Made by a program: the position numbers and the translations under genes
In this document: positions 1-64,000 of the stretch, in pieces
Layout of the letters: each line of letters opens with the position of its first letter
Position numbering within the stretch: the first letter of the stretch is position 1
The notes under the pieces: generated by a model
The model's database searches: none
The model's input: the letters and a program-made list of their open reading frames with translations, nothing else
Told to the model about the DNA's origin: nothing
DNA from: Tunturibacter empetritectus
Lineage (GTDB): Bacteria; Acidobacteriota; Terriglobia; Terriglobales; Acidobacteriaceae
Assembly: GCF_040358985.1 (NCBI RefSeq)
Contig: NZ_CP132932.1
Location: forward strand, 3,534,001 to 3,598,000
DNA length: 64,000 nt
Reading direction: 5' to 3'

Positions 1-486
1 TCCATTCAGGTCGATGGCAATTACCTGGGTCAAGATGGGAGCAGCCGCGCCTGGAATTGTGACAGCGTAGTAGGACGCCGGTTGAAAGGTGCCGTCGCCG
101 TTCCCGAGCAGCACGCCGATGTATCCACCTCCACACGAGAATGCGAGATCAAGCTTAGTGTCGTTGTTCAGATCTGACGCCAGAACATACTGCGGGGTGC
201 ATGACAGTGGGATGCTTGTAAGAGTTGGTGACGACGTCGGGCCGTTGTTCAGACTTATACCCATGGCGTTGATGCCGTTGGACGTAGCTTCGTCGATTCG
301 ACCATCGCCGTTGAAGTCGCCCAGGGCCATATTGGGCTGCGGGGAAAGGGCAAAGTTATACGGAAGAACTGGGAAGATGGGAGTTTGAGTCTGAGCGATG
401 GCGGGGACGGTGAGGAGAATGGCGATCAGAGAGGCGAGGAGCGATCGGGCTCCGGAGGGGGTCTTGCACCAAGGGGTCGCAGTCAT
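1..486 (-). CDS. Secreted FG-GAP/VCBS repeat protein, 5' part only
   Basis: The gene runs off the left edge, so only the first 162 residues are visible. The start is ATG at 486 with a GAAGGA Shine-Dalgarno about 10 bases upstream. Residues 1-31 form a signal peptide with a hydrophobic LLASLIAILLTV core and a probable AIA-Q cleavage site. After it come FG-GAP/VCBS-type repeats with Ca-binding-like loops (LGDFNGDGRID, SDLNNDTKLDLAF, LLGNGDGTFQPA). Such repeats build beta-propellers in exported proteins, and acidobacteria have many. Export and the propeller fold are well supported. The ligand or partner cannot be inferred, and further domains may lie outside the window. Confidence 0.85.
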   Translation of the reverse strand, partial: MTATPWCKTPSGARSLLASLIAILLTVPAIAQTQTPIFPVLPYNFALSPQPNMALGDFNGDGRIDEATSNGINAMGISLNNGPTSSPTLTSIPLSCTPQYVLASDLNNDTKLDLAFSCGGGYIGVLLGNGDGTFQPASYYAVTIPGAAAPILTQVIAIDLNG

Positions 487-750
487 TGTGGCATGTCCTT
501 CAAAAGATGCTCAGCGGGAACGGGTTTGTGAAGCTCGTACTGTGCGTTTATGCGGCGTCATGCCGCCAAAAAGTTTATTTATGGCGACGAAATGTCATCC
601 CAGATAATACAGGAGCGGGGTTTGCGGTCGTTGAGAATCTTGTGACCTGTTTGGGGGATAGTAACGTGTGTCCTTCGGAGACGCGTTTTGGTTGCGGGAA
701 CGTCTAAGATGGACGAGTAGCTTTGAGCGGAGACGGGTGCCGTAGGGTTT

Positions 751-1950
751 ATGACTGAGTTTGTGATCAAGCTGGCGGATGAGCGTGGACGGGTGATGGA
801 GCAGAGCCATGCGGCGGCTACGGCGGAGGAGCTGAAGGCGCGGTTTACCCATGCGGGATACTTCGTCTATTCCGTGAAGGCGAAGAGCGCGCTGGGGGCT
901 AGCAAGAAGAAGGTGAAGCTGGAGACGTTTCTGGTCTTCAATCAACAGTTTCTGACGTTGATTAAGGCTGGGTTGCCGATTTTGGGGTCGCTGGAGCTGC
1001 TGGGCAAGAGGCAGAAGATTCCGCACTTTCGCGCGCAGCTGGAGGACGTGGCGGCGCGGGTGAAGACGGGGGAGTCGATCTCGCAGGCGTTTGAGGCGCA
1101 GGGCGGATTTCCGATTGTGTATACGACGACGCTGCTGGCGGGGGAGCGGTCGGGAAATCTGGAAGAGGTGTTGCAGAGGTTTCTGGACTTTCAGCGTGTG
1201 TCGCTGACGTTCCGCAAGAAGCTGAAGGCGAGTTTGATCTATCCGGCGCTGCTGGTAGTGATGGTGATTGGGTTGTTTATCTTTCTGATCACGTTTGTGG
1301 TGCCGCGGTTTGCGCAGCTCTATGACCAGCTGGGGACGAAGCTGCCGGCGCTGACTACGTTTCTGCTGGACCTGGGGCGGGAGGCGCAGGCTTACGGGAT
1401 TTATGTTGCGGTGGTGGTGGGGGCGGTTGGATTTTTGCTTTATCGGTGGTCGAAGACGGATGCTGGGGCGAGCCTGATCGATAAGATTCGGATCAAGCTG
1501 CCGGTGTTTGGCAGTGTATGGCTGAAGTATCAGGTGGGGTTGTTTTCGCGGACTCTGTCTACGCTGTTGACGGGTGGTTTGCCGTTGGTGCCTTCGCTTG
1601 AGACGGCGGCGAAGTCGATTGATTCGCGGCAGATTGCGAGTGCGGTTTACAAGTCGGTGGAGACGGTTCGCGAGGGCAAGGGCTTGTCGGTGAGCTTGCA
1701 GGCGACGAAGGTATTTCCGGAGCTGGCGATCGAGATGATCGAGGTGGGCGAGTCGACTGGTGCGCTGCCGCAGATGTTGAACTCGGTGGCGGAGTTCTTT
1801 GAGGAGGATGTGCAGACTAATCTGACGGCGGCGATGAGTCTGATTGAGCCGCTGATCTTGATCATGATGGGGCTGGTGGTGACGACGATTTTGATTGCGC
1901 TTTATCTGCCGATCTTCAGTTTGAGTGCGGGTGGTTCGGGCGGCCAGTAG
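751..1950 (+). CDS. Type II secretion/type IV pilus inner-membrane platform protein (GspF/PilC family)
   Basis: The protein has 399 residues, the usual length for GspF/PilC. It has the two-copy T2SSF architecture: cytoplasmic helical domains at about 60-160 and 255-365, and hydrophobic segments at about 163-188 (IYPALLVVMVIGLFIFLITF), 215-233 and 368-392. The family couples the assembly ATPase to extraction of pseudopilins from the inner membrane. The N-terminal segment (about 1-50) is a typical extension of these proteins. The likely partner ATPase lies at 4654, separated by three unrelated genes, and the PilM-P-like genes follow that. Family assignment is firm. Whether the machine makes a pilus or a pseudopilus is not decided by this gene. 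Confidence 0.93.
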   Translation: MTEFVIKLADERGRVMEQSHAAATAEELKARFTHAGYFVYSVKAKSALGASKKKVKLETFLVFNQQFLTLIKAGLPILGSLELLGKRQKIPHFRAQLEDVAARVKTGESISQAFEAQGGFPIVYTTTLLAGERSGNLEEVLQRFLDFQRVSLTFRKKLKASLIYPALLVVMVIGLFIFLITFVVPRFAQLYDQLGTKLPALTTFLLDLGREAQAYGIYVAVVVGAVGFLLYRWSKTDAGASLIDKIRIKLPVFGSVWLKYQVGLFSRTLSTLLTGGLPLVPSLETAAKSIDSRQIASAVYKSVETVREGKGLSVSLQATKVFPELAIEMIEVGESTGALPQMLNSVAEFFEEDVQTNLTAAMSLIEPLILIMMGLVVTTILIALYLPIFSLSAGGSGGQ

Positions 1951-1957
1951 ATGATCT

Positions 1958-2124
1958 TGGCCTTCCGGCCGGGACCGCTACGCGCGGGGCGGTCACTTCG
2001 TGACGGGTATACCTCCTTTGGATCGCTGCTCCCGGTGGTCGCTTGAAATCTATGTGCCGACCATCGGGAGGTCTAGGGCGAAGCCGGTATACACGTCACG
2101 AAGTGACCGCTGCCCGCGCAGGGC
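1958..2124. repeat. Palindromic intergenic element, copy A (both arms)
   Basis: This is a large imperfect inverted repeat just after the gspF-like stop codon. The left arm (1958-2013) contains GCGGTCACTTCGTGAC and ends GGTATACC. The right arm (2086-2124) begins GGTATAC and contains GTCACGAAGTGACCGC. The interior has facing motifs TCCCGGTGGTC and GACCATCGGGAGG. The same sequence family recurs at 3652, 12079, 25353 and 35129. Confidence 0.85.
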
Positions 2125-2206
2125 GCACCTGAAGGTACTTCGCTGCGTATTCTGGTTGCCCTCGCAAGTCTGCGCGGGGGTTTGTAGCTCAAGGATAGGA
2201 GGGCAT

Positions 2207-2878
2207 ATGAGCGCTAATGCTCCGGTAGAAGGGGTGGCTCGTGGTGTCTATCCTGCGTGGCTGAAGGTGGGCTTCTGGATCTGCGTTGTGATTGCGGTTG
2301 CGGTGGTGCTGCGTCGAGTGGCGGTGCTTGCTCATCCTGGGCAGGGTGGGTCTGGTGGATTGTCGCCTACGGCAGCCCTTGATGCGGTGTTTGCGTCGCA
2401 CGCTGCTTTGACGCTTGCGCATATTGTTCCGGCGATGGCGTTCGTTTTGCTGACTCCGTTTGTGCTGATGCAACGGGACGGTGCGATGTGGGCGGAGCGG
2501 CTGTTCTTTCCGCTGGGAGCCTGGGTGGGAGTGACCGCGTATGCGATGAGTGCTTATCCGGTGGGAGGCTGGGTGGAGCGATCCGCGGTGCTGCTGTTCA
2601 ATAGCCTCTTTTTGTTTTCGCTTGGGATGGCCTTTGTTGCGGCGAGGCGGGGCGAGGCGCTTGTGAAGATGCGCTGGATGTTGAGAGCGATTGCGATCCT
2701 TCTTGGCATTGCAACCACGCGGCCGGTGATGGGTGTGTTTTTTGCGACGAGCCGGTTGACGCATCTCGAGCCGGCGCAGTTCTTCGGCATTGCATTCTGG
2801 ATTGGATTTTCGATCAACACGATTGCTATCGAACTGTGGCTGCGCTCGAGGGGCAATCGGCTTCCTGTTGCAGGTTAG
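2207..2878 (+). CDS. DUF2306-like multi-pass membrane protein
   Basis: The start is ATG at 2207, placed by an AGGAGG Shine-Dalgarno at about 2197-2202. The open frame extends further upstream but there it crosses the palindromic repeat. The 223-residue product has about six hydrophobic segments and a conserved pattern of a short N-terminal helix, SHAALTLAHIVPA, then VHKR-like loops (here MRWMLR) and a C-terminal helix. This resembles the DUF2306 family of predicted integral membrane proteins, whose biochemical role is unknown. It is separated from the pilus genes by the repeat and is probably its own unit or co-transcribed with the next gene. Family call is moderate to good; no function is assigned. 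Confidence 0.7.
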   Translation: MSANAPVEGVARGVYPAWLKVGFWICVVIAVAVVLRRVAVLAHPGQGGSGGLSPTAALDAVFASHAALTLAHIVPAMAFVLLTPFVLMQRDGAMWAERLFFPLGAWVGVTAYAMSAYPVGGWVERSAVLLFNSLFLFSLGMAFVAARRGEALVKMRWMLRAIAILLGIATTRPVMGVFFATSRLTHLEPAQFFGIAFWIGFSINTIAIELWLRSRGNRLPVAG

Positions 2879-2977
2879 AGATTGATTCGGGCTGATCTTC
2901 CGTTGATTCAAGAGATTCGGGTGGATTCGGGGGAGAGGTTACAATTCGTCAAGCTTGGACGGGTGGAGGAGTTGACT

Positions 2978-3643
2978 GTGATCTCTCGGCGTTGGGTGTT
3001 GCGAGGCGTGGCGGCGGTGGCTCCGCTGATGTTGCTGAGTGGGTGTACGAGCTCGTACTACAAGGCGATGAAGACGTTTGGCAAAGAGAAGCGGGACATT
3101 TTGGTGTCGCGCGTGAAGGACTCGAAGAAGGATCAACAGCAGGCGAAGGAACAGATCAAGACGACGATGGAGTCGTTCCAGGCGTTGACCGGGTTTCAGG
3201 GTGGGTCGCTCGAGAAGAACTACAAGAAGTTGAATGGAGAGTATGAAAAGGCTGCGGATAGTGCGCAGAAGTTGCATAACCGCATCGACTCGATCGATCA
3301 GGTTTCGGGGGATCTCTTCAAGGAGTGGCAGAAGGAGATCGATGGGATGGAGAACAAGAAGCTGAAGGCGCAGTCGGCGGTGATGCTACGGCAGTCGCGG
3401 CTGAGTGAGGCGGGGTATATCAAGTCGATGCGGCAGACGGAGGCGCGGATGACGCCGGTGATTACGGCGTTTCGGGATCAGGTGACGTTTTTGAAGCACA
3501 ATTTGAATGCGCGGGCGATTGGGTCGTTGAAGGGGACTTCGGCTCAGATGTCGACGGATGTAGATGTGCTGATGGTGAGTCTGGATGCGTCGATTGCGCA
3601 GGCGGATACGTTGATTAATTCTTTGAATGCGGATCAGCCTTAA
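2978..3643 (+). CDS. DUF2959-type lipoprotein, coiled coil
   Basis: I place the start at GTG 2978 because GGAGGAG lies about 10 bases upstream and the next residues form a lipoprotein signal (RRWVLRG, hydrophobic core, lipobox LLSGC). The frame is open back to 2882. The mature protein of about 200 residues is highly charged and helical, with long Lys/Glu/Gln-rich stretches predicted as coiled coil. It matches the DUF2959 family pattern (YYKAMKTFGKEKRDILVSRV near the start, LKHNLNARAIGSLK near the end). The role is unknown. It should sit in the periplasm anchored by a lipid. It precedes repeat copy B and ends convergent with the HdeD-like gene. Confidence 0.8.
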   Translation: MISRRWVLRGVAAVAPLMLLSGCTSSYYKAMKTFGKEKRDILVSRVKDSKKDQQQAKEQIKTTMESFQALTGFQGGSLEKNYKKLNGEYEKAADSAQKLHNRIDSIDQVSGDLFKEWQKEIDGMENKKLKAQSAVMLRQSRLSEAGYIKSMRQTEARMTPVITAFRDQVTFLKHNLNARAIGSLKGTSAQMSTDVDVLMVSLDASIAQADTLINSLNADQP

Positions 3644-3651
3644 AAGATGAT

Positions 3652-3844
3652 GTCCTGCCGGACGGGCCCACTGCGCGTGGGGCGGTCACTTCGTGACTTG
3701 TATACCGGTCCTGGCAGGATCATCAGCATGGGAGCCTCGCGATGCTCGGCGTCATCTTCCTTCCGACCAACGGGAGGAGCAACCGAAGGGGTACACGCGT
3801 CATGAAGTGACCGCTCTCCGCGTAGGAGGCCCGTCCGGCAGGAC
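3652..3844. repeat. Palindromic intergenic element, copy B (both arms, about 193 bp)
   Basis: The ends are near-perfect inverted repeats: GTCCTGCCGGACGGGCC on the left and GGCCCGTCCGGCAGGAC on the right. Further in are GCGGTCACTTCGTGAC facing GTCATGAAGTGACCGC, and TGTATACC facing GGTACAC. The element lies between the convergent stops of the DUF2959 and HdeD-like genes, only 8 bases from each. The transcript could fold into one long hairpin from either strand, so it may serve as a shared terminator or as a REP/MITE-type element. Confidence 0.88.
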
Positions 3845-3852
3845 GCTATCTT

Positions 3853-4416
3853 TTAGAGGCTTTGATTAAGCGCGCGTTTGGCAGCGAGCGAGAGCATGAG
3901 GCGCGAGAAGCCGCTAAAGATCATGCTGATGCCGACCAGCGTTCCAATGACCCAGACCGTGCTCGCAGGCCACGAGCGCCAGATCATGATGGCGAGGATC
4001 AGCGTGATGACGCCGTCGAACAACAGCCAGCTCGCTCCGTGGCGGGGGCGAAGCTGGAACGACTGGATGATCTCCACGATTCCTTCGAAGACCAGGTAGA
4101 CGGCAAGGATCAGCGTGAGGACGATGAGCGCGTCGAGTGGGTGCAGCAGAAGATAGATTCCGGTGAAGAGGTAGATGGCGCCGACGAGCAGCTCCCAGAG
4201 CACGCCGCCGGTGGTATGGGTCTTGAAGGCGAAGACGAAGTGGGTGATTCCGCTGATGATCATGGCCCACGCGAAGATGAGGGTGACCGCGAGGCCGGAG
4301 AGGGGCGGAACGAGGATCGCGAAGAGGCCGGCCAGGATCAGTAGAATCCTGAGGGCGATGGACCAGTTGATGGCTTTTGGAGCGAGAGCGGAGAGGGTCG
4401 GCGGGTAGGTACTCAT
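3853..4416 (-). CDS. HdeD family (DUF308) membrane protein
   Basis: The true start is ATG at 4416, giving 187 residues. The frame is open far upstream to 6099, but that part is antisense to the pilB-like gene and has no protein-like character. The product has six short hydrophobic segments, arranged as the three two-helix DUF308 repeats seen in E. coli HdeD, an acid-resistance-linked inner-membrane protein. Recognisable segments include LSGLAVTLIFAWAMIISGI and VWVIGTLVGISMIFSGFSR. It is transcribed divergently from the ATPase gene at 4654 with about 237 bases between starts. The biochemical function of the family is not established. Confidence 0.88.
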   Translation of the reverse strand: MSTYPPTLSALAPKAINWSIALRILLILAGLFAILVPPLSGLAVTLIFAWAMIISGITHFVFAFKTHTTGGVLWELLVGAIYLFTGIYLLLHPLDALIVLTLILAVYLVFEGIVEIIQSFQLRPRHGASWLLFDGVITLILAIMIWRSWPASTVWVIGTLVGISMIFSGFSRLMLSLAAKRALNQSL

Positions 4417-4653
4417 AGAGTAGTCCTCCAAAAGACGTAGGTTGCTGAGCCCAAACGTAGTTGGGCGGAGGATACCATAAGAGGTGATTCTGCTGAATAA
4501 TAGAAGACTGGGCCATAGTTTTCGTCTTGAACGAGTCCTGGATTTTGGACGGAGTTTTCGTAGAAACGGTTCGCGTAGAAAAAGCCGTTTGAACACACTG
4601 TGAATGACGCGAAGGTGTGAGTGACGGTTAGTTACAAAGGGAGTCTTACGGAT

Positions 4654-6288
4654 ATGGCAATGGCACCGTTGGCAATACCGATCAATGAAGCGGGGATGGG
4701 CGAGGTGGAGCGGGCGCAGCTGTTGGCGCGGCGCTATCGTGCTGATTTCGTGGACCTGAAGAACTTCAAGATCTCGCATGAGCTGTTCAAGAGTGTGCCC
4801 GTGGACATGATGTTCCGGTACAACTTTGTGCCGCTGGAGCAGATGGAGGGCAAGCTCGCGATTGCGGTATCGGATCCTTCGAAGCTGATGGTGCTGGATG
4901 AGATCTCGGGTCTGCTGGGGCAGCGGCTGGTGACCCGGGTCGCAACCCTGAGCCAGATCACCGAACTGCTGAAGAAGACCGAGCAGAGCCAGCGTGTGCT
5001 GGATGAAGCCAGTGAGGGTCTGGCGTTCGATGTGTTGCACGGCGATGAGAACCAGGACTCGAATATCTCGATTGAGCGGCTGACCAGCGAGGACGATATC
5101 TCGCCGATTATCCGGCTGGTGGATACGACGATCTTTACGGCGCTGGAGCGGCGCGCCTCGGATATTCACCTCGAGACCTTCGATGATTCGCTGCTGGTGA
5201 AGTACCGCATCGATGGCGTACTGCAGCAGGCGATGGCTCCGATTGCGCGGGAGCATCATCAGACGATTCTTTCGCGTATCAAGGTTATGAGCGAGCTGGA
5301 TATTGCAGAGCGGCGCGTGCCGCAGGATGGACGTTTCCGCGTTCGTTATAAGGGCAGGCTGATCGACTTTCGTGTGTCGATTATGCCGACGGTGCATGGC
5401 GAGAATGCTGTGCTGCGTGTGCTCGATAAAGAGTCGATGTCGGAGAAGTTTAAGTCGCTGTCGCTGGATGTGGTGGGGTTTGCGGCGAAGGATCTTGAAC
5501 GGTTTCGGCGGTACATCAAAGAGCCGTATGGCATGGTGCTGGTGACGGGGCCGACGGGTTCGGGTAAGACGACGACTCTTTACGCGGCGTTGAACGAGAT
5601 CAAATCGGAAGAAGATAAGATCATCACGATTGAAGACCCGGTCGAGTATCAGATTCGGGGCATCACGCAGATTCCTGTGAATGAGAAGAAGGGGCTGACG
5701 TTTGCGCGAGGGTTGCGGTCGATCTTGCGGCATGACCCGGACAAGATTCTGGTCGGTGAGATTCGCGATGCGGAGACGGCGCAGATTGCCATCAACTCCG
5801 CGCTGACGGGACACCTTGTGTTTACAACGGTGCACGCGAATAACGTGGTCGATGTGCTGGGCAGGTTTTTGAACATGGGTGTTGAGCCTTACAACTTTGT
5901 TTCGGCGTTGAACTGCATTCTGGCGCAGCGGCTGGTGCGGCAGGTTTGTGAATTTTGCGTGAGAGACGTGCACTATAGCGATGCCGAACTGTTGGCGAGC
6001 GGTCTGGATCTGCACGAGTGGCGCGGGTTCAACTTCCGCGAGGGACCGGGTTGCATTGAGTGCGGCGGGACGGGGTATCGCGGTCGGTCGGCGATCCACG
6101 AACTGCTGGAGCTGGATGACGAGATTCGCGAGATGCTGTTGGCGAAGAAGCCGGGAAGCGAGATTCGCAAGAAGGCCAAGCAGAAAGGGATGGCTTTTCT
6201 AAGGGATTCGGCGCTGGAGAGAGTAAGGGACGGGATTACGACGCTGAAGGAGATCAACAAGGTTACGTTTATCGAGGCAGGACGGTAG
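4654..6288 (+). CDS. Type IV pilus/type II secretion assembly ATPase (PilB/GspE family)
   Basis: I prefer ATG 4654, with AAGGGAG 10 bases upstream, giving 544 residues. An in-frame GTG at 4621 would add 11 residues but has no well-spaced Shine-Dalgarno. The N-terminal GspE-N/MshEN domain spans about 15-130. The ATPase core has a Walker A (GPTGSGKTTTLY, about residue 300), an Asp-box region, a Walker B-like segment (KILVGEIRDAETA) and a His-box (GHLVFTTVHAN). A zinc tetracysteine (CEFC near 433, CIEC near 467) is typical of PilB/GspE and absent from PilT retraction ATPases. It should power pseudopilus or pilus extension from the cytoplasm with the GspF-like protein. It heads the cluster of pilMNO-like genes. 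Confidence 0.95.
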   Translation: MAMAPLAIPINEAGMGEVERAQLLARRYRADFVDLKNFKISHELFKSVPVDMMFRYNFVPLEQMEGKLAIAVSDPSKLMVLDEISGLLGQRLVTRVATLSQITELLKKTEQSQRVLDEASEGLAFDVLHGDENQDSNISIERLTSEDDISPIIRLVDTTIFTALERRASDIHLETFDDSLLVKYRIDGVLQQAMAPIAREHHQTILSRIKVMSELDIAERRVPQDGRFRVRYKGRLIDFRVSIMPTVHGENAVLRVLDKESMSEKFKSLSLDVVGFAAKDLERFRRYIKEPYGMVLVTGPTGSGKTTTLYAALNEIKSEEDKIITIEDPVEYQIRGITQIPVNEKKGLTFARGLRSILRHDPDKILVGEIRDAETAQIAINSALTGHLVFTTVHANNVVDVLGRFLNMGVEPYNFVSALNCILAQRLVRQVCEFCVRDVHYSDAELLASGLDLHEWRGFNFREGPGCIECGGTGYRGRSAIHELLELDDEIREMLLAKKPGSEIRKKAKQKGMAFLRDSALERVRDGITTLKEINKVTFIEAGR

Positions 6289-6336
6289 GGCGGGAAGATA
6301 AGGGCGGGACGGTACAGGCGGGCCGCGAAGTACGAT

Positions 6337-6371
6337 TTGACACAGCGCACCATGTTGGTGACGTAGTGACA
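6337..6371 (+). promoter_or_regulatory. Possible promoter of the pilM-like operon
   Basis: A consensus -35 hexamer TTGACA lies at 6337-6342, 59 bases before the pilM-like start. No convincing -10 hexamer sits at 16-18 bases; the best candidates are weak. The region just upstream has short G-rich repeats (GGGCGGGA). The genes may simply be read through from the ATPase gene. Confidence 0.25.
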
Positions 6372-6400
6372 ATCGATAGAGCAAGGTAGTCTAGGACGGA

Positions 6401-7525
6401 ATGGAAATTTTACCGAAGACATTGGGCACGCGGCCGCGGCTGGCGGTTGAGGTTCGCGCAGAGGGCGTTGTGGCGGCGCGGGCCGAGGATGCGGCGGCTC
6501 TGCTGACCTCTGTGGCACGAGTGGATCTGGCGAATGGTGTGGTTGCGCCGGGGCTGAAGGCGGGCAATCTCGTCGACAAAAGTTCGGTGACTGCTGCGGT
6601 GAAGAAGGCGCTCGATACGGTCTCGGGCCGTGGGGTGGAACGGGCGGAGCGAGGTGCGGGCCGGTTGCGCGATGTGACCCTGATTGTGCCGGATTCGGCG
6701 GTGCGGGTGCTGTTTCTGGACTTCGAGCAACTACCTACCAAGGCGGCCGAGGCGCTGCCGCTGGTGCGGTTTCGTTTGAAGAAGCTGCTGCCCTTCGATG
6801 CGGACGATGCGATGGTGAGCTACCAGGTGATGTCCAGCGAGAAGGGAACGATCCGGCTGCTGGCGGTTGCGATGCCGAAGGCCGTGCTTGAAGAGTATGA
6901 GGCGATGGTGCTGGCTGCGGGGTATCTGCCGGGCGCGGTGCTGCCGAGTACGCTGGCCGCGCTGGCTGGCCTCGATGAGACGCCGTCGCCGGTGCTGGTG
7001 GTCAATGCTGGGTTGGGTTCGGTGACGACGGCGATCGTGCAGGCGGGAGTTCTGCTGCTGCATCGGTCGGTGGATCTGGGCGCGGGGGCTGGTGGTCCGA
7101 TGGAGCTTGTTGGGAGTGCGTTACCGCTGGTGGACCGGGAGAGTTCGGTGCAGGAGTGGGCGCGGCAAGAGCCGCTGGGGCCGGAGGGATGGGAGCAATT
7201 TGATGCGCCGTCTGCGATGCCGCCTTCGGTGATGAACTCGGCTTTGGTGCGGGAGATTGAGGCCCAGGCGGCAGCGCGAGAGGTGGCGCAGGCGGTGAGT
7301 GTGGCGGCAGCTTACTTTGAGGATTCGTTGCAGTCGGCACCGGAGCAGCTGTTGATGGCGGGAACGCTGGATGCGGGGACGCTGACGACGGCGGCTGAAG
7401 AGAATGGGCTGGAGGGCCTTCGGGTGCGCGAGATGATGGACGCAGGAATGATGGAGGCGGGAGCGGTGACGGCGAGTGTGCCGCGAGGCTGGCTGGCCGG
7501 CGTCCGGGGAGCGCTGAAGAACTGA
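6401..7525 (+). CDS. PilM/GspL-like actin-fold pilus assembly protein
   Basis: This 374-residue protein has no membrane segment and an actin-like ATPase layout: strands RPRLAVEVRAEGVVAARAE at the N-terminus, DVTLIVPDSAVRVLFLDFEQLP near 90-110, a KLLPFD motif near 127, and PVLVVNAGLGSVTTAIVQAGVLLLHRSVDLG near 197-228. These correspond to the PilM family, a cytoplasmic partner of PilN in the alignment complex. It overlaps the pilN-like gene by one base, which supports co-translation. The nucleotide-binding residues are divergent from classical PilM, and GspL cytoplasmic domains share the fold. PilM versus GspL is decided mainly by the separate PilN-like gene downstream. Confidence 0.85.
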   Translation: MEILPKTLGTRPRLAVEVRAEGVVAARAEDAAALLTSVARVDLANGVVAPGLKAGNLVDKSSVTAAVKKALDTVSGRGVERAERGAGRLRDVTLIVPDSAVRVLFLDFEQLPTKAAEALPLVRFRLKKLLPFDADDAMVSYQVMSSEKGTIRLLAVAMPKAVLEEYEAMVLAAGYLPGAVLPSTLAALAGLDETPSPVLVVNAGLGSVTTAIVQAGVLLLHRSVDLGAGAGGPMELVGSALPLVDRESSVQEWARQEPLGPEGWEQFDAPSAMPPSVMNSALVREIEAQAAAREVAQAVSVAAAYFEDSLQSAPEQLLMAGTLDAGTLTTAAEENGLEGLRVREMMDAGMMEAGAVTASVPRGWLAGVRGALKN

Positions 7526-8280
7526 TGCGGATCTCTGTCAATCTTGCGAATCGACCGTTTATTGAACTGAGGCCGTTGTTTGCGAAGCTGCGGCTGGCGA
7601 TGGTGGTGCTGGCTCTGCTGGCGGTGGGGCTGGGGTTTGCGCTGCACTCGTTGAATGCGAAGGCGAAGGTGGCGCAGTCGCAGATGGATGCGCTGAAGGC
7701 GAAGACGCAGAGGTTCCAGCAGGAACGTCAGGCGAACGAGGCCAGGATGCGGCAGCCGCAAAATATGGCAGTCCTGGAGCGATCGCGATATCTGAATGAG
7801 ATATTTGCGGAGAAGAGCTTCAGCTGGACGGCCGTGATGATGGATCTTGAACGTGTGCTTCCGGTTGGGGTGCAGGTGACGAGCATCGATCCTGTGATTA
7901 CGAAGGAAGGCGATGTGAATATTCGGCTGCGGGTCAGTGGGGATCGCGACAAGGCAGTGCAGCTGGTGAGGAATCTGGAGACGTCGCAACGGTTCCTGTC
8001 GCCGAGGCTGGCGTCGGAGCAGGCGCAGACGCAGGAGGGAAATCGGAGTGCGGCGCAGGTGACGGTTCCGGGCGCGGTGCAGTTTGATGTGTTGAGCGGA
8101 TATAACCCGCTGCCGGAAAAATCAACGAAAGATGTTGCAGCTAAGGTCAAAGGCGGCACAGCAGAGAGTGGTTCGTCTGCGGAGGGCGTGAAGAAGAAGA
8201 GAGCTCTGAAGAGTGTTTCTCCTGCCGCATCTCCAAGGACCGGCGTGAAGGCTCCAACGCAGAAGGGAGCGCCACGATGA
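7525..8280 (+). CDS. PilN-like pilus assembly protein
   Basis: The 251-residue protein starts with MRISVNLANRPF, the PilN-type N-terminal motif that docks on PilM. One transmembrane helix follows at about 25-45, then a coiled coil (45-85) and a small ferredoxin-like periplasmic domain (about 95-160, WTAVMMDLERVLPVGVQVTSI). The last 60 residues are Lys/Ser/Gly-rich and probably disordered. The start overlaps the previous stop and the stop overlaps the next start by four bases, the signature of a tight operon. Function is inferred from family: an inner-membrane scaffold of the type IV pilus alignment complex. Confidence 0.87.
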   Translation: MRISVNLANRPFIELRPLFAKLRLAMVVLALLAVGLGFALHSLNAKAKVAQSQMDALKAKTQRFQQERQANEARMRQPQNMAVLERSRYLNEIFAEKSFSWTAVMMDLERVLPVGVQVTSIDPVITKEGDVNIRLRVSGDRDKAVQLVRNLETSQRFLSPRLASEQAQTQEGNRSAAQVTVPGAVQFDVLSGYNPLPEKSTKDVAAKVKGGTAESGSSAEGVKKKRALKSVSPAASPRTGVKAPTQKGAPR

Positions 8281-8975
8281 CAACGGTAGCCGAGAAGAAA
8301 CGGTCCGCAGTTGCGGCCAAGCAGTGGGCCGAAAAGGCAAGCCGTCTGGGCACGCTGAAGAACTTCCACATCGCGGGAGCGGTGGTGCTGGGGCTGGTGA
8401 ATCTATACCTGCTGGCACATATGGCGTTTGCGTGGAGAGCAGCGAACAGCGAAGATGCAGCGGCGCTTGCGGACCAGACTGTGCAGATGAAGACAGCTGA
8501 GATTGCGAAGCAGCCACTGGAAGGTTTGGACGAGAAGCTGGCGCAGGCCACCAAGGATGCAGACAAGTTCTACAAACAGCGCCTGCCGTTTGCGAACTCC
8601 GAGGTGGCCGGCGAGCTGGGTGCGTTGGCGAAGAAGCAAGGGGTGAAGCTAACGCGGGTACAGTATGCCTACTCTCCGGTGATGGATGGGACCGCCGGCG
8701 CACTGACCGAGGCGCGCATGGATGCAAGTTTGAGCGGAGACTACCGGCCGCTGGTGGTGTTTATCAACTCGCTGGAGCGGGACAAGATGTTCTTCCTGAT
8801 CACCGGGCTGACGCTGACCGGGCAGCAGAGCGGGACAGTGGGGCTGCGGCTGCGGCTGACGACGTATCTGCGGTCGCCGGTAGGTACCGAAGGCTCGGAG
8901 AAGATTTTGGCGGGTGCGGAGGAGAAGGCGGCTGACAGCGCCTCGGAAGGTACTGCTGCGGGAGGCCGGCGATGA
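8277..8975 (+). CDS. PilO/GspM-like pilus assembly protein
   Basis: This 232-residue protein has a short cytoplasmic N-terminus, one membrane helix at about 38-58 (AGAVVLGLVNLYLLAHMAFAW), a coiled-coil stretch (60-100) and a ferredoxin-like periplasmic domain (about 105-205). The domain includes FYKQRLPFANSEVAGELGAL and PLVVFINSLERDKMFFLI, which are typical of PilO. PilO pairs with PilN to link the cytoplasmic ATPase/PilM to the outer-membrane secretin. It overlaps both neighbours by four bases. Sequence conservation of the family is low, so the call rests on topology and position as much as on motifs. Confidence 0.85.
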   Translation: MTTVAEKKRSAVAAKQWAEKASRLGTLKNFHIAGAVVLGLVNLYLLAHMAFAWRAANSEDAAALADQTVQMKTAEIAKQPLEGLDEKLAQATKDADKFYKQRLPFANSEVAGELGALAKKQGVKLTRVQYAYSPVMDGTAGALTEARMDASLSGDYRPLVVFINSLERDKMFFLITGLTLTGQQSGTVGLRLRLTTYLRSPVGTEGSEKILAGAEEKAADSASEGTAAGGRR

Positions 8976-9604
8976 TGGGGCTGACTGCGGATCAACAGAA
9001 GAAGGGCGGTATCATCGGCGCGTTCGTGCTGGTTGCGGCAGGAATTTTGTACTACGAGCTGCGTGACGACAGCCCTGCGCCGGTCGCGCCGCCTGTTGTC
9101 GTGACGGCTCCTGCGAGATCTGCTCCTGCTGCGGGAGCGGTCGTCGCACTGCCGTCGGGAAACATCGCGGGAGCGGCGGCGAAGAAGCTTGGGACCACCT
9201 CGGCACAGCTTGATCCGACGCTGCGAATGGATGCGATGCTGGTGACTGAGTCGCTGGTGTACTCGGGCAGCGGACGAAATATCTTCTCGGCGAACTCGGC
9301 GCCGGTGGAGATTCCGAAGCCGATAGCGTCGGTGCGAGCGGTAAAGGCTCCGCCGCCGGGTCCACCGCCACCGCCTCCAGGGCCGCCACCGCCACCTCCA
9401 ATCGACTTGAAGTTCTTCGGCACAGCGACTGCCGCGAATGGAACCCGCCGGGCGTTTCTTCTGCATGGAGAGGATGTGTTCCTGGCCTCCGATGGCGACA
9501 TCGTGCAGCGGCGGTATAAGGTTGTGACGATCTCAGCCAACTCGGTAGTCGTTGAGGACATGGCGAATAACAACACGCAGACATTGCCACTGCTGGCGCG
9601 GTGA
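8972..9604 (+). CDS. PilP/GspC-like single-pass protein with polyproline hinge
   Basis: The 210-residue product has an N-terminal anchor (about 13-29), an Ala-rich linker, the motif RNIFSANSAPVEIPKP (about 107-122), and a run of Pro broken by single Gly residues at about 126-145. A beta-rich C-terminal domain follows (LKFFGTATAANGTRRAFLLHGEDVFLASDGD). RNIF(S/A) plus a small beta domain acting on a 'GEDV' strand is characteristic of PilP/GspC homology-region domains that contact the secretin. The position after pilO-like fits PilP. No secretin gene (pilQ/gspD) follows in this window. The polyproline tract is long enough to need EF-P for translation. Confidence 0.75.
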   Translation: MMGLTADQQKKGGIIGAFVLVAAGILYYELRDDSPAPVAPPVVVTAPARSAPAAGAVVALPSGNIAGAAAKKLGTTSAQLDPTLRMDAMLVTESLVYSGSGRNIFSANSAPVEIPKPIASVRAVKAPPPGPPPPPPGPPPPPPIDLKFFGTATAANGTRRAFLLHGEDVFLASDGDIVQRRYKVVTISANSVVVEDMANNNTQTLPLLAR

Positions 9605-9630
9605 AGCTGCTGACGCCTGAGGTAGATGTG

Positions 9631-10830
9631 ATGAAGAGACTTTGCTCCCGGTTTTTTCTCGAGGATCGTATCCCGCGCGATCTTGCGCAGGATGTTGTGT
9701 GCGCCGACGAGCGGCAAGGGGAACAGGGCTTTATGCTGGTGGGGCTGATCGTCGCGATCTTCATCATTCTGCTCGTGCTGAGTATTGCCGCTCCAAAGGC
9801 GGTGCAGGGGCTGCGCCGCGAGAAAGAGGTGGAGGCCGTGCATCGCGGAAACCAGTATGTGCGCGCGATCCAGCTCTACTATCGCAAGAACAACACGTAT
9901 CCCGGCACCATGGATGCGCTGGCCAAGGGCACTCCCGTAAAGTATTTGCGTCAGGAGTATGTAGACCCCTTTACGGGCAAGTCGGACTGGCGATTGATTC
10001 ACGTGGGCGAGGCGAAGACGACAGTGAAGGGATTCTTTGGCCAGCCGCTGACGGGCCTTGCGCCTGGGTTGGGCTCGGCGGCGGGACAGGCCTCGACGGG
10101 AGGTATTGGTGCAGGGGCCGCTGGTTCGAACTCCGCCTTTGGCTCGTCGAGTGGAAGCGCATTCGGTTCGTCCGGGTCGAGCGGGTCGAGCGCCTTCGGT
10201 GGCTCTTCCGGATCTACGTTAGGAGGCTCAAGCTCCGCCGGAGCGAGTTTGGGGAGTACGGCGGGAGCTGGAGCTTCTGGCTCAGGCGCGGGAGGGAGCA
10301 CGGCGACGGGAGCGACCACCGGGTCAACGGATAACTCAGGAACGGCCTCGACTGGGACGGGTGCTCCCAGCACACTGGGGTCGGCAGCCGGGATTGCCAG
10401 CCAGTCGTCCGGTGGGTTTTCGGGAGGCGGCGCGCCGTTCGTCGGCGTAGGCATTCCAAAAGAAGGGACCTCGATCAAGGTGTTGAATGAGCAGACATCG
10501 TACAACACGTGGGAGTTTATCTACGATCCCCGGATTGAACAGATGAAGGCGGCAGCGGGGCTGCTGGGCGGAGGGAATCAGGGTCTGGGATCTGCCGGTT
10601 CACTGAACTCCGGGGTTGGAGGTGCAGGGACGGGAACCTCAAGCTTCGGCTCGTCTGGTTCCTCGAGTTTCGGATCTTCTTCAGGTTCGGCGTTTGGCTC
10701 TTCTACTGGCGGCTCTTCTTCAGGCTCAAGCTTTGGATCGTCGTCGGGTTCGAGCTTCGGATCGTCTCCGACTTCGGGTACGCAAGGGAGTGGAACAACG
10801 ACGCCGACTACGCCACAACAGCCTCAGTAG
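9631..10830 (+). CDS. Type II secretion/pilus pseudopilin (GspG-like) with Ser/Gly-rich tail
   Basis: ATG 9631 has TGAGGT 7 bases upstream; an in-frame GTG at 9601 overlapping the previous stop would add 10 residues. After a 33-residue leader comes the prepilin site QG/FMLVGLIVAIFIILLVLSIAA, then a GspG-like region (REKEVEAVHRGNQYVRAIQLYYRKNNTYPGTMDAL, VDPFTGKSDWRLI). The +5 residue is Gly, not the near-invariant Glu. From about residue 140 the protein is low-complexity (repeats such as GSSSGSAFGSS), interrupted by a conserved-looking island near 275-310 (FVGVGIPKEGTSIKVLNEQTS). The usual GspG length is about 140, so this is more than twice as long. It closes the pilM-P-like operon. Confidence 0.8.
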   Translation: MKRLCSRFFLEDRIPRDLAQDVVCADERQGEQGFMLVGLIVAIFIILLVLSIAAPKAVQGLRREKEVEAVHRGNQYVRAIQLYYRKNNTYPGTMDALAKGTPVKYLRQEYVDPFTGKSDWRLIHVGEAKTTVKGFFGQPLTGLAPGLGSAAGQASTGGIGAGAAGSNSAFGSSSGSAFGSSGSSGSSAFGGSSGSTLGGSSSAGASLGSTAGAGASGSGAGGSTATGATTGSTDNSGTASTGTGAPSTLGSAAGIASQSSGGFSGGGAPFVGVGIPKEGTSIKVLNEQTSYNTWEFIYDPRIEQMKAAAGLLGGGNQGLGSAGSLNSGVGGAGTGTSSFGSSGSSSFGSSSGSAFGSSTGGSSSGSSFGSSSGSSFGSSPTSGTQGSGTTTPTTPQQPQ

Positions 10831-10875
10831 TTCTTTGCGGCTCGATGGCGGGCCGGGAATCGTCGTCATCGGCGA

Positions 10876-11982
10876 CTACGGTTTCTTTGTCACGATTGTC
10901 TTTTGATCGATAGCGCGCAGGCGGCCAATACGTCCATGCGGACCTACGACGAAGGGAAGCGAGAGCGCATTCCAGTTCTTGTCAGCATCCGCAGGATCAG
11001 TGGATGAGGGTGTAAGCGGACGCCAGTTCTTTCCGTCGTCGGTGGAGATATCAGTGCCGTTGGGGCCTACGGTGATCCATAGTTTTTGGGTGGCGTCGTA
11101 GGCTACGGCTGAACGGTAACCGTGGGGCAGAGTCTGGGCGGGATGCCAGTGTTGACCAAGGTCTGGAGAGAACGCGGCGGTTCCTACGGAGAGATCAGGT
11201 AGTTTGTAGTCACCACCAACAGCGATCTGTGTCCAGTTGAATGCTGCGAGAGAGAAGATACCTGCAGAGTCGCTGTCATGAGCGATGGGTAGGCGCGCTT
11301 TCTGAAAATCGAAGAGATCGATGCAGGACTGAGGATGATCTTGTACGAGGCCCATCGTGCAGGTAGAGCCGCCGCCATAGAGCCATCCACGGGCTGTACC
11401 AAATAGGAGAGGCAGCTGAGCGACGAGCAAGGAGTTGCTGGCAGCAAAGGCTCCGCCTCCGCCCTCCGGTTCGGCGAGCCCGGGCTGTTTCACGGACTGC
11501 CAGTGAAGACCGCCATCGAAGGTCGCGAGCAGGATGAACTGATGGTTCACTGGATCGCCGAGTATCCATCCCCAGGAATTTGTCTGGAACTTAATCGCGT
11601 CCCAGAAACCATCTTTGTCCGGATTAGTGAAGACCAGCTTCCACGTTTGGCAGCCGTCGGTGGTTTTGTAGAGGCGGGATTGGTCGCCGGGGCCGCTGGA
11701 CATGACGATGGCGGTGTTTTCGTCGAAGGCCTGGACGCCGCGGAAGTCGAGCTTGTCTGCGCCGGGCGGGATCGTGCAGGTCTGCCAGAGATAGCCGCCG
11801 TCTTCGGTGCGGAGCACTGTGCCGTTGCTGCCGCTGGCCCATGCGACTCCTCCGCCGACGTTGTGAATGCCACGCAGGCTGGCCGTGGTGTGGGACTCTT
11901 CGATATCCCACTGTGCGTAGGCCAAGCTTGCAGCTTGTGTAGTCGTCAGAGTGAGGGCCAGAAAAAGGTGAGAGGATCGCAT
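10876..11982 (-). CDS. Secreted YCF48/BNR-type beta-propeller protein
   Basis: The 368-residue protein begins with a signal peptide (residues 1-23, cleavage near AYA-Q). It then has repeated propeller blades with the 'T.DGG..W' signature of BNR/YCF48 repeats: LRTEDGGYLWQ, YKTTDGCQTWK, LATFDGGLHWQ, FSPDLGQHWHP, ISTDDGKNWRP. In plants and cyanobacteria related proteins assist photosystem II assembly. In acidobacteria they are common secreted proteins of unknown role, so no enzymatic activity should be assumed. It is transcribed on the minus strand downstream of the penicillin-acylase-like gene, with repeat copy C between them. Confidence 0.82.
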   Translation of the reverse strand: MRSSHLFLALTLTTTQAASLAYAQWDIEESHTTASLRGIHNVGGGVAWASGSNGTVLRTEDGGYLWQTCTIPPGADKLDFRGVQAFDENTAIVMSSGPGDQSRLYKTTDGCQTWKLVFTNPDKDGFWDAIKFQTNSWGWILGDPVNHQFILLATFDGGLHWQSVKQPGLAEPEGGGGAFAASNSLLVAQLPLLFGTARGWLYGGGSTCTMGLVQDHPQSCIDLFDFQKARLPIAHDSDSAGIFSLAAFNWTQIAVGGDYKLPDLSVGTAAFSPDLGQHWHPAQTLPHGYRSAVAYDATQKLWITVGPNGTDISTDDGKNWRPLTPSSTDPADADKNWNALSLPFVVGPHGRIGRLRAIDQKTIVTKKP

Positions 11983-12078
11983 CTGCTGATTAGTGTATGA
12001 CGGGTTCGTCTGCGGTTAGAAGGTGCCGAAGAGCTAACTCGGAGACGATCGACAGACGTGTGGCAACAACGTTCCAAG

Positions 12079-12180
12079 GTCCTGCCGGACGGGCGCCCTG
12101 CGCGGGCGGCGGTCACTTCGTGACTTGTGTACCTTTTCTTGGTTGGGGGGACGATGCTGGTCCTCCCGTTGGTCGGGGGA
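12079..12180. repeat. Palindromic intergenic element, copy C (left half only)
   Basis: The element begins GTCCTGCCGGACGGGC, continues with GGCGGTCACTTCGTGAC and a GTGTACC variant of the TATACC end, then the interior motif TCCTCCCGTTGGTCGG. The facing right arm seen in copies A and B is missing. It lies just 3' of the penicillin-acylase-like gene (stop at 12194). Confidence 0.8.
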
Positions 12181-12193
12181 AATAGGCGCGGCA

Positions 12194-14833
12194 TTACCTT
12201 GGCGTGAGGGTCAGGGTGTGGGTGGTGGCCGCATCGACTGCGGCGTGGCTGAAGGGCATGGGGAAGGTGGTGCCGTGGTACCAGGCAGGCCACTGATCCA
12301 TGAACCAGGCGCTCATCGGATTAGAGGACTCGCCGAGGACGAGGTTGAAGGTGCTGTGGTCGAGGTCGGAGAGGTCGGCGGTGAAGCGCTCGGAGGGGCC
12401 GAAGCTGCGGCCTACCTGCTTGACGGTGACGTCGTCGCCGCTCTGGGGCTGGATGCCGGGGCTGGTGGGGAGGCCGAGTACGCGCTGAAGGATCGGGGAC
12501 TGGCTGTAGATAGGATGTTCGATGGAGATGGGACGGAACTGACCATAGCGCCACTTCGCGAGGTCGACGGGAGCGTGGTTGTCGGCGAGGGCCTTTGAGA
12601 CGGCGGCGGTGAGCAGGTCATCCCAGGTGGGATACGCCGGGGGAAGCCAGCGGCCGGGCGTGTGCATGATGAGCCACTCTTCCGCGTAAGCCTTGTTGCC
12701 CCAGGTATAGAGAGCTGCTCCGGTGCGAGGGCCGCCAGGCTGAAGATCCGATTTGGTTTGAGGCTGCGCGCTGAGTTGCGGGTCGAGCAGGAGCGACCAC
12801 AGCGCGGCTCGAGTGGCGACCACGATGGCGGGAGCTGCGGCGTCCGCATCGACGTTGCCGTTCCAATCGCGGAGGAGATCCGCCGCCTGATGAAGACGCT
12901 TCGCGGCGGTCTTTTCTGTGGTGAACTCGGACTTGGTGACGTGATCGATGGCGTAGGCAAGACGCTGCGCGATGACGTGATCGACGTCAGAGTAGACGTC
13001 GGTCTGGAGCGCCAGCATGTCGGCCGCCGTGAGGTGGTCTTTCGTCTCGGCGGCGCGTGCCGTAAGAACCTTCCAGATGCGTTCGTTGCGATAAGGAGCG
13101 GCCCAGTTCAGGGTGATCGGATAGGGGTAGTCGTCGCCGGTGACACGTGCATTGGCGGTGGCGAGGATGCCGTTGGGCGGGTCCACCGCACGCGGAAGCA
13201 TCTCGTAGGGAATGGTGCCGGCCCAGTCCTGCGTAGCGTCAAGCGCGTCGCTGGGAACCGGGCTGATGGGGCTTGGTGTCGCGATGTTGCCGCGAATCGG
13301 AATCTTTCCGACGGCATGATAGCCGATGTGACCCTGATCGTCCGCATAGACGAGATTCTGCGCAGGGCCGCCAAAGCTGGAGAAAGCAGCGACCAGGCCG
13401 ACGCCGTCAGTCGCCGTATCGATGGCCAAAAACGACGGTGTGATGTTTGCAGGGTCGTAGATCGTCCAGCGGAGGGAGAGGCTGCGCTTCTCGCTGGGAA
13501 AGATGCCCGAGATGATCGGCGTCTTTACGCCGCCATGCTGCGTGGCAGGCACATCAAGAACAACATCCTTCGCGCCTTTGACATGGATAATTTCCTGCTG
13601 ATGAATCACTGGATGCCAGCTGTTGTCTGCCGCTTGATACTCCATCGCGTCGCCGCTGCCACGCGTGTGTTCGACATACACGTCCTGCACCTCGGCGCCG
13701 AGATTCGTGAACCCCCACGCAACATGGGCGTTGTGGCCGACGATGATAAACGGGACCCCTGCCAGCGAGACGCCGGAGACGTGAAGATCTCCATTAGGCG
13801 CAGGCGCTTCGAGATCCGCCTGATACCAGATCCCCGGAATATTGTGCGTCAGATGCATGTCATTTGAGAGCAGTGGCTTGCCGGTAGCCGTATGCGCGCC
13901 CGCGACAACCCAGTCGTTCGACCCTGCAAAACAGCCCTCGCAGACGGGGTTCTTGAGCGTCTCCTGCAGCGCAAGCAGATCCTCCGCACTCACCGGAGAA
14001 AGCTCCGGCCTGCGAAGCTTCGTCTGCGATTCATCAAGCGGAATGTCCGGAATATCCTGCTGCGGCGCTGTGAGATCAACCATAGGCAGAGCCGGCGGGT
14101 GGTCGCGCCACGAGCCCACAGGATAGAGATCCCCAACCAGATGCGACGGAAGCCGCGCAGTCAGCGCCTCGCGATTCAGCTGCTGCGGAAAGCTGTTGGT
14201 CAGATCCTGAAACATCACCAGCCCAATCAGAAGGCTGTCCCGCGGTGTCCACGGCGCGGGCTCGTATCGCAGCAGGCGAAACTCCAGCGGCAGATGTGCG
14301 CTCTGGTCGGCGATGGACGCATTCACGCCAGCGGAGTACCGCTCCAGCAGATGAAGCTGATCAGCTGGAAGAGAAGCAAGTGCACGGTCGGCGGAGGCGC
14401 GAATCCGCAGAGTACGCTGCGCCCGATCATGCGGAATCAGCGTCGCTCCAAGTATCTCCGCAAGACTGCCAGACGCATGCCGGCGCAGCGCATCCATCTG
14501 CCACAGCCGATCCTGCGCCGTCACGTACCCCTGCGCCATCACCAGATCGTCCAGCGAACTCGCCCGAAGATGCGGAACTCCGTGGTCATCGCGCTCGACC
14601 GAGACCGGCGCGGACAACCCCGCGACAGAGATCGCTCCATCCACCTGCGGCAGAGCATCCCGCATTGCCTTGCGCGTCCAGTGCCGCGCATAGAAGAAAC
14701 CAACCAGGCCGAAGATCAATACAAGCAAAGTAAAAATAACCACAAGTCGATAAAAAATCCGTCTGCGTCGAACCTGCAGGGCTGTGCGGGCTTCTTCCGG
14801 GGAGGCTGCGGCGATCGATTCGTACGGATTCAT
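12194..14833 (-). CDS. Penicillin acylase family Ntn hydrolase
   Basis: Starting at ATG 14833 the protein has 879 residues; the frame is open to 14902, with no better Shine-Dalgarno. One N-terminal membrane segment lies at about 27-48 (FYRLVVIFTLLVLIFGLVGFF). The alpha-domain signature VERDDHGVPHLRASSLDDLVMAQGYVTAQDRLWQMDALRR follows. The self-cleavage site is GSNDW, with the nucleophile Ser at about 305, then NDMHLTHNIPGIW (calcium/substrate region). The layout is alpha chain, spacer and beta chain as in penicillin G acylase, AHL acylase and aculeacin acylase. Substrate cannot be deduced: amide compounds, acyl-homoserine lactones or peptides are all possible. It is divergent from the antiporter gene. 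Confidence 0.92.
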   Translation of the reverse strand: MNPYESIAAASPEEARTALQVRRRRIFYRLVVIFTLLVLIFGLVGFFYARHWTRKAMRDALPQVDGAISVAGLSAPVSVERDDHGVPHLRASSLDDLVMAQGYVTAQDRLWQMDALRRHASGSLAEILGATLIPHDRAQRTLRIRASADRALASLPADQLHLLERYSAGVNASIADQSAHLPLEFRLLRYEPAPWTPRDSLLIGLVMFQDLTNSFPQQLNREALTARLPSHLVGDLYPVGSWRDHPPALPMVDLTAPQQDIPDIPLDESQTKLRRPELSPVSAEDLLALQETLKNPVCEGCFAGSNDWVVAGAHTATGKPLLSNDMHLTHNIPGIWYQADLEAPAPNGDLHVSGVSLAGVPFIIVGHNAHVAWGFTNLGAEVQDVYVEHTRGSGDAMEYQAADNSWHPVIHQQEIIHVKGAKDVVLDVPATQHGGVKTPIISGIFPSEKRSLSLRWTIYDPANITPSFLAIDTATDGVGLVAAFSSFGGPAQNLVYADDQGHIGYHAVGKIPIRGNIATPSPISPVPSDALDATQDWAGTIPYEMLPRAVDPPNGILATANARVTGDDYPYPITLNWAAPYRNERIWKVLTARAAETKDHLTAADMLALQTDVYSDVDHVIAQRLAYAIDHVTKSEFTTEKTAAKRLHQAADLLRDWNGNVDADAAAPAIVVATRAALWSLLLDPQLSAQPQTKSDLQPGGPRTGAALYTWGNKAYAEEWLIMHTPGRWLPPAYPTWDDLLTAAVSKALADNHAPVDLAKWRYGQFRPISIEHPIYSQSPILQRVLGLPTSPGIQPQSGDDVTVKQVGRSFGPSERFTADLSDLDHSTFNLVLGESSNPMSAWFMDQWPAWYHGTTFPMPFSHAAVDAATTHTLTLTPR

Positions 14834-14987
14834 AGCTTTGATCGAAGTGTAAATGGAGAGCGGGATCGACGCGCAAACTCGACAGATCACTGCGCACGTC
14901 ATTTAATCTGATTTACTTAGCATCAGCTACATCAACACGAGATGTGATCTGGTTTGGAACGCGGTGCGGGCCTGGAACCGGGGTGTC

Positions 14988-16625
14988 ATGAACGGGGGTG
15001 TCATGGAAGCTGGATCGAGTCTTCATGCTGTCGAGACGGTCATTCTGCTGCTGCTGATGCTGGTCGCCTGCTTTGCGGCAATGGCGCGGCGGCTCAAAGT
15101 GCCTTATCCCATCGTGCTGGTGCTGGCGGGGCTCATCATCAGCTTCCTGCCACGCATGCCACGCGTTCCGCTCGATCCCGACGTTGTCTTCGTCGTCTTT
15201 CTGCCGCCGCTGCTGTACTCCTCCGCCTGGTCGATGTCCTGGCGCGAGTTTCGCCGCAACGGAGTAGTAATCGGCCTGCTGGCGTTCGGTCTGGTCGGCT
15301 TCACCGTCTGGGGAGTCGCCTTCTTCTCCGACCACTTCATCACCGCGCTCGACTGGAAGGCAGGCTTTCTGCTCGGCGCCGTGGTCGCCACAACGGATGC
15401 GATCGCAGCCACCTCGATCGCAAAGTCCATCGGCCTTCCCCGACGCATCGTCGACATCCTCGAAGGGGAGAGTCTGCTCAACGATGCTACCGGCCTGCTC
15501 GCCCTCGAGATAGGCATTGGCATCATCCAGGGGGGACAGACGCCAACTCTCGGCGGCGGTCTTTTCAGACTGCTGTATCTTGTCATCGGAGGGCTTTTCA
15601 TCGGCCTGCTGATCGGCATTATCGTCGGCTGGCTGGAGAAGTTCATCGACGACGGCCCGGTCGAGCTGGTCGTCAGTCTCGTCGTTCCCTACGCAGCCTA
15701 CCTCGCAGGAGAGCACGCGAAGGCATCGGGAGTTTTAGCTGTAGTCGCGTGCGGAATCTACATGAGCCGCAAGAGTACAGAGTTCTTCTCGCCGGCAGTG
15801 CGGTTACAGGTCGTTGGGGCGTGGGATGCGTTGACCTTCATGTTGAATGGGCTGGTCTTTGTGCTCATCGGCCTGCAGCTCCCCTATGTGCTGGCCGGAA
15901 TCCACGGACGGTTCAGCAAGGGAACGCTGATCTTTTACGGAGCCGTCTTCAGCATCGTGCTGATCGTGTTGCGAATGGTATGGGTCTTCCCGGTCTTCAA
16001 GATCGCAGCCTTTGTCGATCGGCGCTGGATGAAACACAAGGAAGAGGAGTTACAGCCGCGCGAGGTCTTCGTGGTGGGTTGGACAGGAATGCGCGGCGTA
16101 CTCGCGCTGGCAGCTGCAATCTCAGTTCCCGAGATACTCGGAGACGGCAGGTCCGAGACGAGAAACCTGATCGTGTTCCTCGCCTTCTGCGTGATCCTCG
16201 TCACCCTGGTACTGCAGGGTCTCACGCTGCCCGCTTTGATTCGAGTGTTGGGCCTTGCAGGAAACGCGGGAATGGATCCTGAGGAGAAGGAGGCGCGGCG
16301 CATCGTTCTACGGGCGGCTGTTCACCATCTCGAAGAAGGGCGCAAGCGTGATGGCCATGATGCGGAGCATTTATACGACGACCTGATCCATCGCTACCGG
16401 CACAAACTCGCAGCCGTCGGCGGCGGCGCTGAGGGGGATCTGGAGGCTGTTGATAAGGAGACGATGACGCGACTGCGAAGCATTATGGAAGATGCCCTGC
16501 AGGCCGAGCGACGCACGCTCATCTCTCTGCGGGATAACGGACGCATTGGAGACGATGTGCTCCGAACGATGGAGCGCGAGCTCGACCTTGCAGAGACGCG
16601 ATATCAGGGAACGCCGATCGCGTAG
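14988..16625 (+). CDS. CPA1 family Na+/H+ antiporter
   Basis: About 12 membrane helices fill residues 10-420. The CPA1 core motif ESLLNDATGLLALEIG is present; its Asp is the ion-binding residue. VVATTDAIAATSIAKSIGLP precedes it. A charged cytoplasmic tail of about 120 residues follows, as in NhaP/YjcE-type exchangers. Three starts are possible: GTG 14964, ATG 14988 and ATG 15003. The last two sit in a short tandem duplication (GGGGTGTCATG twice), each with a GGGG-type ribosome site, so the choice is uncertain. Expected role is sodium or potassium export against proton uptake for pH and salt homeostasis. Confidence 0.92.
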   Translation: MNGGVMEAGSSLHAVETVILLLLMLVACFAAMARRLKVPYPIVLVLAGLIISFLPRMPRVPLDPDVVFVVFLPPLLYSSAWSMSWREFRRNGVVIGLLAFGLVGFTVWGVAFFSDHFITALDWKAGFLLGAVVATTDAIAATSIAKSIGLPRRIVDILEGESLLNDATGLLALEIGIGIIQGGQTPTLGGGLFRLLYLVIGGLFIGLLIGIIVGWLEKFIDDGPVELVVSLVVPYAAYLAGEHAKASGVLAVVACGIYMSRKSTEFFSPAVRLQVVGAWDALTFMLNGLVFVLIGLQLPYVLAGIHGRFSKGTLIFYGAVFSIVLIVLRMVWVFPVFKIAAFVDRRWMKHKEEELQPREVFVVGWTGMRGVLALAAAISVPEILGDGRSETRNLIVFLAFCVILVTLVLQGLTLPALIRVLGLAGNAGMDPEEKEARRIVLRAAVHHLEEGRKRDGHDAEHLYDDLIHRYRHKLAAVGGGAEGDLEAVDKETMTRLRSIMEDALQAERRTLISLRDNGRIGDDVLRTMERELDLAETRYQGTPIA

Positions 16626-16628
16626 AAG

Positions 16629-16652
16629 CTGTCCTGCCGGCCGGCAGGACAG
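16629..16652. terminator. Perfect 24-bp palindrome between convergent genes
   Basis: CTGTCCTGCCGG is followed directly by its reverse complement. It lies 3 bases after the antiporter stop and 4 bases before the stop of the convergent CPBP gene. On the plus strand it is followed by AGTATTTTAT. It uses the same GTCCTGCCGG end as the larger palindromic elements and looks like their terminal piece, probably working as a bidirectional terminator. Confidence 0.7.
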
Positions 16653-16656
16653 TATT

Positions 16657-17691
16657 TTATGACTCGGCGGATCGCTCCGGCAGCCTGATATAGCCCGCAT
16701 TAGTGCGAGGCAGCGTAAACACGATGACGGCAACGATGAGCACGATGATCGGCAGAATGAGGATGCTGCCTTCAGGACCCGTCGTGCCTCCACTCAGCAG
16801 AGGCTTGCCGACGGGATGGGTAGCGAGCAGATGATGCTTAATCATGATGCCGCTGTCGGCTACTCCGTAAAGAAACGATTGGCCCCAGTCCCAGGTGGTA
16901 TGGAAGCCGATCGCCCACCAGAGAGAGCCCGTGCGCCACAACACAAGGCAGAACATCATCGCAGCGAGCCCGGCAGTCAGCAGTCCGACGGGCGACTCAC
17001 CAGGGTTGCTGCCGTGGACCAGGCCAAAGAGAATCGAAAAGAAAAGTGCCGAAGCCCAGAAGGCGAGCACGTTGCTGTGCGCGGTCTTGAAGACCGATCG
17101 AAAGAGGCCGGCCAACCCTCGAGTAAGCGTGTACTGCAGATAGCCGCGAGTGACGTACTCCTCCAGCAGGCCGACCGCAAAAAACATGGCAAGCCACTGC
17201 GCACCGTAACGCAGTATGTCGCTGCCAAAAAGAAGACGGCTATCGAAGACAAGAAAACCGGCCTTCCAGAGGATGAGGATGAACGGCGTAAGGCAAATGA
17301 TGCCCCAGGCGAGGCCCGCGACAAAGTGAGGAAGTTTCCTGGTGCCTCCAAGCCCGTAGACGCCAACCGGGCGGCGTTCCACCTTCGACATGACCCAGGT
17401 AACGATTCCAACTCCCAACAGCGGAACGGCTTCGTTCAGAAACATGAAGTAGAAAGGGATGGTGTGGTCTGGTGAGTTCTGATGTGTCGGTGGATGAATC
17501 TTCACTGCAATGAGGTGCGCAACGAACATAAACGCCGCGAACATAGCAATGAAGAGCAGGATGCTCCAGCCGGCGCGAAGCCCGTCGGTGCCGAAGAACA
17601 CATGGCGCGCTGGCGAGGGGCGCTCGATCGTAGATTGCGGGCTGGGAGGCAGCGGATTGTCGGACGATGGAGACTGGGTATCGGTCTGCAA
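16657..17691 (-). CDS. CPBP family intramembrane glutamic endopeptidase
   Basis: This 344-residue protein has about eight hydrophobic segments. It carries the CPBP/Abi (Rce1-like) motifs: the catalytic pair EE with a downstream Arg (LLEEYVTRGYLQ, Glu177-Glu178, Arg182), FGLVHG with His226, and HTTWDW near 269. Members cleave membrane or prenylated peptides, process bacteriocins, or have unknown substrates. A Pro/Ser-rich N-terminal tail of about 30 residues is cytoplasmic. It ends convergent with the antiporter and is divergent from the DHH gene. Catalytic competence is likely since all key residues are present. Substrate is unknown. Confidence 0.9.
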   Translation of the reverse strand: MQTDTQSPSSDNPLPPSPQSTIERPSPARHVFFGTDGLRAGWSILLFIAMFAAFMFVAHLIAVKIHPPTHQNSPDHTIPFYFMFLNEAVPLLGVGIVTWVMSKVERRPVGVYGLGGTRKLPHFVAGLAWGIICLTPFILILWKAGFLVFDSRLLFGSDILRYGAQWLAMFFAVGLLEEYVTRGYLQYTLTRGLAGLFRSVFKTAHSNVLAFWASALFFSILFGLVHGSNPGESPVGLLTAGLAAMMFCLVLWRTGSLWWAIGFHTTWDWGQSFLYGVADSGIMIKHHLLATHPVGKPLLSGGTTGPEGSILILPIIVLIVAVIVFTLPRTNAGYIRLPERSAES

Positions 17692-17836
17692 GGGAATCCT
17701 CGTGGAGATGGATTAAAGTACGAGAAGATCTCGCGAAAAGTTCCGCGAAGCGATAGGTATCAGCAGTCATTCAGGTGCGCTATGCTGGACTCTTCACACC
17801 TTCCGGAAAGGTGTTAAGCGCGGGAGAGAGCCGATT

Positions 17837-18838
17837 TTGGACTGCAAGATCTTTTATCACGATAAGTGCTTCGATGGAGCCTGTTCGGCTTCGCTGTTCA
17901 CGCGGTTCCACCGGGAGTGCGTGAAGACGGCGACCACGTACTCCTATCACGGACTCGTGCACCGGACCGGCGCGCTGTTCGACGAAGGCGACTTCGGCAG
18001 CGGCGAAAATGCAATCGTGGACTTCAAATACTCGGCCTCACCCAAAGTGACGTGGTGGTTCGATCATCACCAGAGCGCGTTTTTGACGCCAGAAGACCAG
18101 AAGAACTTTGAAACAGGACAGGCCGATGGATCGCAGCGTATGCGAAAGTTCTTCAACGCGAACTACATCTCCTGCACCAGCCTGATCGCAGACATCGCGC
18201 AGCTAAACTTCGGCTTCAACACAGCCCCCGTGCTGGAGCTGATCCAGTGGGCCGACATCGTCGACGGTGCACGGTACGAGAGCGCCAAGGCTGCGGTAGA
18301 GATGGCCGCCCCGGCGATGAAGCTGACGATGGTGATCGAAAGTTCCTCGGACCCGACCTTGGTGCCGAAACTGATTCCTATCTTGACCGAGATGAGTCTG
18401 CAACAGGTACTGGACCAAGGGATCGTGCAGGCGCTGTTGGGTCCGTTAATGGACCGCCACTGGGCAGCGCTCGAGCTGATCAAACAGCGAGCCACCGTCG
18501 ACCATGGTGTGATCACCTTCGACATCACCGACCAGCCGACCGAGGGTTATAACAAGTTCATACCGTACTATATGCATCCCGACGCAACCTACAACGTGGG
18601 ACTTAGCAAGTCGAGCTTTCGTACCAAGGTGTCGGTTGGCACTAACCCGTGGACCAAGCGGATGACCTCCGAACTGGTCAATCTCGCTGCCATCTGCGAG
18701 CGCTATGGCGGCGGCGGACACGCTCGTGTAGGCGCAATCAGCTTCCCCCCTGATCGGGAAGACGAAGCGCGAAAGGCCGTCGGCGAGATCGTGGCTGAGC
18801 TGCAAGCAGCTTCCACCGGGCATGAAAAAAATAGTTGA
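17837..18838 (+). CDS. DHH/DHHA1 family phosphoesterase
   Basis: The start is TTG 17837, preceded by GGGAGAG at 9 bases; no upstream ATG fits. The 333-residue protein begins FYHDKCFDG, supplying first metal ligands, has the DHH triad in WWFDHHQSAF (about residue 77), and ends with the DHHA1 substrate motif RYGGGGHARVGAISF. This is the NrnA/RecJ superfamily of Mn-dependent phosphodiesterases acting on nanoRNA, pAp or cyclic dinucleotide products. N-terminal spacing is not classical NrnA, so the substrate is left open. A strong terminator follows at 18986. Confidence 0.88.
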   Translation: MDCKIFYHDKCFDGACSASLFTRFHRECVKTATTYSYHGLVHRTGALFDEGDFGSGENAIVDFKYSASPKVTWWFDHHQSAFLTPEDQKNFETGQADGSQRMRKFFNANYISCTSLIADIAQLNFGFNTAPVLELIQWADIVDGARYESAKAAVEMAAPAMKLTMVIESSSDPTLVPKLIPILTEMSLQQVLDQGIVQALLGPLMDRHWAALELIKQRATVDHGVITFDITDQPTEGYNKFIPYYMHPDATYNVGLSKSSFRTKVSVGTNPWTKRMTSELVNLAAICERYGGGGHARVGAISFPPDREDEARKAVGEIVAELQAASTGHEKNS

Positions 18839-18879
18839 GAAAGTTGGCGTATTTTTCGGTCGCGAAAAAGTGACGGCTA

Positions 18880-18936
18880 ACGCACCACGTTCACCACGCA
18901 TTCCACCACGTTCTCACCAGCAAAATACCACGCCAA
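18880..18936. repeat. Short iterated ACCACG motif
   Basis: Between the DHH gene and the terminator the hexamer ACCACG occurs four times within about 57 bases (near 18886, 18895, 18907 and 18929), as CACCACGTTC or close variants. No coding frame uses it. Its role is unknown; it could be a protein-binding array or simple repeat drift. Confidence 0.5.
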
Positions 18937-18985
18937 AACCGCTCTTTTTCTAAAACACCCCTCAAAAACATCAGCAAAACACACA

Positions 18986-19020
18986 AAACCCCGGAGCGAA
19001 CCATGCTCGCTCCGGGGTTT
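18986..19020. terminator. Bidirectional rho-independent terminator
   Basis: A perfect 14-bp stem (AAACCCCGGAGCGA / TCGCTCCGGGGTTT) with a 7-base loop is followed on the plus strand by ATTTTTTCT and on the minus strand by a T-rich stretch. It separates the convergent DHH and rseP genes. Confidence 0.93.
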
Positions 19021-19035
19021 ATTTTTTCTAAATTC

Positions 19036-20430
19036 TTAAGGTTTAAGCTTCGTAAACAGGTTGAGTTTTGTCAGGTCGTTGAAGATGACAAACGCAAAGA
19101 ACGCCAGCAGGCAAACAAACGCAACCTGATACACGCGCTCCTTGATCTGCTGATTCACATCCCGCCGCATGATCGTCTCGATCAACAAAAACAGGATCAT
19201 TCCGCCATCGAGAATCGGAATCGGCAGCAGGTTGAAGATCCCAAGATTCAATGAGATATAGCTCATCAACCCAATCAGCGGCATCCATCCGGGCATCTGC
19301 GCCGCCTGATGAATCTGCTGTCCAATCCCAATCGGGCTCTGCAGACTCTTCACCGAAACCTGCCGCGTAAACAGCCGCTTGAGCACTTCAACAATCAGCA
19401 AGGAACCTTTTTTGTTGAACTCCCACGAAGCAACCATCGCCTTACCTAGCGGCAGCCGCTCCACCTTAACAGGTGGCTGCACTGCAACAAACCCTAGGCG
19501 ATAGTCCTTTTGCTTAGGTCCTCCAGGCGTCTCCGCTAGCTCCGGAGTCACTTGAATCGGCAGCGTCTGCGTTGCGCCATCGGCGGCAGTGCGTTCAATC
19601 ACAAGGTCTGCGGGTTTGCCAGCCTGATCCTGAAGGTAGGACAGTAGCGCAGGAACAGAGTGCATCTGGAGCCCGTCGATGCTGACGATCTTGTCGTGTG
19701 GCTTGAGGCCGGCGCGAACTGCAGGCATGTTGGGCTCAAGCGAGTCGACTTGAACCGGCGTCGTCTGCATCTTCGGAATGATGCCCAGATTGTCGAGGGA
19801 GAAGTCGTCTGGAGCGCCCTTGTTTTCGACAAAAAGTTTGGTGTCGACACGCTGACCGTCGTGGAGGAAGGAGAAGGGAACGGTCTGGTTGAGGTTTAGA
19901 AGAGAACGGGTGCCGACTTGGTCCCATGTTGGATTTTCGATGGTGTCGTAGTGGATGATGGTGTCGCCGCTATGGATACCGGTGCGGGCTGCGGGTGTGT
20001 TGGGGGTGATGTAATCGGTGTAGGCGGGGCCGTCGATGAACTCCTGCACCTCGTTGTGGAGCATCGAGACGCCGGTCATGAGGCCGAGGGCGAGCAGGAA
20101 GTTGGCGAACGGGCCTGCGAGTGCGACGAGGATACGCTGCCAACGGGGGTGCGCGTTGAAGTCACCAGGATCGGTGGGGGCGACACTGCCGGGGGTAAGT
20201 TCATTGCCGGCAAAACCCATCTCACCGGCCATCTTGACGTAGCCGCCGAGGGGGACTGCGGCGATCTGGTACTCGGTGTCGCCGCGGCGGAAGCCGAAGA
20301 GGCGCTTGCCGAAGCCGATGGAGAAGACCTCGACGCGGATGCCGCAGAGCTTGGCGACGGCGAAGTGGCCGAACTCGTGGACCAGAACCATGATGCCGAG
20401 GACGATGAGGAGCTGGACGATTGTTGCCAT
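19036..20430 (-). CDS. rseP: RIP metalloprotease RseP (site-2 protease)
   Basis: The 464-residue protein has the zinc motif HEFGH near residue 18 in the first membrane helix, the GGYVKMAGE beta-hairpin motif, two PDZ-like regions (about 130-200 and 205-285, including NMPAVRAGLKPHDKIVSIDG) and the C-terminal LLPIPILDGG motif that supplies the third metal ligand. RseP cleaves transmembrane anti-sigma factors and signal-peptide remnants. It is in the typical envelope gene cluster with dxr immediately upstream (39-base gap). The substrate anti-sigma factor is not in the window. Length and motifs are canonical. Confidence 0.96.
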   Translation of the reverse strand: MATIVQLLIVLGIMVLVHEFGHFAVAKLCGIRVEVFSIGFGKRLFGFRRGDTEYQIAAVPLGGYVKMAGEMGFAGNELTPGSVAPTDPGDFNAHPRWQRILVALAGPFANFLLALGLMTGVSMLHNEVQEFIDGPAYTDYITPNTPAARTGIHSGDTIIHYDTIENPTWDQVGTRSLLNLNQTVPFSFLHDGQRVDTKLFVENKGAPDDFSLDNLGIIPKMQTTPVQVDSLEPNMPAVRAGLKPHDKIVSIDGLQMHSVPALLSYLQDQAGKPADLVIERTAADGATQTLPIQVTPELAETPGGPKQKDYRLGFVAVQPPVKVERLPLGKAMVASWEFNKKGSLLIVEVLKRLFTRQVSVKSLQSPIGIGQQIHQAAQMPGWMPLIGLMSYISLNLGIFNLLPIPILDGGMILFLLIETIMRRDVNQQIKERVYQVAFVCLLAFFAFVIFNDLTKLNLFTKLKP

Positions 20431-20469
20431 GAAGTTCGGAAGGACCTCGTTACCTGGTTAGCTGCAGAC

Positions 20470-21660
20470 TTACCGTTGGGCGCCGGTGAGTTGGCGGGCA
20501 ATCACTTCGCGGGCAGAGGCGCGCGCGGCAAGATCTGCATCAAGCACATCGAGGATAGACGCTGGAGATTGACCGGAAGTTAGCTGCAGCACAGCCTCTA
20601 TTGTACGCGGGATGCCGAGGAAGGGGATACGTCCTTCGAGGAATGCGGCTACGGCAATTTCGTCGGCGGCGTTGAGGGCGATGCATGCTTTTCCGCCCGC
20701 TTCGGCTGCTTCGTAGGCAAGTCGAAGGCAGGGGAAGCGGGTGAGGTCGGGCTGAGAGAAGTCGAGTTGCGAGAGTGTGGTGAGGTCGAAGGTGAGGGAC
20801 TCTTTTTCAGTCACGGCGACCCGCTCCGGGTAGGCGAGAGCGTAGAGGATGGGGAGGCGCATGTCGGTGACTGAGATCTGGGCGAGGATGCTGCCGTCGA
20901 CGAACTCGACCAGGGAGTGAACCGTGGATTGAGGGTGGATGGTGGTGCGGACTTGGGCAGCCGGGAGGTTGAAGAGGCGGCAGGCTTCGATGACCTCGAA
21001 GCCTTTGTTCATCATGGTGGCTGAGTCGATGGTGATGCGCTGGCCCATGACCCAGGTGGGGTGTTTGAGAGCTTGTTGTGGGGTGATGTGCTCGAAGTCG
21101 GCCAGGGGCGTATTGCGAAAGGGGCCGCCGGATGCGGTGAGCCAGATCTGCTTTACTTCGGCTGCGGTGCCGCCGCGCAGACACTGATGTACGGCGTTGT
21201 GTTCAGAGTCGATGGGGAGGAGGGCTACGTTGTGCTGCCTGGCGGCGGCGAGGATGAGCTCGCCTGCGGCTACGAGGCACTCCTTGTTGGCCAGGCCGAT
21301 GGTCTTGCCGGCGCAGACTGCGGCGTAGGTGGCTTCGAGGCCGGCTACGCCTACGATGGCTGAGACTACGAAGTCGACCTCGGGCAAGGTGGCAACGTGG
21401 ATGGTGCCTGCGCTGCCGTGGACGACTTCGATGTTGGTGATGCCTGCGGCTTTCAGGCGCGTCAGCAGAGTGGCTGCGAGGGCTTCGGTGGCGAGGGAGA
21501 TGACCCTGGGGCGCCATCGGAGGCACTGGGCGAAGGCGTCGTCGATGTTGGTGCCTGCGGCGAGGGAGACGACCTGGTAGCGGTCGGGGAAGGATTCACA
21601 GATGGATAGGGTGCTGTGGCCGATGGAGCCGGTCGAGCCGAGGATTGCGAGCTTTTTCAC
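20470..21660 (-). CDS. dxr: 1-deoxy-D-xylulose 5-phosphate reductoisomerase
   Basis: The 396-residue enzyme converts DXP to MEP with NADPH, the committed step of the MEP isoprenoid pathway. The N-terminal NADPH site GSTGSIGHST, the metal/substrate motifs DSEHNA, ASGGPF and MGQRITIDSATMMNKG, and the C-terminal domain are all present. Length fits the family. It is upstream of rseP on the same strand, probably co-transcribed. Its products feed undecaprenyl diphosphate synthase, encoded nearby at 25464. Confidence 0.97.
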   Translation of the reverse strand: MKKLAILGSTGSIGHSTLSICESFPDRYQVVSLAAGTNIDDAFAQCLRWRPRVISLATEALAATLLTRLKAAGITNIEVVHGSAGTIHVATLPEVDFVVSAIVGVAGLEATYAAVCAGKTIGLANKECLVAAGELILAAARQHNVALLPIDSEHNAVHQCLRGGTAAEVKQIWLTASGGPFRNTPLADFEHITPQQALKHPTWVMGQRITIDSATMMNKGFEVIEACRLFNLPAAQVRTTIHPQSTVHSLVEFVDGSILAQISVTDMRLPILYALAYPERVAVTEKESLTFDLTTLSQLDFSQPDLTRFPCLRLAYEAAEAGGKACIALNAADEIAVAAFLEGRIPFLGIPRTIEAVLQLTSGQSPASILDVLDADLAARASAREVIARQLTGAQR

Positions 21661-22527
21661 GAGGCGTGGGCCTCGGGGGCTATGGGGTACTTCGGGTACT
21701 CAAGGTGGCTGGCGGCGTGCAGCACGGCTGGCCGGAGGAGGGCGGCCCCCCCCCTCCTATTACCGGCGCGTAAGTCTTTTCTTTGCATGGAGATGGAGGT
21801 CGTGGCGTCTCGTAAAATATTCATATACAAAGGGTTACTTGCAGATTATTCCAAACAAAGGAGTTACGTCGCATCCCTGGTAAACGTCAATGTTTGCTTC
21901 GGAGCGACTTTCAAAACTACTTCAAGTATAGCTGGTTGAGGGAAACTAATACGCCACGCGAATTCTCCTGATTGGCGCGGGTTTTAGGGGCATTGGGGGT
22001 TGACAGGATTTGGCTTGAAGTACAGGTAGTGGTTCAGTTGGGAGTGTAATGACTGAGGTTGCCGAAAATGGCTTTCGGGGAGGCTCGGAATCAACTTCCG
22101 AAAAGCCGGTTCACCGGCCACTTGGCAAGAGGCAGATAGCTCTGATTAGGTCAATGAGTGCTATGGCCTGTTGTCGCCAGTTGACACTCCGAGGTCAGCT
22201 TCTCTTACTTCATATCCTGCTCGTCAATCCTCCATCTCTTACGTGCACCATTCAACAGATCGGTCTCGAATAGAAGTAGCCGCGAAGAATCAATTTTTCG
22301 CGCCACACGCAGAGTTCGCGCATACGCCTCAATCAAGGGCAGTAATTCATTGACAACCATCTAGTCGTGCCATAGAAGCCGTGCGAGGTAAGGCCGTCAA
22401 TCCATAGGTGCACAATCTTGCACGCGCCGGGATATTTTCTTTCCCGTTGACACGAACTCGGGACGGGGCCACCATAGGTTGCCGTCCAGCAAGTACAAGC
22501 ACGTGGATCATTATCCTGGGAGGGGTT
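21661..22527. other. AT-richer interval with no convincing gene
   Basis: About 870 bases between dxr and the PEP-CTERM gene hold only short frames without recognisable domains; the longest are 21616-21939 (107 codons) and 22049-22273 (74 codons). A run of nine or more C residues occurs near 21745. A TTGACA hexamer at 22000-22005 could be a -35 element, but I see no good -10. Composition differs from the flanking genes, suggesting acquired or decayed DNA. Confidence 0.55.
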
Positions 22528-23142
22528 ATGCGCTTGCGTCTTTTTCTTGTCGCTGTATGTTTGTTTGCGATAAACACTGTCGCTCAAGCAGACGTTCTTT
22601 ATACCTTTACGATCTCAGGTGCCCCCGGAACTCTTCTATCTGAGTTTAACGGGACTGCGACATTTGTCGAACCATCCATCCTGACTACGACGACCGAGAT
22701 TTCGGGGGCTTCTTTGACTACCACGGAGGTTTTCGCCGGCGCGCGAATTATTGATCTCATCCTCGATCCTGTAAGTGAAACTGGATGCGGGGCTCTTGGA
22801 ACGTCAGATCCTTTCGGGTGCGTGCAAGTTGGCTTTGCCGATGGTCTCGGGATAGCAGAAGAGTATGGCACTCTTCTTACCTCTCTCGGCACATATAATG
22901 GCGAAGATGTCACCCCCAATGGCACAGTAGATGGCTCCACCACTCTTTCGATCACTCAAGTTACACCTGAGCCATCTTCTATAAGCCTGTTTGGAACGGG
23001 GTTGTTGGGGTTGGTTGGTGTTGCGCGACGCCGATCTTCTCAGAAAAAAACAGCCGGTTTGGGGCCTGATGACGAAGGTTGTTTATTACCCTCAGCAGAA
23101 AGCTCGCGTTATCGATATTGCATACGGCATCATCGAGCATAG
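22528..23142 (+). CDS. PEP-CTERM sorting-signal protein with abnormal tail
   Basis: ATG 22528 has GGGAGGGG just upstream; the open frame before it is not protein-like. Residues 1-21 are a signal peptide (LFLVAVCLFAINTVAQA). The middle is a small Thr-rich beta domain with a single disulfide-capable pair (ETGCGALGTSDPFGC). The C-terminal sorting signal is PEPSSISLFGTGLLGLVGVARRR at about 146-168: the PEP motif, a membrane helix and an Arg cluster, recognised by exosortase. Such proteins normally end within a few residues of the Arg cluster. Here about 36 more residues follow, reading out of frame into a DinB-family fragment. The natural stop may have been lost at a recombination junction. Confidence 0.8.
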   Translation: MRLRLFLVAVCLFAINTVAQADVLYTFTISGAPGTLLSEFNGTATFVEPSILTTTTEISGASLTTTEVFAGARIIDLILDPVSETGCGALGTSDPFGCVQVGFADGLGIAEEYGTLLTSLGTYNGEDVTPNGTVDGSTTLSITQVTPEPSSISLFGTGLLGLVGVARRRSSQKKTAGLGPDDEGCLLPSAESSRYRYCIRHHRA

Positions 23143-23221
23143 CGGAGAACACTACGGCCAGCTCGTTGTGTACTACCGCCTCGCAGGGCTTGTGCCGCCG
23201 GAGTCGCGGCCCAAGAAGTAA
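23069..23221 (+). pseudogene. C-terminal remnant of a DinB-family gene
   Basis: In a different frame from the PEP-CTERM gene, 50 codons ending at 23221 encode IIEHSGEHYGQLVVYYRLAG and then LVPPESRP. This matches the conserved last helix of DinB/YfiT-like four-helix proteins common in acidobacteria ('EHYGQLV.Y.R..G.VPP.S'). The remaining 100 or so residues of a DinB protein, including the first metal ligands, are absent upstream, where the PEP-CTERM gene lies instead. I infer a truncated gene. No independent ribosome site is evident. Confidence 0.65.
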
Positions 23222-23438
23222 AGCTCAAGTGCGATCCTTCGATCTTCCACAGGGTGTCAATGAGTGAATTATCGCCAAGTCACTCACCTACAAATACGCG
23301 GAATTTTACTTGTCTAAATAGTCGGCTTATCGGACAAGTGGCGTTCCGTAGTTCCTTGAAAAACGGGGTTGTAGGTAACTCTGGTTGCCCCGGACTTTCA
23401 AACTGACCCACTACTGGAGGACAGAACCGTTTTGGGGG

Positions 23439-24302
<864 letters not shown>

Positions 24303-24361
24303 GAAGTCCTGAACAGGATATATCGGGCTACATATTGGGTAAGAGAAGATTATTTTATTTC

Positions 24362-24383
24362 ATATCTTGACTTATCAAGATAT
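24362..24383. promoter_or_regulatory. Perfect palindrome, candidate operator of the PadR-type regulator
   Basis: ATATCTTGA and its exact reverse complement TCAAGATAT flank a CTTA spacer, about 20 bases before the regulator start. A third partial copy, ATATCTTAG, follows directly. The symmetry, AT-rich nature and position between divergent cdsA and padR fit an autoregulatory operator. Binding is inferred only. Confidence 0.65.
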
Positions 24384-24402
24384 ATCTTAGTACTATTCAG
24401 GC

Positions 24403-25005
24403 ATGAGAAAACTACATGAACATTTACACGAACATTACAGAGGTTGCCACGGCGGAGAAGAAGGCCGTGGTGAGAGACACAGGGACGATCAACGAGGCGG
24501 TTTTGGCGACTTTGGCGGAGGCCGGCATGGTTTTCGCGGGGGGCGCGGAGGTCCGATGCGATTCTTCGGGGCCGGCGACCTTCGCTATGTGATCCTGCAG
24601 CAGATTGCGGAGAAGCCGAGCCATGGCTACGAGATCATCAAGTCGATCCAGGAGCGGCTGGGCGGAATGTATGCGCCGAGTCCGGGCGTGGTGTATCCGA
24701 TGCTGACGATGCTGGAGGAGATGGGACATGCGACTGTGGTCTCCGAGGGCGCGAGGAAGCTTTATACGATCACGGAGGAAGGGGCCAAGTCGCTGGCTGA
24801 GAACAAGGCGATGGTAGATGCGATCTTCGCGAGGATGGACCATGCTCGAAGTGAGCAGGGGAGTGGTCGTTCTCCTCAGATCGAACGCGCGGTGGAGAAC
24901 TTTCGGATGGCGCTGCGGATGAAGAAGGGTCCGTTGACGACCGAACAGACTCACGCGATCACAGACATCATTGACGCTGCTGCCAAGCAGATTGAGAGGG
25001 CGTGA
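24403..25005 (+). CDS. PadR family metalloregulator, YqjI-like
   Basis: The 200-residue protein has a His/Gly/Arg-rich N-terminal extension (1-50, including HEHLHEHYRGCHGG) followed by a PadR winged helix: MRFFGAGDLRYVILQQI, KPSHGYEIIKSIQERLGGMY, APSPGVVYPMLTMLEEMGH. The extension plus the RFFG.G.LR and SPGV.YP motifs closely recall E. coli YqjI, a nickel/iron-responsive repressor with a metal-binding N-terminus. The C-terminal helix (about 150-200) would be the dimerisation arm. A perfect palindrome lies in its promoter, suggesting autorepression. It is followed 1 base later by a DUF3861 gene. Metal response is inferred from family resemblance, and which metal is unknown. Confidence 0.85.
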   Translation: MRKLHEHLHEHYRGCHGGEEGRGERHRDDQRGGFGDFGGGRHGFRGGRGGPMRFFGAGDLRYVILQQIAEKPSHGYEIIKSIQERLGGMYAPSPGVVYPMLTMLEEMGHATVVSEGARKLYTITEEGAKSLAENKAMVDAIFARMDHARSEQGSGRSPQIERAVENFRMALRMKKGPLTTEQTHAITDIIDAAAKQIERA

Positions 25006-25006
25006 G

Positions 25007-25330
25007 ATGAACTCTTACCGGTACAAGATTACGGTTGAAGCGCTGACCGGCGCGAAGGGAGAGCCGGTGGAAGGACGGACGCTCTCGTTCGAGGCGGCGA
25101 ATCATGACGATATTCTAGGGATAGTGGAGCGGATGCAGACGCGGTTGCCATTCGATAACGATACGGTCGCGTCGCTGGGAGTTGGGCTGAAGTTGTTCTC
25201 GGAGGTGGCGCTGATGCAGCGCAACGACCCGATGTTTGCGACGATTCGTCCGGCGCTGGGGGAGTTTGTGCGTGAATTGAGGCAGCAGCCTGAGACCGTT
25301 GGTTCTGACGGTCCGGGTCGGTTGCTTTAG
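25007..25330 (+). CDS. DUF3861 family small protein
   Basis: ATG 25007 follows the regulator stop by one base, with GAGAGGG as ribosome site; 107 residues. The pattern YKITVEALTGAKGEPV, FEAANHDDILGIVERM, LGVGLKLFSEVALMQRNDPMF, LGEFVRELR matches DUF3861 proteins. No function has been established for that family. It has no signal peptide or membrane helix. Tight coupling to the PadR gene suggests a shared response. Alternative starts upstream (24971) would overlap the regulator. Confidence 0.78.
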   Translation: MNSYRYKITVEALTGAKGEPVEGRTLSFEAANHDDILGIVERMQTRLPFDNDTVASLGVGLKLFSEVALMQRNDPMFATIRPALGEFVRELRQQPETVGSDGPGRLL

Positions 25331-25352
25331 GCTTAGGGGATGCGGAGCGTGT

Positions 25353-25438
25353 GTCCTGCCGGACGGGCCCGCTACGCGCGGCGCGGGCGTTCACACGCCT
25401 TTTTACTGCTTCGCGTGGTCCTTCCCTTGGTCGGGGGA
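25353..25438. repeat. Palindromic intergenic element, copy E (degenerate half)
   Basis: It begins GTCCTGCCGGACGGGCCCGC like copies B, C and F and ends CCTTCCCTTGGTCGG like their interior motif. The central TCACTTCGTGA hairpin is degenerated (GTTCACACGCC). It lies between the convergent DUF3861 and uppS genes. Confidence 0.75.
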
Positions 25439-25463
25439 GATGCGCCAAGACTATTGTTAGCTG

Positions 25464-26567
25464 TTAGCGGCGGGTGAGGACGGCGTCGGGCTTTGCTTCT
25501 GATTTGCTCTCGGCTTTGGCGTCCGATTTGGGGATGAGGTGGTCCTTGATCTCGGCGGCTACCTCTTCGGCGGGCTCGAGGTTGTTGAGGTCTTCGTCGG
25601 TGAAGCTTTCGCCCAGACCACCGAAGCGGCGCTCGCGATGCTGATAGGCGTTGATGGCTTCGAGGAGATGGAGGCCGTTGAAGTCGGGCCAGAGGCGGTC
25701 GGTGACGAAGATCTCGGAGTAGGCGATCTGCCAGAGGAGGAAGTTTGAGATGCGCTGCTCGCCGGAGGTGCGGATGACGAGGTCGGGGTCGGGCATGTGC
25801 GCGGTGTAGAGAGCGCGTGCGATGGTGGGCTCGTCGAGGGACTCGAGGGCGCCGGCGCCGAGGAGGTCATCTACGGAGCAGCCGCGGGTGTGAGCTTCGG
25901 TGGTGAGGTCGGTGAGGATGGTGCGGACGGCGTCGACGATCTCGGAGCGGGCACCGTAGTTGAGGGCCAGGGTGAGGGTGGTGCCGGTGTTCTTGGCGGT
26001 GGACTCGGAGGCCCACTGCATGGTGTCCTGAACCTCCTGCGGCAGGTCGTGTGTGCGACCGATGTAGGCCATACGGACGTTGTTATCGTTCATGCGCTTG
26101 ACGTTGCCGACGAGGTAGCTTTTGAGCAGCTTCATGAGGAAGCTGACTTCGGATTTGGGGCGGCGGAGATTGTTTTCGAGCGAGAAGGCGTAGAGGGTGA
26201 GCCAAGGCAGGTTGATGCGCGAGGCAGTCTCTACGACAAACTGAACGGACTCGGCGCCCTTCTGGTGGCCGAGGAAGCGCTTGAGGGCGCGTTTTCCGGC
26301 CCAACGGCCGTTGCCATCCATGATGATGGCGACGTGTTGCGGAATTTTGGCTGGATCCAGCTGCCGGTAGACGCTCTGCTCTTCGGCAGAGAGCTCATGG
26401 CTGCGATTGGGGACGCGGCTGGAGTTCGGTAGGGGTGTTGATGCGCGCAAAGCGACCTCGCAGATATTGACGCTAGCACACCGCTGGGGGGCGCGCAATG
26501 AACGCCCTATACATCTTTCGTGCGTGAGAGGCGAGGAGTTGAGGGAAGAAGGAGAGGAAGGCGTCAC
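25464..26567 (-). CDS. uppS: Isoprenyl (undecaprenyl) diphosphate synthase
   Basis: The catalytic core is clear: HVAIIMDGNGRWA with the catalytic Asp, FLGHQKGAE, LTLYAFSLENN.RRP, LNYGAR, and DLVIRTSGEQRISNFLLWQ then AYSEIFVTDRLWPDF. The enzyme condenses eight IPP units onto FPP to make the lipid carrier for cell-wall precursors. The start is uncertain: GTG 26567 gives 367 residues with an odd Ser/Pro/Arg-rich head, whereas TTG 26450, with GAGG close upstream, gives 328 residues. The C-terminal 35 residues are charged (DAKAESKSEAKPDA) and dispensable-looking. It is the upstream gene of the dispersed uppS-cdsA-dxr-rseP group. Confidence 0.93.
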   Translation of the reverse strand: MTPSSPSSLNSSPLTHERCIGRSLRAPQRCASVNICEVALRASTPLPNSSRVPNRSHELSAEEQSVYRQLDPAKIPQHVAIIMDGNGRWAGKRALKRFLGHQKGAESVQFVVETASRINLPWLTLYAFSLENNLRRPKSEVSFLMKLLKSYLVGNVKRMNDNNVRMAYIGRTHDLPQEVQDTMQWASESTAKNTGTTLTLALNYGARSEIVDAVRTILTDLTTEAHTRGCSVDDLLGAGALESLDEPTIARALYTAHMPDPDLVIRTSGEQRISNFLLWQIAYSEIFVTDRLWPDFNGLHLLEAINAYQHRERRFGGLGESFTDEDLNNLEPAEEVAAEIKDHLIPKSDAKAESKSEAKPDAVLTRR

Positions 26568-26634
26568 GATGAGTGCTGACGCCTCCCTGGAGGTCGTGGG
26601 GCGGTGTTACGGGCCGGTGTTGCAGGGACGCTAT

Positions 26635-27168
26635 TTACGCAGTACGACGGCGTCCCGCTGCCAACTCCCGAACATGATTCAGGAAGATGGACCGCTGTAG
26701 TTCGTCAAGCTGCGAGGTGTACATGGCGATCTCTGCGAGGAAGGGATCGGTCATGAGGACTGCGGTCTCGTCGCGATGTCGAGTGTTCGAGTCGCGCAGC
26801 AGGGCGGAGATGTCAACCTGGAGGGCGCGGGCGAGGCGATCGAGGGAGGACAGGGTCGGCATGGCCTTGCCATTCTCGATCTTGGAGATGTAGGTGCGTG
26901 GCACTCCCATGCGAGCTGCGAGCTGGCGCTGGGAGAGATTGCGCACATGGCGCAGGTCTCGCACGGCGTGGGCAACTTGCAGGCCGCCTTCCTGGGTTGA
27001 TGGTGGGGGAACCAGCGCCAGCGGTGCGGGAGCTGGTTCGGGCTCTTCGACCTCGAGGCATTTGTGGCAGCGGCGGCACAGCGCATTGGCTGTCCGAAAC
27101 TGCACCAAACTGCAGTGGTCGCAACGTAGTACCTCACGTTGTTCGACAGGTGCCATCATGGTTGCCAT
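26635..27168 (-). CDS. XRE family regulator with N-terminal zinc ribbon
   Basis: From ATG 27168 the protein has 177 residues; an ATG at 27213 would add 15. Cys16, Cys19, Cys31, Cys34 and Cys37 (CDHC and CRRCHKC) form a probable zinc ribbon. After a Pro/Ala linker there is an XRE helix-turn-helix at about 67-122 (LRHVRNLSQRQLAARMGVPRTYISKIENGKAMPTLSSLDRLA). The C-terminal 45 residues are helical. The zinc ribbon plus Cro/CI layout is widespread in acidobacteria; targets are unknown. A TTGACA hexamer lies at 27245-27250 on the plus strand in the divergent interval to the HD gene. Confidence 0.85.
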   Translation of the reverse strand: MATMMAPVEQREVLRCDHCSLVQFRTANALCRRCHKCLEVEEPEPAPAPLALVPPPSTQEGGLQVAHAVRDLRHVRNLSQRQLAARMGVPRTYISKIENGKAMPTLSSLDRLARALQVDISALLRDSNTRHRDETAVLMTDPFLAEIAMYTSQLDELQRSIFLNHVRELAAGRRRTA

Positions 27169-27397
27169 AAGTTGTGTTGTTGCGAAGGGACCCAGAGCAA
27201 GGACCCAGCACATGTCCGATAACGGAACATATGATGTGCCTAGATTGACACCCGTATCGAGTGTGAGTCAAGAAGAAAGCCGCAGATTTACACAGAAAGA
27301 CCTAAAAAAACCGAATAGGAACCAAGTTGGTAACTTGCTTACCATGCGGGAAGGCGATAGTTCGCGATCGCGTTAGATTGTTGAAGAGGAGTTTTGC

Positions 27398-28015
27398 ATG
27401 AGCGATGGTTTTGGGCGAGAGCAGGCGCTGGTGTTGCTGGAGGAGTGGACCATGGGCGAGAGCCTGCGGAAGCATGGGCTGGCGGTATCGGTTTGCACGG
27501 AGGCTTATGGAGTGATGGAGGCTTCGCGGTTGGGACTTGCAGGGGAAGAGGCTTCGTCGTTTGTGGAGCGTTATGCGAGTGCGGGGCTGCTGCACGATAT
27601 GGACTATGAACGGCATCCTTCGCTGGAGGAGCATCCGTTTGTTGGAGTGGCGCATTTGCGGGAGCTGGGATGGCCGGAGGAGGTGGTGCATGCGATTCTG
27701 GCGCACGCGGACTACTCGGGAACGCCGCGGGAGACGCACCTGGATAAGGCGCTGTTTGCCTGCGATGAGCTTGCTGGTTTTTTGACGGCATGTGCGCTGG
27801 TGAAACCTTCGAAGTCGATTCATGAGGTTGAGGTGGCGGGGGTGAAAAAGAAGATGAAGGATAAGGCGTTCGCGCGGGCGGTGAAGCGGGAGGATATTAC
27901 GGATGGTGCGGAGCTGCTGGGGTTGAGTGTGGAGGAGCATGTGGGGAATTGCTTGCGGGCGATGCAGGCGCGGGCGGGGGAGCTGGGGCTGGAGGGCCAG
28001 GCCAGCCAGGGTTAG
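27398..28015 (+). CDS. HD-domain hydrolase
   Basis: ATG 27398 has GAGGAG 9 bases upstream. The 205-residue protein carries the HD signature: a first His near 26 (LRKHGLAV), His66-Asp67 in GLLHDMDYERHP, a later His in HAILAHADYSG, and an Asp in FACDELAGF. Proteins of this size and layout are usually annotated as HDIG/HD-superfamily hydrolases acting on nucleotides or phosphate esters. No regulatory domain is fused. Substrate is unknown. Confidence 0.85.
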   Translation: MSDGFGREQALVLLEEWTMGESLRKHGLAVSVCTEAYGVMEASRLGLAGEEASSFVERYASAGLLHDMDYERHPSLEEHPFVGVAHLRELGWPEEVVHAILAHADYSGTPRETHLDKALFACDELAGFLTACALVKPSKSIHEVEVAGVKKKMKDKAFARAVKREDITDGAELLGLSVEEHVGNCLRAMQARAGELGLEGQASQG

Positions 28016-28047
28016 CTTTGTGTCATTGCCGTCTTCGGCCTGCTTGT

Positions 28048-28416
28048 CTAGCGGCAGCTATGGAGGACGACGAGCCAAAGGAGCGATAGGAAGATAGAAC
28101 CGATGATGCCGATGATGAGGATTAGCGGCCGGGTTGTTTTGAATGCGGTCCCGGAGCCTTGGCCGCGGCTGTTTTGCTCGGGGTGTAGCGTGTTGTAGGT
28201 GATAGAGATGTGCTCGTTCTGGGGGATGGCGGTAGGGGATTGGAACTCGTCGGAGTAGAGGCGGCCGTGCGCGTAATAGTCGAAGGCTATGCGGAACTTT
28301 TCGCCGGTCTGGAAGCCGAAGGCGAGAGTGCTGAGGCCGGGAGACTGGTAGCGGCAAGCAGTGACGGTTGCTTCGGTGGCGATCCAGGGTTGGTCGGTCG
28401 CAGGCTGCTTGGTCAC
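28048..28416 (-). CDS. DUF3592-like small membrane protein
   Basis: The 122-residue protein has a soluble beta-rich N-terminal part (ATVTACRY then GEKFRIAFDYYAHGRLYSDEF, ISITYNTLHPEQN) and one C-terminal membrane helix (LILIIGIIGSIFLSLLWLVVL). This resembles DUF3592 domains, in which such a beta segment precedes or lies between helices. Its ATG overlaps the stop of the nicotinamidase gene by four bases, so the two are co-translated. Function is unknown. Confidence 0.65.
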   Translation of the reverse strand: MTKQPATDQPWIATEATVTACRYQSPGLSTLAFGFQTGEKFRIAFDYYAHGRLYSDEFQSPTAIPQNEHISITYNTLHPEQNSRGQGSGTAFKTTRPLILIIGIIGSIFLSLLWLVVLHSCR

Positions 28417-29036
28417 AGATTGTTAGATGTGATGCGCGGAATGCCGGCGACGGCAAGGGCTTCGTCAGTTTCGGCGACGGAGGCTGACAGATTGACAGCG
28501 CGGGTGGCGTCTTCGAGGACGATGGTCTCGAAGCCGAGGGCGTGGCCATCGAGGGCGGAGTAGCGGACGCAGAAGTCGTAGGCGAGGCCGCAGAGGAAGA
28601 GGCGGGTGAGGTTGCGTTCTCTTAAATACCCTGCAAGACCGGTGGGGGTAGTGTGGTCGTTTTCGAGGAAGGCGGAGTAGCTGTCGATGTGGCGGCGGAA
28701 GCCTTTGCGGAGGATGAGTTCGGCGTGGGGGATGTGAAGAGCGGGATGGAAGGCTGCGCCGTCGGTGTGTTGGAGGACGTGTTCGGGCCAAAGGGCCTGC
28801 GGGCCGTAGGGGGCTTCGATCACTTCAAAGGGTTGTCTATTTGAATGGGTGGTGGCGAAGGATATGTGTTGTGGTGGGTGCCAGTCTTGGGTGAGGATCA
28901 CGTGGTCGAAGTTTTTTGCGAGGGCGTTGATGATTGGGACTACGGCGTCGCCGTCTTTGATGGGCAATGCGCCGCCGGGCATGAAGTCGTTCTGAACGTC
29001 GATGACGAGAAGGGCGTCGGTGGGTTGGAGTTGCAT
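28413..29036 (-). CDS. pncA: Nicotinamidase (isochorismatase superfamily)
   Basis: ATG 29036 gives 207 residues, the size of PncA. The catalytic triad is visible as Asp13 (VIDVQNDF), Lys111 (LRKGFRR) and Cys156 (LAYDFCVRYS). The metal ligands lie in QDWHPPQHISF (Asp51, His53) with a later His. The enzyme deamidates nicotinamide to nicotinate for NAD salvage. The GGALPIKDGDAVVPIIN segment is also typical. The start could extend to 29096, but the extra 20 residues run through a hairpin and are not conserved-looking. Confidence 0.93.
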   Translation of the reverse strand: MQLQPTDALLVIDVQNDFMPGGALPIKDGDAVVPIINALAKNFDHVILTQDWHPPQHISFATTHSNRQPFEVIEAPYGPQALWPEHVLQHTDGAAFHPALHIPHAELILRKGFRRHIDSYSAFLENDHTTPTGLAGYLRERNLTRLFLCGLAYDFCVRYSALDGHALGFETIVLEDATRAVNLSASVAETDEALAVAGIPRITSNNL

Positions 29037-29088
29037 CGTGACTTGATGGTAGTGCAACGAGGGATGAGTACGGCCGTCCTGCGGACGA

Positions 29089-29118
29089 TGCCACATCTCA
29101 AAATCGAGATATGGGGCA
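29089..29118. terminator. Small hairpin, possible terminator or repeat
   Basis: TGCCACATCTC faces GAGATATGGGGCA with a short loop and one bulge. It lies between the 3' end of the secreted-protein gene at 29173 and the nicotinamidase start. No long T-tract follows, so it may be a dispersed repeat rather than a terminator. Confidence 0.4.
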
Positions 29119-29172
29119 CCCGGGCGTCATCGAAGATGAAGATGAGTCTGACATTGCTGCCAGCGCTCATGC

Positions 29173-29646
29173 TTACGGTTTGAGGTTTGTGGTGTCCTGG
29201 ATGGTGCCGATTTTTATGTCGGAGCTTCTGCAGTTTTTGTCGAGGCAGAAGCCGGTGATCCAGACTTCGCCGTCGCCTAGCATGACGCCCTGGGAGTTGA
29301 CGAAGAGAGCATCGTATTTTTGCTTCAGGATGACCGAGGAGATATCGTGGGTGATGATGCGGTCGTAGTCCTTGACGAAGGCCTTGGGGGATTTGATGGT
29401 GATGGGACGCTTTCCGGGGTTGACCTTGATGGGATAGTGAACGAGTGCGGCGACGGCGGCTGGGTTGTGCTGGGCGACGGCTTGCTGGAGGTTGAAAAGA
29501 AGCTGCTGAACTTTGGCGTGGCTACCGACCGAGAGGTCGATGGATTTGTCGAGTTCCGTGGTGGGAGTTTGAGCGATGCCGCGGGCTGGCAGGAGAAGTG
29601 CGCCGGAGATCAGGATTAGTTGTACGAGTTTGGTTCGGAGGTTCAT
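29173..29646 (-). CDS. Secreted protein of unknown function
   Basis: The 157-residue product starts with a signal peptide (about 1-25, LILISGALLLPARGIAQ). The mature part has a helical segment (VQQLLFNLQQAVAQHNPAAVAALVHYPIKV) followed by strands (SVILKQKYDALFVNSQGVMLGDGEVWITGFC) and a Cys pair (CLDKNC). The layout is reminiscent of small NTF2-like or SnoaL-like export proteins, but I cannot assign a family from sequence alone. It appears monocistronic; the carboxyltransferase gene is divergent upstream. Confidence 0.75.
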   Translation of the reverse strand: MNLRTKLVQLILISGALLLPARGIAQTPTTELDKSIDLSVGSHAKVQQLLFNLQQAVAQHNPAAVAALVHYPIKVNPGKRPITIKSPKAFVKDYDRIITHDISSVILKQKYDALFVNSQGVMLGDGEVWITGFCLDKNCRSSDIKIGTIQDTTNLKP

Positions 29647-29795
29647 TCTGTGTCTCCGTGGTAGAGGTCTGAACTATCTCTGGATTCAGTTCGAAGATAG
29701 GGTACACGGGTTCGGAGGAGACGGTGAACGTATTGTGCGGCTAAGATGCTAGGCTGGCGCGATTTTGTGAATGGCCGGTTATCGGAGGATGGAAG

Positions 29796-31502
29796 TTGGA
29801 GAGTTCGTTGGGTTCGAAGCTGGATGTGAAGGCGGCGCGGTTCGGTGCGAATTGTGCAGCGTTGCAGGTGTTGATGGCGGCTTTGCGGGTCTCGGAGGAC
29901 GAGATTCGGCTGGGTGGTGGGGCGAAGGCAGCGGAGGCGCAGAAGGCCAAGGGGCGGCTGACGGTGCGGGAGCGGCTGGCGTTGCTGCTGGATGAGGGCA
30001 ACGAGTTTCTGGAGCTTGGGCTGTGGGCGGCGCATGGGATGTATGGCGAGTATGGCGGTGCGCCGGCGGCTGGGGTGGTGACTGGGCTGGGACGGGTGAG
30101 TGGACGGCTGTGCATGATCGTGGCGAATGACGCGACGGTGAAGGCAGGGGCGTTTTTTCCGATGACAGCGAAGAAGGTGCTGCGGGCGCAGACGATTGCG
30201 CTGGAGAACCGGATTCCTACGCTGTATCTGGTGGATTCGGCGGGGGTGTTTCTCCCGCTGCAGGAGGATGTGTTTCCGGATACGGATGATTTTGGCAGGG
30301 TGTTTCGCAATAACGCGGTGATGAGTTCGCTGGGGGTGCCGCAGATTACGGCGATTATGGGGATGTGCGTGGCGGGTGGGGCTTATCTGCCGGTGATGAC
30401 GGATACGGTGTTGATGACGGAGGGGTCGGGGTTGTTTCTGGCGGGGCCGTCGCTGGTGCAGGCGGCGATTGGGCAGAAGACGGACGCCGAGGAGCTGGGT
30501 GGGGCGGCGATGCATGCGGAGATCTCGGGCACCGTGGACTTCAAGGAGCCGAATGATCATCTGTGCCTGGCACGGTTACGTTCTCTGGTAGGGAAGATTG
30601 GTTCGCCGGCGAAGGCTCCGTTTAGTGTTGTGGGGTACGACGCAGCGAAGGATGCTCCAAAGTATGCGGCGGAGGATTTGTATGGGTTGATCGATCCCGA
30701 TCCGGCGAAGGCTGCGAGCAATGTGTACGACATGCGCGAGGTGATTGCGCGGATTGTGGATCGCTCGGAGTTTGATGAGTATAAGGCGGATTTTGGGCGG
30801 ACGGTGTTGTGTGGATATGCGCGGATTGGCGGGCGGGCCGTGGGGATTGTGGCGAATCAGAAGGTGCACCAGTCGCAGACGGTGGCTGTGGGACCGCAGG
30901 CTGGGGAGAAGAGGACGGAGTTTGGCGGGGTGATCTATACGGAGAGTGCGCAGAAGGCGGCGCGGTTCATTATGGATTGCAACCAGAGTCTGGTGCCGCT
31001 GATCTTTCTGCATGATGTGAATGGGTTCATGGTGGGGAAGGATGCGGAGTGGAGCGGGATTATTCGTGCTGGCGCGAAGATGGTTTCGGCAGTGAGTACT
31101 TCGGTTGTGCCCAAAATAACCGTGATTGTAGGCGGGAGCTTTGGGGCGGGGCACTATGCGATGTGCGGGAAGGCTTATGATCCGCGGTTTTTGTTTGCGT
31201 GGCCTACGGCTCGGTATGCGGTGATGAGCGGAGCTTCGGCGGCGAATACGTTGGCTGAGGTACGGGCGAAGCAGATGGAGCGTGGGGGAAAAGTGCTGTC
31301 GGATGCGGAGAAGAAGGCGCTGCATGACGAGATCAAGTCGTCGTATGATGCGCAGGCTGATCCGAGGTATGGGGCCGCGAGGCTTTGGATTGATTCGATT
31401 ATTGACCCTGTGAAGACGCGGGAGGTGCTGATGACGGCGCTGGAAGCGGCTAGTTTGAATCCTGAGGTGGCGCGGTTTAATCCGGGGGTTTTGCAGACGT
31501 GA
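29796..31502 (+). CDS. Methylcrotonyl-CoA carboxylase beta (carboxyltransferase) subunit
   Basis: TTG 29796 is preceded by CGGAGG at a good distance; 568 residues, close to the MccB/LiuB length. The N-terminal carboxyltransferase domain has KGRLTVRERLALLLDEG, and the acyl-CoA oxyanion loops are GMCVAGGAYLPVM and GGSFGAGHYAMCGKAYDPRF. The FLHDVNGFMVGKDAE segment near 405 is characteristic of methylcrotonyl- or geranyl-CoA carboxylases. Leucine degradation is supported by HMG-CoA lyase and enoyl-CoA hydratase genes downstream. No biotin carboxylase/BCCP alpha subunit is in the window, so it must be elsewhere. Confidence 0.9.
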   Translation: MESSLGSKLDVKAARFGANCAALQVLMAALRVSEDEIRLGGGAKAAEAQKAKGRLTVRERLALLLDEGNEFLELGLWAAHGMYGEYGGAPAAGVVTGLGRVSGRLCMIVANDATVKAGAFFPMTAKKVLRAQTIALENRIPTLYLVDSAGVFLPLQEDVFPDTDDFGRVFRNNAVMSSLGVPQITAIMGMCVAGGAYLPVMTDTVLMTEGSGLFLAGPSLVQAAIGQKTDAEELGGAAMHAEISGTVDFKEPNDHLCLARLRSLVGKIGSPAKAPFSVVGYDAAKDAPKYAAEDLYGLIDPDPAKAASNVYDMREVIARIVDRSEFDEYKADFGRTVLCGYARIGGRAVGIVANQKVHQSQTVAVGPQAGEKRTEFGGVIYTESAQKAARFIMDCNQSLVPLIFLHDVNGFMVGKDAEWSGIIRAGAKMVSAVSTSVVPKITVIVGGSFGAGHYAMCGKAYDPRFLFAWPTARYAVMSGASAANTLAEVRAKQMERGGKVLSDAEKKALHDEIKSSYDAQADPRYGAARLWIDSIIDPVKTREVLMTALEAASLNPEVARFNPGVLQT

Positions 31503-31518
31503 TTTCGCGAGGTAAAGG

Positions 31519-31932
31519 ATGACTCTCAAAGAACTAGAAGACACTTTGCCCAACGGCTTTCATGACGCACAAATAGGCAGTATCGCAGTAGATTTCCTCA
31601 CTTCTAGCGCGACACTGAGGTTGAAGATACTAACGAGTCTTCCGGACACGGAAGAAGAAACAGGTGTTTTGTATAGAGAGATCGCTATACAGCTGGAAGG
31701 GCTTCGAGGAATCCATCTGACCAGTTTTGGAAGCATGAAAAATTACCCAAATCTAAATTGCTGGATGAAGGTTCAGGGATTCAAACCAACTGAAGATTCA
31801 CTGAGCGTACCGAACATGAGAGGTTTAGACAGCGATACTTTCTATGGGTTCTTTGTTCATGATTGGAATGACTCCATCTATCTCTCAGCAGAGACTGCGA
31901 CACTCATCGAATCGTGGTTGTTGCGGATGTAG
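31519..31932 (+). CDS. Imm50-like small protein (putative orphan immunity protein)
   Basis: The 137-residue protein starts at ATG 31519, with GAGG upstream. It shows the 'L...FHDA.I..I.VDF......L.L.I' N-terminal pattern (GFHDAQIGSIAVDFLTSSATLRLKI), alternating strands, and a C-terminal WNDSIYLSAETATLIESW. This resembles Imm50-type polymorphic-toxin immunity proteins, which often occur without a toxin. Codon use is clearly more AT-rich than the flanking genes, suggesting recent transfer. It sits between the carboxyltransferase and HMG-CoA lyase genes in the same direction. No toxin gene is nearby. Family call is moderate; function is not shown. Confidence 0.6.
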   Translation: MTLKELEDTLPNGFHDAQIGSIAVDFLTSSATLRLKILTSLPDTEEETGVLYREIAIQLEGLRGIHLTSFGSMKNYPNLNCWMKVQGFKPTEDSLSVPNMRGLDSDTFYGFFVHDWNDSIYLSAETATLIESWLLRM

Positions 31933-31940
31933 GGGTGCTT

Positions 31941-32075
31941 ATGGAAATCGTTCGAAAGAATGGAATCGACAGTAAAGTTTGTTCGCGCTGCCGAGTATGG
32001 AAGCAGCTTAACAATTTTTCAAGGGATCAAATCCATGGAATTGCTCAAGGTCATCGGCATTTTCGGTGTAAGTAG
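31941..32075 (+). CDS. Mini Cys-rich protein (44 residues)
   Basis: ATG 31941 opens a 44-codon frame, 8 bases after the Imm50-like stop. It contains KVCSRCRVWKQLNNFSRDQ and ends HRHFRCK. The first half matches the 'K.C..C...K.L..F..D' beginning of small zinc fingers found in phages and next to HNH nucleases. Those normally finish with a second CxxC, of which only one Cys remains here. It is AT-rich like its neighbour and may be a decayed fragment. Confidence 0.4.
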   Translation: MEIVRKNGIDSKVCSRCRVWKQLNNFSRDQIHGIAQGHRHFRCK

Positions 32076-32106
32076 TGTCACAGTGATGTTCGAAAGTTGA
32101 GAGCTA

Positions 32107-32970
32107 ATGGTAAAGATTATTGAGTGTCCGCGGGATGCCTGGCAGGGGCTGCCGAAGAATATGCCGGCGGAGGTGAAGGCGGACTACCTGCGGGTGTTGG
32201 TTGCGGCGGGGTTCAAGCACATCGATGCGGTGAGCTTTGTTTCTCGGTCGGCGGTGCCGCAGATGGCGGACTCTGAGCTGGTGCTGGAGTATCTGGACCC
32301 TCCGGATGATGTGGAGATTATTAGCATCGTGGTGAATGCGAAGGGTGCGGAGCGGGCGGTGAAGACGGGGAGCGTGCAGACGCTGGGGTTTCCTTATTCG
32401 GTGTCGCCGACGTTTTTGCAGAGGAATCAGGGGCAGACGCCGGAGGAGGCGCTGGAGGAGCTAGAGAAGATTGGCACGCTAGCGTACAAGGCGGGGATGG
32501 ATGTGGTGGCGTATATCTCGATGGCGTTTGGGAATCCTTATGGCGAGGCGTGGGATATCGACGAGGTGGTGGCGGCTTGCGATCTGTTGGCGGATAACGG
32601 CGTGACGCAGATCTCGCTGGCGGATACGGTGGGGCTGGCGACACCGAAGCAGGTGAGCGATCTGGTGGCGGATGTGATGGCGGTGCATGAGGGGATTGAG
32701 ATTGGGGTGCATCTGCATGCGAGGCCGGAGGAGGCTGCGGAGAAGATTCGGGCGGCGTATGAGGCTGGGTGCAGGCGGTTCGATGCGGCGATTGGCGGGC
32801 TGGGCGGGTGTCCGTTTGCCCAGGATGCGCTGGTGGGGAATGTCGCGACGGAGGTGTTGCTGGCGGAGTTGAAGGGGCTGGGTGCTGAGTTGGAGCCGCT
32901 GCGGCCGTTGGATGGGTTGCTGGCGGCGAGCGCGGAGATCTTGCGGAAGTATGGGGAGAGAGTGCAGTAG
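32107..32970 (+). CDS. Hydroxymethylglutaryl-CoA lyase
   Basis: The 287-residue TIM-barrel enzyme belongs to the HMGL-like family. Visible features include ECPRDAWQGLP (first metal ligand), KHIDAVSFVSRSAVPQMAD, ISLADTVGLATPKQ, GVHLHARPEEA (metal His pair) and the catalytic-cysteine loop GGLGGCPFAQDA. It cleaves HMG-CoA to acetyl-CoA and acetoacetate, the final step of leucine catabolism. In the first motif the usual 'EV.PRDG.Q' is slightly changed to 'ECPRDAWQ'. The flanking genes support the leucine pathway role. Confidence 0.93.
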   Translation: MVKIIECPRDAWQGLPKNMPAEVKADYLRVLVAAGFKHIDAVSFVSRSAVPQMADSELVLEYLDPPDDVEIISIVVNAKGAERAVKTGSVQTLGFPYSVSPTFLQRNQGQTPEEALEELEKIGTLAYKAGMDVVAYISMAFGNPYGEAWDIDEVVAACDLLADNGVTQISLADTVGLATPKQVSDLVADVMAVHEGIEIGVHLHARPEEAAEKIRAAYEAGCRRFDAAIGGLGGCPFAQDALVGNVATEVLLAELKGLGAELEPLRPLDGLLAASAEILRKYGERVQ

Positions 32971-33035
32971 GGCAGCGAGTCAGCGAGTTAGCAAGTCAGC
33001 GTCAGCAGCCTGATCGAGTAGAGTTAGGAGGTTTT

Positions 33036-33818
33036 GTGAGTTATGTAACTATTTTGGTTGCTGATGTGGACGGGGTTCGGATGATTACTTTGAATCGTCC
33101 GGAGCGGCGCAATGCGATGACGCCCGAGATGCAGCAGGAGCTGATTCAGGCGATGGAAGAGGCTGCCTCTAGCGACTGCAGCGTGGTAGTCTTCGCTGGC
33201 GCAGGAGATGCGTTTTGTGCGGGATTAGATTTGAGCGCGCTGCAGGGGATGAATGATAAGTCCGCTGCGGAACATACCGCGGATGCGGAGCGGATTGCAC
33301 GGCTGTTTCGGACTTTGTATGAGCTGCCGAAGCCTACGATTGCGGCGGTGCATGGAGCGGCGATTGCGGGTGGGACCGGCTTGGCCACGATGTGCGACTT
33401 CACGCTGGCGGTGCCGGGGGCGAAGTTCGGATATACGGAGGTGAAGATTGGATTTGTGCCGGCGGTGGTGTCGGCTTTTCTGGTGTTGCAGATTGGGGAG
33501 AAGCCGGCTCGGGACCTGCTGCTGACGGGGCGGATCTTTACCAGCGAAGAGGCGTCGCGGCTGGGGCTGGTGAATGAGGTTGTCGACGCGGAGAAGCTGA
33601 CGGCGCGCACGCTGGAGCTGGTGGGGATGTTGCGGGCAAATAGTCCGGAGGCGATGGCGGCAACCAAGCGGCTGCTGAGGGCGCAGAATAAGCCGTGGCT
33701 CGATGCGGCGATTGCGGAGGCGTTGGCGGCGAATGCGGAGGCCAGAGGGACGCATGATTTTCGCGAGGGTGTGGCGGCGTTTCTGGAGAAGAGGAAGCCG
33801 GTTTGGGGCAGGGACTGA
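33036..33818 (+). CDS. Enoyl-CoA hydratase/isomerase, probably methylglutaconyl-CoA hydratase
   Basis: GTG 33036 has TTAGGAGG upstream; 260 residues. It shows the crotonase fold with N-terminal NRPERRNAMTPEM, oxyanion-hole loops AGDAFCAGLDLSAL and GAAIAGGTGLATMCDFTLA, and the C-terminal FREGVAAFLEKRKPVW helix. The position after HMG-CoA lyase and MCC beta points to 3-methylglutaconyl-CoA hydratase (LiuC), but crotonases are hard to separate by sequence. The 65 bases before it hold short direct repeats (GTCAGCGAGT-type). Confidence 0.9.
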   Translation: MSYVTILVADVDGVRMITLNRPERRNAMTPEMQQELIQAMEEAASSDCSVVVFAGAGDAFCAGLDLSALQGMNDKSAAEHTADAERIARLFRTLYELPKPTIAAVHGAAIAGGTGLATMCDFTLAVPGAKFGYTEVKIGFVPAVVSAFLVLQIGEKPARDLLLTGRIFTSEEASRLGLVNEVVDAEKLTARTLELVGMLRANSPEAMAATKRLLRAQNKPWLDAAIAEALAANAEARGTHDFREGVAAFLEKRKPVWGRD

Positions 33819-33895
33819 TAGTGTGGGGATCCCAGCCGCTGCCCGCTGGAGGTTCGTCGATCTGAATTGTCGTTCAGATTAGGTAGACTGTCTGG

Positions 33896-34369
33896 ATGAC
33901 TGAAGTAGTTGCAGAGAAGCGTGTGGGGGAGGCCCGCATACGGGTTCGGTATGCCGAGACCGATCAGATGGGCGTGGTGTATCACTCGAACTACCTGATC
34001 TGGTTTGAGGTGGGGCGGGTGGAACTGATCCGCAGCATGGGGCTGGACTATAAGCGGATGGAAGTGGAAGAGGGCTGCGGGATTGCGGTGGTGGACGTGC
34101 ATGTGCGATATCGCTCGCCGGCCCGGTATGACGATGAGTTGGTGGTGGAGACGAGGTTGGTGGCGGCTCGTGGAGCGGTGATCAAGTTCGGGTATAGGGT
34201 GCTGCGGATTGGAGATGGCACGCTGCTGTGCGAGGGCGAAACGGTGCATGTGGTGGTGGGCAAGGAGATGAAGAAGAGAGGTCTGCCGCCAAAGTATGCG
34301 GAACGTTTTGCGGCTTATCTTAAGGCTCATGCATCCGATGGAGTAGATGGTTTGCAGTCAGATCGGTGA
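33896..34369 (+). CDS. Acyl-CoA thioesterase, YbgC/FadM hotdog family
   Basis: The 157-residue protein has the hotdog thioesterase signature VRYAETDQMGVVYHSNYLIWFEVGR with the catalytic Asp and a following VELIRSMGLDYK, then a beta sheet (VVDVHVRYRSPARYDDELVVETR). YbgC-type enzymes hydrolyse short or medium acyl-CoAs, or 4-hydroxybenzoyl-CoA. It lies 77 bases after the hydratase in the same direction and may recycle CoA in the catabolic operon. Confidence 0.9.
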   Translation: MTEVVAEKRVGEARIRVRYAETDQMGVVYHSNYLIWFEVGRVELIRSMGLDYKRMEVEEGCGIAVVDVHVRYRSPARYDDELVVETRLVAARGAVIKFGYRVLRIGDGTLLCEGETVHVVVGKEMKKRGLPPKYAERFAAYLKAHASDGVDGLQSDR

Positions 34370-34383
34370 TGAGGTGAGGTTGG

Positions 34384-35121
34384 ATGAGTACTGACAAGAA
34401 GATTGCGCTGATTACGGGTGGGAATAAGGGAATTGGCCTCGAGACGGCTCGGCAGCTTGGGAAGCTTGGGATTACGGTGCTGATTGGCGTTCGCGATGAA
34501 GCTAAGGGTGAAGCTGCGGTTACAGAGCTGAAGAAGGATGGCGTCGAAGCGCGGGCGGTGAAGCTTGATATGGATAATTCGGCGGACTATGCGGCTGTGG
34601 CGAAGTTGATCGAGAAGGACTATGGACGGCTGGATATTCTGGTCAACAATGCCGGTATTTTTCTCGACGGTCGGAAGGGAAATGAGACCACCAAGACCTC
34701 GAAGGAGATTCTGCAGAAGACTTTTAATACAAACTTCTTTGCAGTGGTGGGGCTGACGCAGGCGTTGCTTCCTCTGTTGAAGAAGAGTCTGGGTGGGCGG
34801 ATCGTAAATCTTTCGAGCATCCTGGGTTCAAATACGCTGCATGCAACGCCAGGATCGTTTATCTACGATGCGAAGACGTTTGCTTATGACGCTTCGAAGG
34901 CGGCGCTGAACTCGTTTACGATTCACCTTGCGCATGAGTTGAAAGATACGAAGATCAAGGTGAACTCGGCGCATCCGGGGTGGGTGAAGACGGAGATGGG
35001 CGGCGAGGGCGCACAGCTCGACATCGAGACCGGTGCCAAGACCTCGGTCGAGCTGGCGACGCTGCAGGACAGCGGGCCGAATGGTGAGTTCCTTCACCTT
35101 GGCAAGGCATTGCCCTGGTAG
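34384..35121 (+). CDS. Short-chain dehydrogenase/reductase, carbonyl-reductase-like
   Basis: The 245-residue SDR starts 14 bases after the thioesterase stop. It has the Rossmann motif TGGNKGIGLETA, NNAGIF near residue 90, a catalytic Ser region (IVNLSSILGS) and the YxxxK pair in YDASKAALNS. SAHPGWVKTEMGG is typical of carbonyl-reductase-like (CBR1-type) members. NADP preference is plausible but not proven. The substrate is unknown. Repeat copy F begins 8 bases after the stop. Confidence 0.9.
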   Translation: MSTDKKIALITGGNKGIGLETARQLGKLGITVLIGVRDEAKGEAAVTELKKDGVEARAVKLDMDNSADYAAVAKLIEKDYGRLDILVNNAGIFLDGRKGNETTKTSKEILQKTFNTNFFAVVGLTQALLPLLKKSLGGRIVNLSSILGSNTLHATPGSFIYDAKTFAYDASKAALNSFTIHLAHELKDTKIKVNSAHPGWVKTEMGGEGAQLDIETGAKTSVELATLQDSGPNGEFLHLGKALPW

Positions 35122-35128
35122 GTGCTTT

Positions 35129-35225
35129 GTCCTGCCGGACGGGCCCACTGCGCGTGGGGCGGCCACTTCGTGGCGTGTATACCTTGTTTGGGCAGGTTAT
35201 CGGCGCGGAACCTCCCGTTGGTCGG
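35129..35225. repeat. Palindromic intergenic element, copy F (left half)
   Basis: It begins GTCCTGCCGGACGGGCCCAC, then GGGGCGGCCACTTCGTGGC, in which the central hairpin keeps pairing through compensatory change (CCAC/GTGG instead of TCAC/GTGA), then GTGTATACC and the interior motif CCTCCCGTTGGTCGG. It is between the convergent SDR and B12-binding genes. Confidence 0.83.
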
Positions 35226-35253
35226 CACTGACTCTAGTTTGCGACCAAGTTTT

Positions 35254-35670
35254 TCAGAGTGCAAAAGTTCGAGGTTTTACGTTTTCGCGGATGAAGGTGA
35301 TGGTGGTTTCAAGCGGCGTTCCCGGTCCGAAGATGGCCGAGACGCCGTTTTCTTTTAATTTCGGCTGGTCCTCGTCGGGGATGGTGCCCCCCAGGACTAG
35401 GAGGATGTCTTCGGCCTTCTGCTCGCGGAGGAGAGCCGTGATGCGGGGCACGATGACGTTGTGGGCACCGGAGAGGATGGAGAGTCCGATGCAGTCGACG
35501 TCCTCCTGGATGGCGGCGGAGACGATCATCTCGGGGGTCTGGCGGAGGCCGGTGTAGATGACTTCCATGCCGGCGTCGCGGAGCGCGCGGGCGATGATTT
35601 TGGCGCCGCGGTCGTGGCCGTCGAGGCCGGGTTTTGCGACGAGAACGCGGATTGGAGGCTTGTTAGGCAT
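35254..35670 (-). CDS. Standalone cobalamin-binding subunit (methylmalonyl-CoA mutase C-terminal type)
   Basis: The 138-residue protein is a complete B12-binding Rossmann domain. Asp17-x-His19-x-x-Gly22 (GLDGHDRG) provides the lower axial His, and [10 protein letters not shown] and LGGTIPDED complete the corrin pocket. It corresponds to the C-terminal domain of methylmalonyl-CoA or isobutyryl-CoA mutase (McmA2/IcmB type small subunit). Its large catalytic partner is not in the window. It is convergent with the branched-chain catabolic genes, consistent with propionyl- or isobutyryl-CoA metabolism. Confidence 0.92.
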
Positions 35671-35745
35671 TAAAGAGCGAGTATATCTGTGTGTTGCGAA
35701 GATTGGACAATGCGGCGCATGACTGAGATAAGTTGTCTGGTTGAA

Positions 35746-38253
35746 CTAGAAGTTGTCTTCGTCGCCGATGGGCATGCCGGGTGGGGCTTCGATGGGTTTA
35801 GCGGGGATGAACTTGGCGGGGTCGCGGTTGAAGTCGTTGATGCGGTCGATGAGGGCGGCGCGGTGGATGGCTTCGGCGGTGTCGGGTAGCGGGGCCGCGG
35901 TGGTCCACTGCTTGAGGAGATCGTTGAGGTGGGAGCGGGCGATGGCGCGAGCTTGCGTGGAGGCTTGCGGGTTGACAGCGAGAGAGAGCATCGCTTCGAG
36001 GGCGCGGAACTCTACGGCGCGTTCTACTTCCGAAGACATGGTGTGTCCGCCTTCTGGACGCTCGGCGGTGGTCTTGGAGATGGCTTCGAGGACGCCGCGG
36101 AGTGAGGGGGCGTCGGCGAGGCGCATGTGGTACTGGACGAGGCGCGAGGCGCGGGCTGGGTCGAGTAGGACGTTTAGGGTGAGGTCGGCGGCGGACTCGG
36201 CGGGGGCGATGGGGTCGAAGGTGAGGCCGGTCTCGGAGGGGAAGGACTCGCGGGTGCGGGGGAGGCCGGGTGGGCGTGGTGGGAGGATTTTGAGGAGGGT
36301 CTCGGGCAGGGTGAGGGTCTCGGGGGAGAGAGTTTTGAGGACGGCGGTGAGGGCTTTCTTCTGCTCGGCGGAGGAGACGATTCCGGGGTTGGGTTGGCCG
36401 TCGCCGCGGAGGCTGTAGCGGTAGTCGAGGCCGCCGATCTCTTTGATGGTGGCTTCGGTTTGGTAGCGGTGGAGAAGGTAGAGGGGGACGAGGGTGTCTT
36501 CGAGCTGCGCCATGGGGGTGCCCGTGGTGATGGCGTTCTCGTTGAAGCGGGCTAGGGCGGCGGTGCGGATGGTTAAGATGCGGTCGAGTTCGTCGGCGGG
36601 ATCAATGCCGTTGTCCCAGAGGTGAGCATGGGGGTGCGCTCCGCCGAGGGGGCGCGCGTCTTCATCAGTGATGTAGAGGAGGCCGGTCTTTTCGCTGGCT
36701 TCGAGGATGTTGTTTAGAGCGGCGGGGTCTTCGGTCGGATGTTTATTGGTATCGAATTCGCGGTAGCCGTAGTCGATGGCGACCTTGTCCCAGATGCCGA
36801 TGTTGACGCCGTAGCTTTCGGTGAGGCTGGGGATGCCTTCTTTGTTGAGGGTGATGTAGGGATGGGGGTAGTCCATGACGGAGACGGACTCTTCGGGGGT
36901 GTGAGGGAAGGAGCTTGCGGCGAAGTTGTGCGCGAGGCCGAGGGTGTGGCCGGTCTCGTGCGCGGCTAGCTGGCGGGTGCGGGCTAGTGCCATTGCCAGC
37001 ATGGGATCGGTTGATGGTGGGAGTGGCTTGCCGTTGACGTAGGGGCTGAGGAGGGCTTCGGCGATGAGGTAGTCCTGACGGCTACGGAGGGAGCCGAGGG
37101 TGACATTGCCTTTGATGATTTCGCCCGTGCGTGGGTCGGCGACGGCGGAGCCGTAGCTCCAGCCACGGGTGTAGCGGTGGACCCACTGGATGATGTTGTA
37201 GCGGATGTCCATGGGGTCGGCGTCGGCGGGGAGGATGTCGACGCGGAAAGTGCCTTTAGCCCAGCCTGCGGATTGAAAGGCCTGATCCCACCAGCGCGCG
37301 CCTTCGAGGAGAGCGGTGCGGATGGGCTCAGGGGCGCCGCGGTCAACGTAGTACTGGAGGGGGGTGACGGCTTCGCAGCTTTGTTTGCAGGATGGATCTT
37401 TTTTGATGAGGCGGTGGCGGATGATGAACTGCTGGTCTAAATTCGCGCCTAACGGCGCCGCGTAATCTCTGTAGGTGGTGGGGAAGTAGCCGGCGCGGGG
37501 GTCGAAGCGGCGAGGGGTGAAGCCGGGGCCGGGGAGTTCGATGAAGGACTGGTGTTCGCGGAGGGTTATGGCGTGGGGGTCGGGCGTGACGTTGGTGACG
37601 AACTCTGCTTTGGTGGGGTCGTCGGTGGTGAAGGTGAGGATGGATTCTACTTCGGTGTTTTTGGGGAAGGCTTTGGTGGCGTCGAGGGCGATGGTAGAGC
37701 GGTCGGCGTCAAGTTTGTAGGTGCCTTGCTTGGTGGTGGTGAGGGTTTCGGCTACGCGGTGGGCGTCGCGGAGGTAGAAGTCTGTCGCGTCGATGAGGAC
37801 GGCGCCGCTGGGGTCTTCGGCCTCGACTTTGAAGCCGTAGAGGATGGACTCGGGGAAGGATTGGCGGACGGCTAGTTGCTCGAGTGGGTCGGTGGAGCTG
37901 GAGCGGAAGGATTGGTTGGGTTCGACGAGGAGGACTTTGGGGCCAGTGCGCTCGAAGTGGAGGATCTCGCCGGAGGAGATCTGGCCGCGGTCGAGGCCGA
38001 GGTCGTTGGAGCCGGTGCCGTAGGGGAGGGAGTGGGTGTAGAGGAGGTCGGGGCTGCGGCCGGAGGGATCGAGGTGGGGAATCTCGAGGTAGAGCTTGCC
38101 GGCTTTGGCGTCCCAGTCGAGCGGGAGGTAGCCGTCGAGGTGCTTCATGCCGGAGGTCTTGGCGGCGATGGTCTGCGCGGAGATTGTAACCGGAATAGCT
38201 GCATAAAAAAATGCGGAGATGGCGAGGAGGGCCAGGGTCATGCGTTTGGGCAT
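35746..38253 (-). CDS. Secreted zinc-dependent metalloprotease (DUF5117/DUF4953 type)
   Basis: The 835-residue protein has a signal peptide (residues 1-26, ending ISAQ), an N-terminal beta domain of about 250 residues (GYLPLDWDAKAGKLYLEIP), and a metzincin-like catalytic region with HETGHTLGLAHNF at about 433-445. The SVMDYPHP sequence is the likely Met-turn. A long helical C-terminal domain follows. Large secreted proteins of this layout are frequent in acidobacteria and Bacteroidetes. The substrate is unknown. It is downstream of the GT2 gene with a short gap and could be co-transcribed. Confidence 0.9.
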   Translation of the reverse strand: MPKRMTLALLAISAFFYAAIPVTISAQTIAAKTSGMKHLDGYLPLDWDAKAGKLYLEIPHLDPSGRSPDLLYTHSLPYGTGSNDLGLDRGQISSGEILHFERTGPKVLLVEPNQSFRSSSTDPLEQLAVRQSFPESILYGFKVEAEDPSGAVLIDATDFYLRDAHRVAETLTTTKQGTYKLDADRSTIALDATKAFPKNTEVESILTFTTDDPTKAEFVTNVTPDPHAITLREHQSFIELPGPGFTPRRFDPRAGYFPTTYRDYAAPLGANLDQQFIIRHRLIKKDPSCKQSCEAVTPLQYYVDRGAPEPIRTALLEGARWWDQAFQSAGWAKGTFRVDILPADADPMDIRYNIIQWVHRYTRGWSYGSAVADPRTGEIIKGNVTLGSLRSRQDYLIAEALLSPYVNGKPLPPSTDPMLAMALARTRQLAAHETGHTLGLAHNFAASSFPHTPEESVSVMDYPHPYITLNKEGIPSLTESYGVNIGIWDKVAIDYGYREFDTNKHPTEDPAALNNILEASEKTGLLYITDEDARPLGGAHPHAHLWDNGIDPADELDRILTIRTAALARFNENAITTGTPMAQLEDTLVPLYLLHRYQTEATIKEIGGLDYRYSLRGDGQPNPGIVSSAEQKKALTAVLKTLSPETLTLPETLLKILPPRPPGLPRTRESFPSETGLTFDPIAPAESAADLTLNVLLDPARASRLVQYHMRLADAPSLRGVLEAISKTTAERPEGGHTMSSEVERAVEFRALEAMLSLAVNPQASTQARAIARSHLNDLLKQWTTAAPLPDTAEAIHRAALIDRINDFNRDPAKFIPAKPIEAPPGMPIGDEDNF

Positions 38254-38282
38254 GGTTTTGTTTTACACCAGAGCGCGCGGGG

Positions 38283-39068
38283 CTAACGAGAGCGAGCGGT
38301 CTGCCAGGCCTTGGCGTACTGCCAGCTGGTGTAGGTGGAGTGGTAGAGGTGGAGCAGGAGACCTTCGCGGCCGTCGAGGAAGCCGAGGCGGAGGAGATAG
38401 TTTCGGAAGAAGGTTAGGGTGGGGAGGATGAGGACGTTGTGGAGGAGTGCGAGGCGTGAGTAGCTGGTGTGGCCCTTTTCGATGACGGTCTGCGCGCCGA
38501 GGGTGCTGTAGCGGTTGAGGCTTTCGATGTAGCTCTCGAGGGTGGGGTAGGCGTGGTGGACGATGTCGTGTTTGAGGGTCTCGGTGATGCCGTCGAGGGC
38601 GATGGTCTCGTGGACGGGGCGATCGGTAAAGCGGGCGGGGGGCGCGAAGTTGGCGGAGTGGCGGCGGAAGAGGCGGAGGTGGGGATCGGGATAGAAGCCG
38701 CCGTGACGGATCCAGCGGCCGAGGAAGAGATTGCGTCGGCGGAGGAGGTAGGCGTCGGCGGTGGGAGAGGCGGCGAGGAGAGCGCTGATCTCGGCTTGCA
38801 GCTCGGGGGTGAGGGCTTCGTCGGCGTCGAGGGAGAGGATCCAGGTGCCGGTGCAGCGCTCGATGGCGAAGTTCTTCTGTGCGGCGAAGCCCTGCCAGGG
38901 CTCGAGGAAGAGCTTGGCCTTGAATTCGGCGGCGATCTCGAGGGTGCGGTCGGTGGAGCCGGAGTCGACGACAATGATCTCGTCGGCGAATTGAACGCTG
39001 GCGAGGGTGCGGGCCAGATTGGCCTCTTCGTTGAGCGTGATGATCGCTACGGACAGCTTCGGCGTCAT
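38283..39068 (-). CDS. Family 2 glycosyltransferase, WaaE/KdtX-like
   Basis: The 261-residue protein has a GT-A fold start (LSVAIITLNEEANLARTL), the nucleotide site VVDSGSTDRT, the metal motif LSLDADEAL, and the family-specific WQGFAAQKNFAIERC, FLGRWIRHGGFYPD and RLFRR.SA motifs of LPS inner-core beta-1,4-glucosyltransferase WaaE and relatives. It probably adds a sugar to lipopolysaccharide core or another glycolipid at the cytoplasmic face. A C-terminal helix pair (RLALLHNVLILPTLTFFRNYLLRLGF) is likely membrane-associated. Confidence 0.9.
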   Translation of the reverse strand: MTPKLSVAIITLNEEANLARTLASVQFADEIIVVDSGSTDRTLEIAAEFKAKLFLEPWQGFAAQKNFAIERCTGTWILSLDADEALTPELQAEISALLAASPTADAYLLRRRNLFLGRWIRHGGFYPDPHLRLFRRHSANFAPPARFTDRPVHETIALDGITETLKHDIVHHAYPTLESYIESLNRYSTLGAQTVIEKGHTSYSRLALLHNVLILPTLTFFRNYLLRLGFLDGREGLLLHLYHSTYTSWQYAKAWQTARSR

Positions 39069-39202
39069 GATGGCTATCCCATCCTCCCAAGTACGGGAGC
39101 GAAGATCTCTGGTTGTGCTTTATGCTCAGTGGCCGGGATGGCCGCTTGAAGGGTTTAGTTTATTACGATTTTTGCGAGTTGGAGATTCATTTTTTCTACT
39201 TC

Positions 39203-39541
39203 TCAGGGGAGGGTGATGGTGGCGTCTTTGAGATGCTCGCGGAGGAGGCGCTGGGTGAGGGTCTTGAGGTTTTCTCCGGTTTTGGTGAGGGTGAAGGCGG
39301 CGGTGGCTTCGGCCCAGTCTAGTTTAAAGCTGGTGGATTGCGCGGAGATCCAGACCTGGCGGATGGGCGTGTTGGGCGTGATGACGAACTTGCTGGAGCC
39401 GTTTTCGAAGATGATGTTCATGACGCCGTTGTTGTCTTCGAACTCGAAGCCGGCGCCGTCGTCTTCTGCGGCGATGAGGGACTGCTTGAGGGACTCGAGG
39501 GCTTTGTCGGATTCGCGGCGGAAGGTGGCTTCGTCGATCAT
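39203..39541 (-). CDS. cyaY: Frataxin-like iron donor protein CyaY
   Basis: The 112-residue protein matches the frataxin fold: acidic first helix (DEATFRRESDKALESL, then AAEDDG), strands FEFEDNNGVMNIIF and the diagnostic KFVITPNTPIRQVWISAQS followed by FKLDW. Frataxins bind iron through the acidic helix and modulate IscS-dependent Fe-S cluster assembly. It ends with a short C-terminal helix (LKTLTQRLLREHL). No isc genes are next to it. The next upstream gene on the same strand is crcB, 28 bases away. Confidence 0.88.
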   Translation of the reverse strand: MIDEATFRRESDKALESLKQSLIAAEDDGAGFEFEDNNGVMNIIFENGSSKFVITPNTPIRQVWISAQSTSFKLDWAEATAAFTLTKTGENLKTLTQRLLREHLKDATITLP

Positions 39542-39569
39542 GAGGTTAGTTTACCCGGTGTACTTTCTT

Positions 39570-39992
39570 TTAGCCGGTGTACTCTTCCCGGGCTGTTTCG
39601 GCGATGGCCTGGGCCGGGACGGTGCGGTGGGCGAGGAGATGGCCCGCGGCTACAGCGGCGACGCACAGGATAACGGAGAGAAAGATGTTGGCGAGGGCTC
39701 GGCCCCATGCACCGGATCGCATCAGGTCGAAGGTCTGCAGGCTGAAGGAGGAGAAGGTGGTGAAGCCTCCGCAGATGCCGATCATGACGAAGAGGCGGAG
39801 GTTCTCGGATGCAGGATAGCGGCCGCTTTGCAGGGTGAGGGTACCGAAGTAGCCGATGACGAATGACCCGAGCACATTGATGAGAATCGTGCCGAAGGGA
39901 AATCCGATGCTGTAGGTGAGTGTGAGACGCGTGATGGCGTAACGCAGCAGGCCACCCAGTGCACTGCCGATTGTGACCCAGAGATAGGACAT
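39570..39992 (-). CDS. crcB: Fluoride ion channel CrcB/Fluc
   Basis: The 140-residue protein has four membrane helices and the Fluc motifs: GALGGLLRYAI-like start (ALGGLLRYAITR), GTILINVLGSFVIG with the pore Asn, and GGFTTFSSFSLQT with the Phe box. Fluc proteins work as antiparallel dual-topology dimers exporting fluoride. The start ATG 39992 has GAGG 6 bases upstream. A fluoride riboswitch aptamer lies at 40031-40083 in the leader, so expression is very probably fluoride-controlled. Confidence 0.96.
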   Translation of the reverse strand: MSYLWVTIGSALGGLLRYAITRLTLTYSIGFPFGTILINVLGSFVIGYFGTLTLQSGRYPASENLRLFVMIGICGGFTTFSSFSLQTFDLMRSGAWGRALANIFLSVILCVAAVAAGHLLAHRTVPAQAIAETAREEYTG

Positions 39993-40030
39993 CGTCTGCC
40001 TCGTTGTTCCTCAGATTGCGAAGATCGAAT

Positions 40031-40083
40031 TGGCAGAGGTCATCAGCCGGGTGTTTACGGCGGTTTTGGGAGACCTCATTCCC
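40031..40083 (-). promoter_or_regulatory. Fluoride riboswitch (crcB motif) in the crcB leader
   Basis: Read on the minus strand, the RNA has P1 GGGA...UCCC enclosing AUGAGGUC, then AAAACC, a short P2 stem-loop, and the conserved CUGAUGACCUCUGCC. GAGGUC in the P1 loop and GACCUC at the 3' end form a 6-bp pseudoknot, the hallmark of the fluoride aptamer (known form GAUGAGGCC ... CUGAUGGCCUCU). Its 3' end UCUGCC (40032-40037) is complementary to GGCAGA covering the crcB Shine-Dalgarno (39995-40002), suggesting translational control. Confidence 0.88.
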
Positions 40084-40321
40084 ATGCTTCTATCGTAGCA
40101 GTGTTTATCAGTCTTATGATTTGCTTGCAGAGAGGCTTCTGAATTTGAGGGTCTTCCCGCAGTCTTTTTGAGATACCTATTGCTATGCCATAGGGGAAGT
40201 GAGAATATGTATGGGTTGGCAATAGGAGCGGTCCATTGAGAGTCAGCAAGACTACGATAAATGCAGGACAGTGCACACTGGCTCTGGTCTCAGGTTGCTT
40301 CTCTATTGTGGAGGAGGTTTG

Positions 40322-43006
40322 ATGCGAAGGCTGCGCGCGTTCTGGATGAGGGTTTTTGGGGCTTTGCGAAGTGGGGGTAGAGGCACGGAGTTGGCCGACG
40401 AACTGGAGAGCCATCTTCAGATGCACATCGAAGATAATGTCCGGTCTGGGATGTCGTCAGAGGAGGCGCGACGGCAGGCTTTGATTCGGCTTGGGGGATT
40501 GGAGCAGACGAGGCAGGCCTATCGCGAGAGACAGGGGCTACCTGGTGTCGAGACGCTGTGGCAGGATGTTTGGTTTGGCCTGCGTGTGCTGGGGAAGAGT
40601 CGTGGATTTACGGTCGTGGCGGTGCTGACGCTGGCGCTGGGAATAGGAGCGAACACGGCTCTGTTTTCGGTTATCAATGCGGTGCTGCTGAATCCGCTTC
40701 CTTATCCTCACGCGGAGGAGCTGCTTACAGTCCATGCAGCAAAGCAGAACTTCAATGAAGGCTCCATCTCCTACCTGAACTTTCGCGACTGGCAGCGTGA
40801 TAACAAGACCTTGAGTGCGCTGGCTGTTTCGCGGGGCACCGGGTACATCCTGACTGGTACAGGCGCTTCGGAGGAGGTGCGAGGAGAGCTTGTCTCTTCG
40901 GACTTCTTTTCTCTTCTGGGAGTGAAGCCGGTGGCGGGGCGGCTGTTTGCTCCCCATGAGGATGAGATTGGGCAGAGTCCTGTGGCTATGATCAGCGCGG
41001 GGTTCTGGAAGCGGAAGCTTGGAGGGCGGCCTGATGCGATCGGGAAGGCGCTCACGCTGGATGGACGTGACTACATTGTTGTCGGGGTAATGCCTGCGAG
41101 CTTCAACCTTGCGATCAATAACTTTCGTGCCAGTGATATTTACGTGCCGATCGGTCAGTTTCAAAATCCTGCGCTAAGCGATCGGGCCGCGGGGCTTGGC
41201 ATACACGGTATCGCGAGGCTGAAGCCTGGAGTGACGCTGGAGCAGGCGCAGGCGGATATGGAGAGAGTCTCGCGAGGCGTTGAGGCGGCTTTCCCGGCAG
41301 AGGATCAGGGGATTCGTGCCAGGCTGGTGCCGTTCAAGGAGTCGCTGGTACGCGAAGTACGCCCGCTGCTGGTGGTCTTGATGGGGGCTGTCGTGTTTGT
41401 GCTGCTGATTGCCTGCGTCAACGTTGCGAACCTGTTGCTGGCGAGATCAAATGTCCGCGCACAGGAGTTTGCGGTGCGGTCGGCTCTGGGAGCAAGCCGG
41501 GGACGGCTGCTGCGGCAGTTGCTGACGGAGAGTCTAATTCTTTCCGTGCTGGGTGGAGGGTTGGGCCTTGTGCTGGCTGCTGTGGGAACGCATGTGCTAG
41601 TGAAGATGGTGCCGCAGGGACTGCCGCGAGCTGCGGAGATTCATCTGAACTGGCTGGTGCTGTGCTTTACGGCGTTGATCTCGCTGGCTTCGGGGACGCT
41701 GTTTGGTTTTGCGCCTGCGATGAGGATGTTTAAACAGAATGTACAGAGCGCGCTGAAGTCCGGGGGACGCGGGACAGGTGTCGCAAGCCACCGCATGCAG
41801 GACTCGTTGGTCATCCTTCAGATGGCTTCGGCTTTGGTGCTGTTGATCGGTGCGGGGTTGATGATTCGCAGCATGGTGAAGCTGTCGAACGTAGACCCAG
41901 GCTTCCGGTCGAAGGGCGTGATGACGTTTGGTCTTGAGGCTGCGCCGGAGATGAAGGGCGCTAACCCCGATGCGGTGCGAGCCTATCTGCGCGAGGCGCG
42001 GCGGAGGATCGCTCTTACGCCTGATGTTGAAGCGGTATCGTTTTCATGGGCCGCGCTGCCGATGATGTCTGATGATGAGCAGTTCTTCTGGCTGGAGGGA
42101 GAGCCGAAGCCGGCAAGCCAGAATACGATGCGTTCGGCGATACGGTATCTGGTTGGAGCCGACTATCTGCGGGTGATGGGGATTCCTTTGCTGCGGGGCC
42201 GATTTCTGTTGGACACCGATGATGAGAAATCGGAGCGTGTGATTGTGATTGATGATGTGTTTGCGCGGAAGTTTTTCGGGGATGCCGATCCGATCGGCAA
42301 GCGCATTGCTCTGGATCAGTTTAATGATCCGGCGCTGGTGGTGGGAGTTGTGGGGCATGTGAATCAATGGGGGCTTGATAGCGACCTGGCAAGTTCGCTT
42401 CGTGCCGAGACGTACCAATCCATGCTGCAGTTGTCGGAGGTCCAGTTGAGTATGGTTGTCCACGGAATGGACACGGTGGTCCGTTCGAAGTCCGGTGGTA
42501 CTCCGAGCTTCAAGAGCATCGAGAGATCGGTAACTCAGATGAATCAGGAGCAGGTGGTTTATAACCCGGAGACGATGGAAGACGTTATCTCCGACACGCT
42601 TGCTACGCGGCGGTTCGCGATGATTCTGCTGGCGGTGTTTGCAGGTACAGCGCTGGTGCTGGCGAGCATTGGGATGTATGGCGTGATCTCTTATCTTGTG
42701 GGACAACGTTCGCGCGAGATCGGGATACGCATGGCGCTGGGAGCGGATCGCAGGGATGTGCTTCGATGGGTGCTGGGGCGCGGCAGCAGGCTTGCGCTGA
42801 TCGGCGCCGGGTGTGGATTGATCGTTGCGCTGGCGCTGACTCGGACGATCGCAGGTTCCTCATTGCTGTATGGGGTGCGGCCTTATGACCCGTGGACCTT
42901 CTTCGTCGTAGTTGTGGTGATGATGGGAGTGGCTTTGGTGGCCTGTTATATTCCGGCGCGACGAGCGACACGGATTGACCCGATGACGGCGCTGCGTACC
43001 GATTAA
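40322..43006 (+). CDS. ADOP-type ABC transporter permease (MacB/FtsX duplicated)
   Basis: ATG 40322 has GGAGGAGG just upstream; 894 residues. A cytoplasmic N-terminal segment of about 75 residues (ELESHLQMHIEDNVRSGMSSEEARRQALIRLGG) is diagnostic of acidobacterial duplicated orphan permeases (ADOP). Two MacB periplasmic domains (about 115-330 and 530-730) each precede a FtsX helix bundle (about 370-485 and 775-890), with the EFAVRSALGASRGRLLRQLLTES and REIGIRMALGADRRDVLRW loops. These large permeases occur without a neighbouring ATPase, as here. The cargo is unknown. Confidence 0.93.
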   Translation: MRRLRAFWMRVFGALRSGGRGTELADELESHLQMHIEDNVRSGMSSEEARRQALIRLGGLEQTRQAYRERQGLPGVETLWQDVWFGLRVLGKSRGFTVVAVLTLALGIGANTALFSVINAVLLNPLPYPHAEELLTVHAAKQNFNEGSISYLNFRDWQRDNKTLSALAVSRGTGYILTGTGASEEVRGELVSSDFFSLLGVKPVAGRLFAPHEDEIGQSPVAMISAGFWKRKLGGRPDAIGKALTLDGRDYIVVGVMPASFNLAINNFRASDIYVPIGQFQNPALSDRAAGLGIHGIARLKPGVTLEQAQADMERVSRGVEAAFPAEDQGIRARLVPFKESLVREVRPLLVVLMGAVVFVLLIACVNVANLLLARSNVRAQEFAVRSALGASRGRLLRQLLTESLILSVLGGGLGLVLAAVGTHVLVKMVPQGLPRAAEIHLNWLVLCFTALISLASGTLFGFAPAMRMFKQNVQSALKSGGRGTGVASHRMQDSLVILQMASALVLLIGAGLMIRSMVKLSNVDPGFRSKGVMTFGLEAAPEMKGANPDAVRAYLREARRRIALTPDVEAVSFSWAALPMMSDDEQFFWLEGEPKPASQNTMRSAIRYLVGADYLRVMGIPLLRGRFLLDTDDEKSERVIVIDDVFARKFFGDADPIGKRIALDQFNDPALVVGVVGHVNQWGLDSDLASSLRAETYQSMLQLSEVQLSMVVHGMDTVVRSKSGGTPSFKSIERSVTQMNQEQVVYNPETMEDVISDTLATRRFAMILLAVFAGTALVLASIGMYGVISYLVGQRSREIGIRMALGADRRDVLRWVLGRGSRLALIGAGCGLIVALALTRTIAGSSLLYGVRPYDPWTFFVVVVVMMGVALVACYIPARRATRIDPMTALRTD

Positions 43007-43057
43007 GCCAAGGCAGCGTAGAAGGGAAGACAGTTTCAGAACGAGCGGACAAAAAAT

Positions 43058-43082
43058 CGGCCGCCCAATGTGCAGGCGGCCG
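43058..43082 (-). terminator. Rho-independent terminator of the TIGR03118 gene
   Basis: On the minus strand an 8-bp stem (GGCGGCCG / CGGCCGCC) with a 9-base loop is followed by ATTTTTTG. It lies 21 bases after the TIGR03118 gene's stop codon. Confidence 0.88.
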
Positions 43083-43102
43083 TGAGGAAGGACCTCTGTT
43101 GA

Positions 43103-44968
43103 CTACTGCACGGTGAGTGCAATGATCGTGTTTTGTGTGAGGCTGCCGGAGGTGGCCGTAATGGTCACCATCTGCAAGCCAGACGGGGTGCCGGGCGTTG
43201 CCGGAGTTGTTGGCGCGGTGGGAGCCGGTGCGGAGGCGACCGGTGTCGTGGCGGCGTTTGAGGAGCCGGAGCAGCCGACGACGACGCCAGTAGAGAGGAT
43301 AAGAAGCGCGAAGAGACTCAGCAACTGCAAGGGATGAGAGTTGCCGAGGGCGCGTCTGCGGGTGAAGACAAGGAGAGAGCCAAAGGGCAGGAGGAATGCA
43401 ATCGTGATGCCGGTTGTGTGTTTGGTCCAGGGGGTGTGCTTCTGGAGATGCGCCATGCTGGCTGCGGTCTGGATGGTGACAGTGCTGGTAGCTGCTGCCG
43501 CGGGCGTGACGGAGAGAGTGCTGGGGGAGAAGGTGCAGGTGACGCCGACCGGGCCGCTGCAGGATAACGACACGTTGCCGGTGAAGCTGTTGGTTGGAAC
43601 GACGCTGATGGTTGCCGTAGTCGATTTGCCCGCAGTGACAGTGGCGGCAGAGGTTGAAGCACTGAAGCCAAAGGCTGCGGGGGCGGTGGAGGCTGTGGTG
43701 TTGGCGATACCGGCGAAGAGACCGTGGATTTCGTTAGTGAGACCAGCGGCGATGTAGAGCGTGTTGGGATCGCCTGCGCCTGCAGGGGTTGCGTTGCTTT
43801 CTCCGAAGACGATCTCCCAGAGGGATGGGAAGGAGAGAGCCTTGCCGTTGGCGTCGGTGAGTTGGCCGAGGAAGGCGAAGGTGGTGGGGTTGTAGACATT
43901 GATGAGGCCATCGCCGAAGTTGCCGATGAGGAGGTCGCCGCCGAAGACGCCGAAGCCTGTGGGAGCGATGGCGACGCCCCAGGGCGCGTTGAGGTTGCCG
44001 CCGGTGACGGCGCGGGATACAAAGTTGCCGTTAAGATCGAATACGTCGACGATGCCGTTACCCGCGCCTACGGTCTGGACGTAGCTGGTAGCCGCGGCGC
44101 GTGGTCCGGAGGCGGAGACGGCATAGGGTCCGACGATTGGCGAAGGGGCAGGTGCGGGAGTTGGGGTTGGTGTGGGGGCGGGTGCTGGAGTGGGTGAAGC
44201 AGGGGAAGAGGTGTTGGTGCTGCGAAGGGCGTAGGTGACGAAGACCTGGTTGCCGATGACGTGCACGGCAAAGGGCGCGTAGTTGGCGGGGAGGTTGGTG
44301 TCGGTGAAGGCGCCGGCGAGTTTGGCGGCGTGGAAGTTGGTGTCATAGATCTCGATGTCAGAGCCTGCTCCGAAGTTTGCAGCAAGGAGGAAGGTTCCTG
44401 TGGTGTTGGTGAGGAGGGCGATGTCCGTGTAGTCGGCGCCCGCTGCGTTGTTATTGACAGCGATCTGGGCAACGCTGTTGGTGGTGCCGAGAGCGGAGTT
44501 CCAGCCGCTGATGGTTCCGTCGATGGTGGAGAAGAGGAAGGCGGCAGCGGAGCCGTTGGGCAGCTTGAAGTTGGTCTTAGAGGTGCTGAAGATAGTACCG
44601 GTGGGAGAGCCTGTGCCGGTGCCAGCGCCGGTGGGGATGGTTACTTTGAAGGGGATGGTTCCGGTCGCTGTGGCGAGGTAGTCGAGCCCGGTTGCCTGGG
44701 TGTTGATCCAGAACGCGGGCCCGATGGAGACGCCCCAGGGATTGATGAACTGTGGATCTGTAACGGTGGCGGTTACCGATCCGTCGGACAGGATGTTGGT
44801 GGTTTGATAAGAGCCTGCGGTTTGTGCTGAGGCCGCAACGGTAAGAGACGAGGTTGCGAGGAGAAGAGCAAGAAGATTTTTTACGTTCGATCGGATTTGA
44901 GTGCGAAGACCGCGACGCGAGGTGAGTTTGTTTGTGGCAGGGGCCGTTGAACAAGATTTGCTGGGCAT
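43103..44968 (-). CDS. TIGR03118 family secreted protein with Ig-like and membrane-anchor ends
   Basis: The 621-residue protein has a signal peptide (about 30-49, LLALLLATSSLTVAASA). A propeller-like domain typical of TIGR03118 follows (TNILSDGSVTATVTDPQFINPWGVSIGP, FWINTQATGLDYLA, APWGVAIAPTGFGVFGGDLLIGNFGDG). It is interrupted by a Pro/Ala/Thr linker (about 260-283). Near 455-520 is a bacterial Ig-like segment (VTAGKSTTATISVVPTNSFTGNVSLSC), then two hydrophobic stretches and a short Pro/Ala/Thr-rich end. The family occurs in acidobacteria and plants, and no activity has been demonstrated. Surface exposure is likely. Confidence 0.88.
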   Translation of the reverse strand: MPSKSCSTAPATNKLTSRRGLRTQIRSNVKNLLALLLATSSLTVAASAQTAGSYQTTNILSDGSVTATVTDPQFINPWGVSIGPAFWINTQATGLDYLATATGTIPFKVTIPTGAGTGTGSPTGTIFSTSKTNFKLPNGSAAAFLFSTIDGTISGWNSALGTTNSVAQIAVNNNAAGADYTDIALLTNTTGTFLLAANFGAGSDIEIYDTNFHAAKLAGAFTDTNLPANYAPFAVHVIGNQVFVTYALRSTNTSSPASPTPAPAPTPTPTPAPAPSPIVGPYAVSASGPRAAATSYVQTVGAGNGIVDVFDLNGNFVSRAVTGGNLNAPWGVAIAPTGFGVFGGDLLIGNFGDGLINVYNPTTFAFLGQLTDANGKALSFPSLWEIVFGESNATPAGAGDPNTLYIAAGLTNEIHGLFAGIANTTASTAPAAFGFSASTSAATVTAGKSTTATISVVPTNSFTGNVSLSCSGPVGVTCTFSPSTLSVTPAAAATSTVTIQTAASMAHLQKHTPWTKHTTGITIAFLLPFGSLLVFTRRRALGNSHPLQLLSLFALLILSTGVVVGCSGSSNAATTPVASAPAPTAPTTPATPGTPSGLQMVTITATSGSLTQNTIIALTVQ

Positions 44969-45131
44969 GATCTTTCTCTTTTCTCTGCGTGAGGCAGAAT
45001 TGCTTGCCGGTGAAGACGGGTCCGGTCAAGTTGAAGAGTAGAGAGAGCGGGGAGGGGAGTTGTCAGCAGGAGGTCAGATGCGAGTCTTTTAATTGCATCA
45101 TGTGAAGTCGTATGGAGAAGGACGAACCGGC

Positions 45132-45164
45132 CTGCACCGCTCCTCTTTGGGAGGAGCGGTGCAG
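45132..45164. terminator. Perfect 14-bp hairpin downstream of ssb
   Basis: CTGCACCGCTCCTC and GAGGAGCGGTGCAG flank a 5-base loop, 13 bases after the ssb stop. There is no T-tract on either side, so it may stabilise the mRNA 3' end or act as an atypical terminator. Confidence 0.6.
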
Positions 45165-45177
45165 CGAAGAAGCGATT

Positions 45178-45642
45178 TTAGAACGGAATGTCGTCGTCGG
45201 TGATGCCTACGTCGGCGTAGTCGGGCTGGCTGGACGGGGTGCGCTGGTCGTAGCTGGCTGTGTTGGACTTGGAGTAGCCGCCGGCGGAGGCACCTTCGCC
45301 AGCGGGTTTGCCGCCGAGCAGGGTGAGTTCGTTGCAGAGGATCTCGGTCTTATACTTCTTCTCGCCGCTGGTCTTATCGTCCCAGGAGCGGGTCTGGATC
45401 TTGCCTTCGATGAGGATCTGCGAGCCTTTTTTAACGTAGTCGCGGACGACCTCTGCGGTGCGCTGGAAACAGACGATATTGTGCCACTCGGTCTTGTCGG
45501 CCCAGTTGCCTTGGGCGTCTTTTTGCCGGTCGGCGGTGGCGAGCGAGAAGCTTGCGACGGTCATGCCGCCGGCTGTGGCGCGGATCTCGGGGTCTTTGCC
45601 GACGTTGCCGAGGAGGAAGACTTTGTTGACGCCTTTTGCCAT
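45178..45642 (-). CDS. ssb: Single-stranded DNA-binding protein
   Basis: The 154-residue protein has the OB-fold (residues 1-110: VNKVFLLGNVGKDPEIRATAGG, ASFSLAT, KTEWHNIVCFQRTAEVVRDYVKKGSQILIEGKIQTR). A Gly/Ser-rich flexible tail leads to the acidic tip DDDIPF, which binds partner replication and repair proteins. It is a monocistronic gene with a strong hairpin just downstream. The function in replication and repair is not in doubt. Confidence 0.97.
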   Translation of the reverse strand: MAKGVNKVFLLGNVGKDPEIRATAGGMTVASFSLATADRQKDAQGNWADKTEWHNIVCFQRTAEVVRDYVKKGSQILIEGKIQTRSWDDKTSGEKKYKTEILCNELTLLGGKPAGEGASAGGYSKSNTASYDQRTPSSQPDYADVGITDDDIPF

Positions 45643-46017
45643 GTGAAGAACTCCGGTTTTGTTTACGAAAGTGAGGTGGCTGCCCTGGGTGGTGTTTCAG
45701 GTGCGTGCCGTGGAACGCTGCCCGAAGGCACTTTGGTGCATAAACTGTATCCGCTTCGTGTCGAAGCTGCGGATCTTCTACAACGATCCAACCGCATCTA
45801 CGTGGGCGGAAGACCATATCTTACACCATGCGAGGGTGGGCTTTCGCTGGTCCGAAATCCTCACTTGCCGAGGCTGTTTGCGCCCTGAGAGGCCATGAAA
45901 TTGTGGTGTTTTTTGTGTTGGGGTGCGTGCAAGGAAGATCGCACCGGCTGTGTGGGAGGGGAGAGGGGGATGGACTATCATTGCTATCTCAACGAAGAAT
46001 AATCCCCGGGGGTTCCA
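45643..46017. other. Divergent promoter interval, no gene seen
   Basis: 375 bases separate the starts of ssb and the GH16-like gene. Open frames here are antisense or out-of-frame extensions. No convincing promoter hexamers, hairpin or repeat stand out. Confidence 0.5.
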
Positions 46018-47163
46018 GTGGGCCAGTCTTATGCGATCGCTTTCAGAGATGGCTTTTTCTTCCGGTGTCTTCCGGGATATCGCTCTGGCGCGGTGTTGTC
46101 CGTTGTGATGGGCTATGCGATTTGCCTTACGGTGTCTCTGCTTTTGCTGACCGGGTGCCGCTCCGGGCAGGGCGTTGCGGGTCCGACGGTGGAGTTTACG
46201 AAGATTCCTCCCGCCGCGCAGGGCGGCCGAGAACGGGTCGATACAGTCTCGGGACGTGTCCATGGCGCGCGGCCTGGCCAGCGGATCGTCATCTACGCGA
46301 TGAGCGGACCGTGGTGGGTTCAGCCGTGGCCGGATCAGCCGTTTATTCCTATCCAGGCCGACTCAACGTGGAGTGCGACGAGTCATCTTGGGTTCAAGTA
46401 TGCCGCGATGCTGGTGGACCCGGGATATCAGCCAGCGCCTACGATGGATGTAGCTCCGGCGGCCGGCGGTTCAGTGGTGGCGCTGGCAATTGTCGATGGT
46501 GTAGGCAAAGCTCAAATTGCGCCGACGGTGCCGATTAAATTCAGCGGCTATGACTGGGGAGTTCGAACGATTGCATCGGATCGCGGAGGACTGAATCTTC
46601 CGTATGAGGGCGATAACGCATGGGTCGATCCGGAGGGAGCGCTGCATCTTCGCATCAGAAAGAAGGGGAACAAGTGGTCTTGCGCGGAGGTGGAGATGGC
46701 GCGAAGCCTGGGATATGGAACGTATATCTTTACGGTGCGAGACACGGCTCACCTGGAGCCGGCTGCGGTTCTGAGTTTGAACACCTTCGACGATTTTGGA
46801 GGAGAGCAGAACTACCGTGAGGTGGATGTTGAGATGAGTCAGTGGGGCGATGGGACGAGCAAGGAAAATGCGCAGTTCGGCATTCAGCCTTTCTATGTTC
46901 CGGGCAATGTGGCGCCGTTCACGGAGCCTGCGGGGAAGTTGACTCACTCGTTTCACTGGGAGCCTGGGCGCGTGAAGTTTGTGACGGTGCGCGGAGACTC
47001 AGCTGACAAAGGCGCTCCGGTGGCGGAGCATGTCTTTACCTCGGGCGTGCCGTCGCCTGGCCACGAGAAGATGCAGTTGTTGTTCTACGTGGTTGCGAGC
47101 GATAAGTATCCGATGCAGAAGGACAGCGAAGTTGTTCTGGAGAAGTTCGAGTATCTTCCGTGA
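46018..47163 (+). CDS. Lipoprotein with GH16-like beta-glucanase fold
   Basis: GTG 46018 (381 residues) or ATG 46108 (351 residues) could be the start; both feed a lipoprotein signal with lipobox LLTGC. The core contains NAWVDPEGALHLRIRKKGNKWSCAEVEMARSLGYGTYIFTVRD and the ExDxE catalytic-type motif of GH16 (REVDVEMSQWG), followed by HSFHWEPGRVKFVTVRGD. GH16 enzymes cleave beta-1,3/1,4-glucans, agar or carrageenan. Both catalytic Glu and the helper Asp are present, so activity is plausible. It lies 7 bases before a propeller histidine kinase gene, suggesting coordinated sensing and attack of a polysaccharide. Confidence 0.8.
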   Translation: MGQSYAIAFRDGFFFRCLPGYRSGAVLSVVMGYAICLTVSLLLLTGCRSGQGVAGPTVEFTKIPPAAQGGRERVDTVSGRVHGARPGQRIVIYAMSGPWWVQPWPDQPFIPIQADSTWSATSHLGFKYAAMLVDPGYQPAPTMDVAPAAGGSVVALAIVDGVGKAQIAPTVPIKFSGYDWGVRTIASDRGGLNLPYEGDNAWVDPEGALHLRIRKKGNKWSCAEVEMARSLGYGTYIFTVRDTAHLEPAAVLSLNTFDDFGGEQNYREVDVEMSQWGDGTSKENAQFGIQPFYVPGNVAPFTEPAGKLTHSFHWEPGRVKFVTVRGDSADKGAPVAEHVFTSGVPSPGHEKMQLLFYVVASDKYPMQKDSEVVLEKFEYLP

Positions 47164-47170
47164 TGGGGCT

Positions 47171-50100
47171 ATGAAAGTTTATCGGCTGGTCGGAAAATTG
47201 GTGGCCGTGCTGGTTGCGATGTGTTTTGCCCGGACGGTTTATGCGGTCGATCCGAATCGGGCTATCTCGCAGTACATGCGGGAGAACTGGGGGCTTGAGA
47301 GAGGTTTTATCGGGGGGGCGGTAAGCTCGATCGCCCAGGGGCCTGATGGGTATCTGTGGGTCGGGACGGAGAAGGGTCTGTTTCGCTTCGACGGGATGAG
47401 CTTTCAGGAGTTTCAGCAACAGGCTCCGACGGCGCTTCCGATAGGACCTGTTCAAGAGCTGATTACCGACTCTCAATCGAATCTGTGGATACTGCTGACG
47501 AATACTACGATCCTGCGATATCACGCCGGGATGTTCGACCCTGGGCACAGCCAAGCAGAGGTTGGAATTACATCGATTGGGCGGCGCAGGGATGGCTCGG
47601 CGCTTCTCTCGTCGTTGGCCCTGGGGCCGCTTGGATATCACGCAGGTAAGTTCGATGTGCTGACTGCAGCGCAGGCGCCGGGGAGGACCGATCCTGCTCA
47701 GGCGGCGGTGATGAACGATGAACTTTCGAGCCGGTTAAGCTGGGCAACGGGCGTGGCGACTCATCGATTCGCCAAGCCGAATACTTCGGTGACGGCGATT
47801 GCTGAGACCAGCGATGGCGTTGTGTGGCTGGGGACGCCCGATAAAGGTCTCTTCTACCTAGGAGGCGGGCAGATTCACGACATAGCACCTCGGGTAGAGG
47901 GAAGGATCAACTGCCTGCTTCCGATGCAGAACGGAGAGCTGTGGATTGGAACCGACAGAGGCGTTCTGCGCTGGACGGGGTCGAAAGTTACTCGCGAAGG
48001 CGTGCCCTCGGAGCTTGGGAAGGTGTCGGCTCTGTCGGCGATTCGCGACAGGGATGGAAACATCTGGATCGGCACGTCTCATGGACTGCTTCGATTCAAC
48101 GCGCGCGGTGTCTCCTCCGATGAGGACGATACGGTGGCCTCCAATCTGGCGGTGAACTCTCTTTTTGAGGATAGAGAGGGGGATCTGTGGATTGGGACGC
48201 CACGAGGTTTGGAGAGGCTTCGCGACAGCACTTTTGTGAGCTTTGCGGTTGACGAAGATTTGCGATCGACCAGCGGTGGTCCGGTCTACATCGATTCGGG
48301 GGAACGCACTTGGTTCGCTCCTCTCGACGGCGGATTGCGTTGGCTGAAAGATGGAGTGGCCGAGAAGGTTACGGCAGGGGGTCTGGACAGAGATGTGGTC
48401 TACTCCATCACGGGAAGCCAGGATGAGTTGTGGGTGGGCAGACAACGGGGCGGACTTACGCGGCTGCGTGTTGCCAAGGGCGGCTTCGAGACAAAGACCT
48501 ACACGCATGCGGACGGACTGCTTCAGGACAGCGTGTACGCGGTTCATCAGAACCGCGACGGATCGGTGTGGGCTGGAACACTCAGCGGCGGGGTCAGTGA
48601 GCTGAGGGACGGCAAGTTTACCTCGTACACGACGGCGAATGGAATGCCCTCGAATACGGTGACAGCGATGGCGGAGGGGGCGGACGGAAGCATGTGGGTC
48701 GCAACGCCGGTTGGCCTGACTCAGCTCTTGCATGGCCAGCTGCGAACCTACACAGAGACGGAGGGATTGCCCTCACCGGATATCAATTGTCTGCTCGAGG
48801 ATTCGAATCACGTGTTGTGGGTTGGGACGACATCGGGCCTCGCGTATTTTAGTGGCGGTGCGGGCCATATTCCACGCAATGTGCCGGTGGCGTTGCAGGA
48901 GCAGATCTTCGGAGTGGCGGAGGATACCAACGGATGGTTGTGGGTTGCGACCTCAAATCGCGTTCTGAGAGTGAGGCGGGATAAGCTGCTGAACGGTTCG
49001 ATCGCGGAGGGCGACGAACGGGAGTACGGGACGACCGATGGCCTGAATGGAGTCGAGGGGGTGAAGAGGCAGCGGTCCGTTGTCGAGGATTCGCTGGGAC
49101 GGATCTGGTTTTCGATGAACCACGGGCTCTCGGTCGTCGATCCGATTCGAGCTGCGCGGGGCGCCGCGCTGGTTCTGGCGAAGATCGATGCCGTTGCTGT
49201 CGATGGAGATCTGGTTGATATCAAGACAGCGGTTCGTATCCCCTCGGCTCGCCAGCGGGTTACGTTCGGTTTTTCCGGTGTAAATCTTGCACTGCCGGAG
49301 CGGGTTCGATACAGGTATCGTCTGGATGGATTCGATCGAGGCTGGAGTGAGCCGGTCGAAGTGCGGGATGCCTTCTACACCAACCTCGGTCCGGGGTCTT
49401 ACAAGTTTCGCGTAATCGCCGCGAACAGCGATGGGGTCTGGAATCTGGATGGGCCATCGCTGGATCTTACGGTTGTTCCGGCGTTCTACCAGACGAGTTG
49501 GTTTCTGCTGTTGTGCGCGGCAGCGGTGGCAGCCGTGGCTTGGGCTGTTTATCAGTGGCATGTCGGACAGGTGACTTCGCGGATGGACCTGCAGTTTATC
49601 GAGCGGCTGTCGGAGCGAACGCGAATTGCTCGCGAGCTGCACGATACTCTGCTGCAGAGTTTTCAGGGGTTGATTCTTCACTTCCAGACCGCCCGGGATC
49701 TGATTCCGAGAGATCCGTCGGAGGCGGAGAAGAATCTTGACTCGGCTCTGCAGAGCGCGGACCAGGCGATGGTGGAGGGGCGAAACGCAATCTATGACAT
49801 ACGATCCTCTACGTTGGTCGACCACGATCTCGCGCACATGATCACGGCGCTGGGAGAAGAGTTAGGCGGCAGTCTCAGAGAGGGAATGAGGCCTGGGTTC
49901 TCTGTCGTCGAGGAGGGTACTGCAAAGCCACTGGATTCGATCTTCCGGGACGATATTTACCACATCGTTCGAGAGGCGCTGCGGAACTCCTTCAAGCATA
50001 GTGAGGCGCAGAAGATCGAAGCGGAGATTACGTATGGGAAGAGGCTGCTGCGCGTGCGGATTCGCGACGATGGGAAGGGAATCGACCGGAAGGTTCTGGA

Positions 50101-50308
50101 GCAGGGAGAGCGCGCGGGCCACTGGGGACTGCCTGGAATGCGAGAGCGTGCAAAGCGGATTGGCGCGCGGCTGGCGGTTTGGAGTGAGGCTGGTGCCGGG
50201 ACGGAGGTAGAGCTCAACGTCTCCGGCTCGCTCGTCTACGAATCAGCTTCTCCTCAGCTTCTGTCTCGACTCTTTCGCAGGAGTGGAGCCAGAGATAAAG
50301 GGTTGTGA
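47171..50308 (+). CDS. Hybrid-free propeller sensor histidine kinase (NarL-type)
   Basis: ATG 47171 (1045 residues) starts 8 bases after the GH16-like stop; the longer frame to 47030 overlaps that gene and is not likely used. A signal peptide (1-25) is followed by two seven-bladed Reg_prop propellers (about 40-690) with blades such as DGYLWVGTEKGLFRFDG, a Y_Y_Y domain (about 697-770), a membrane helix (777-800), a HisKA_3 dimerisation helix with the phospho-His in RELHDTLLQSFQG (near 820), and a HATPase domain (N-box EALRNSFKHS near 935, G1 DDGKGID near 965, G2 WGLPGMRERA). Sugar sensing in the periplasm is inferred. No response regulator gene adjoins it. Confidence 0.93.
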   Translation: MKVYRLVGKLVAVLVAMCFARTVYAVDPNRAISQYMRENWGLERGFIGGAVSSIAQGPDGYLWVGTEKGLFRFDGMSFQEFQQQAPTALPIGPVQELITDSQSNLWILLTNTTILRYHAGMFDPGHSQAEVGITSIGRRRDGSALLSSLALGPLGYHAGKFDVLTAAQAPGRTDPAQAAVMNDELSSRLSWATGVATHRFAKPNTSVTAIAETSDGVVWLGTPDKGLFYLGGGQIHDIAPRVEGRINCLLPMQNGELWIGTDRGVLRWTGSKVTREGVPSELGKVSALSAIRDRDGNIWIGTSHGLLRFNARGVSSDEDDTVASNLAVNSLFEDREGDLWIGTPRGLERLRDSTFVSFAVDEDLRSTSGGPVYIDSGERTWFAPLDGGLRWLKDGVAEKVTAGGLDRDVVYSITGSQDELWVGRQRGGLTRLRVAKGGFETKTYTHADGLLQDSVYAVHQNRDGSVWAGTLSGGVSELRDGKFTSYTTANGMPSNTVTAMAEGADGSMWVATPVGLTQLLHGQLRTYTETEGLPSPDINCLLEDSNHVLWVGTTSGLAYFSGGAGHIPRNVPVALQEQIFGVAEDTNGWLWVATSNRVLRVRRDKLLNGSIAEGDEREYGTTDGLNGVEGVKRQRSVVEDSLGRIWFSMNHGLSVVDPIRAARGAALVLAKIDAVAVDGDLVDIKTAVRIPSARQRVTFGFSGVNLALPERVRYRYRLDGFDRGWSEPVEVRDAFYTNLGPGSYKFRVIAANSDGVWNLDGPSLDLTVVPAFYQTSWFLLLCAAAVAAVAWAVYQWHVGQVTSRMDLQFIERLSERTRIARELHDTLLQSFQGLILHFQTARDLIPRDPSEAEKNLDSALQSADQAMVEGRNAIYDIRSSTLVDHDLAHMITALGEELGGSLREGMRPGFSVVEEGTAKPLDSIFRDDIYHIVREALRNSFKHSEAQKIEAEITYGKRLLRVRIRDDGKGIDRKVLEQGERAGHWGLPGMRERAKRIGARLAVWSEAGAGTEVELNVSGSLVYESASPQLLSRLFRRSGARDKGL

Positions 50309-50322
50309 CTGGCAGGCGTGGC

Positions 50323-51636
50323 TTATTTGCGGATGAGAAAGACAAAGCGGAGCAGGAAGAGTGTGGCGAGGAGATAGAGCATCCAGTCCTGACGGCGGGC
50401 GCGGCCGGTGAGCAGTTGGAGGAGGGCGTAGCTGGTGAGGCCGAAGCTGAGGCCGTCGGCGATGGACCAGGTGAGTGGGATGGTCGCAACGGTGAGGAAG
50501 GCGGGGATGCCGATCTGCGGATCGTCCCACTCGATCTCGCCAAGGCCGGTAAGCATGAGGCCGCCGACGAGGATGAGCGCGGGCGCTGTGGCAAAGGTGG
50601 GTATGGCTCCGACGAGTGGTGCAAGAAAGAGCGAAAGAAAGAAGAGGATGCCGGTGACGATAGCTGTGACGCCGGTGCGACCTCCTGCGGCGACTCCTGC
50701 GGAGGACTCGATGTAGCTTGTGACGGTGCTGGTGCCCGCGAGGGAGCCGAGGATGGTGGAGCTGGCATCGGCGAGGAAGATGCGGTTGAGGCGGGGAATG
50801 GTGTGGTCGGGGGCGATGAGGCCGGCGCGCTGGGTGACGGCGACAAGCGTGCCGATGTTGTCGAAGAGGTCGACGAAGAGGAAGACGAAGATGATCTCGA
50901 AGGCTCCGATGTGGAGCGCGCCGAGGATGTCGAGGTGGAAAGCCGTGGACTTGATTGCGGATAGGTCGTAGTGCGTCGGTTCCCAGTGGACCTGATGGCA
51001 GAGAATGCCGAGGAACGTGGTGGCGAGGACGCCGATGAGCATGGAGGCTCGCACGCGGAGTACTTGCAGGATTGCGATGAGCAAGAGGCCGAAGATTGCC
51101 AGCGCAGTGCCTGGAGAGCGGAGATCTCCGAGGGTGACCGTGGTGGCGGCGCTGGGAACGATGATGCCCGCGTTGCGAAATCCGATGAAGGCGATGTAGA
51201 GGCCGATGCCTCCGCCGACTGCAGCGTGCAGCTGATGAGGGATGGCTGCGACAAGGCGTTGCCGGATGCCAGTGAAGGTGAGGGCGAGGAAGATGATGCC
51301 CGAGAGGAAGACCGCGCCGAGTGCCGTTTGCCAAGGGACTCCCATGCCGAGGACAACGGTGTAGGTGAAGTAGGCGTTGAGGCCCATGCCGGGCGCGAGG
51401 GCGAGCGGGTAGTTGGCGATGCTTCCCATGAGGATGCTGCCGAAGGCCGCGCAGAGGCAGGTGGCGGTAGTGACGGCGGCGAGCGGCATGCCGGTTTTGC
51501 TGAGCAGCGATGGGTTCACGAAGATGATGTACGCCATCGTGATGAACGTCGTAAGGCCGGCAAGGATTTCTGTTCGCCAGTTGGTCGCATGTGCAGAGAA
51601 GCCGAAGTAGTGCTCCAGGCGAGTGCGGAGGTGCAT
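50323..51636 (-). CDS. NCS2 family purine permease (AzgA-like)
   Basis: The 437-residue transporter has about 12-14 helices and AzgA-subfamily features: TEILAGLTTFITMAYIIFVNP at the N-terminus, GMGLNAYFTYTVVLGMG (substrate region), FLFVDLFDNIGTLVAVTQRAGLI and SAGVAAGGRTGVTAIVTGILF. The family imports hypoxanthine, adenine or guanine with protons. It is divergent from the DUF985 cupin gene. No purine riboswitch fits in the 72-base leader. Confidence 0.93.
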   Translation of the reverse strand: MHLRTRLEHYFGFSAHATNWRTEILAGLTTFITMAYIIFVNPSLLSKTGMPLAAVTTATCLCAAFGSILMGSIANYPLALAPGMGLNAYFTYTVVLGMGVPWQTALGAVFLSGIIFLALTFTGIRQRLVAAIPHQLHAAVGGGIGLYIAFIGFRNAGIIVPSAATTVTLGDLRSPGTALAIFGLLLIAILQVLRVRASMLIGVLATTFLGILCHQVHWEPTHYDLSAIKSTAFHLDILGALHIGAFEIIFVFLFVDLFDNIGTLVAVTQRAGLIAPDHTIPRLNRIFLADASSTILGSLAGTSTVTSYIESSAGVAAGGRTGVTAIVTGILFFLSLFLAPLVGAIPTFATAPALILVGGLMLTGLGEIEWDDPQIGIPAFLTVATIPLTWSIADGLSFGLTSYALLQLLTGRARRQDWMLYLLATLFLLRFVFLIRK

Positions 51637-51708
51637 CAGGTCAGGGCTCCTGTGAGGCGGGAAACTAGAATGGATGGAGTAGTACCAGCATAGCGTGAGA
51701 GGGCTTGG

Positions 51709-52221
51709 ATGACAGCAGAGGATGTGAAGAAATTACTTGGGTTGCAGCCGCATCCGCGCGAGGGTGGGTGGTACGTGAGGACGTACGAAGCTACGGAGAA
51801 GGTGGACGCCAAAGCGTTTGGCGATAAGAGATATGCAGGGACGCGACGGACTGGAACTGCGATCTACTATCTGCTGGAGCCGGAGACGTTCAGCGAGATG
51901 CACCGGCTGAAGTCGGATGAGGTGTTTCATTTTTATGCCGGGGACGCGGTGGAGATGCTGCAGCTGGTCGAGAAGGGGAAGGGCCAGACAGTCGTGATCG
52001 GGAACGATCTGTTGCGAGGCCAAAGGCCGCAGGTGGTGGTGGAGCGTGGCGTGTGGCAAGGCTCGCGCCTGGTAGCGGGAGGACGCTGGGCGCTGCTGGG
52101 GTGTACCGTGAGCCCCGGATTTGAGTTCGAGGACTATGACGCCGGAGAACGTAAGGAGCTGTGTGAAGCGTGGCCCGAGTTTGTTGAGGAGATTACGGCT
52201 TTAACTAGAGTTGTTCGCTGA
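51709..52221 (+). CDS. DUF985 family cupin
   Basis: The 170-residue protein begins LLGLQPHPREGGWYVRTYEA, has TAIYYLLEPETFSEMHRLKSDEVFHFYAGDAVEML and ends with GCTVSPGFEFEDYD. These are the three conserved blocks of the DUF985 cupin family, which has a double-stranded beta-helix. Metal or sugar binding is possible but no activity is known. Monocistronic, about 90 bases before the Ni/Co transporter gene. Confidence 0.88.
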   Translation: MTAEDVKKLLGLQPHPREGGWYVRTYEATEKVDAKAFGDKRYAGTRRTGTAIYYLLEPETFSEMHRLKSDEVFHFYAGDAVEMLQLVEKGKGQTVVIGNDLLRGQRPQVVVERGVWQGSRLVAGGRWALLGCTVSPGFEFEDYDAGERKELCEAWPEFVEEITALTRVVR

Positions 52222-52314
52222 GTTGGATTCTCTCTTTGAAGATGTTTTCTCCGGCGGATGAGACGCTGCTCTATCTGATGTTGTACCGTGATTCTATTGT
52301 TTGATAAGGACTGA

Positions 52315-53370
52315 ATGAAAGATCTGCTTAGCGGCGTGCTTGACCATATTGCGGCCAATACCAGGCGCAAGGTCCTCGCTATTTACAGCCTTTTGCTGCT
52401 GATGAATGTTGCCGCCTGGATGTGGGCTTTTCTTGCGTTTCGACACTATCCGGTGTTGCTGGGTACGGCGTTTCTGGCTTACAGCTTCGGCCTTCGTCAT
52501 GCGGTGGATGCCGATCATATTGCAGCGATCGACAACGTAACGCGGAAGTTGATGCAGGAGGGCAAACGTCCTGTCGCAGTGGGATTCATGTTCTCGCTCG
52601 GGCACTCGACGATTGTAGTTCTGGGGTCGATTGCGATCTCGGCTACAGCACTATCGCTGCAACATCGGCTGGATGCCGCGAGACATATCGGCGGAGTGGT
52701 TGGGACGCTGGTCTCGACGCTGTTTCTCTTCGGAATCGCGATCGTGAATATGGCCGTTCTGCGGTCGGTGTATCTTGCTTTTCGGCGGGTTCGCCGAGGG
52801 GAGCGCTATGTTGAGGAGGACTTCGATCTGCTGCTGGGCAGCCGCGGATTTCTGTCTCGTCTCTTTCGGCCAATGTTTGCGTTGATCCGGCACAGTTGGC
52901 ACATGTATCCGCTCGGCATTCTGTTTGGCCTTGGATTCGACACCGCGACGGAGATTGGGTTGCTTGGCCTCTCGGCCTCCGAGGCCGCCAGAGGGCTGTC
53001 GCTGTGGTCGGTTCTGGTGTTTCCTGCGCTGTTTGCGGCGGGCATGTCTCTGATCGACACCACGGACAATATCTTGATGTTGGGCGCGTATGGGTGGGCC
53101 TTCGTGAAGCCGATTCGCAAGATCTACTACAACATGACGATCACGTTGATCTCGGTGATCGTTGCAATGATGGTGGGCGGCATCGAAGCGCTCGGACTGA
53201 TGGCGGACCAGTTTCACTTTCATGGGACGTTCTGGTCCTGGGTCGGCACTCTCAATGAAAACTTTGGCACACTAGGCTACGTCATCATCGGACTCTTTGC
53301 TTTGAGCTGGATCGTCTCGATCTGGTTCTACAAGTGGCGCAGGTTCGACGAGTTGGAAGTGAGTACATAA
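52315..53370 (+). CDS. Nickel/cobalt transporter, NiCoT (HoxN/NixA) family
   Basis: The 351-residue protein has about eight helices. The metal motif RHAVDADHIAAIDN (His-x4-Asp-His) in helix II, FMFSLGHSTIVV in helix III and LGFDTATEIGLL in helix V are the NiCoT signatures. It imports Ni2+ or Co2+ with high affinity. ATG 52315 has ATAAGG upstream. No riboswitch is visible in the 93-base leader. Cobalt uptake would serve the B12-dependent mutase, and nickel a urease or hydrogenase encoded elsewhere; selectivity cannot be read from the sequence. Confidence 0.94.
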   Translation: MKDLLSGVLDHIAANTRRKVLAIYSLLLLMNVAAWMWAFLAFRHYPVLLGTAFLAYSFGLRHAVDADHIAAIDNVTRKLMQEGKRPVAVGFMFSLGHSTIVVLGSIAISATALSLQHRLDAARHIGGVVGTLVSTLFLFGIAIVNMAVLRSVYLAFRRVRRGERYVEEDFDLLLGSRGFLSRLFRPMFALIRHSWHMYPLGILFGLGFDTATEIGLLGLSASEAARGLSLWSVLVFPALFAAGMSLIDTTDNILMLGAYGWAFVKPIRKIYYNMTITLISVIVAMMVGGIEALGLMADQFHFHGTFWSWVGTLNENFGTLGYVIIGLFALSWIVSIWFYKWRRFDELEVST

Positions 53371-53432
53371 TTTTCTTCGACGCCTGAGCCTGTGAGAGCT
53401 GCACTTTTTTAGATAATGCGAAGGAACAAAAA

Positions 53433-53467
53433 CTTGAGGGACAGCATGAACTTTGCTGCCCCTCAAG
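53433..53467 (-). terminator. Rho-independent terminator
   Basis: On the minus strand CTTGAGGGGCAGCA pairs with TGCTGTCCCTCAAG (14 bp with one G-U pair, 7-base loop), followed by TTTTTGTT. It terminates the beta-helix gene whose stop is at 53498. Confidence 0.9.
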
Positions 53468-53497
53468 AATGATGGATGCACGTTTGTGCTTTTGTGC

Positions 53498-55402
53498 TTA
53501 CGGGTAGAGCACGACAGGATTCAGGCTGCCTCCATTGCTGCTGTTGGCGGTTGCGCCTTGCCCGTTGATGACATGGGTGATCTGCCCGCTGCCATTCAGG
53601 AAGACGGTCCCGACGTCATGAATCGCGATTCCACTTTTGTCGGGGACGGTCATCGCGTTGTCTTCGATGATGTTGATCCCTTGGTTGAAGAAGGAGTAGA
53701 TGCCCAGGCCGTACGCCTGATGGGTGGTCGCTGAGTTGGAGACGACGTAGGACGGATAGCCATTGGCAGTGCCATCGGTCCATGCGCTCTGGCTCGGCGG
53801 ATCGTAGGGCAGTTCACTCTGGTAGAAGATGGTTTCGCCGCCGCTACCGTTCCACAGCACCTGCTCCTTCTGGTAGTGCTCCACGGCGAGGCCGGTTGCG
53901 GTGACGTTATCGCCGTTGACGACCAGGCCGTGATCCGCGGTGTTTACGATCCAGCCGACGCCATTGCCGTGGTCCGCGCGCCATGCCCAGATGTCGTCGA
54001 GCAGAACGTCGTTGCTGTTGATCTCGATACTGGTAGTGGCGCTTCCAACGGTGGCTCCGCCGATCCGGATGAAGACATCGCTCAAGGACGACGGATTTGA
54101 AGCGTGATTCCCGAAGAGATTAAATCCGAAGCGGTCATCCAAATCTCTCAGTCGGGAGCAGCCTAACTGAATCAGCGCGGAGGAGTTGACGGGACCGGCA
54201 TCGACGATGAGACCGGCGATCTCGACTCCATCTACATCCGTGACGGTGAGCGCTGGTCGACCAGTCTGCGGAACAAGCGTGGCAAAGCCGAGGCCAAGCA
54301 CGATGGTGTTGGGATAGAGGACGCGGATGGTGTCTTTGAGTTGATAGACGCCCGGCGTGAGGATGAGACTTTTGCCAAAGAGTAGTGCGAGATTAATAGC
54401 TTCTACGTTGGTCGAGGGAGTCGCGATGAAGAAGTTGTTGATGGACCTTGAATGGCCGGGCGTGCTTGCGCTCGACCAGCTGACACCGGACGAGTTTTTC
54501 TGCAGCTTGGGAACAAAGACCTTGTAGTTGCCGTCGCTGTCGCTGTAGAGGAATGGTCTCTCGCGGCTGACCGGCGTGCTCGGAAGGGTCGTGTAGGTAG
54601 GATTCGGATAGCTTTGCGCCGGCGCACCTGTGACGCCGGAGAAGACTTGGTTCCAGACTCCGTTCGACCAGGTGCCGATGTTGCTGTTGCGTACGTAAAA
54701 CTGCTGCTGAGACCCATTGACGATGGAGCCGGTTTCAGAGTCGGCGATGAAGCCTCCGCTCGCATACGAGGGGCTTGTGCAGTAGTCCATGAGCGTGCTG
54801 TTGCCGGTGACATGGACGCGACGCATCGGGGCGGCCTGCGATACGGCCCAGAACTCGCCGGAGTAGCAGCCAAAGTTCGGCGTGTTGACGTTGATCGCGA
54901 GGTTCGATAGCGACCGCCAGAAGTTGTCGAGTGCGGTGCAGCCATTGCTGTCGCACTGATTGTAGACATCAATGGAGCCGTTGATGACCACATCGTCCGG
55001 CGAAGCGCCCAATCCGGCGACCTCAGTGTAGAAGCCTACCTTGAAGTTGAGGGGCGTGGCGGCGCTGCCGTAGACACCGGGCTTGAATAACAGGGCATAG
55101 CGCTGAGTTCCGAACTGGTTGCTTATTTGCTGATTGGAGATGGAGTCAACCGTTGCCTGAATCTGGCTCGTCGACATGCTGGGGTCGAAGACGTAAACGT
55201 TGGGGCCAAGGTTGGATGTGTTCTGAGCGACGGCTGAACTGGTGAGTGCACCTGCGGCTAAAAGAAGTGTTCCGATGAGGCGGGCGAAGGCTGGCTTCGC
55301 AGGGATAGATTTGCTTGCTCCGTATGTCACGTTGGCAACTCCGTACGCATGGGGTGGATTGCGCCGGCAACAATAGTCTGGCTTCAGTCGCTTGTCAATC
55401 AA
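53498..55402 (-). CDS. Secreted right-handed beta-helix (pectate-lyase-like) protein
   Basis: The frame opens at 55402 (634 residues); a GTG at 55330 starts closer to the signal peptide (FARLIGTLLLAAGALTSSAVAQ). The mature protein starts NLGPNVYVFDPSMSTSQIQATVDSI, a typical first helix cap for pectate-lyase-superfamily beta-helices. Long strand-rich repeats follow (FKVGFYTEVAGLGASPDDVVING, VEINSNDVLLDDIWAWRADHG). Proteins like this are sometimes mislabelled adenylyl cyclase. Polysaccharide lyase or hydrolase activity is possible, but I cannot see a specific catalytic motif. Confidence 0.78.
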   Translation of the reverse strand: MIDKRLKPDYCCRRNPPHAYGVANVTYGASKSIPAKPAFARLIGTLLLAAGALTSSAVAQNTSNLGPNVYVFDPSMSTSQIQATVDSISNQQISNQFGTQRYALLFKPGVYGSAATPLNFKVGFYTEVAGLGASPDDVVINGSIDVYNQCDSNGCTALDNFWRSLSNLAINVNTPNFGCYSGEFWAVSQAAPMRRVHVTGNSTLMDYCTSPSYASGGFIADSETGSIVNGSQQQFYVRNSNIGTWSNGVWNQVFSGVTGAPAQSYPNPTYTTLPSTPVSRERPFLYSDSDGNYKVFVPKLQKNSSGVSWSSASTPGHSRSINNFFIATPSTNVEAINLALLFGKSLILTPGVYQLKDTIRVLYPNTIVLGLGFATLVPQTGRPALTVTDVDGVEIAGLIVDAGPVNSSALIQLGCSRLRDLDDRFGFNLFGNHASNPSSLSDVFIRIGGATVGSATTSIEINSNDVLLDDIWAWRADHGNGVGWIVNTADHGLVVNGDNVTATGLAVEHYQKEQVLWNGSGGETIFYQSELPYDPPSQSAWTDGTANGYPSYVVSNSATTHQAYGLGIYSFFNQGINIIEDNAMTVPDKSGIAIHDVGTVFLNGSGQITHVINGQGATANSSNGGSLNPVVLYP

Positions 55403-55483
55403 GGAGTGTTGACTGTTTTCGCCCTATAAAAACGTTTCAGCTTGTCATCTTTTTGCAAAGGATTCGCGTGTTTAAGATTGACT

Positions 55484-56863
55484 TTATAGAAGCTTCATCG
55501 CTTCCGGATCCCACTTCACGACTTCGCCGCGCTCCATGCTCAGGTTACTCAGCAGGGCAGCGCCGGCTGCGCGGAAGCCAAACACCGCATCTTCCACGAC
55601 AGGCTTCCGCGTGCGAACCGCAGAGAAGAAGTTGCTGAAGTGGTCGTAGCTGTCGCTGTATCCGGCGGGAGCTACAAATTTTTCAAACCCAGCGGATGGA
55701 CCGCCTGATGGATGCGTGACCGGATACTTCTGCCGGTAGTCTTCAAGGATGCGCTTTTGCATCGCATCGGTAAAGGTTCCGATCGTATAGCCGGGTTCTT
55801 TCTGGAGAGGCACTCGGTTGACGCTGACGGTGTTTCCTGCGATCTCCATGGTGCCCTCCGATCCGGTAAAGATCAGGCCTTCACTCTCCTCGCCGCCGTC
55901 GACGAAGTTTACGCGGAGGCTGAGGTTGAATCCTTCCCGGTAGTCAAAGAGGCCAAGCATCACGTCGGGGACGTCGCGGCCATCCTTCCAGAACCGCAGG
56001 CCACCGGTTGCCATCGCTCGCGTGGGGCCATGTGAGCCAGTGATAAAGTGAGTGCCGCTGAAGAGGTGCACGAAGAGATCGCCGGCTACGCCGCTGCCGT
56101 AGGCCTTCCATTTACGCCACTGGAAGAAGTGCTCGGCGTTGAAAGGGATTTTGGGCGCAGTCCCCTGAAAGCGCTGCCAGTCGCAGGTTTCGGTCGATGC
56201 GTCGAGCGGCACGGTGTAGTTCCATGCACCCATGGAGGAGTTGCGATCCCAGCGCGCAGTGACCATGTTGAGCTGGCCGATGGCGCCTGAAGCCAAAAGC
56301 TCCTTGGCCTTCGCGTAGATGATCGAACTTACCCGCTGGCTTCCGACCTGGAGGATGCGGTTTGTTTTGCGGGCGGTCTCGATGATCTCGGGCCCGTCGG
56401 AGTAGAGGTGAATCATCGGCTTCTCGCAGTAAACGTCTTTGCCCGCGTTCATGGCGTCGACGGCTGCCTGCTTGTGCCAGTGGTCCGGTGTGGCGATGAG
56501 GACGGCGTCAATATCCTTGCGGGCCAGGATCTCCTTGTAGTCACGTGTTGTGAAGAGATCGCTGCCCCATAGCTCTTTACTGCGCTCGAGCCTGCCGTCG
56601 TAGCAGTCTGCTACTGCCACCAGCTTCGCGCCCGGAACCTGCACGGCGGTCTTTGTATCGCCTTGACCCTGAATGCCCGCCCCAATCAATGCGAACTGGA
56701 TGTGATCGTTGGCTGGAACCGGCGCGGCGGGGCTGGTCTGAGCTGTTGTGAGCGCATACATCCTTGATTCCAGCAACTTCGACCCCAGCAACGTCTCCGC
56801 GGTTGCTGTTCCCGCGGCCTTCAGGAAATTTCTACGGTTCAACACGTGCCCCTGTCCTCGCAT
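55484..56863 (-). CDS. Gfo/Idh/MocA family oxidoreductase with Tat-type leader
   Basis: ATG 56863 gives 459 residues; ATG 56887 and GTG 56845 are alternatives. The N-terminus carries RRNFLKAAG, a twin-arginine leader. The NAD(P) domain starts IQFALIGAGIQGQGD, with AVADCYD and the family motif VYCEKPM (Lys-Pro catalytic region, about residue 165). A C-terminal beta-sheet domain follows (GWKF-like segments such as FNLSLRVNFVDGGEESEG). Substrates are usually sugars or inositols; acidobacteria have many exported members. The gene is divergent from the FAD oxidoreductase. Confidence 0.9.
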   Translation of the reverse strand: MRGQGHVLNRRNFLKAAGTATAETLLGSKLLESRMYALTTAQTSPAAPVPANDHIQFALIGAGIQGQGDTKTAVQVPGAKLVAVADCYDGRLERSKELWGSDLFTTRDYKEILARKDIDAVLIATPDHWHKQAAVDAMNAGKDVYCEKPMIHLYSDGPEIIETARKTNRILQVGSQRVSSIIYAKAKELLASGAIGQLNMVTARWDRNSSMGAWNYTVPLDASTETCDWQRFQGTAPKIPFNAEHFFQWRKWKAYGSGVAGDLFVHLFSGTHFITGSHGPTRAMATGGLRFWKDGRDVPDVMLGLFDYREGFNLSLRVNFVDGGEESEGLIFTGSEGTMEIAGNTVSVNRVPLQKEPGYTIGTFTDAMQKRILEDYRQKYPVTHPSGGPSAGFEKFVAPAGYSDSYDHFSNFFSAVRTRKPVVEDAVFGFRAAGAALLSNLSMERGEVVKWDPEAMKLL

Positions 56864-57040
56864 GATGAAGTTGACCACTACTTGCAACCATATTCTCCGC
56901 TAAAGATTTTGTCTCGCAGGGGAGACCAGGGAAGCGGAATGCTCCATGGCTGCGCTGGCTGGTTGCAGCTCGCGGACTGTGTCAGAGCACCGATCTGTTT
57001 TTGCTTTGCTATTAGAACTGCGAAGTGGATACTGGCCTGT

Positions 57041-58675
57041 ATGTCTGCGACAGCGGCTATCTTGGGGAAAGTCGGGCTTCCGTTGCCGCTCAAAGAGATT
57101 GCCGCGCGTCACTGGGATGCAATCGTTGTAGGGGCGGGCCACAATGGGTTGGCATGTGCGACGTACCTGGCGCGGGCAGGTCAGCGCGTGCTTGTGCTTG
57201 AGAGCCGCGAGCGAGTCGGGGGAGCCTGCACGGTGGAAGAGCCATTTCCCGGTGTCCGCATGTCCCCCTGTGCGTATCTTGCGGGGCTGCTGCATCCGCT
57301 GGTGATCGAGGAACTCGATTTGTCGAGCCGCGGCTTTACGTGGACGCCCGCCGTCAACGGACTGTTTGTGCCGTTTTTGGATGGCAGCAGCATTCAGCTT
57401 TGGGATGATGACGCGCGATGTGAAGAAGAGGTTCGCCGCTTCTCGCCGCGCGACATTGAAGGCTGGCGCGCGATGAACGACGTAGTCCGTCGATTGCGAG
57501 ATGCGCTTCGTCCGGCAGACGGCATCCTTAGCGACAATCCATCCGCGGGCGGGCGCGATCTGTGGATTGGCGATGCGCCCACACAAGAGCAACTCGAAGA
57601 TCTGCTCGAGGGTGACGCCGAAGCGCACCATCTACTCTTCAGCTGGTCGATGGCGGAGTTTGTCGAGCGCTATCTTGTCGATGAGCGGTTGCAATCGGCG
57701 TATCTGGGGCAAGGCGTGATCGGCACCAACGCGAGTCCATTCGATGCCGGCACGGCCTCCATTCGGTTCCATCACTCCTCCGGTCGGCTCGGCGGCATGC
57801 CGGGGATGTGGGGTTATGTGAAGGGTGGCATGGGGATGGTGTCGTTTTACTTCTGCGATGCTGCCCGCGAGGCTGGAGCCGTAGTGGCCACGGGCGTCAA
57901 CGTGGCGCAGATTCTTCCCGGCGAGGGCGTACTGCTGGAAGGTGGAGAGCGCATCACCGCGCGGGTGGTCGTATCCAATGCAGACCCGATCCGCACCTTA
58001 CGAATGCTGGATAGCGGCGCAGACCCAGCCTGGGCTGCCAGGGTGCGCTCGGTGCCGATCGAAGGATGCACCGTCAAACTGAACGTATTGCTTCGCGAAC
58101 TGCCGAACTTTACCGCTCGACCGGGAGTTGACGAGCCGCATCACTACGGTCAGATCAACGCTCCGTTGACGAAAGCGGAGTGGAAGGCCGGCTATGCAGC
58201 AGCTCGTGCGGGATCCTTTCCGGAGCAGCTCTGGTGTGAACTTTACTTCCAGAGTGTGCACGATGCGACCGTAGCTCCATCAGGTTTGCACACCATGAGC
58301 GTCTTCGCGCAGTATGTTCCCTACAAGTTTGCGTCAGGCAGTTGGGAGGAGCGTCGCAGCGTGGCAAAGGCTCTGGCGTTGCGCTCGATTGGTCGCTATT
58401 GCAGCAATCTGCAAGACGCCGTTGTCGACGCGCAGGTGATGGGACCACCTGACATCGAGCAGAAGGTCGGCCTCACCGGCGGGCATATCTTCCAGGGCGA
58501 GTGCCTTCCTGCCTATATGTGGAGCAAGCGCCTCGCCGCGAGAACTCCGATGAAGGGCGTCTACCTCTGCGGCGCTTGTACCCATCCTGGCGGCAGTGTG
58601 ATCGGCATCAACGGGCGCAATGCTGCGATGGCGGTGCTCCGCGATCTGGATGGCGAGATAGCACGAAAGGTGTAG
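57041..58675 (+). CDS. FAD-dependent oxidoreductase, phytoene desaturase-like (PYROXD2 type)
   Basis: ATG 57041 gives 544 residues; the frame open back to 56846 overlaps the divergent gene's start and is not protein-like. The dinucleotide fold is IVVGAGHNGLACATYLARAGQRVLVLE, with RVGGACTVEEPFPG. The C-terminal FAD motif is GVYLCGACTHPGGSVIGINGRNAA. The layout matches NAD(P)/FAD amine-oxidase/phytoene-desaturase-related proteins such as PYROXD2. No carotenoid genes are nearby, so the substrate stays open. Confidence 0.9.
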   Translation: MSATAAILGKVGLPLPLKEIAARHWDAIVVGAGHNGLACATYLARAGQRVLVLESRERVGGACTVEEPFPGVRMSPCAYLAGLLHPLVIEELDLSSRGFTWTPAVNGLFVPFLDGSSIQLWDDDARCEEEVRRFSPRDIEGWRAMNDVVRRLRDALRPADGILSDNPSAGGRDLWIGDAPTQEQLEDLLEGDAEAHHLLFSWSMAEFVERYLVDERLQSAYLGQGVIGTNASPFDAGTASIRFHHSSGRLGGMPGMWGYVKGGMGMVSFYFCDAAREAGAVVATGVNVAQILPGEGVLLEGGERITARVVVSNADPIRTLRMLDSGADPAWAARVRSVPIEGCTVKLNVLLRELPNFTARPGVDEPHHYGQINAPLTKAEWKAGYAAARAGSFPEQLWCELYFQSVHDATVAPSGLHTMSVFAQYVPYKFASGSWEERRSVAKALALRSIGRYCSNLQDAVVDAQVMGPPDIEQKVGLTGGHIFQGECLPAYMWSKRLAARTPMKGVYLCGACTHPGGSVIGINGRNAAMAVLRDLDGEIARKV

Positions 58676-58833
58676 TACACTTACGAATCTTTACAGATAT
58701 CTTGGAGTGACTCACCCTTTTCCTCATTCGTTGGGGCCGGCTGGTATGCTTGCTCGCCTTTCTGCATCTGTCGAGCGGCCCATCAGAGATGATGGACCCG
58801 AGCTGAAAATTTGCAATTGTATCCAGGAGCTCG

Positions 58834-61041
58834 ATGCAAAAAGTAGCAGCATCTTTTGATTCGCTTATCGCTTCGTCACTCTTTCCTTCGCGCCGCGTCA
58901 TGGTGGGGAGTGCACCACGATCAAGCCGCTTGGGTATGCTCCGGTCGGGATGCATCCAGCTTCTGACCGCCACCCTGGTGCTGCTGGTGATGACAGCCTG
59001 CGGCGGAGGAGGAGGGGGTAGCAACTCTTCTCAAAGCCCCACCATTACGACGCAGCCCGCGAATCAGGCCGTGACTGTGGGACAAACAGCTACGTTCAGC
59101 GTTACCGCCACTGGAACCGCGCCACTCACTTATCAGTGGTCCAATAACGGAACAGCGATCGCGGGAGCCACTTCAAGCACCTACACCACTCCTGCAACTG
59201 CGATCGGAGACAACAGCTCGAAGTTCACGGTGACTATATCTAATTCTTCTGGATCGGCCAACAGCAATCCTGCCACGCTTACGGTGACGATTGGCCTGCC
59301 AGTGATTACGACCCAGCCGGTGAGCGTGAATGTTTGCGATAACGCCTCGGCGACGCTCTCTGTAACAGCAACCAACGCCGGTACCTACCAGTGGTCTCTC
59401 AACGGATCGCCGATTACGGGCGCCACGAGTTCTAGCTACTTTATCGCCAGCGCCAGCGCAATCGATGCCGGTAGTTACACCGTAACGGTTACAAATGCTG
59501 CGGGCAGCGTCACCTCGCAGGCGGCCACAGTCCTGGTAGGAACATCGATCACGTCGAATCCTGCCAGCCTTTCGATTGCTCAGGGCCAGACCGCCGCATT
59601 CTCCGTCGCGGCAGCGGGAGATGCTCCGTTCAGCTACCAGTGGTACATAATTACTCCTGGCGGTTCGACGGGAGCTGCGATCGCCGGTGCCACCGCGAGC
59701 ACCTATACCACCCCGGTAGAGGGACTTGGTTCCAGCGGCTCGCAATACTACGTGACGGTGACGGATACTTGCGGGACCGTTCTCACCAGCACCTCGGCTA
59801 CTCTCACGGTCACCGCGGGCAATGTGCCGCCCACCATCACCGTGCAGCCTGTGCGCCAGACCGCAGCCGTTGGCAGCACCCCAACGTTTAGCGTGACCGC
59901 CGTCGGGCCTGGTACGCTCACCTACCAGTGGTATCGCATTCCAGCGGGAAGCACCACCGGCACCGCGAGCGCCGCTCCAATCTCGGGCGCAACCGCTGCC
60001 ACCTACACTGTGCCAGCGACAAGTACTACTGCCACCAACGACCAGGACGGCTACTATGTCATTGTTTCGAACAGTTACGGGCAGGCTGTATCTCAATCAG
60101 CCATCCTTGCGATTGGCGCTGGAATCGTAATTACGCAGCAGCCAGTCACCCTATACGTCAGCGCGGGAGCGTCGGCGACCTTATCCGTAACCGCGACTTC
60201 TACCGCCCCACTGACCTATCAATGGTATAGGGCAGCTCCCGGAACCACCGTCTTCAACGCAATCGCAGGGGCGACGGGCGCGACCTACACGCAGGCTTCT
60301 ACTGCCACCACGGACTCCGGCTCGGTATTTCGTGTCGTGGTTAGCAACGGATCCACTGCGTCTGTCACCAGCAGTTCCGCTTCGCTATTTGTCGGAGCTC
60401 TGCCTACTATCGGCAATCTTTGCACTGGCTGGACCGCAGTTGGCAGTGCGCAACCGCCTTCCCCTCCACCCTGCGCCATTCAATTTTTTGCCACAGCTTC
60501 AAACAATCAAACCAGCGCGATTGTCTGGCCGAGCCTTATTCCTACGGGCAACCTTCGGATCAGTTTTACGGTTGCTACCAGTAATGCAACCACTCCCCCT
60601 GCGGACGGCTATGCCATGGTCCTGGGCGACCCATCTCTCGGAGCAACGCTGAGCAAGAACGGTGCCTTTGGAAGCGGTCTGGGCGCTCAAGGTATTCCTG
60701 GAGTCGTGGTCGTCTTCGATGATTACCACGATACTAACGATCCACCCGTTCCTTACATCGCCGTGACCAGGGGAGAGACCAACCTGTTCCGCAACCCGTA
60801 CTTCTTCCTCAACACAAATGTCCCTCCCCTTGCCACGCCGGGAGCGACGGTATCGCATGATTACGTCGTCTCCGTCGTGCAGGGGGCGATGACTGTCACG
60901 ATCGATGGCTTGCAGGTTTTTTCAGGCAGCGTCACGGTCCCCCCTGTCGCTTATCTTTACTTCACGGCATCAACCGGCGATTTCACTGAGCAGACAGTCA
61001 TCAGTAATGTGTCGGCCACTGTTGCTGCACCGTCAAACTAG
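58834..61041 (+). CDS. Ig-like repeat lipoprotein with C-terminal lectin-like domain
   Basis: ATG 58834 has CAGGAG at 5 bases (735 residues). An internal ATG at 58936 would give a tidier lipoprotein signal, with the lipobox LLVMTAC (Cys56 from the first start). After a poly-Gly linker come about five Ig-like repeats of roughly 85-95 residues, each opening 'P.I..QP......G..ATFSV.A.G..PLTYQW' (for example TITTQPANQAVTVGQTATFSV). A C-terminal domain of about 230 residues resembles a concanavalin-like fold (GAFGSGLGAQGIPGVVVVFDDYHDTNDPP). Surface adhesion or glycan binding is inferred. Confidence 0.85.
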   Translation: MQKVAASFDSLIASSLFPSRRVMVGSAPRSSRLGMLRSGCIQLLTATLVLLVMTACGGGGGGSNSSQSPTITTQPANQAVTVGQTATFSVTATGTAPLTYQWSNNGTAIAGATSSTYTTPATAIGDNSSKFTVTISNSSGSANSNPATLTVTIGLPVITTQPVSVNVCDNASATLSVTATNAGTYQWSLNGSPITGATSSSYFIASASAIDAGSYTVTVTNAAGSVTSQAATVLVGTSITSNPASLSIAQGQTAAFSVAAAGDAPFSYQWYIITPGGSTGAAIAGATASTYTTPVEGLGSSGSQYYVTVTDTCGTVLTSTSATLTVTAGNVPPTITVQPVRQTAAVGSTPTFSVTAVGPGTLTYQWYRIPAGSTTGTASAAPISGATAATYTVPATSTTATNDQDGYYVIVSNSYGQAVSQSAILAIGAGIVITQQPVTLYVSAGASATLSVTATSTAPLTYQWYRAAPGTTVFNAIAGATGATYTQASTATTDSGSVFRVVVSNGSTASVTSSSASLFVGALPTIGNLCTGWTAVGSAQPPSPPPCAIQFFATASNNQTSAIVWPSLIPTGNLRISFTVATSNATTPPADGYAMVLGDPSLGATLSKNGAFGSGLGAQGIPGVVVVFDDYHDTNDPPVPYIAVTRGETNLFRNPYFFLNTNVPPLATPGATVSHDYVVSVVQGAMTVTIDGLQVFSGSVTVPPVAYLYFTASTGDFTEQTVISNVSATVAAPSN

Positions 61042-61097
61042 CAGACGAGAAAAATCTAAAACTTCGGAGATCTAGGTGATACCTCTGGAAGGTTGAA

Positions 61098-61189
61098 TGG
61101 CGGAGAGTGAGGGATTCGAACCCCCGATAGACTTACGCCTATGTCTGATTTCGAGTCAGGTGCATTCAACCGGGCTCTGCCAACTCTCC
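61098..61189 (-). tRNA. tRNA-Ser (anticodon CGA)
   Basis: The 92-base gene folds as a class II tRNA: acceptor GGAGAGT/ACTCTCC, U8, D-arm, anticodon stem CTGA/TCAG with loop CTCGAAA (anticodon CGA, reads UCG), a long variable arm (ACATAGGCGTAAGTCTAT), and the T-arm GGGGGTTCGAATCCC. G73 and an encoded CCA (61098-61100) complete it. Confidence 0.95.
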
Positions 61190-61567
61190 GCATTTTCAAT
61201 CAGCCTGGACCCTTGTTTTTGGCGTGGCCAAAGCAGAGGTGTGCCAGCGTTAATTGCAGTCTGAGGAACTGCAACTAACCTATCGGTGGCACCCGCAACA
61301 TCAGCAGGCGTGCGATGCAAAAGAGCATATTCATCGATAGTGATCTGTGACCGGGCATCTCTCAGAAAGGTTCGGAGATCCTGCCCAGCTAGAACAAGTC
61401 TACCGGCAAAGGCGGGTCTGGTGCAATGCCGCCTTATCTCATCGCTTCCGCCCAGGTGCATAGCATCTGTTCATCTAATATGGTGCGAGTGTGCAAAGTG
61501 AGAGCGTGGAGATACAGATGGGCCTCCTTTTAGAAATCTTCGAAGCCATAGTCGGTGGAGGCAGATA
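61190..61567. other. Interval between tRNA-Ser and the epimerase gene, no gene seen
   Basis: 378 bases with two overlapping opposite-strand frames of 71 and 101 codons; the latter runs through the tRNA. Neither has recognisable motifs or a ribosome site. The region could hold the promoters of both neighbours. Confidence 0.5.
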
Positions 61568-62506
61568 TTGAGAAGTGAAGACCTCTCCGGAGAGAGAGTT
61601 GTCGTTACCGGGGCAACCGGCTTCCTTGGAGGCTATGTCGTCGACCAACTTCAGAGAGCCGGCGCAACCACCATTGCCGTCGCCGACCGCAGTCGCATTG
61701 CTCGTCGTCCCGAACATCCCACTCGATCCATCGAAACGCTCTGGTTCGACCAACCGGATCAGCTGGCACAGTCGGTTCAGTCCGCGAAACCCGACTACGT
61801 GGTCCATCTTCACGCAGCCGTGACGACAAACCGCAGCGCGGCAGCGGTTCGCAGCACGCTCGAGACGAACCTGCTGCCCTCGCTCGATCTGATGACGGCC
61901 TGCGCAGAGATGCAGGTGAAGCGGCTCATTCTCATCGGCTCAGGAGAGGAGTTCGGTCCTGTCACCGGCCCCTTCGATGAAGACACCGCACCGGATCCTG
62001 CCTCGCCCTACGGCGCCAGCAAGGCAGCGGTCACTGCGTATGCCCGGATGTTTCATCGCGCCTTTCAACTCCCCGTCGTGGTGCTCAGGCCCTCGGTCGT
62101 CTATGGGCCCTTCCAGGCTCCCCGCATGCTCATCCCGCAGGTGCTGCAATCTCTCTTCGAAGGGAAAGCGGTCTCCGTCACAGAAGGCAGGCAGACGCGC
62201 GACTTTATTCACGTACAAGATGTGGCCAGGGGCGTCGTCCACGCTCTTGTCAGCGAGGGCGTCGAGGGTCGTTCCTTCAACCTGGCATCAGGCGAGGTGG
62301 TGACCGTGAGAGATTGTCTCGAGCGGATCGAGCGCATCACCGGCCGCCACGGGCTCATTCGCTACGGCGCTCTTCCGTATAAGACAGGCGAGATCTTTTC
62401 CTACGAACCGATTGCAGAGAGAACCTTTTCGGCTCTCAACTGGCGGCCTGCCATCTCTCTCGAAGAAGGCCTTGCAAAAACCTGGGAGGCCCTTCGAGAT
62501 TGTTGA
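61568..62506 (+). CDS. NAD-dependent nucleotide-sugar epimerase/dehydratase
   Basis: TTG 61568 is preceded by GGTGGAGG at a suitable distance; 312 residues. It is an extended SDR with the Rossmann motif VVVTGATGFLGGYVVDQL, the catalytic triad including YGASKAAVTAYAR (Tyr-x3-Lys), LRPSVVYGPFQ, and the C-terminal substrate domain RDFIHVQDVARGVVHAL. It acts on an NDP-sugar, with 4-epimerisation, dehydration or reduction possible. It starts a surface-polysaccharide gene group with the GT2 and rfbF genes. Confidence 0.9.
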   Translation: MRSEDLSGERVVVTGATGFLGGYVVDQLQRAGATTIAVADRSRIARRPEHPTRSIETLWFDQPDQLAQSVQSAKPDYVVHLHAAVTTNRSAAAVRSTLETNLLPSLDLMTACAEMQVKRLILIGSGEEFGPVTGPFDEDTAPDPASPYGASKAAVTAYARMFHRAFQLPVVVLRPSVVYGPFQAPRMLIPQVLQSLFEGKAVSVTEGRQTRDFIHVQDVARGVVHALVSEGVEGRSFNLASGEVVTVRDCLERIERITGRHGLIRYGALPYKTGEIFSYEPIAERTFSALNWRPAISLEEGLAKTWEALRDC

Positions 62507-62552
62507 CTTTAGCTGAAACCACACTAAAGTAGAGAGCAGGAAGAGAGCCTCT

Positions 62553-63554
62553 TTGATCCCGGTAAAACCGCTTATTTCAATCGTAGTGCCTGTCTTCAAC
62601 GAGGAGGTGAACATCCTTCCTTTCTACGACGCGGTGTGCGTTGAGACAGAAAAACTGGCGGACTTATACCGGTTCGAATTTGTCTTCACCGACAATCACA
62701 GCTCCGATCAGACCTTTCCCCTCCTGCGGGATCTCGCCGCGCGCGATAGCCGGGTTCAGGCCTATCGGTTTTCGAGAAACTTCGGATTCCAGCGTTCGAT
62801 CATGACCGGCTACACACGCGCACGTGGCGACGCAGCGATCCAGCTTGACGTTGACCTTCAGGATCCTCCCGAGTTGATCGCTACTTTTTTAGAGGAGTGG
62901 CGGCAGGGAGCTGATGTCGTCTACGGCGTTCGCATCAAACGGCAGGAGTCCTGGCTCCTCAATCTGCAAAGAGTCATCTTCTATCGTCTGATCGACCGTC
63001 TCAGCGAAGAGAAGATTCCCGTCGATGCGGGCGACTTTCGCCTGATTAGCCGGCGCATCATCGATCTGCTCAAAAGCTTCGAAGACGCTCAACCCTACCT
63101 GCGCGGCACCATCGCCACCATGGGCTTCAAACAGGTTGGAATACCGTACAGCCGCAATGCCAGGCTTCGCGGAGAGAGTAAATTTCCGTTTTCGAAGCTT
63201 GTGTCGCTCGCGCTCGATGGAATCTTGAACCATTCGGTGGTGCCGCTCCGCCTGTCCACCTACTTCGGGCTCGTTGTGTCGGTGATCACGTTGATCTCGA
63301 TCATCGGCTACACCTCGGCAAAGCTGATCTTCCGCTCGCAATGGCCGGCGGGCTTTGCCACGCTGGCAGCTCTCAGCCTGGCCTCCATCAGTATCAATGC
63401 GATGCTCCTCGGCATCATCGGTGAATATCTTGGCCGGATGTATCAACAATTGAAGAAGCAACCTCTCACGATCATTGAAGATGTGGCCGGGGTGACGGCC
63501 GGGGATAACCTATCCTTGACGCCCACGGTTACAAATAGTTTGTCGGGGAATTAG
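62553..63554 (+). CDS. Family 2 glycosyltransferase, GtrB/DPM-like, membrane-anchored
   Basis: TTG 62553 follows GGAAGAGAG; 333 residues. The GT-A domain begins ISIVVPVFNEEVNILPFYDAV, with DNHSSDQTF, the metal motif LDVDLQDPPE, and the polyprenyl-phosphate transferase motif FRLISRRIID plus RLRGESKFPFSKL. Two C-terminal membrane helices (about 230-255, 265-295) are typical of GtrB and ArnC-like enzymes that load a sugar on undecaprenyl phosphate. The lipid-linked sugar would be used in O-antigen or exopolysaccharide modification. Confidence 0.92.
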   Translation: MIPVKPLISIVVPVFNEEVNILPFYDAVCVETEKLADLYRFEFVFTDNHSSDQTFPLLRDLAARDSRVQAYRFSRNFGFQRSIMTGYTRARGDAAIQLDVDLQDPPELIATFLEEWRQGADVVYGVRIKRQESWLLNLQRVIFYRLIDRLSEEKIPVDAGDFRLISRRIIDLLKSFEDAQPYLRGTIATMGFKQVGIPYSRNARLRGESKFPFSKLVSLALDGILNHSVVPLRLSTYFGLVVSVITLISIIGYTSAKLIFRSQWPAGFATLAALSLASISINAMLLGIIGEYLGRMYQQLKKQPLTIIEDVAGVTAGDNLSLTPTVTNSLSGN

Positions 63555-63667
63555 AGGGAATTGAGCGTAACTTGGCGAAACATAGAGACAACATAGATAC
63601 TTAGCACGACACTTGGTCACGAAGGCTATCGATTCATATTGCGTCGACAAAAAGAGGAAATCAAAGC

Positions 63668-64000
63668 ATGAAAGCAGTCATCCTCGCGGGTGGACTTGGA
63701 ACACGGCTGTCGGAGGAGACCACGCTTCGGCCCAAACCGATGGTGGAGATCGGCGGCAGGCCGATGCTCTGGCATATTCTCAAGATCTACTCCCAGCACG
63801 GCATCAACGACTTCATCATCTGCTGCGGCTACAAGGGCTATGTCATCAAGGAGTTCTTCGCGAACTACTTCCTCCACATGTCTGACGTCACCTTCGACAT
63901 GCAGACCAACAAGATGCAGGTCCACAATTCGGTCGCCGAACCGTGGCGCGTCACGCTGGTCGATACCGGGGATCTGACCGGAACAGGCGGCCGGCTACGT
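63668..64000 (+). CDS. rfbF: Glucose-1-phosphate cytidylyltransferase, 5' part
   Basis: ATG 63668 opens a frame running off the right edge; 111 residues are visible. It starts [18 protein letters not shown], the nucleotidyltransferase motif, with [20 protein letters not shown] and [14 protein letters not shown]. It continues into the RfbF-specific region [14 protein letters not shown] and [16 protein letters not shown]. The enzyme makes CDP-glucose, the entry to 3,6-dideoxyhexoses (abequose, paratose, tyvelose) or other CDP-sugars in LPS. The next gene, beyond the window, is likely rfbG or another CDP-glucose-pathway gene. Confidence 0.93.

Follow-up and report, generated by a model that had tools for sequence, protein, structure and literature searches.

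How type IV filaments start is still debated, and the canonical starter requires four minor subunits. Type IV filament machines with one minor pilin that lacks glutamate at mature position 5 (Glu5) are already known. Between stacked subunits, the Glu5 of the lower one bridges to the N-terminal amine of the one above it, and tip complexes are capped by a subunit without Glu5 (PMC10191384, in extract). In GspK, an extra domain lies between the first two strands (PMC5207764, in extract). ComGG, which is encoded last in its operon and is without E5, is essential for assembly; it binds the major pilin and, of three minor pilins detected in sheared pili, is the most abundant (PMC8727766, in extract). 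Archaeal pilins are often without Glu5, and Glu5 mutants can enter mixed filaments, while type IV pilin Glu5 mutants cannot homopolymerise (PMC4471445).

Here we describe a Glu5-less pseudopilin, denoted X, from Tunturibacter empetritectus (Acidobacteriota; Acidobacteriaceae). Its gene lies in a window of 64,000 nucleotides, the whole stretch of DNA that was analysed (contig NZ_CP132932.1, positions 3,534,001 to 3,598,000). X shares with GspK/XcpX/PulK and with ComGG the absence of Glu5, its standing as the single such subunit of the cassette, and its last-encoded position where the genes stand together. It differs from GspK in having no T2SSK match, in an extra part which is disordered and Ser/Gly-rich instead of a helical domain, in a predicted fold that is GspG-like, and in having no recognised H, I or J partners. 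With GspG/PulG it shares the predicted fold and an N-terminal half homologous to two GspG-like pseudopilins of the same genome, GG1 and GG2, but it lacks Glu5, carries an insertion and a tail, and is not likely to be the major subunit.

Gene X and its low-complexity segments

The features of X, in window coordinates, are as follows.

9631..10830, + strand: precursor of the Glu5-less pseudopilin X (ORF from ATG at 9631 to TAG at 10828-10830; homologues)
9631..9729, + strand: leader peptide of 33 aa, ending GEQG (start codon putative)
9730..10041, + strand: mature residues 1-104, the N-terminal half (AlphaFold model; hhalign to Glu5 paralogues)
9742..9744, + strand: codon GGG, mature residue 5, Gly and not Glu
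10042..10425, + strand: residues 105-232, Ser/Gly/Ala/Thr-rich insertion, mostly pLDDT <50
10426..10563, + strand: residues 233-278, conserved island GAPFVGV..SI..NEQ..YNTWEFIYDPRIEQ (model and homologues)
10564..10827, + strand: residues 279-366, Ser/Gly-rich C-terminal tail, mostly pLDDT <50

The initial annotation, made from the DNA letters, had described an intact prepilin site (QG/FMLVGLIVA) with Gly5, followed later in the protein by about 260 residues of Ser/Gly repeats split by an island, and the ORF translation agrees. The mature protein has 366 aa and begins FMLVGLIVA; an alternative, longer start is a GTG at 9601. From residue 105 to the C-terminus we counted 262 residues, 46 of them in the island. 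The other 216 (residues 105-232 and 279-366), which are rich in Ser, Gly, Ala and Thr, include no Lys, Arg or Glu, and they hold eight copies of FG[SG]S; 2000 shuffles of these residues gave 0.46 copies on average and never more than 4. Repeats at the DNA level are weak (two short TRF rows with a score of at least 40).

X was compared with six relatives (L048-L053), using codons with a single difference among the alignable codons only. In the core pN was 0.01-0.03 and pS 0.34-0.59, in the insert 0.03-0.04 and 0.31-0.45, and in the C-terminal tail 0.01-0.09 and 0.33-0.63; in the island pN was likewise far below pS. Because this holds for every segment compared, the tail can be taken as real and in frame, and the Ser/Gly stretch is, by this codon comparison, in frame and under purifying selection. 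A frame error in the tail, which had been allowed for, is not borne out.

The end of the leader shows a separate peculiarity. Residue -3 of the prepilin site (site at window 9718-9729) is Glu in 75/79 and Asp in 4/79 named homologues (within L047-L126); an acidic residue here is an unusual leader end, and it is not kept throughout other families.

Genes of the machine in Tunturibacter empetritectus

X is preceded in the window by genes for a motor and its platform.

751..1950, + strand: GspF/PilC platform protein
4621..6288, + strand: GspE/PilB assembly ATPase with MshEN domain
6401..7525, + strand: PilM/GspL-like (position only; no fitting family match)
7525..8280, + strand: PilN (PF05137 over cut-off)
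8277..8975, + strand: PilO/GspM-like (T2SSM_b 18.0 bits, below cut-off)
8972..9604, + strand: GspC/PilP-like (position and by eye; no library match)

About 0.6 Mb from X, a secretin stands together with GG1 and GG2, both GspG-like pseudopilins with Glu5; the second, Glu5-containing pseudopilin that the annotation had proposed to look for has two candidates, beside the secretin. A PilA-like prepilin with Glu5 lies elsewhere in the genome, making three Glu5 prepilins besides X. A search of the genome with N_methyl gave only GG1, GG2, the PilA-like protein, X and one apparently spurious place. The 5.03 Mb genome has one prepilin peptidase match and one full-length GspE-type ATPase, in addition to a PilT and two further ATPase-family matches over cut-off.

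Judged by Pfam, the parts of a type II secretion system (T2SS) that are present, at two loci, are GspE, GspF, secretin, a PilN/PilO-type platform and prepilin peptidase, with PilO below cut-off and the GspC-like protein recognised by position. The NCBIfam T2SS equivalog cut-offs were missed by GspE (537.3/630.25 bits), GspF (296.4/424) and GspD (130.4/351.35), and the PilB-, PilC- and PilQ-type NCBIfam cut-offs were likewise missed by GspE, GspF and the secretin. A PilT over the NCBIfam cut-off is found somewhere in the genome, and the T2SS hallmark of having no PilT retraction ATPase does not hold genome-wide. No GspK in the genome exceeded the cut-off (best 19.2 vs 24.2 bits), and X gave no Pfam match to T2SSK (PF03934) at E up to 1; on these two grounds membership of X in the GspK family by sequence was rejected.

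The partner secretin (L045:6095-8728, C1 about 4.149-4.152 Mb) contains TPR repeats and, at its C-terminus, a Cohesin domain that scores over the Pfam cut-off. Among 10 other cassette secretins the Cohesin domain scores over cut-off in two, below it in two and is absent from six, and the annotation of two plasmid secretins names them cohesin domain proteins. No paper combining a cohesin domain, a secretin and type II secretion was found among the matches listed. The genome also encodes a second secretin (L046:2840-4750), near which the N_methyl search gave no prepilin.

Gene order, cassette and phylogeny

In the window's family the cluster is split, and X sits with the motor genes, not with GG1 and GG2. 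A GspC-like gene lies upstream of X in 71/80 named loci; three contigs end too soon and six loci look stand-alone. Copies of X for which no motor genes were matched in the fetched stretch (L076, L108, L110, L114, L115 and L117) have 382-497 aa in the mature form, vs 366 here. Two contigs titled Rhodanobacteraceae (L082, L087) carry an acidobacterial-type operon and are probably mis-binned metagenome contigs.

Several loci from other families of Acidobacteriota present the genes as one run, GspE-PilM-PilN-PilO-GspC-secretin-GG1-GG2-X. A GG-type gene is found upstream of X, on the same strand and within 4 kb, in 24 of 33 such loci, with two or more in 18; none was seen within 4 kb in the other nine. 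X is the last gene in 24/24 Acidobacteriota loci having an upstream GG-type gene. Adjacency of GG and X is not constant, with gaps of up to 3.9 kb in the other-family loci.

The same secretin-GG1-GG2-X cassette occurs on plasmids and megaplasmids of Burkholderiales (Janthinobacterium, Eleftheria, Cupriavidus, Paraburkholderia and others), where the genes are titled 'Type II secretion system protein'. The order was seen in all 11 betaproteobacterial loci fetched (the record lists held 13 and 17), with X third of three, and GspE and GspF were present in 5/5 loci fetched with 9-kb flanks; at one locus a gspG gene comes after X. Betaproteobacterial X differs in having no low-complexity insertion, and with annotated precursors of 143-185 aa it is not clearly larger than GG1. 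Two of the Burkholderiales plasmids (L204, L213) carry PEP-CTERM genes at a distance of about 2 kb from the cassette. OxpG of Geobacter is a possible further relative.

A tree of 53 X, 27 GG1 and 26 GG2 sequences placed X on one side of a branch with support 100/100 and GG2 nested in GG1. Its columns are few (111) and its root is arbitrary, so the number of Glu5 losses is not readable from it; it holds 19 of the 79 named X, and its GG1 and GG2 rows were picked by a pattern requiring Glu5, which makes their Glu5 uninformative.

Residue 5 in homologues of X

Glu and Asp are absent from position 5 in 130/130 X (79 named, 40 from other Acidobacteriota and 11 from Betaproteobacteria), a count made by aligning all X to profile A3 with no demand placed on residue 5; the X start sites feeding alignment A3 came from a pattern excluding Glu at this position, and the homologues themselves came from searches with profiles of Glu5-less sequences, the best match at each locus being counted as X, so that a Glu5-bearing close relative would be filed as GG. 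The named scan covered the best 80 of 383 relatives, and the pattern found a prepilin site in 79 of them, none with Glu5; the eightieth locus (L064), read by eye as GEQG/QLLLG, has Gly5 and stands outside the 130. The sample was enlarged by 40 more stretches (33 from 32 other families) and by the 11 betaproteobacterial plasmid or megaplasmid loci; locus L178 ends at a contig end. At 30 X loci from the window's own family, position 5 is Gly in 16, Ala in 10, Thr in three and Phe in one, and Glu in none. GG1/GG2-type ORFs neighbouring X have Glu5 in 51/51 checked, 50 through a pattern not requiring Glu and one by eye, where the pattern had misplaced the site and read Arg.

Matches to the X core were found in 146/150 genomes of the window's family at E <=1e-3 and in 135/150 at 1e-10, the weaker of which can be Glu5 paralogues and were mostly not read singly. 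Across the phylum a profile match in 333/396 genomes at E <=1e-8 is an upper bound for X. The initial annotation had considered that orthologues might have Glu5, making this an isolated mutation; no X aligned at the prepilin site does, and judged by its homologues the loss of Glu5 in X is no local mutation.

Predicted fold of X

The AlphaFold model of X has a mean pLDDT of 61 and a pTM of 0.46. Its N-terminal part consists of the alpha1 helix (residues 2-54), a helix at 61-66 and a first beta strand at 88-91, of which alpha1 and the strand are confident. Disorder is modelled across most of residues 110-232 and in the tail. The island, which had been called structured-looking, is modelled with four strands (237-241, 247-252, 255-257 and 262-264) and a helix (267-278), with block means of 75-85. 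A second orthologue, whose insertion is shorter, was modelled with the same arrangement, and its island is less confident (block means about 54-73).

Over its N-terminal half, X shows homology to GG1 and GG2 (hhalign probabilities 98.9 and 98.4). VIA-align, run on the seven chains ranked highest by Foldseek, matched residues 26-276 of the X model to residues 26-133 of PulG (1t92) with Z 8.4 and an rmsd of 2.3 over 90 aligned residues. Foldseek by itself gave one weak match, to PulG, at E 4.8. For the second orthologue the five best rows of 15 chains were all GspG structures (Z 7.3-7.9), vs 4.1-4.5 for type IV pilins. The Z values for both models are middling. A PDB sequence search with X gave five matches at E <=0.01, all pilins, and the two alignments shown span alpha1 and little more.

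In the models the island forms the second half of a GspG-type pilin domain and completes its beta sheet, and the low complexity is predicted to be an insertion between the first two strands (88-91 and 237-241) plus a C-terminal tail. This alters the initial picture of a complete GspG-like core followed by repeats. An island grafted from an unrelated domain was disfavoured, as both models put it in the pilin sheet. Between DPxT and the island lie 95-288 residues in 78 named X (median 132) and 24-244 in 26 X from other families (median 63), and because of this spread we regard the low complexity as a variable-length insertion and a tail.

An island profile built from 75 X was found in 112/119 X; six of the seven misses look similar by eye and one is cut short. 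Tests of whether the island is homologous to the C-terminus of GG1/GG2 gave mixed results. With a profile from Acidobacteriaceae only, the score was reached by 3/150 shuffles for GG1 and by 8/150 for GG2, whose alignment lay elsewhere; with a phylum-wide profile it was reached by 0/200 and 0/200 shuffles, where GG2 aligned at its C-terminus and the GG1 match had only 6 columns.

X as a candidate initiating pseudopilin

We read X, with a probability of roughly 0.6, as the initiating or tip pseudopilin of a type II secretion-like machine reduced to three pseudopilins, GG1 and GG2 with Glu5 and X without. This reading is drawn from the lack of Glu5 in every case, the last position of the gene where the genes stand together, and, in Acidobacteriota, the size and insertion: mature X has 366 aa in the window genome, vs 145 and 123 aa in its partner pseudopilins, and its disordered insertion occupies the place where GspK has its extra domain. 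Also in its favour are the Glu5 of the 51 neighbouring GG1/GG2-type ORFs, the branch that sets X apart in the tree, the wide occurrence of the island profile, the PulG-like models, and the genome's lack of any GspK over the cut-off beside three Glu5 prepilins. X is best read as doing the job of GspK with a GspG fold. The tip or GspK-like role suggested at the outset is thus favoured by comparison, with a single Glu5-less subunit alongside two pseudopilins that have Glu5, and additional sequence within the pilin domain, but X is not of the GspK family by sequence, and the accompanying idea of a secreted, surface-displayed subunit is not supported.

From these comparisons we infer a tip position, an order of assembly and a brush role for X. 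It would be processed by the single prepilin peptidase of the genome. In the membrane a Glu5-bearing neighbour would join it, the neighbour's Glu5 meeting the N-terminal amine of X; X, without Glu5, would hold no subunit above and could only be first. GspE and GspF would then add GG2 and/or GG1 beneath it. On top of the filament, the low-complexity insertion may form a flexible, uncharged brush facing the secretin, and its job (soft plug, substrate contact or length control) is a guess. As a counterpoint, the absence of Glu5 does not bar incorporation, and a strictly tip-only location of X is uncertain because ComGG also binds the major pilin and occurs in sheared pili. Other points that weigh against the reading are the GspG fold of X in place of a GspK domain, its separation from GG1 and GG2 in the window's family, the insertion-free X of Betaproteobacteria, the nine loci with no GG gene seen within 4 kb upstream, the gaps at others, the search with Glu5-less profiles, and the middling structure matches.

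It is unlikely, though worth weighing, that X is a lateral or even major subunit with a GspG fold, co-polymerising with GG1 and GG2 along the filament and giving it a Ser/Gly coat. The PulG-like predicted fold would suit such a subunit, as would its place adjoining PilN/PilO/GspC-type genes in the window's family and the building of Glu5 mutants into mixed filaments (PMC4471445). However, GG2, with Glu5, is far closer to GspG (TIGR01710: GG2 62.1 bits; X 19.0 bits, where the cut-off of 88.85 is not reached), homopolymerisation is closed to type IV pilin Glu5 mutants (PMC4471445), and the segment between DPxT and the island, which reaches 288 residues, would probably make a packed filament too crowded.

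It is quite unlikely that X stays outside the filament as an inner-membrane assembly or regulatory factor, with alpha1 on the platform and its disordered parts toward the secretin or substrates. Recruitment by the assembly platform reportedly requires the pseudopilin E5, to go by a title of Nivaskumar et al. from 2016, and X may for that reason not be recruited as a subunit; its tight linkage to platform genes points the same way. An anchor, however, needs less than X has kept, namely the prepilin site, a hydrophobic alpha1 and a complete pilin domain. An isolated mutation with a frameshifted or spurious low-complexity tail has next to no probability and was rejected, given residue 5 in the 130 homologues and the comparison with six relatives, where pN is well under pS in both insert and tail.

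Significance

No paper describing the secretin-GG1-GG2-X cassette or the X protein was found among the matches listed, which covered few subscription journals. Minor pilins were left out of the trees of Denise et al. (2019), and 'acidobact' does not occur in the main text as extracted; also in extract, few of their systems stay 'generic' and few novel families may remain, which speaks against a new class (PMC6668835). The cassette may nevertheless merit a separate class. Starting from X as an initiating pseudopilin, we suggest, tentatively and at less than even odds, that secretin-GG1-GG2-X is the signature of a so far unnamed class of type IV filament machines common to Acidobacteriota and Burkholderiales, whose filament would be started by a Glu5-less relative of GspG instead of GspIJK. 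In Acidobacteriota the tip would have acquired a long Ser/Gly insertion, uncharged and disordered, at the site of the rigid domain of GspK, giving a soft tip that plugs or opens a secretin which itself sometimes has a C-terminal cohesin domain.

Two Glu5 pseudopilins and one without Glu5 would be a minimal setting for the rule that no Glu5 means first subunit. The same cassette is present in easily handled betaproteobacteria (Janthinobacterium, Cupriavidus metallidurans), where the rule can be tested, and since some X naturally have the insertion and others do not, the role of tip bulk could be examined separately.
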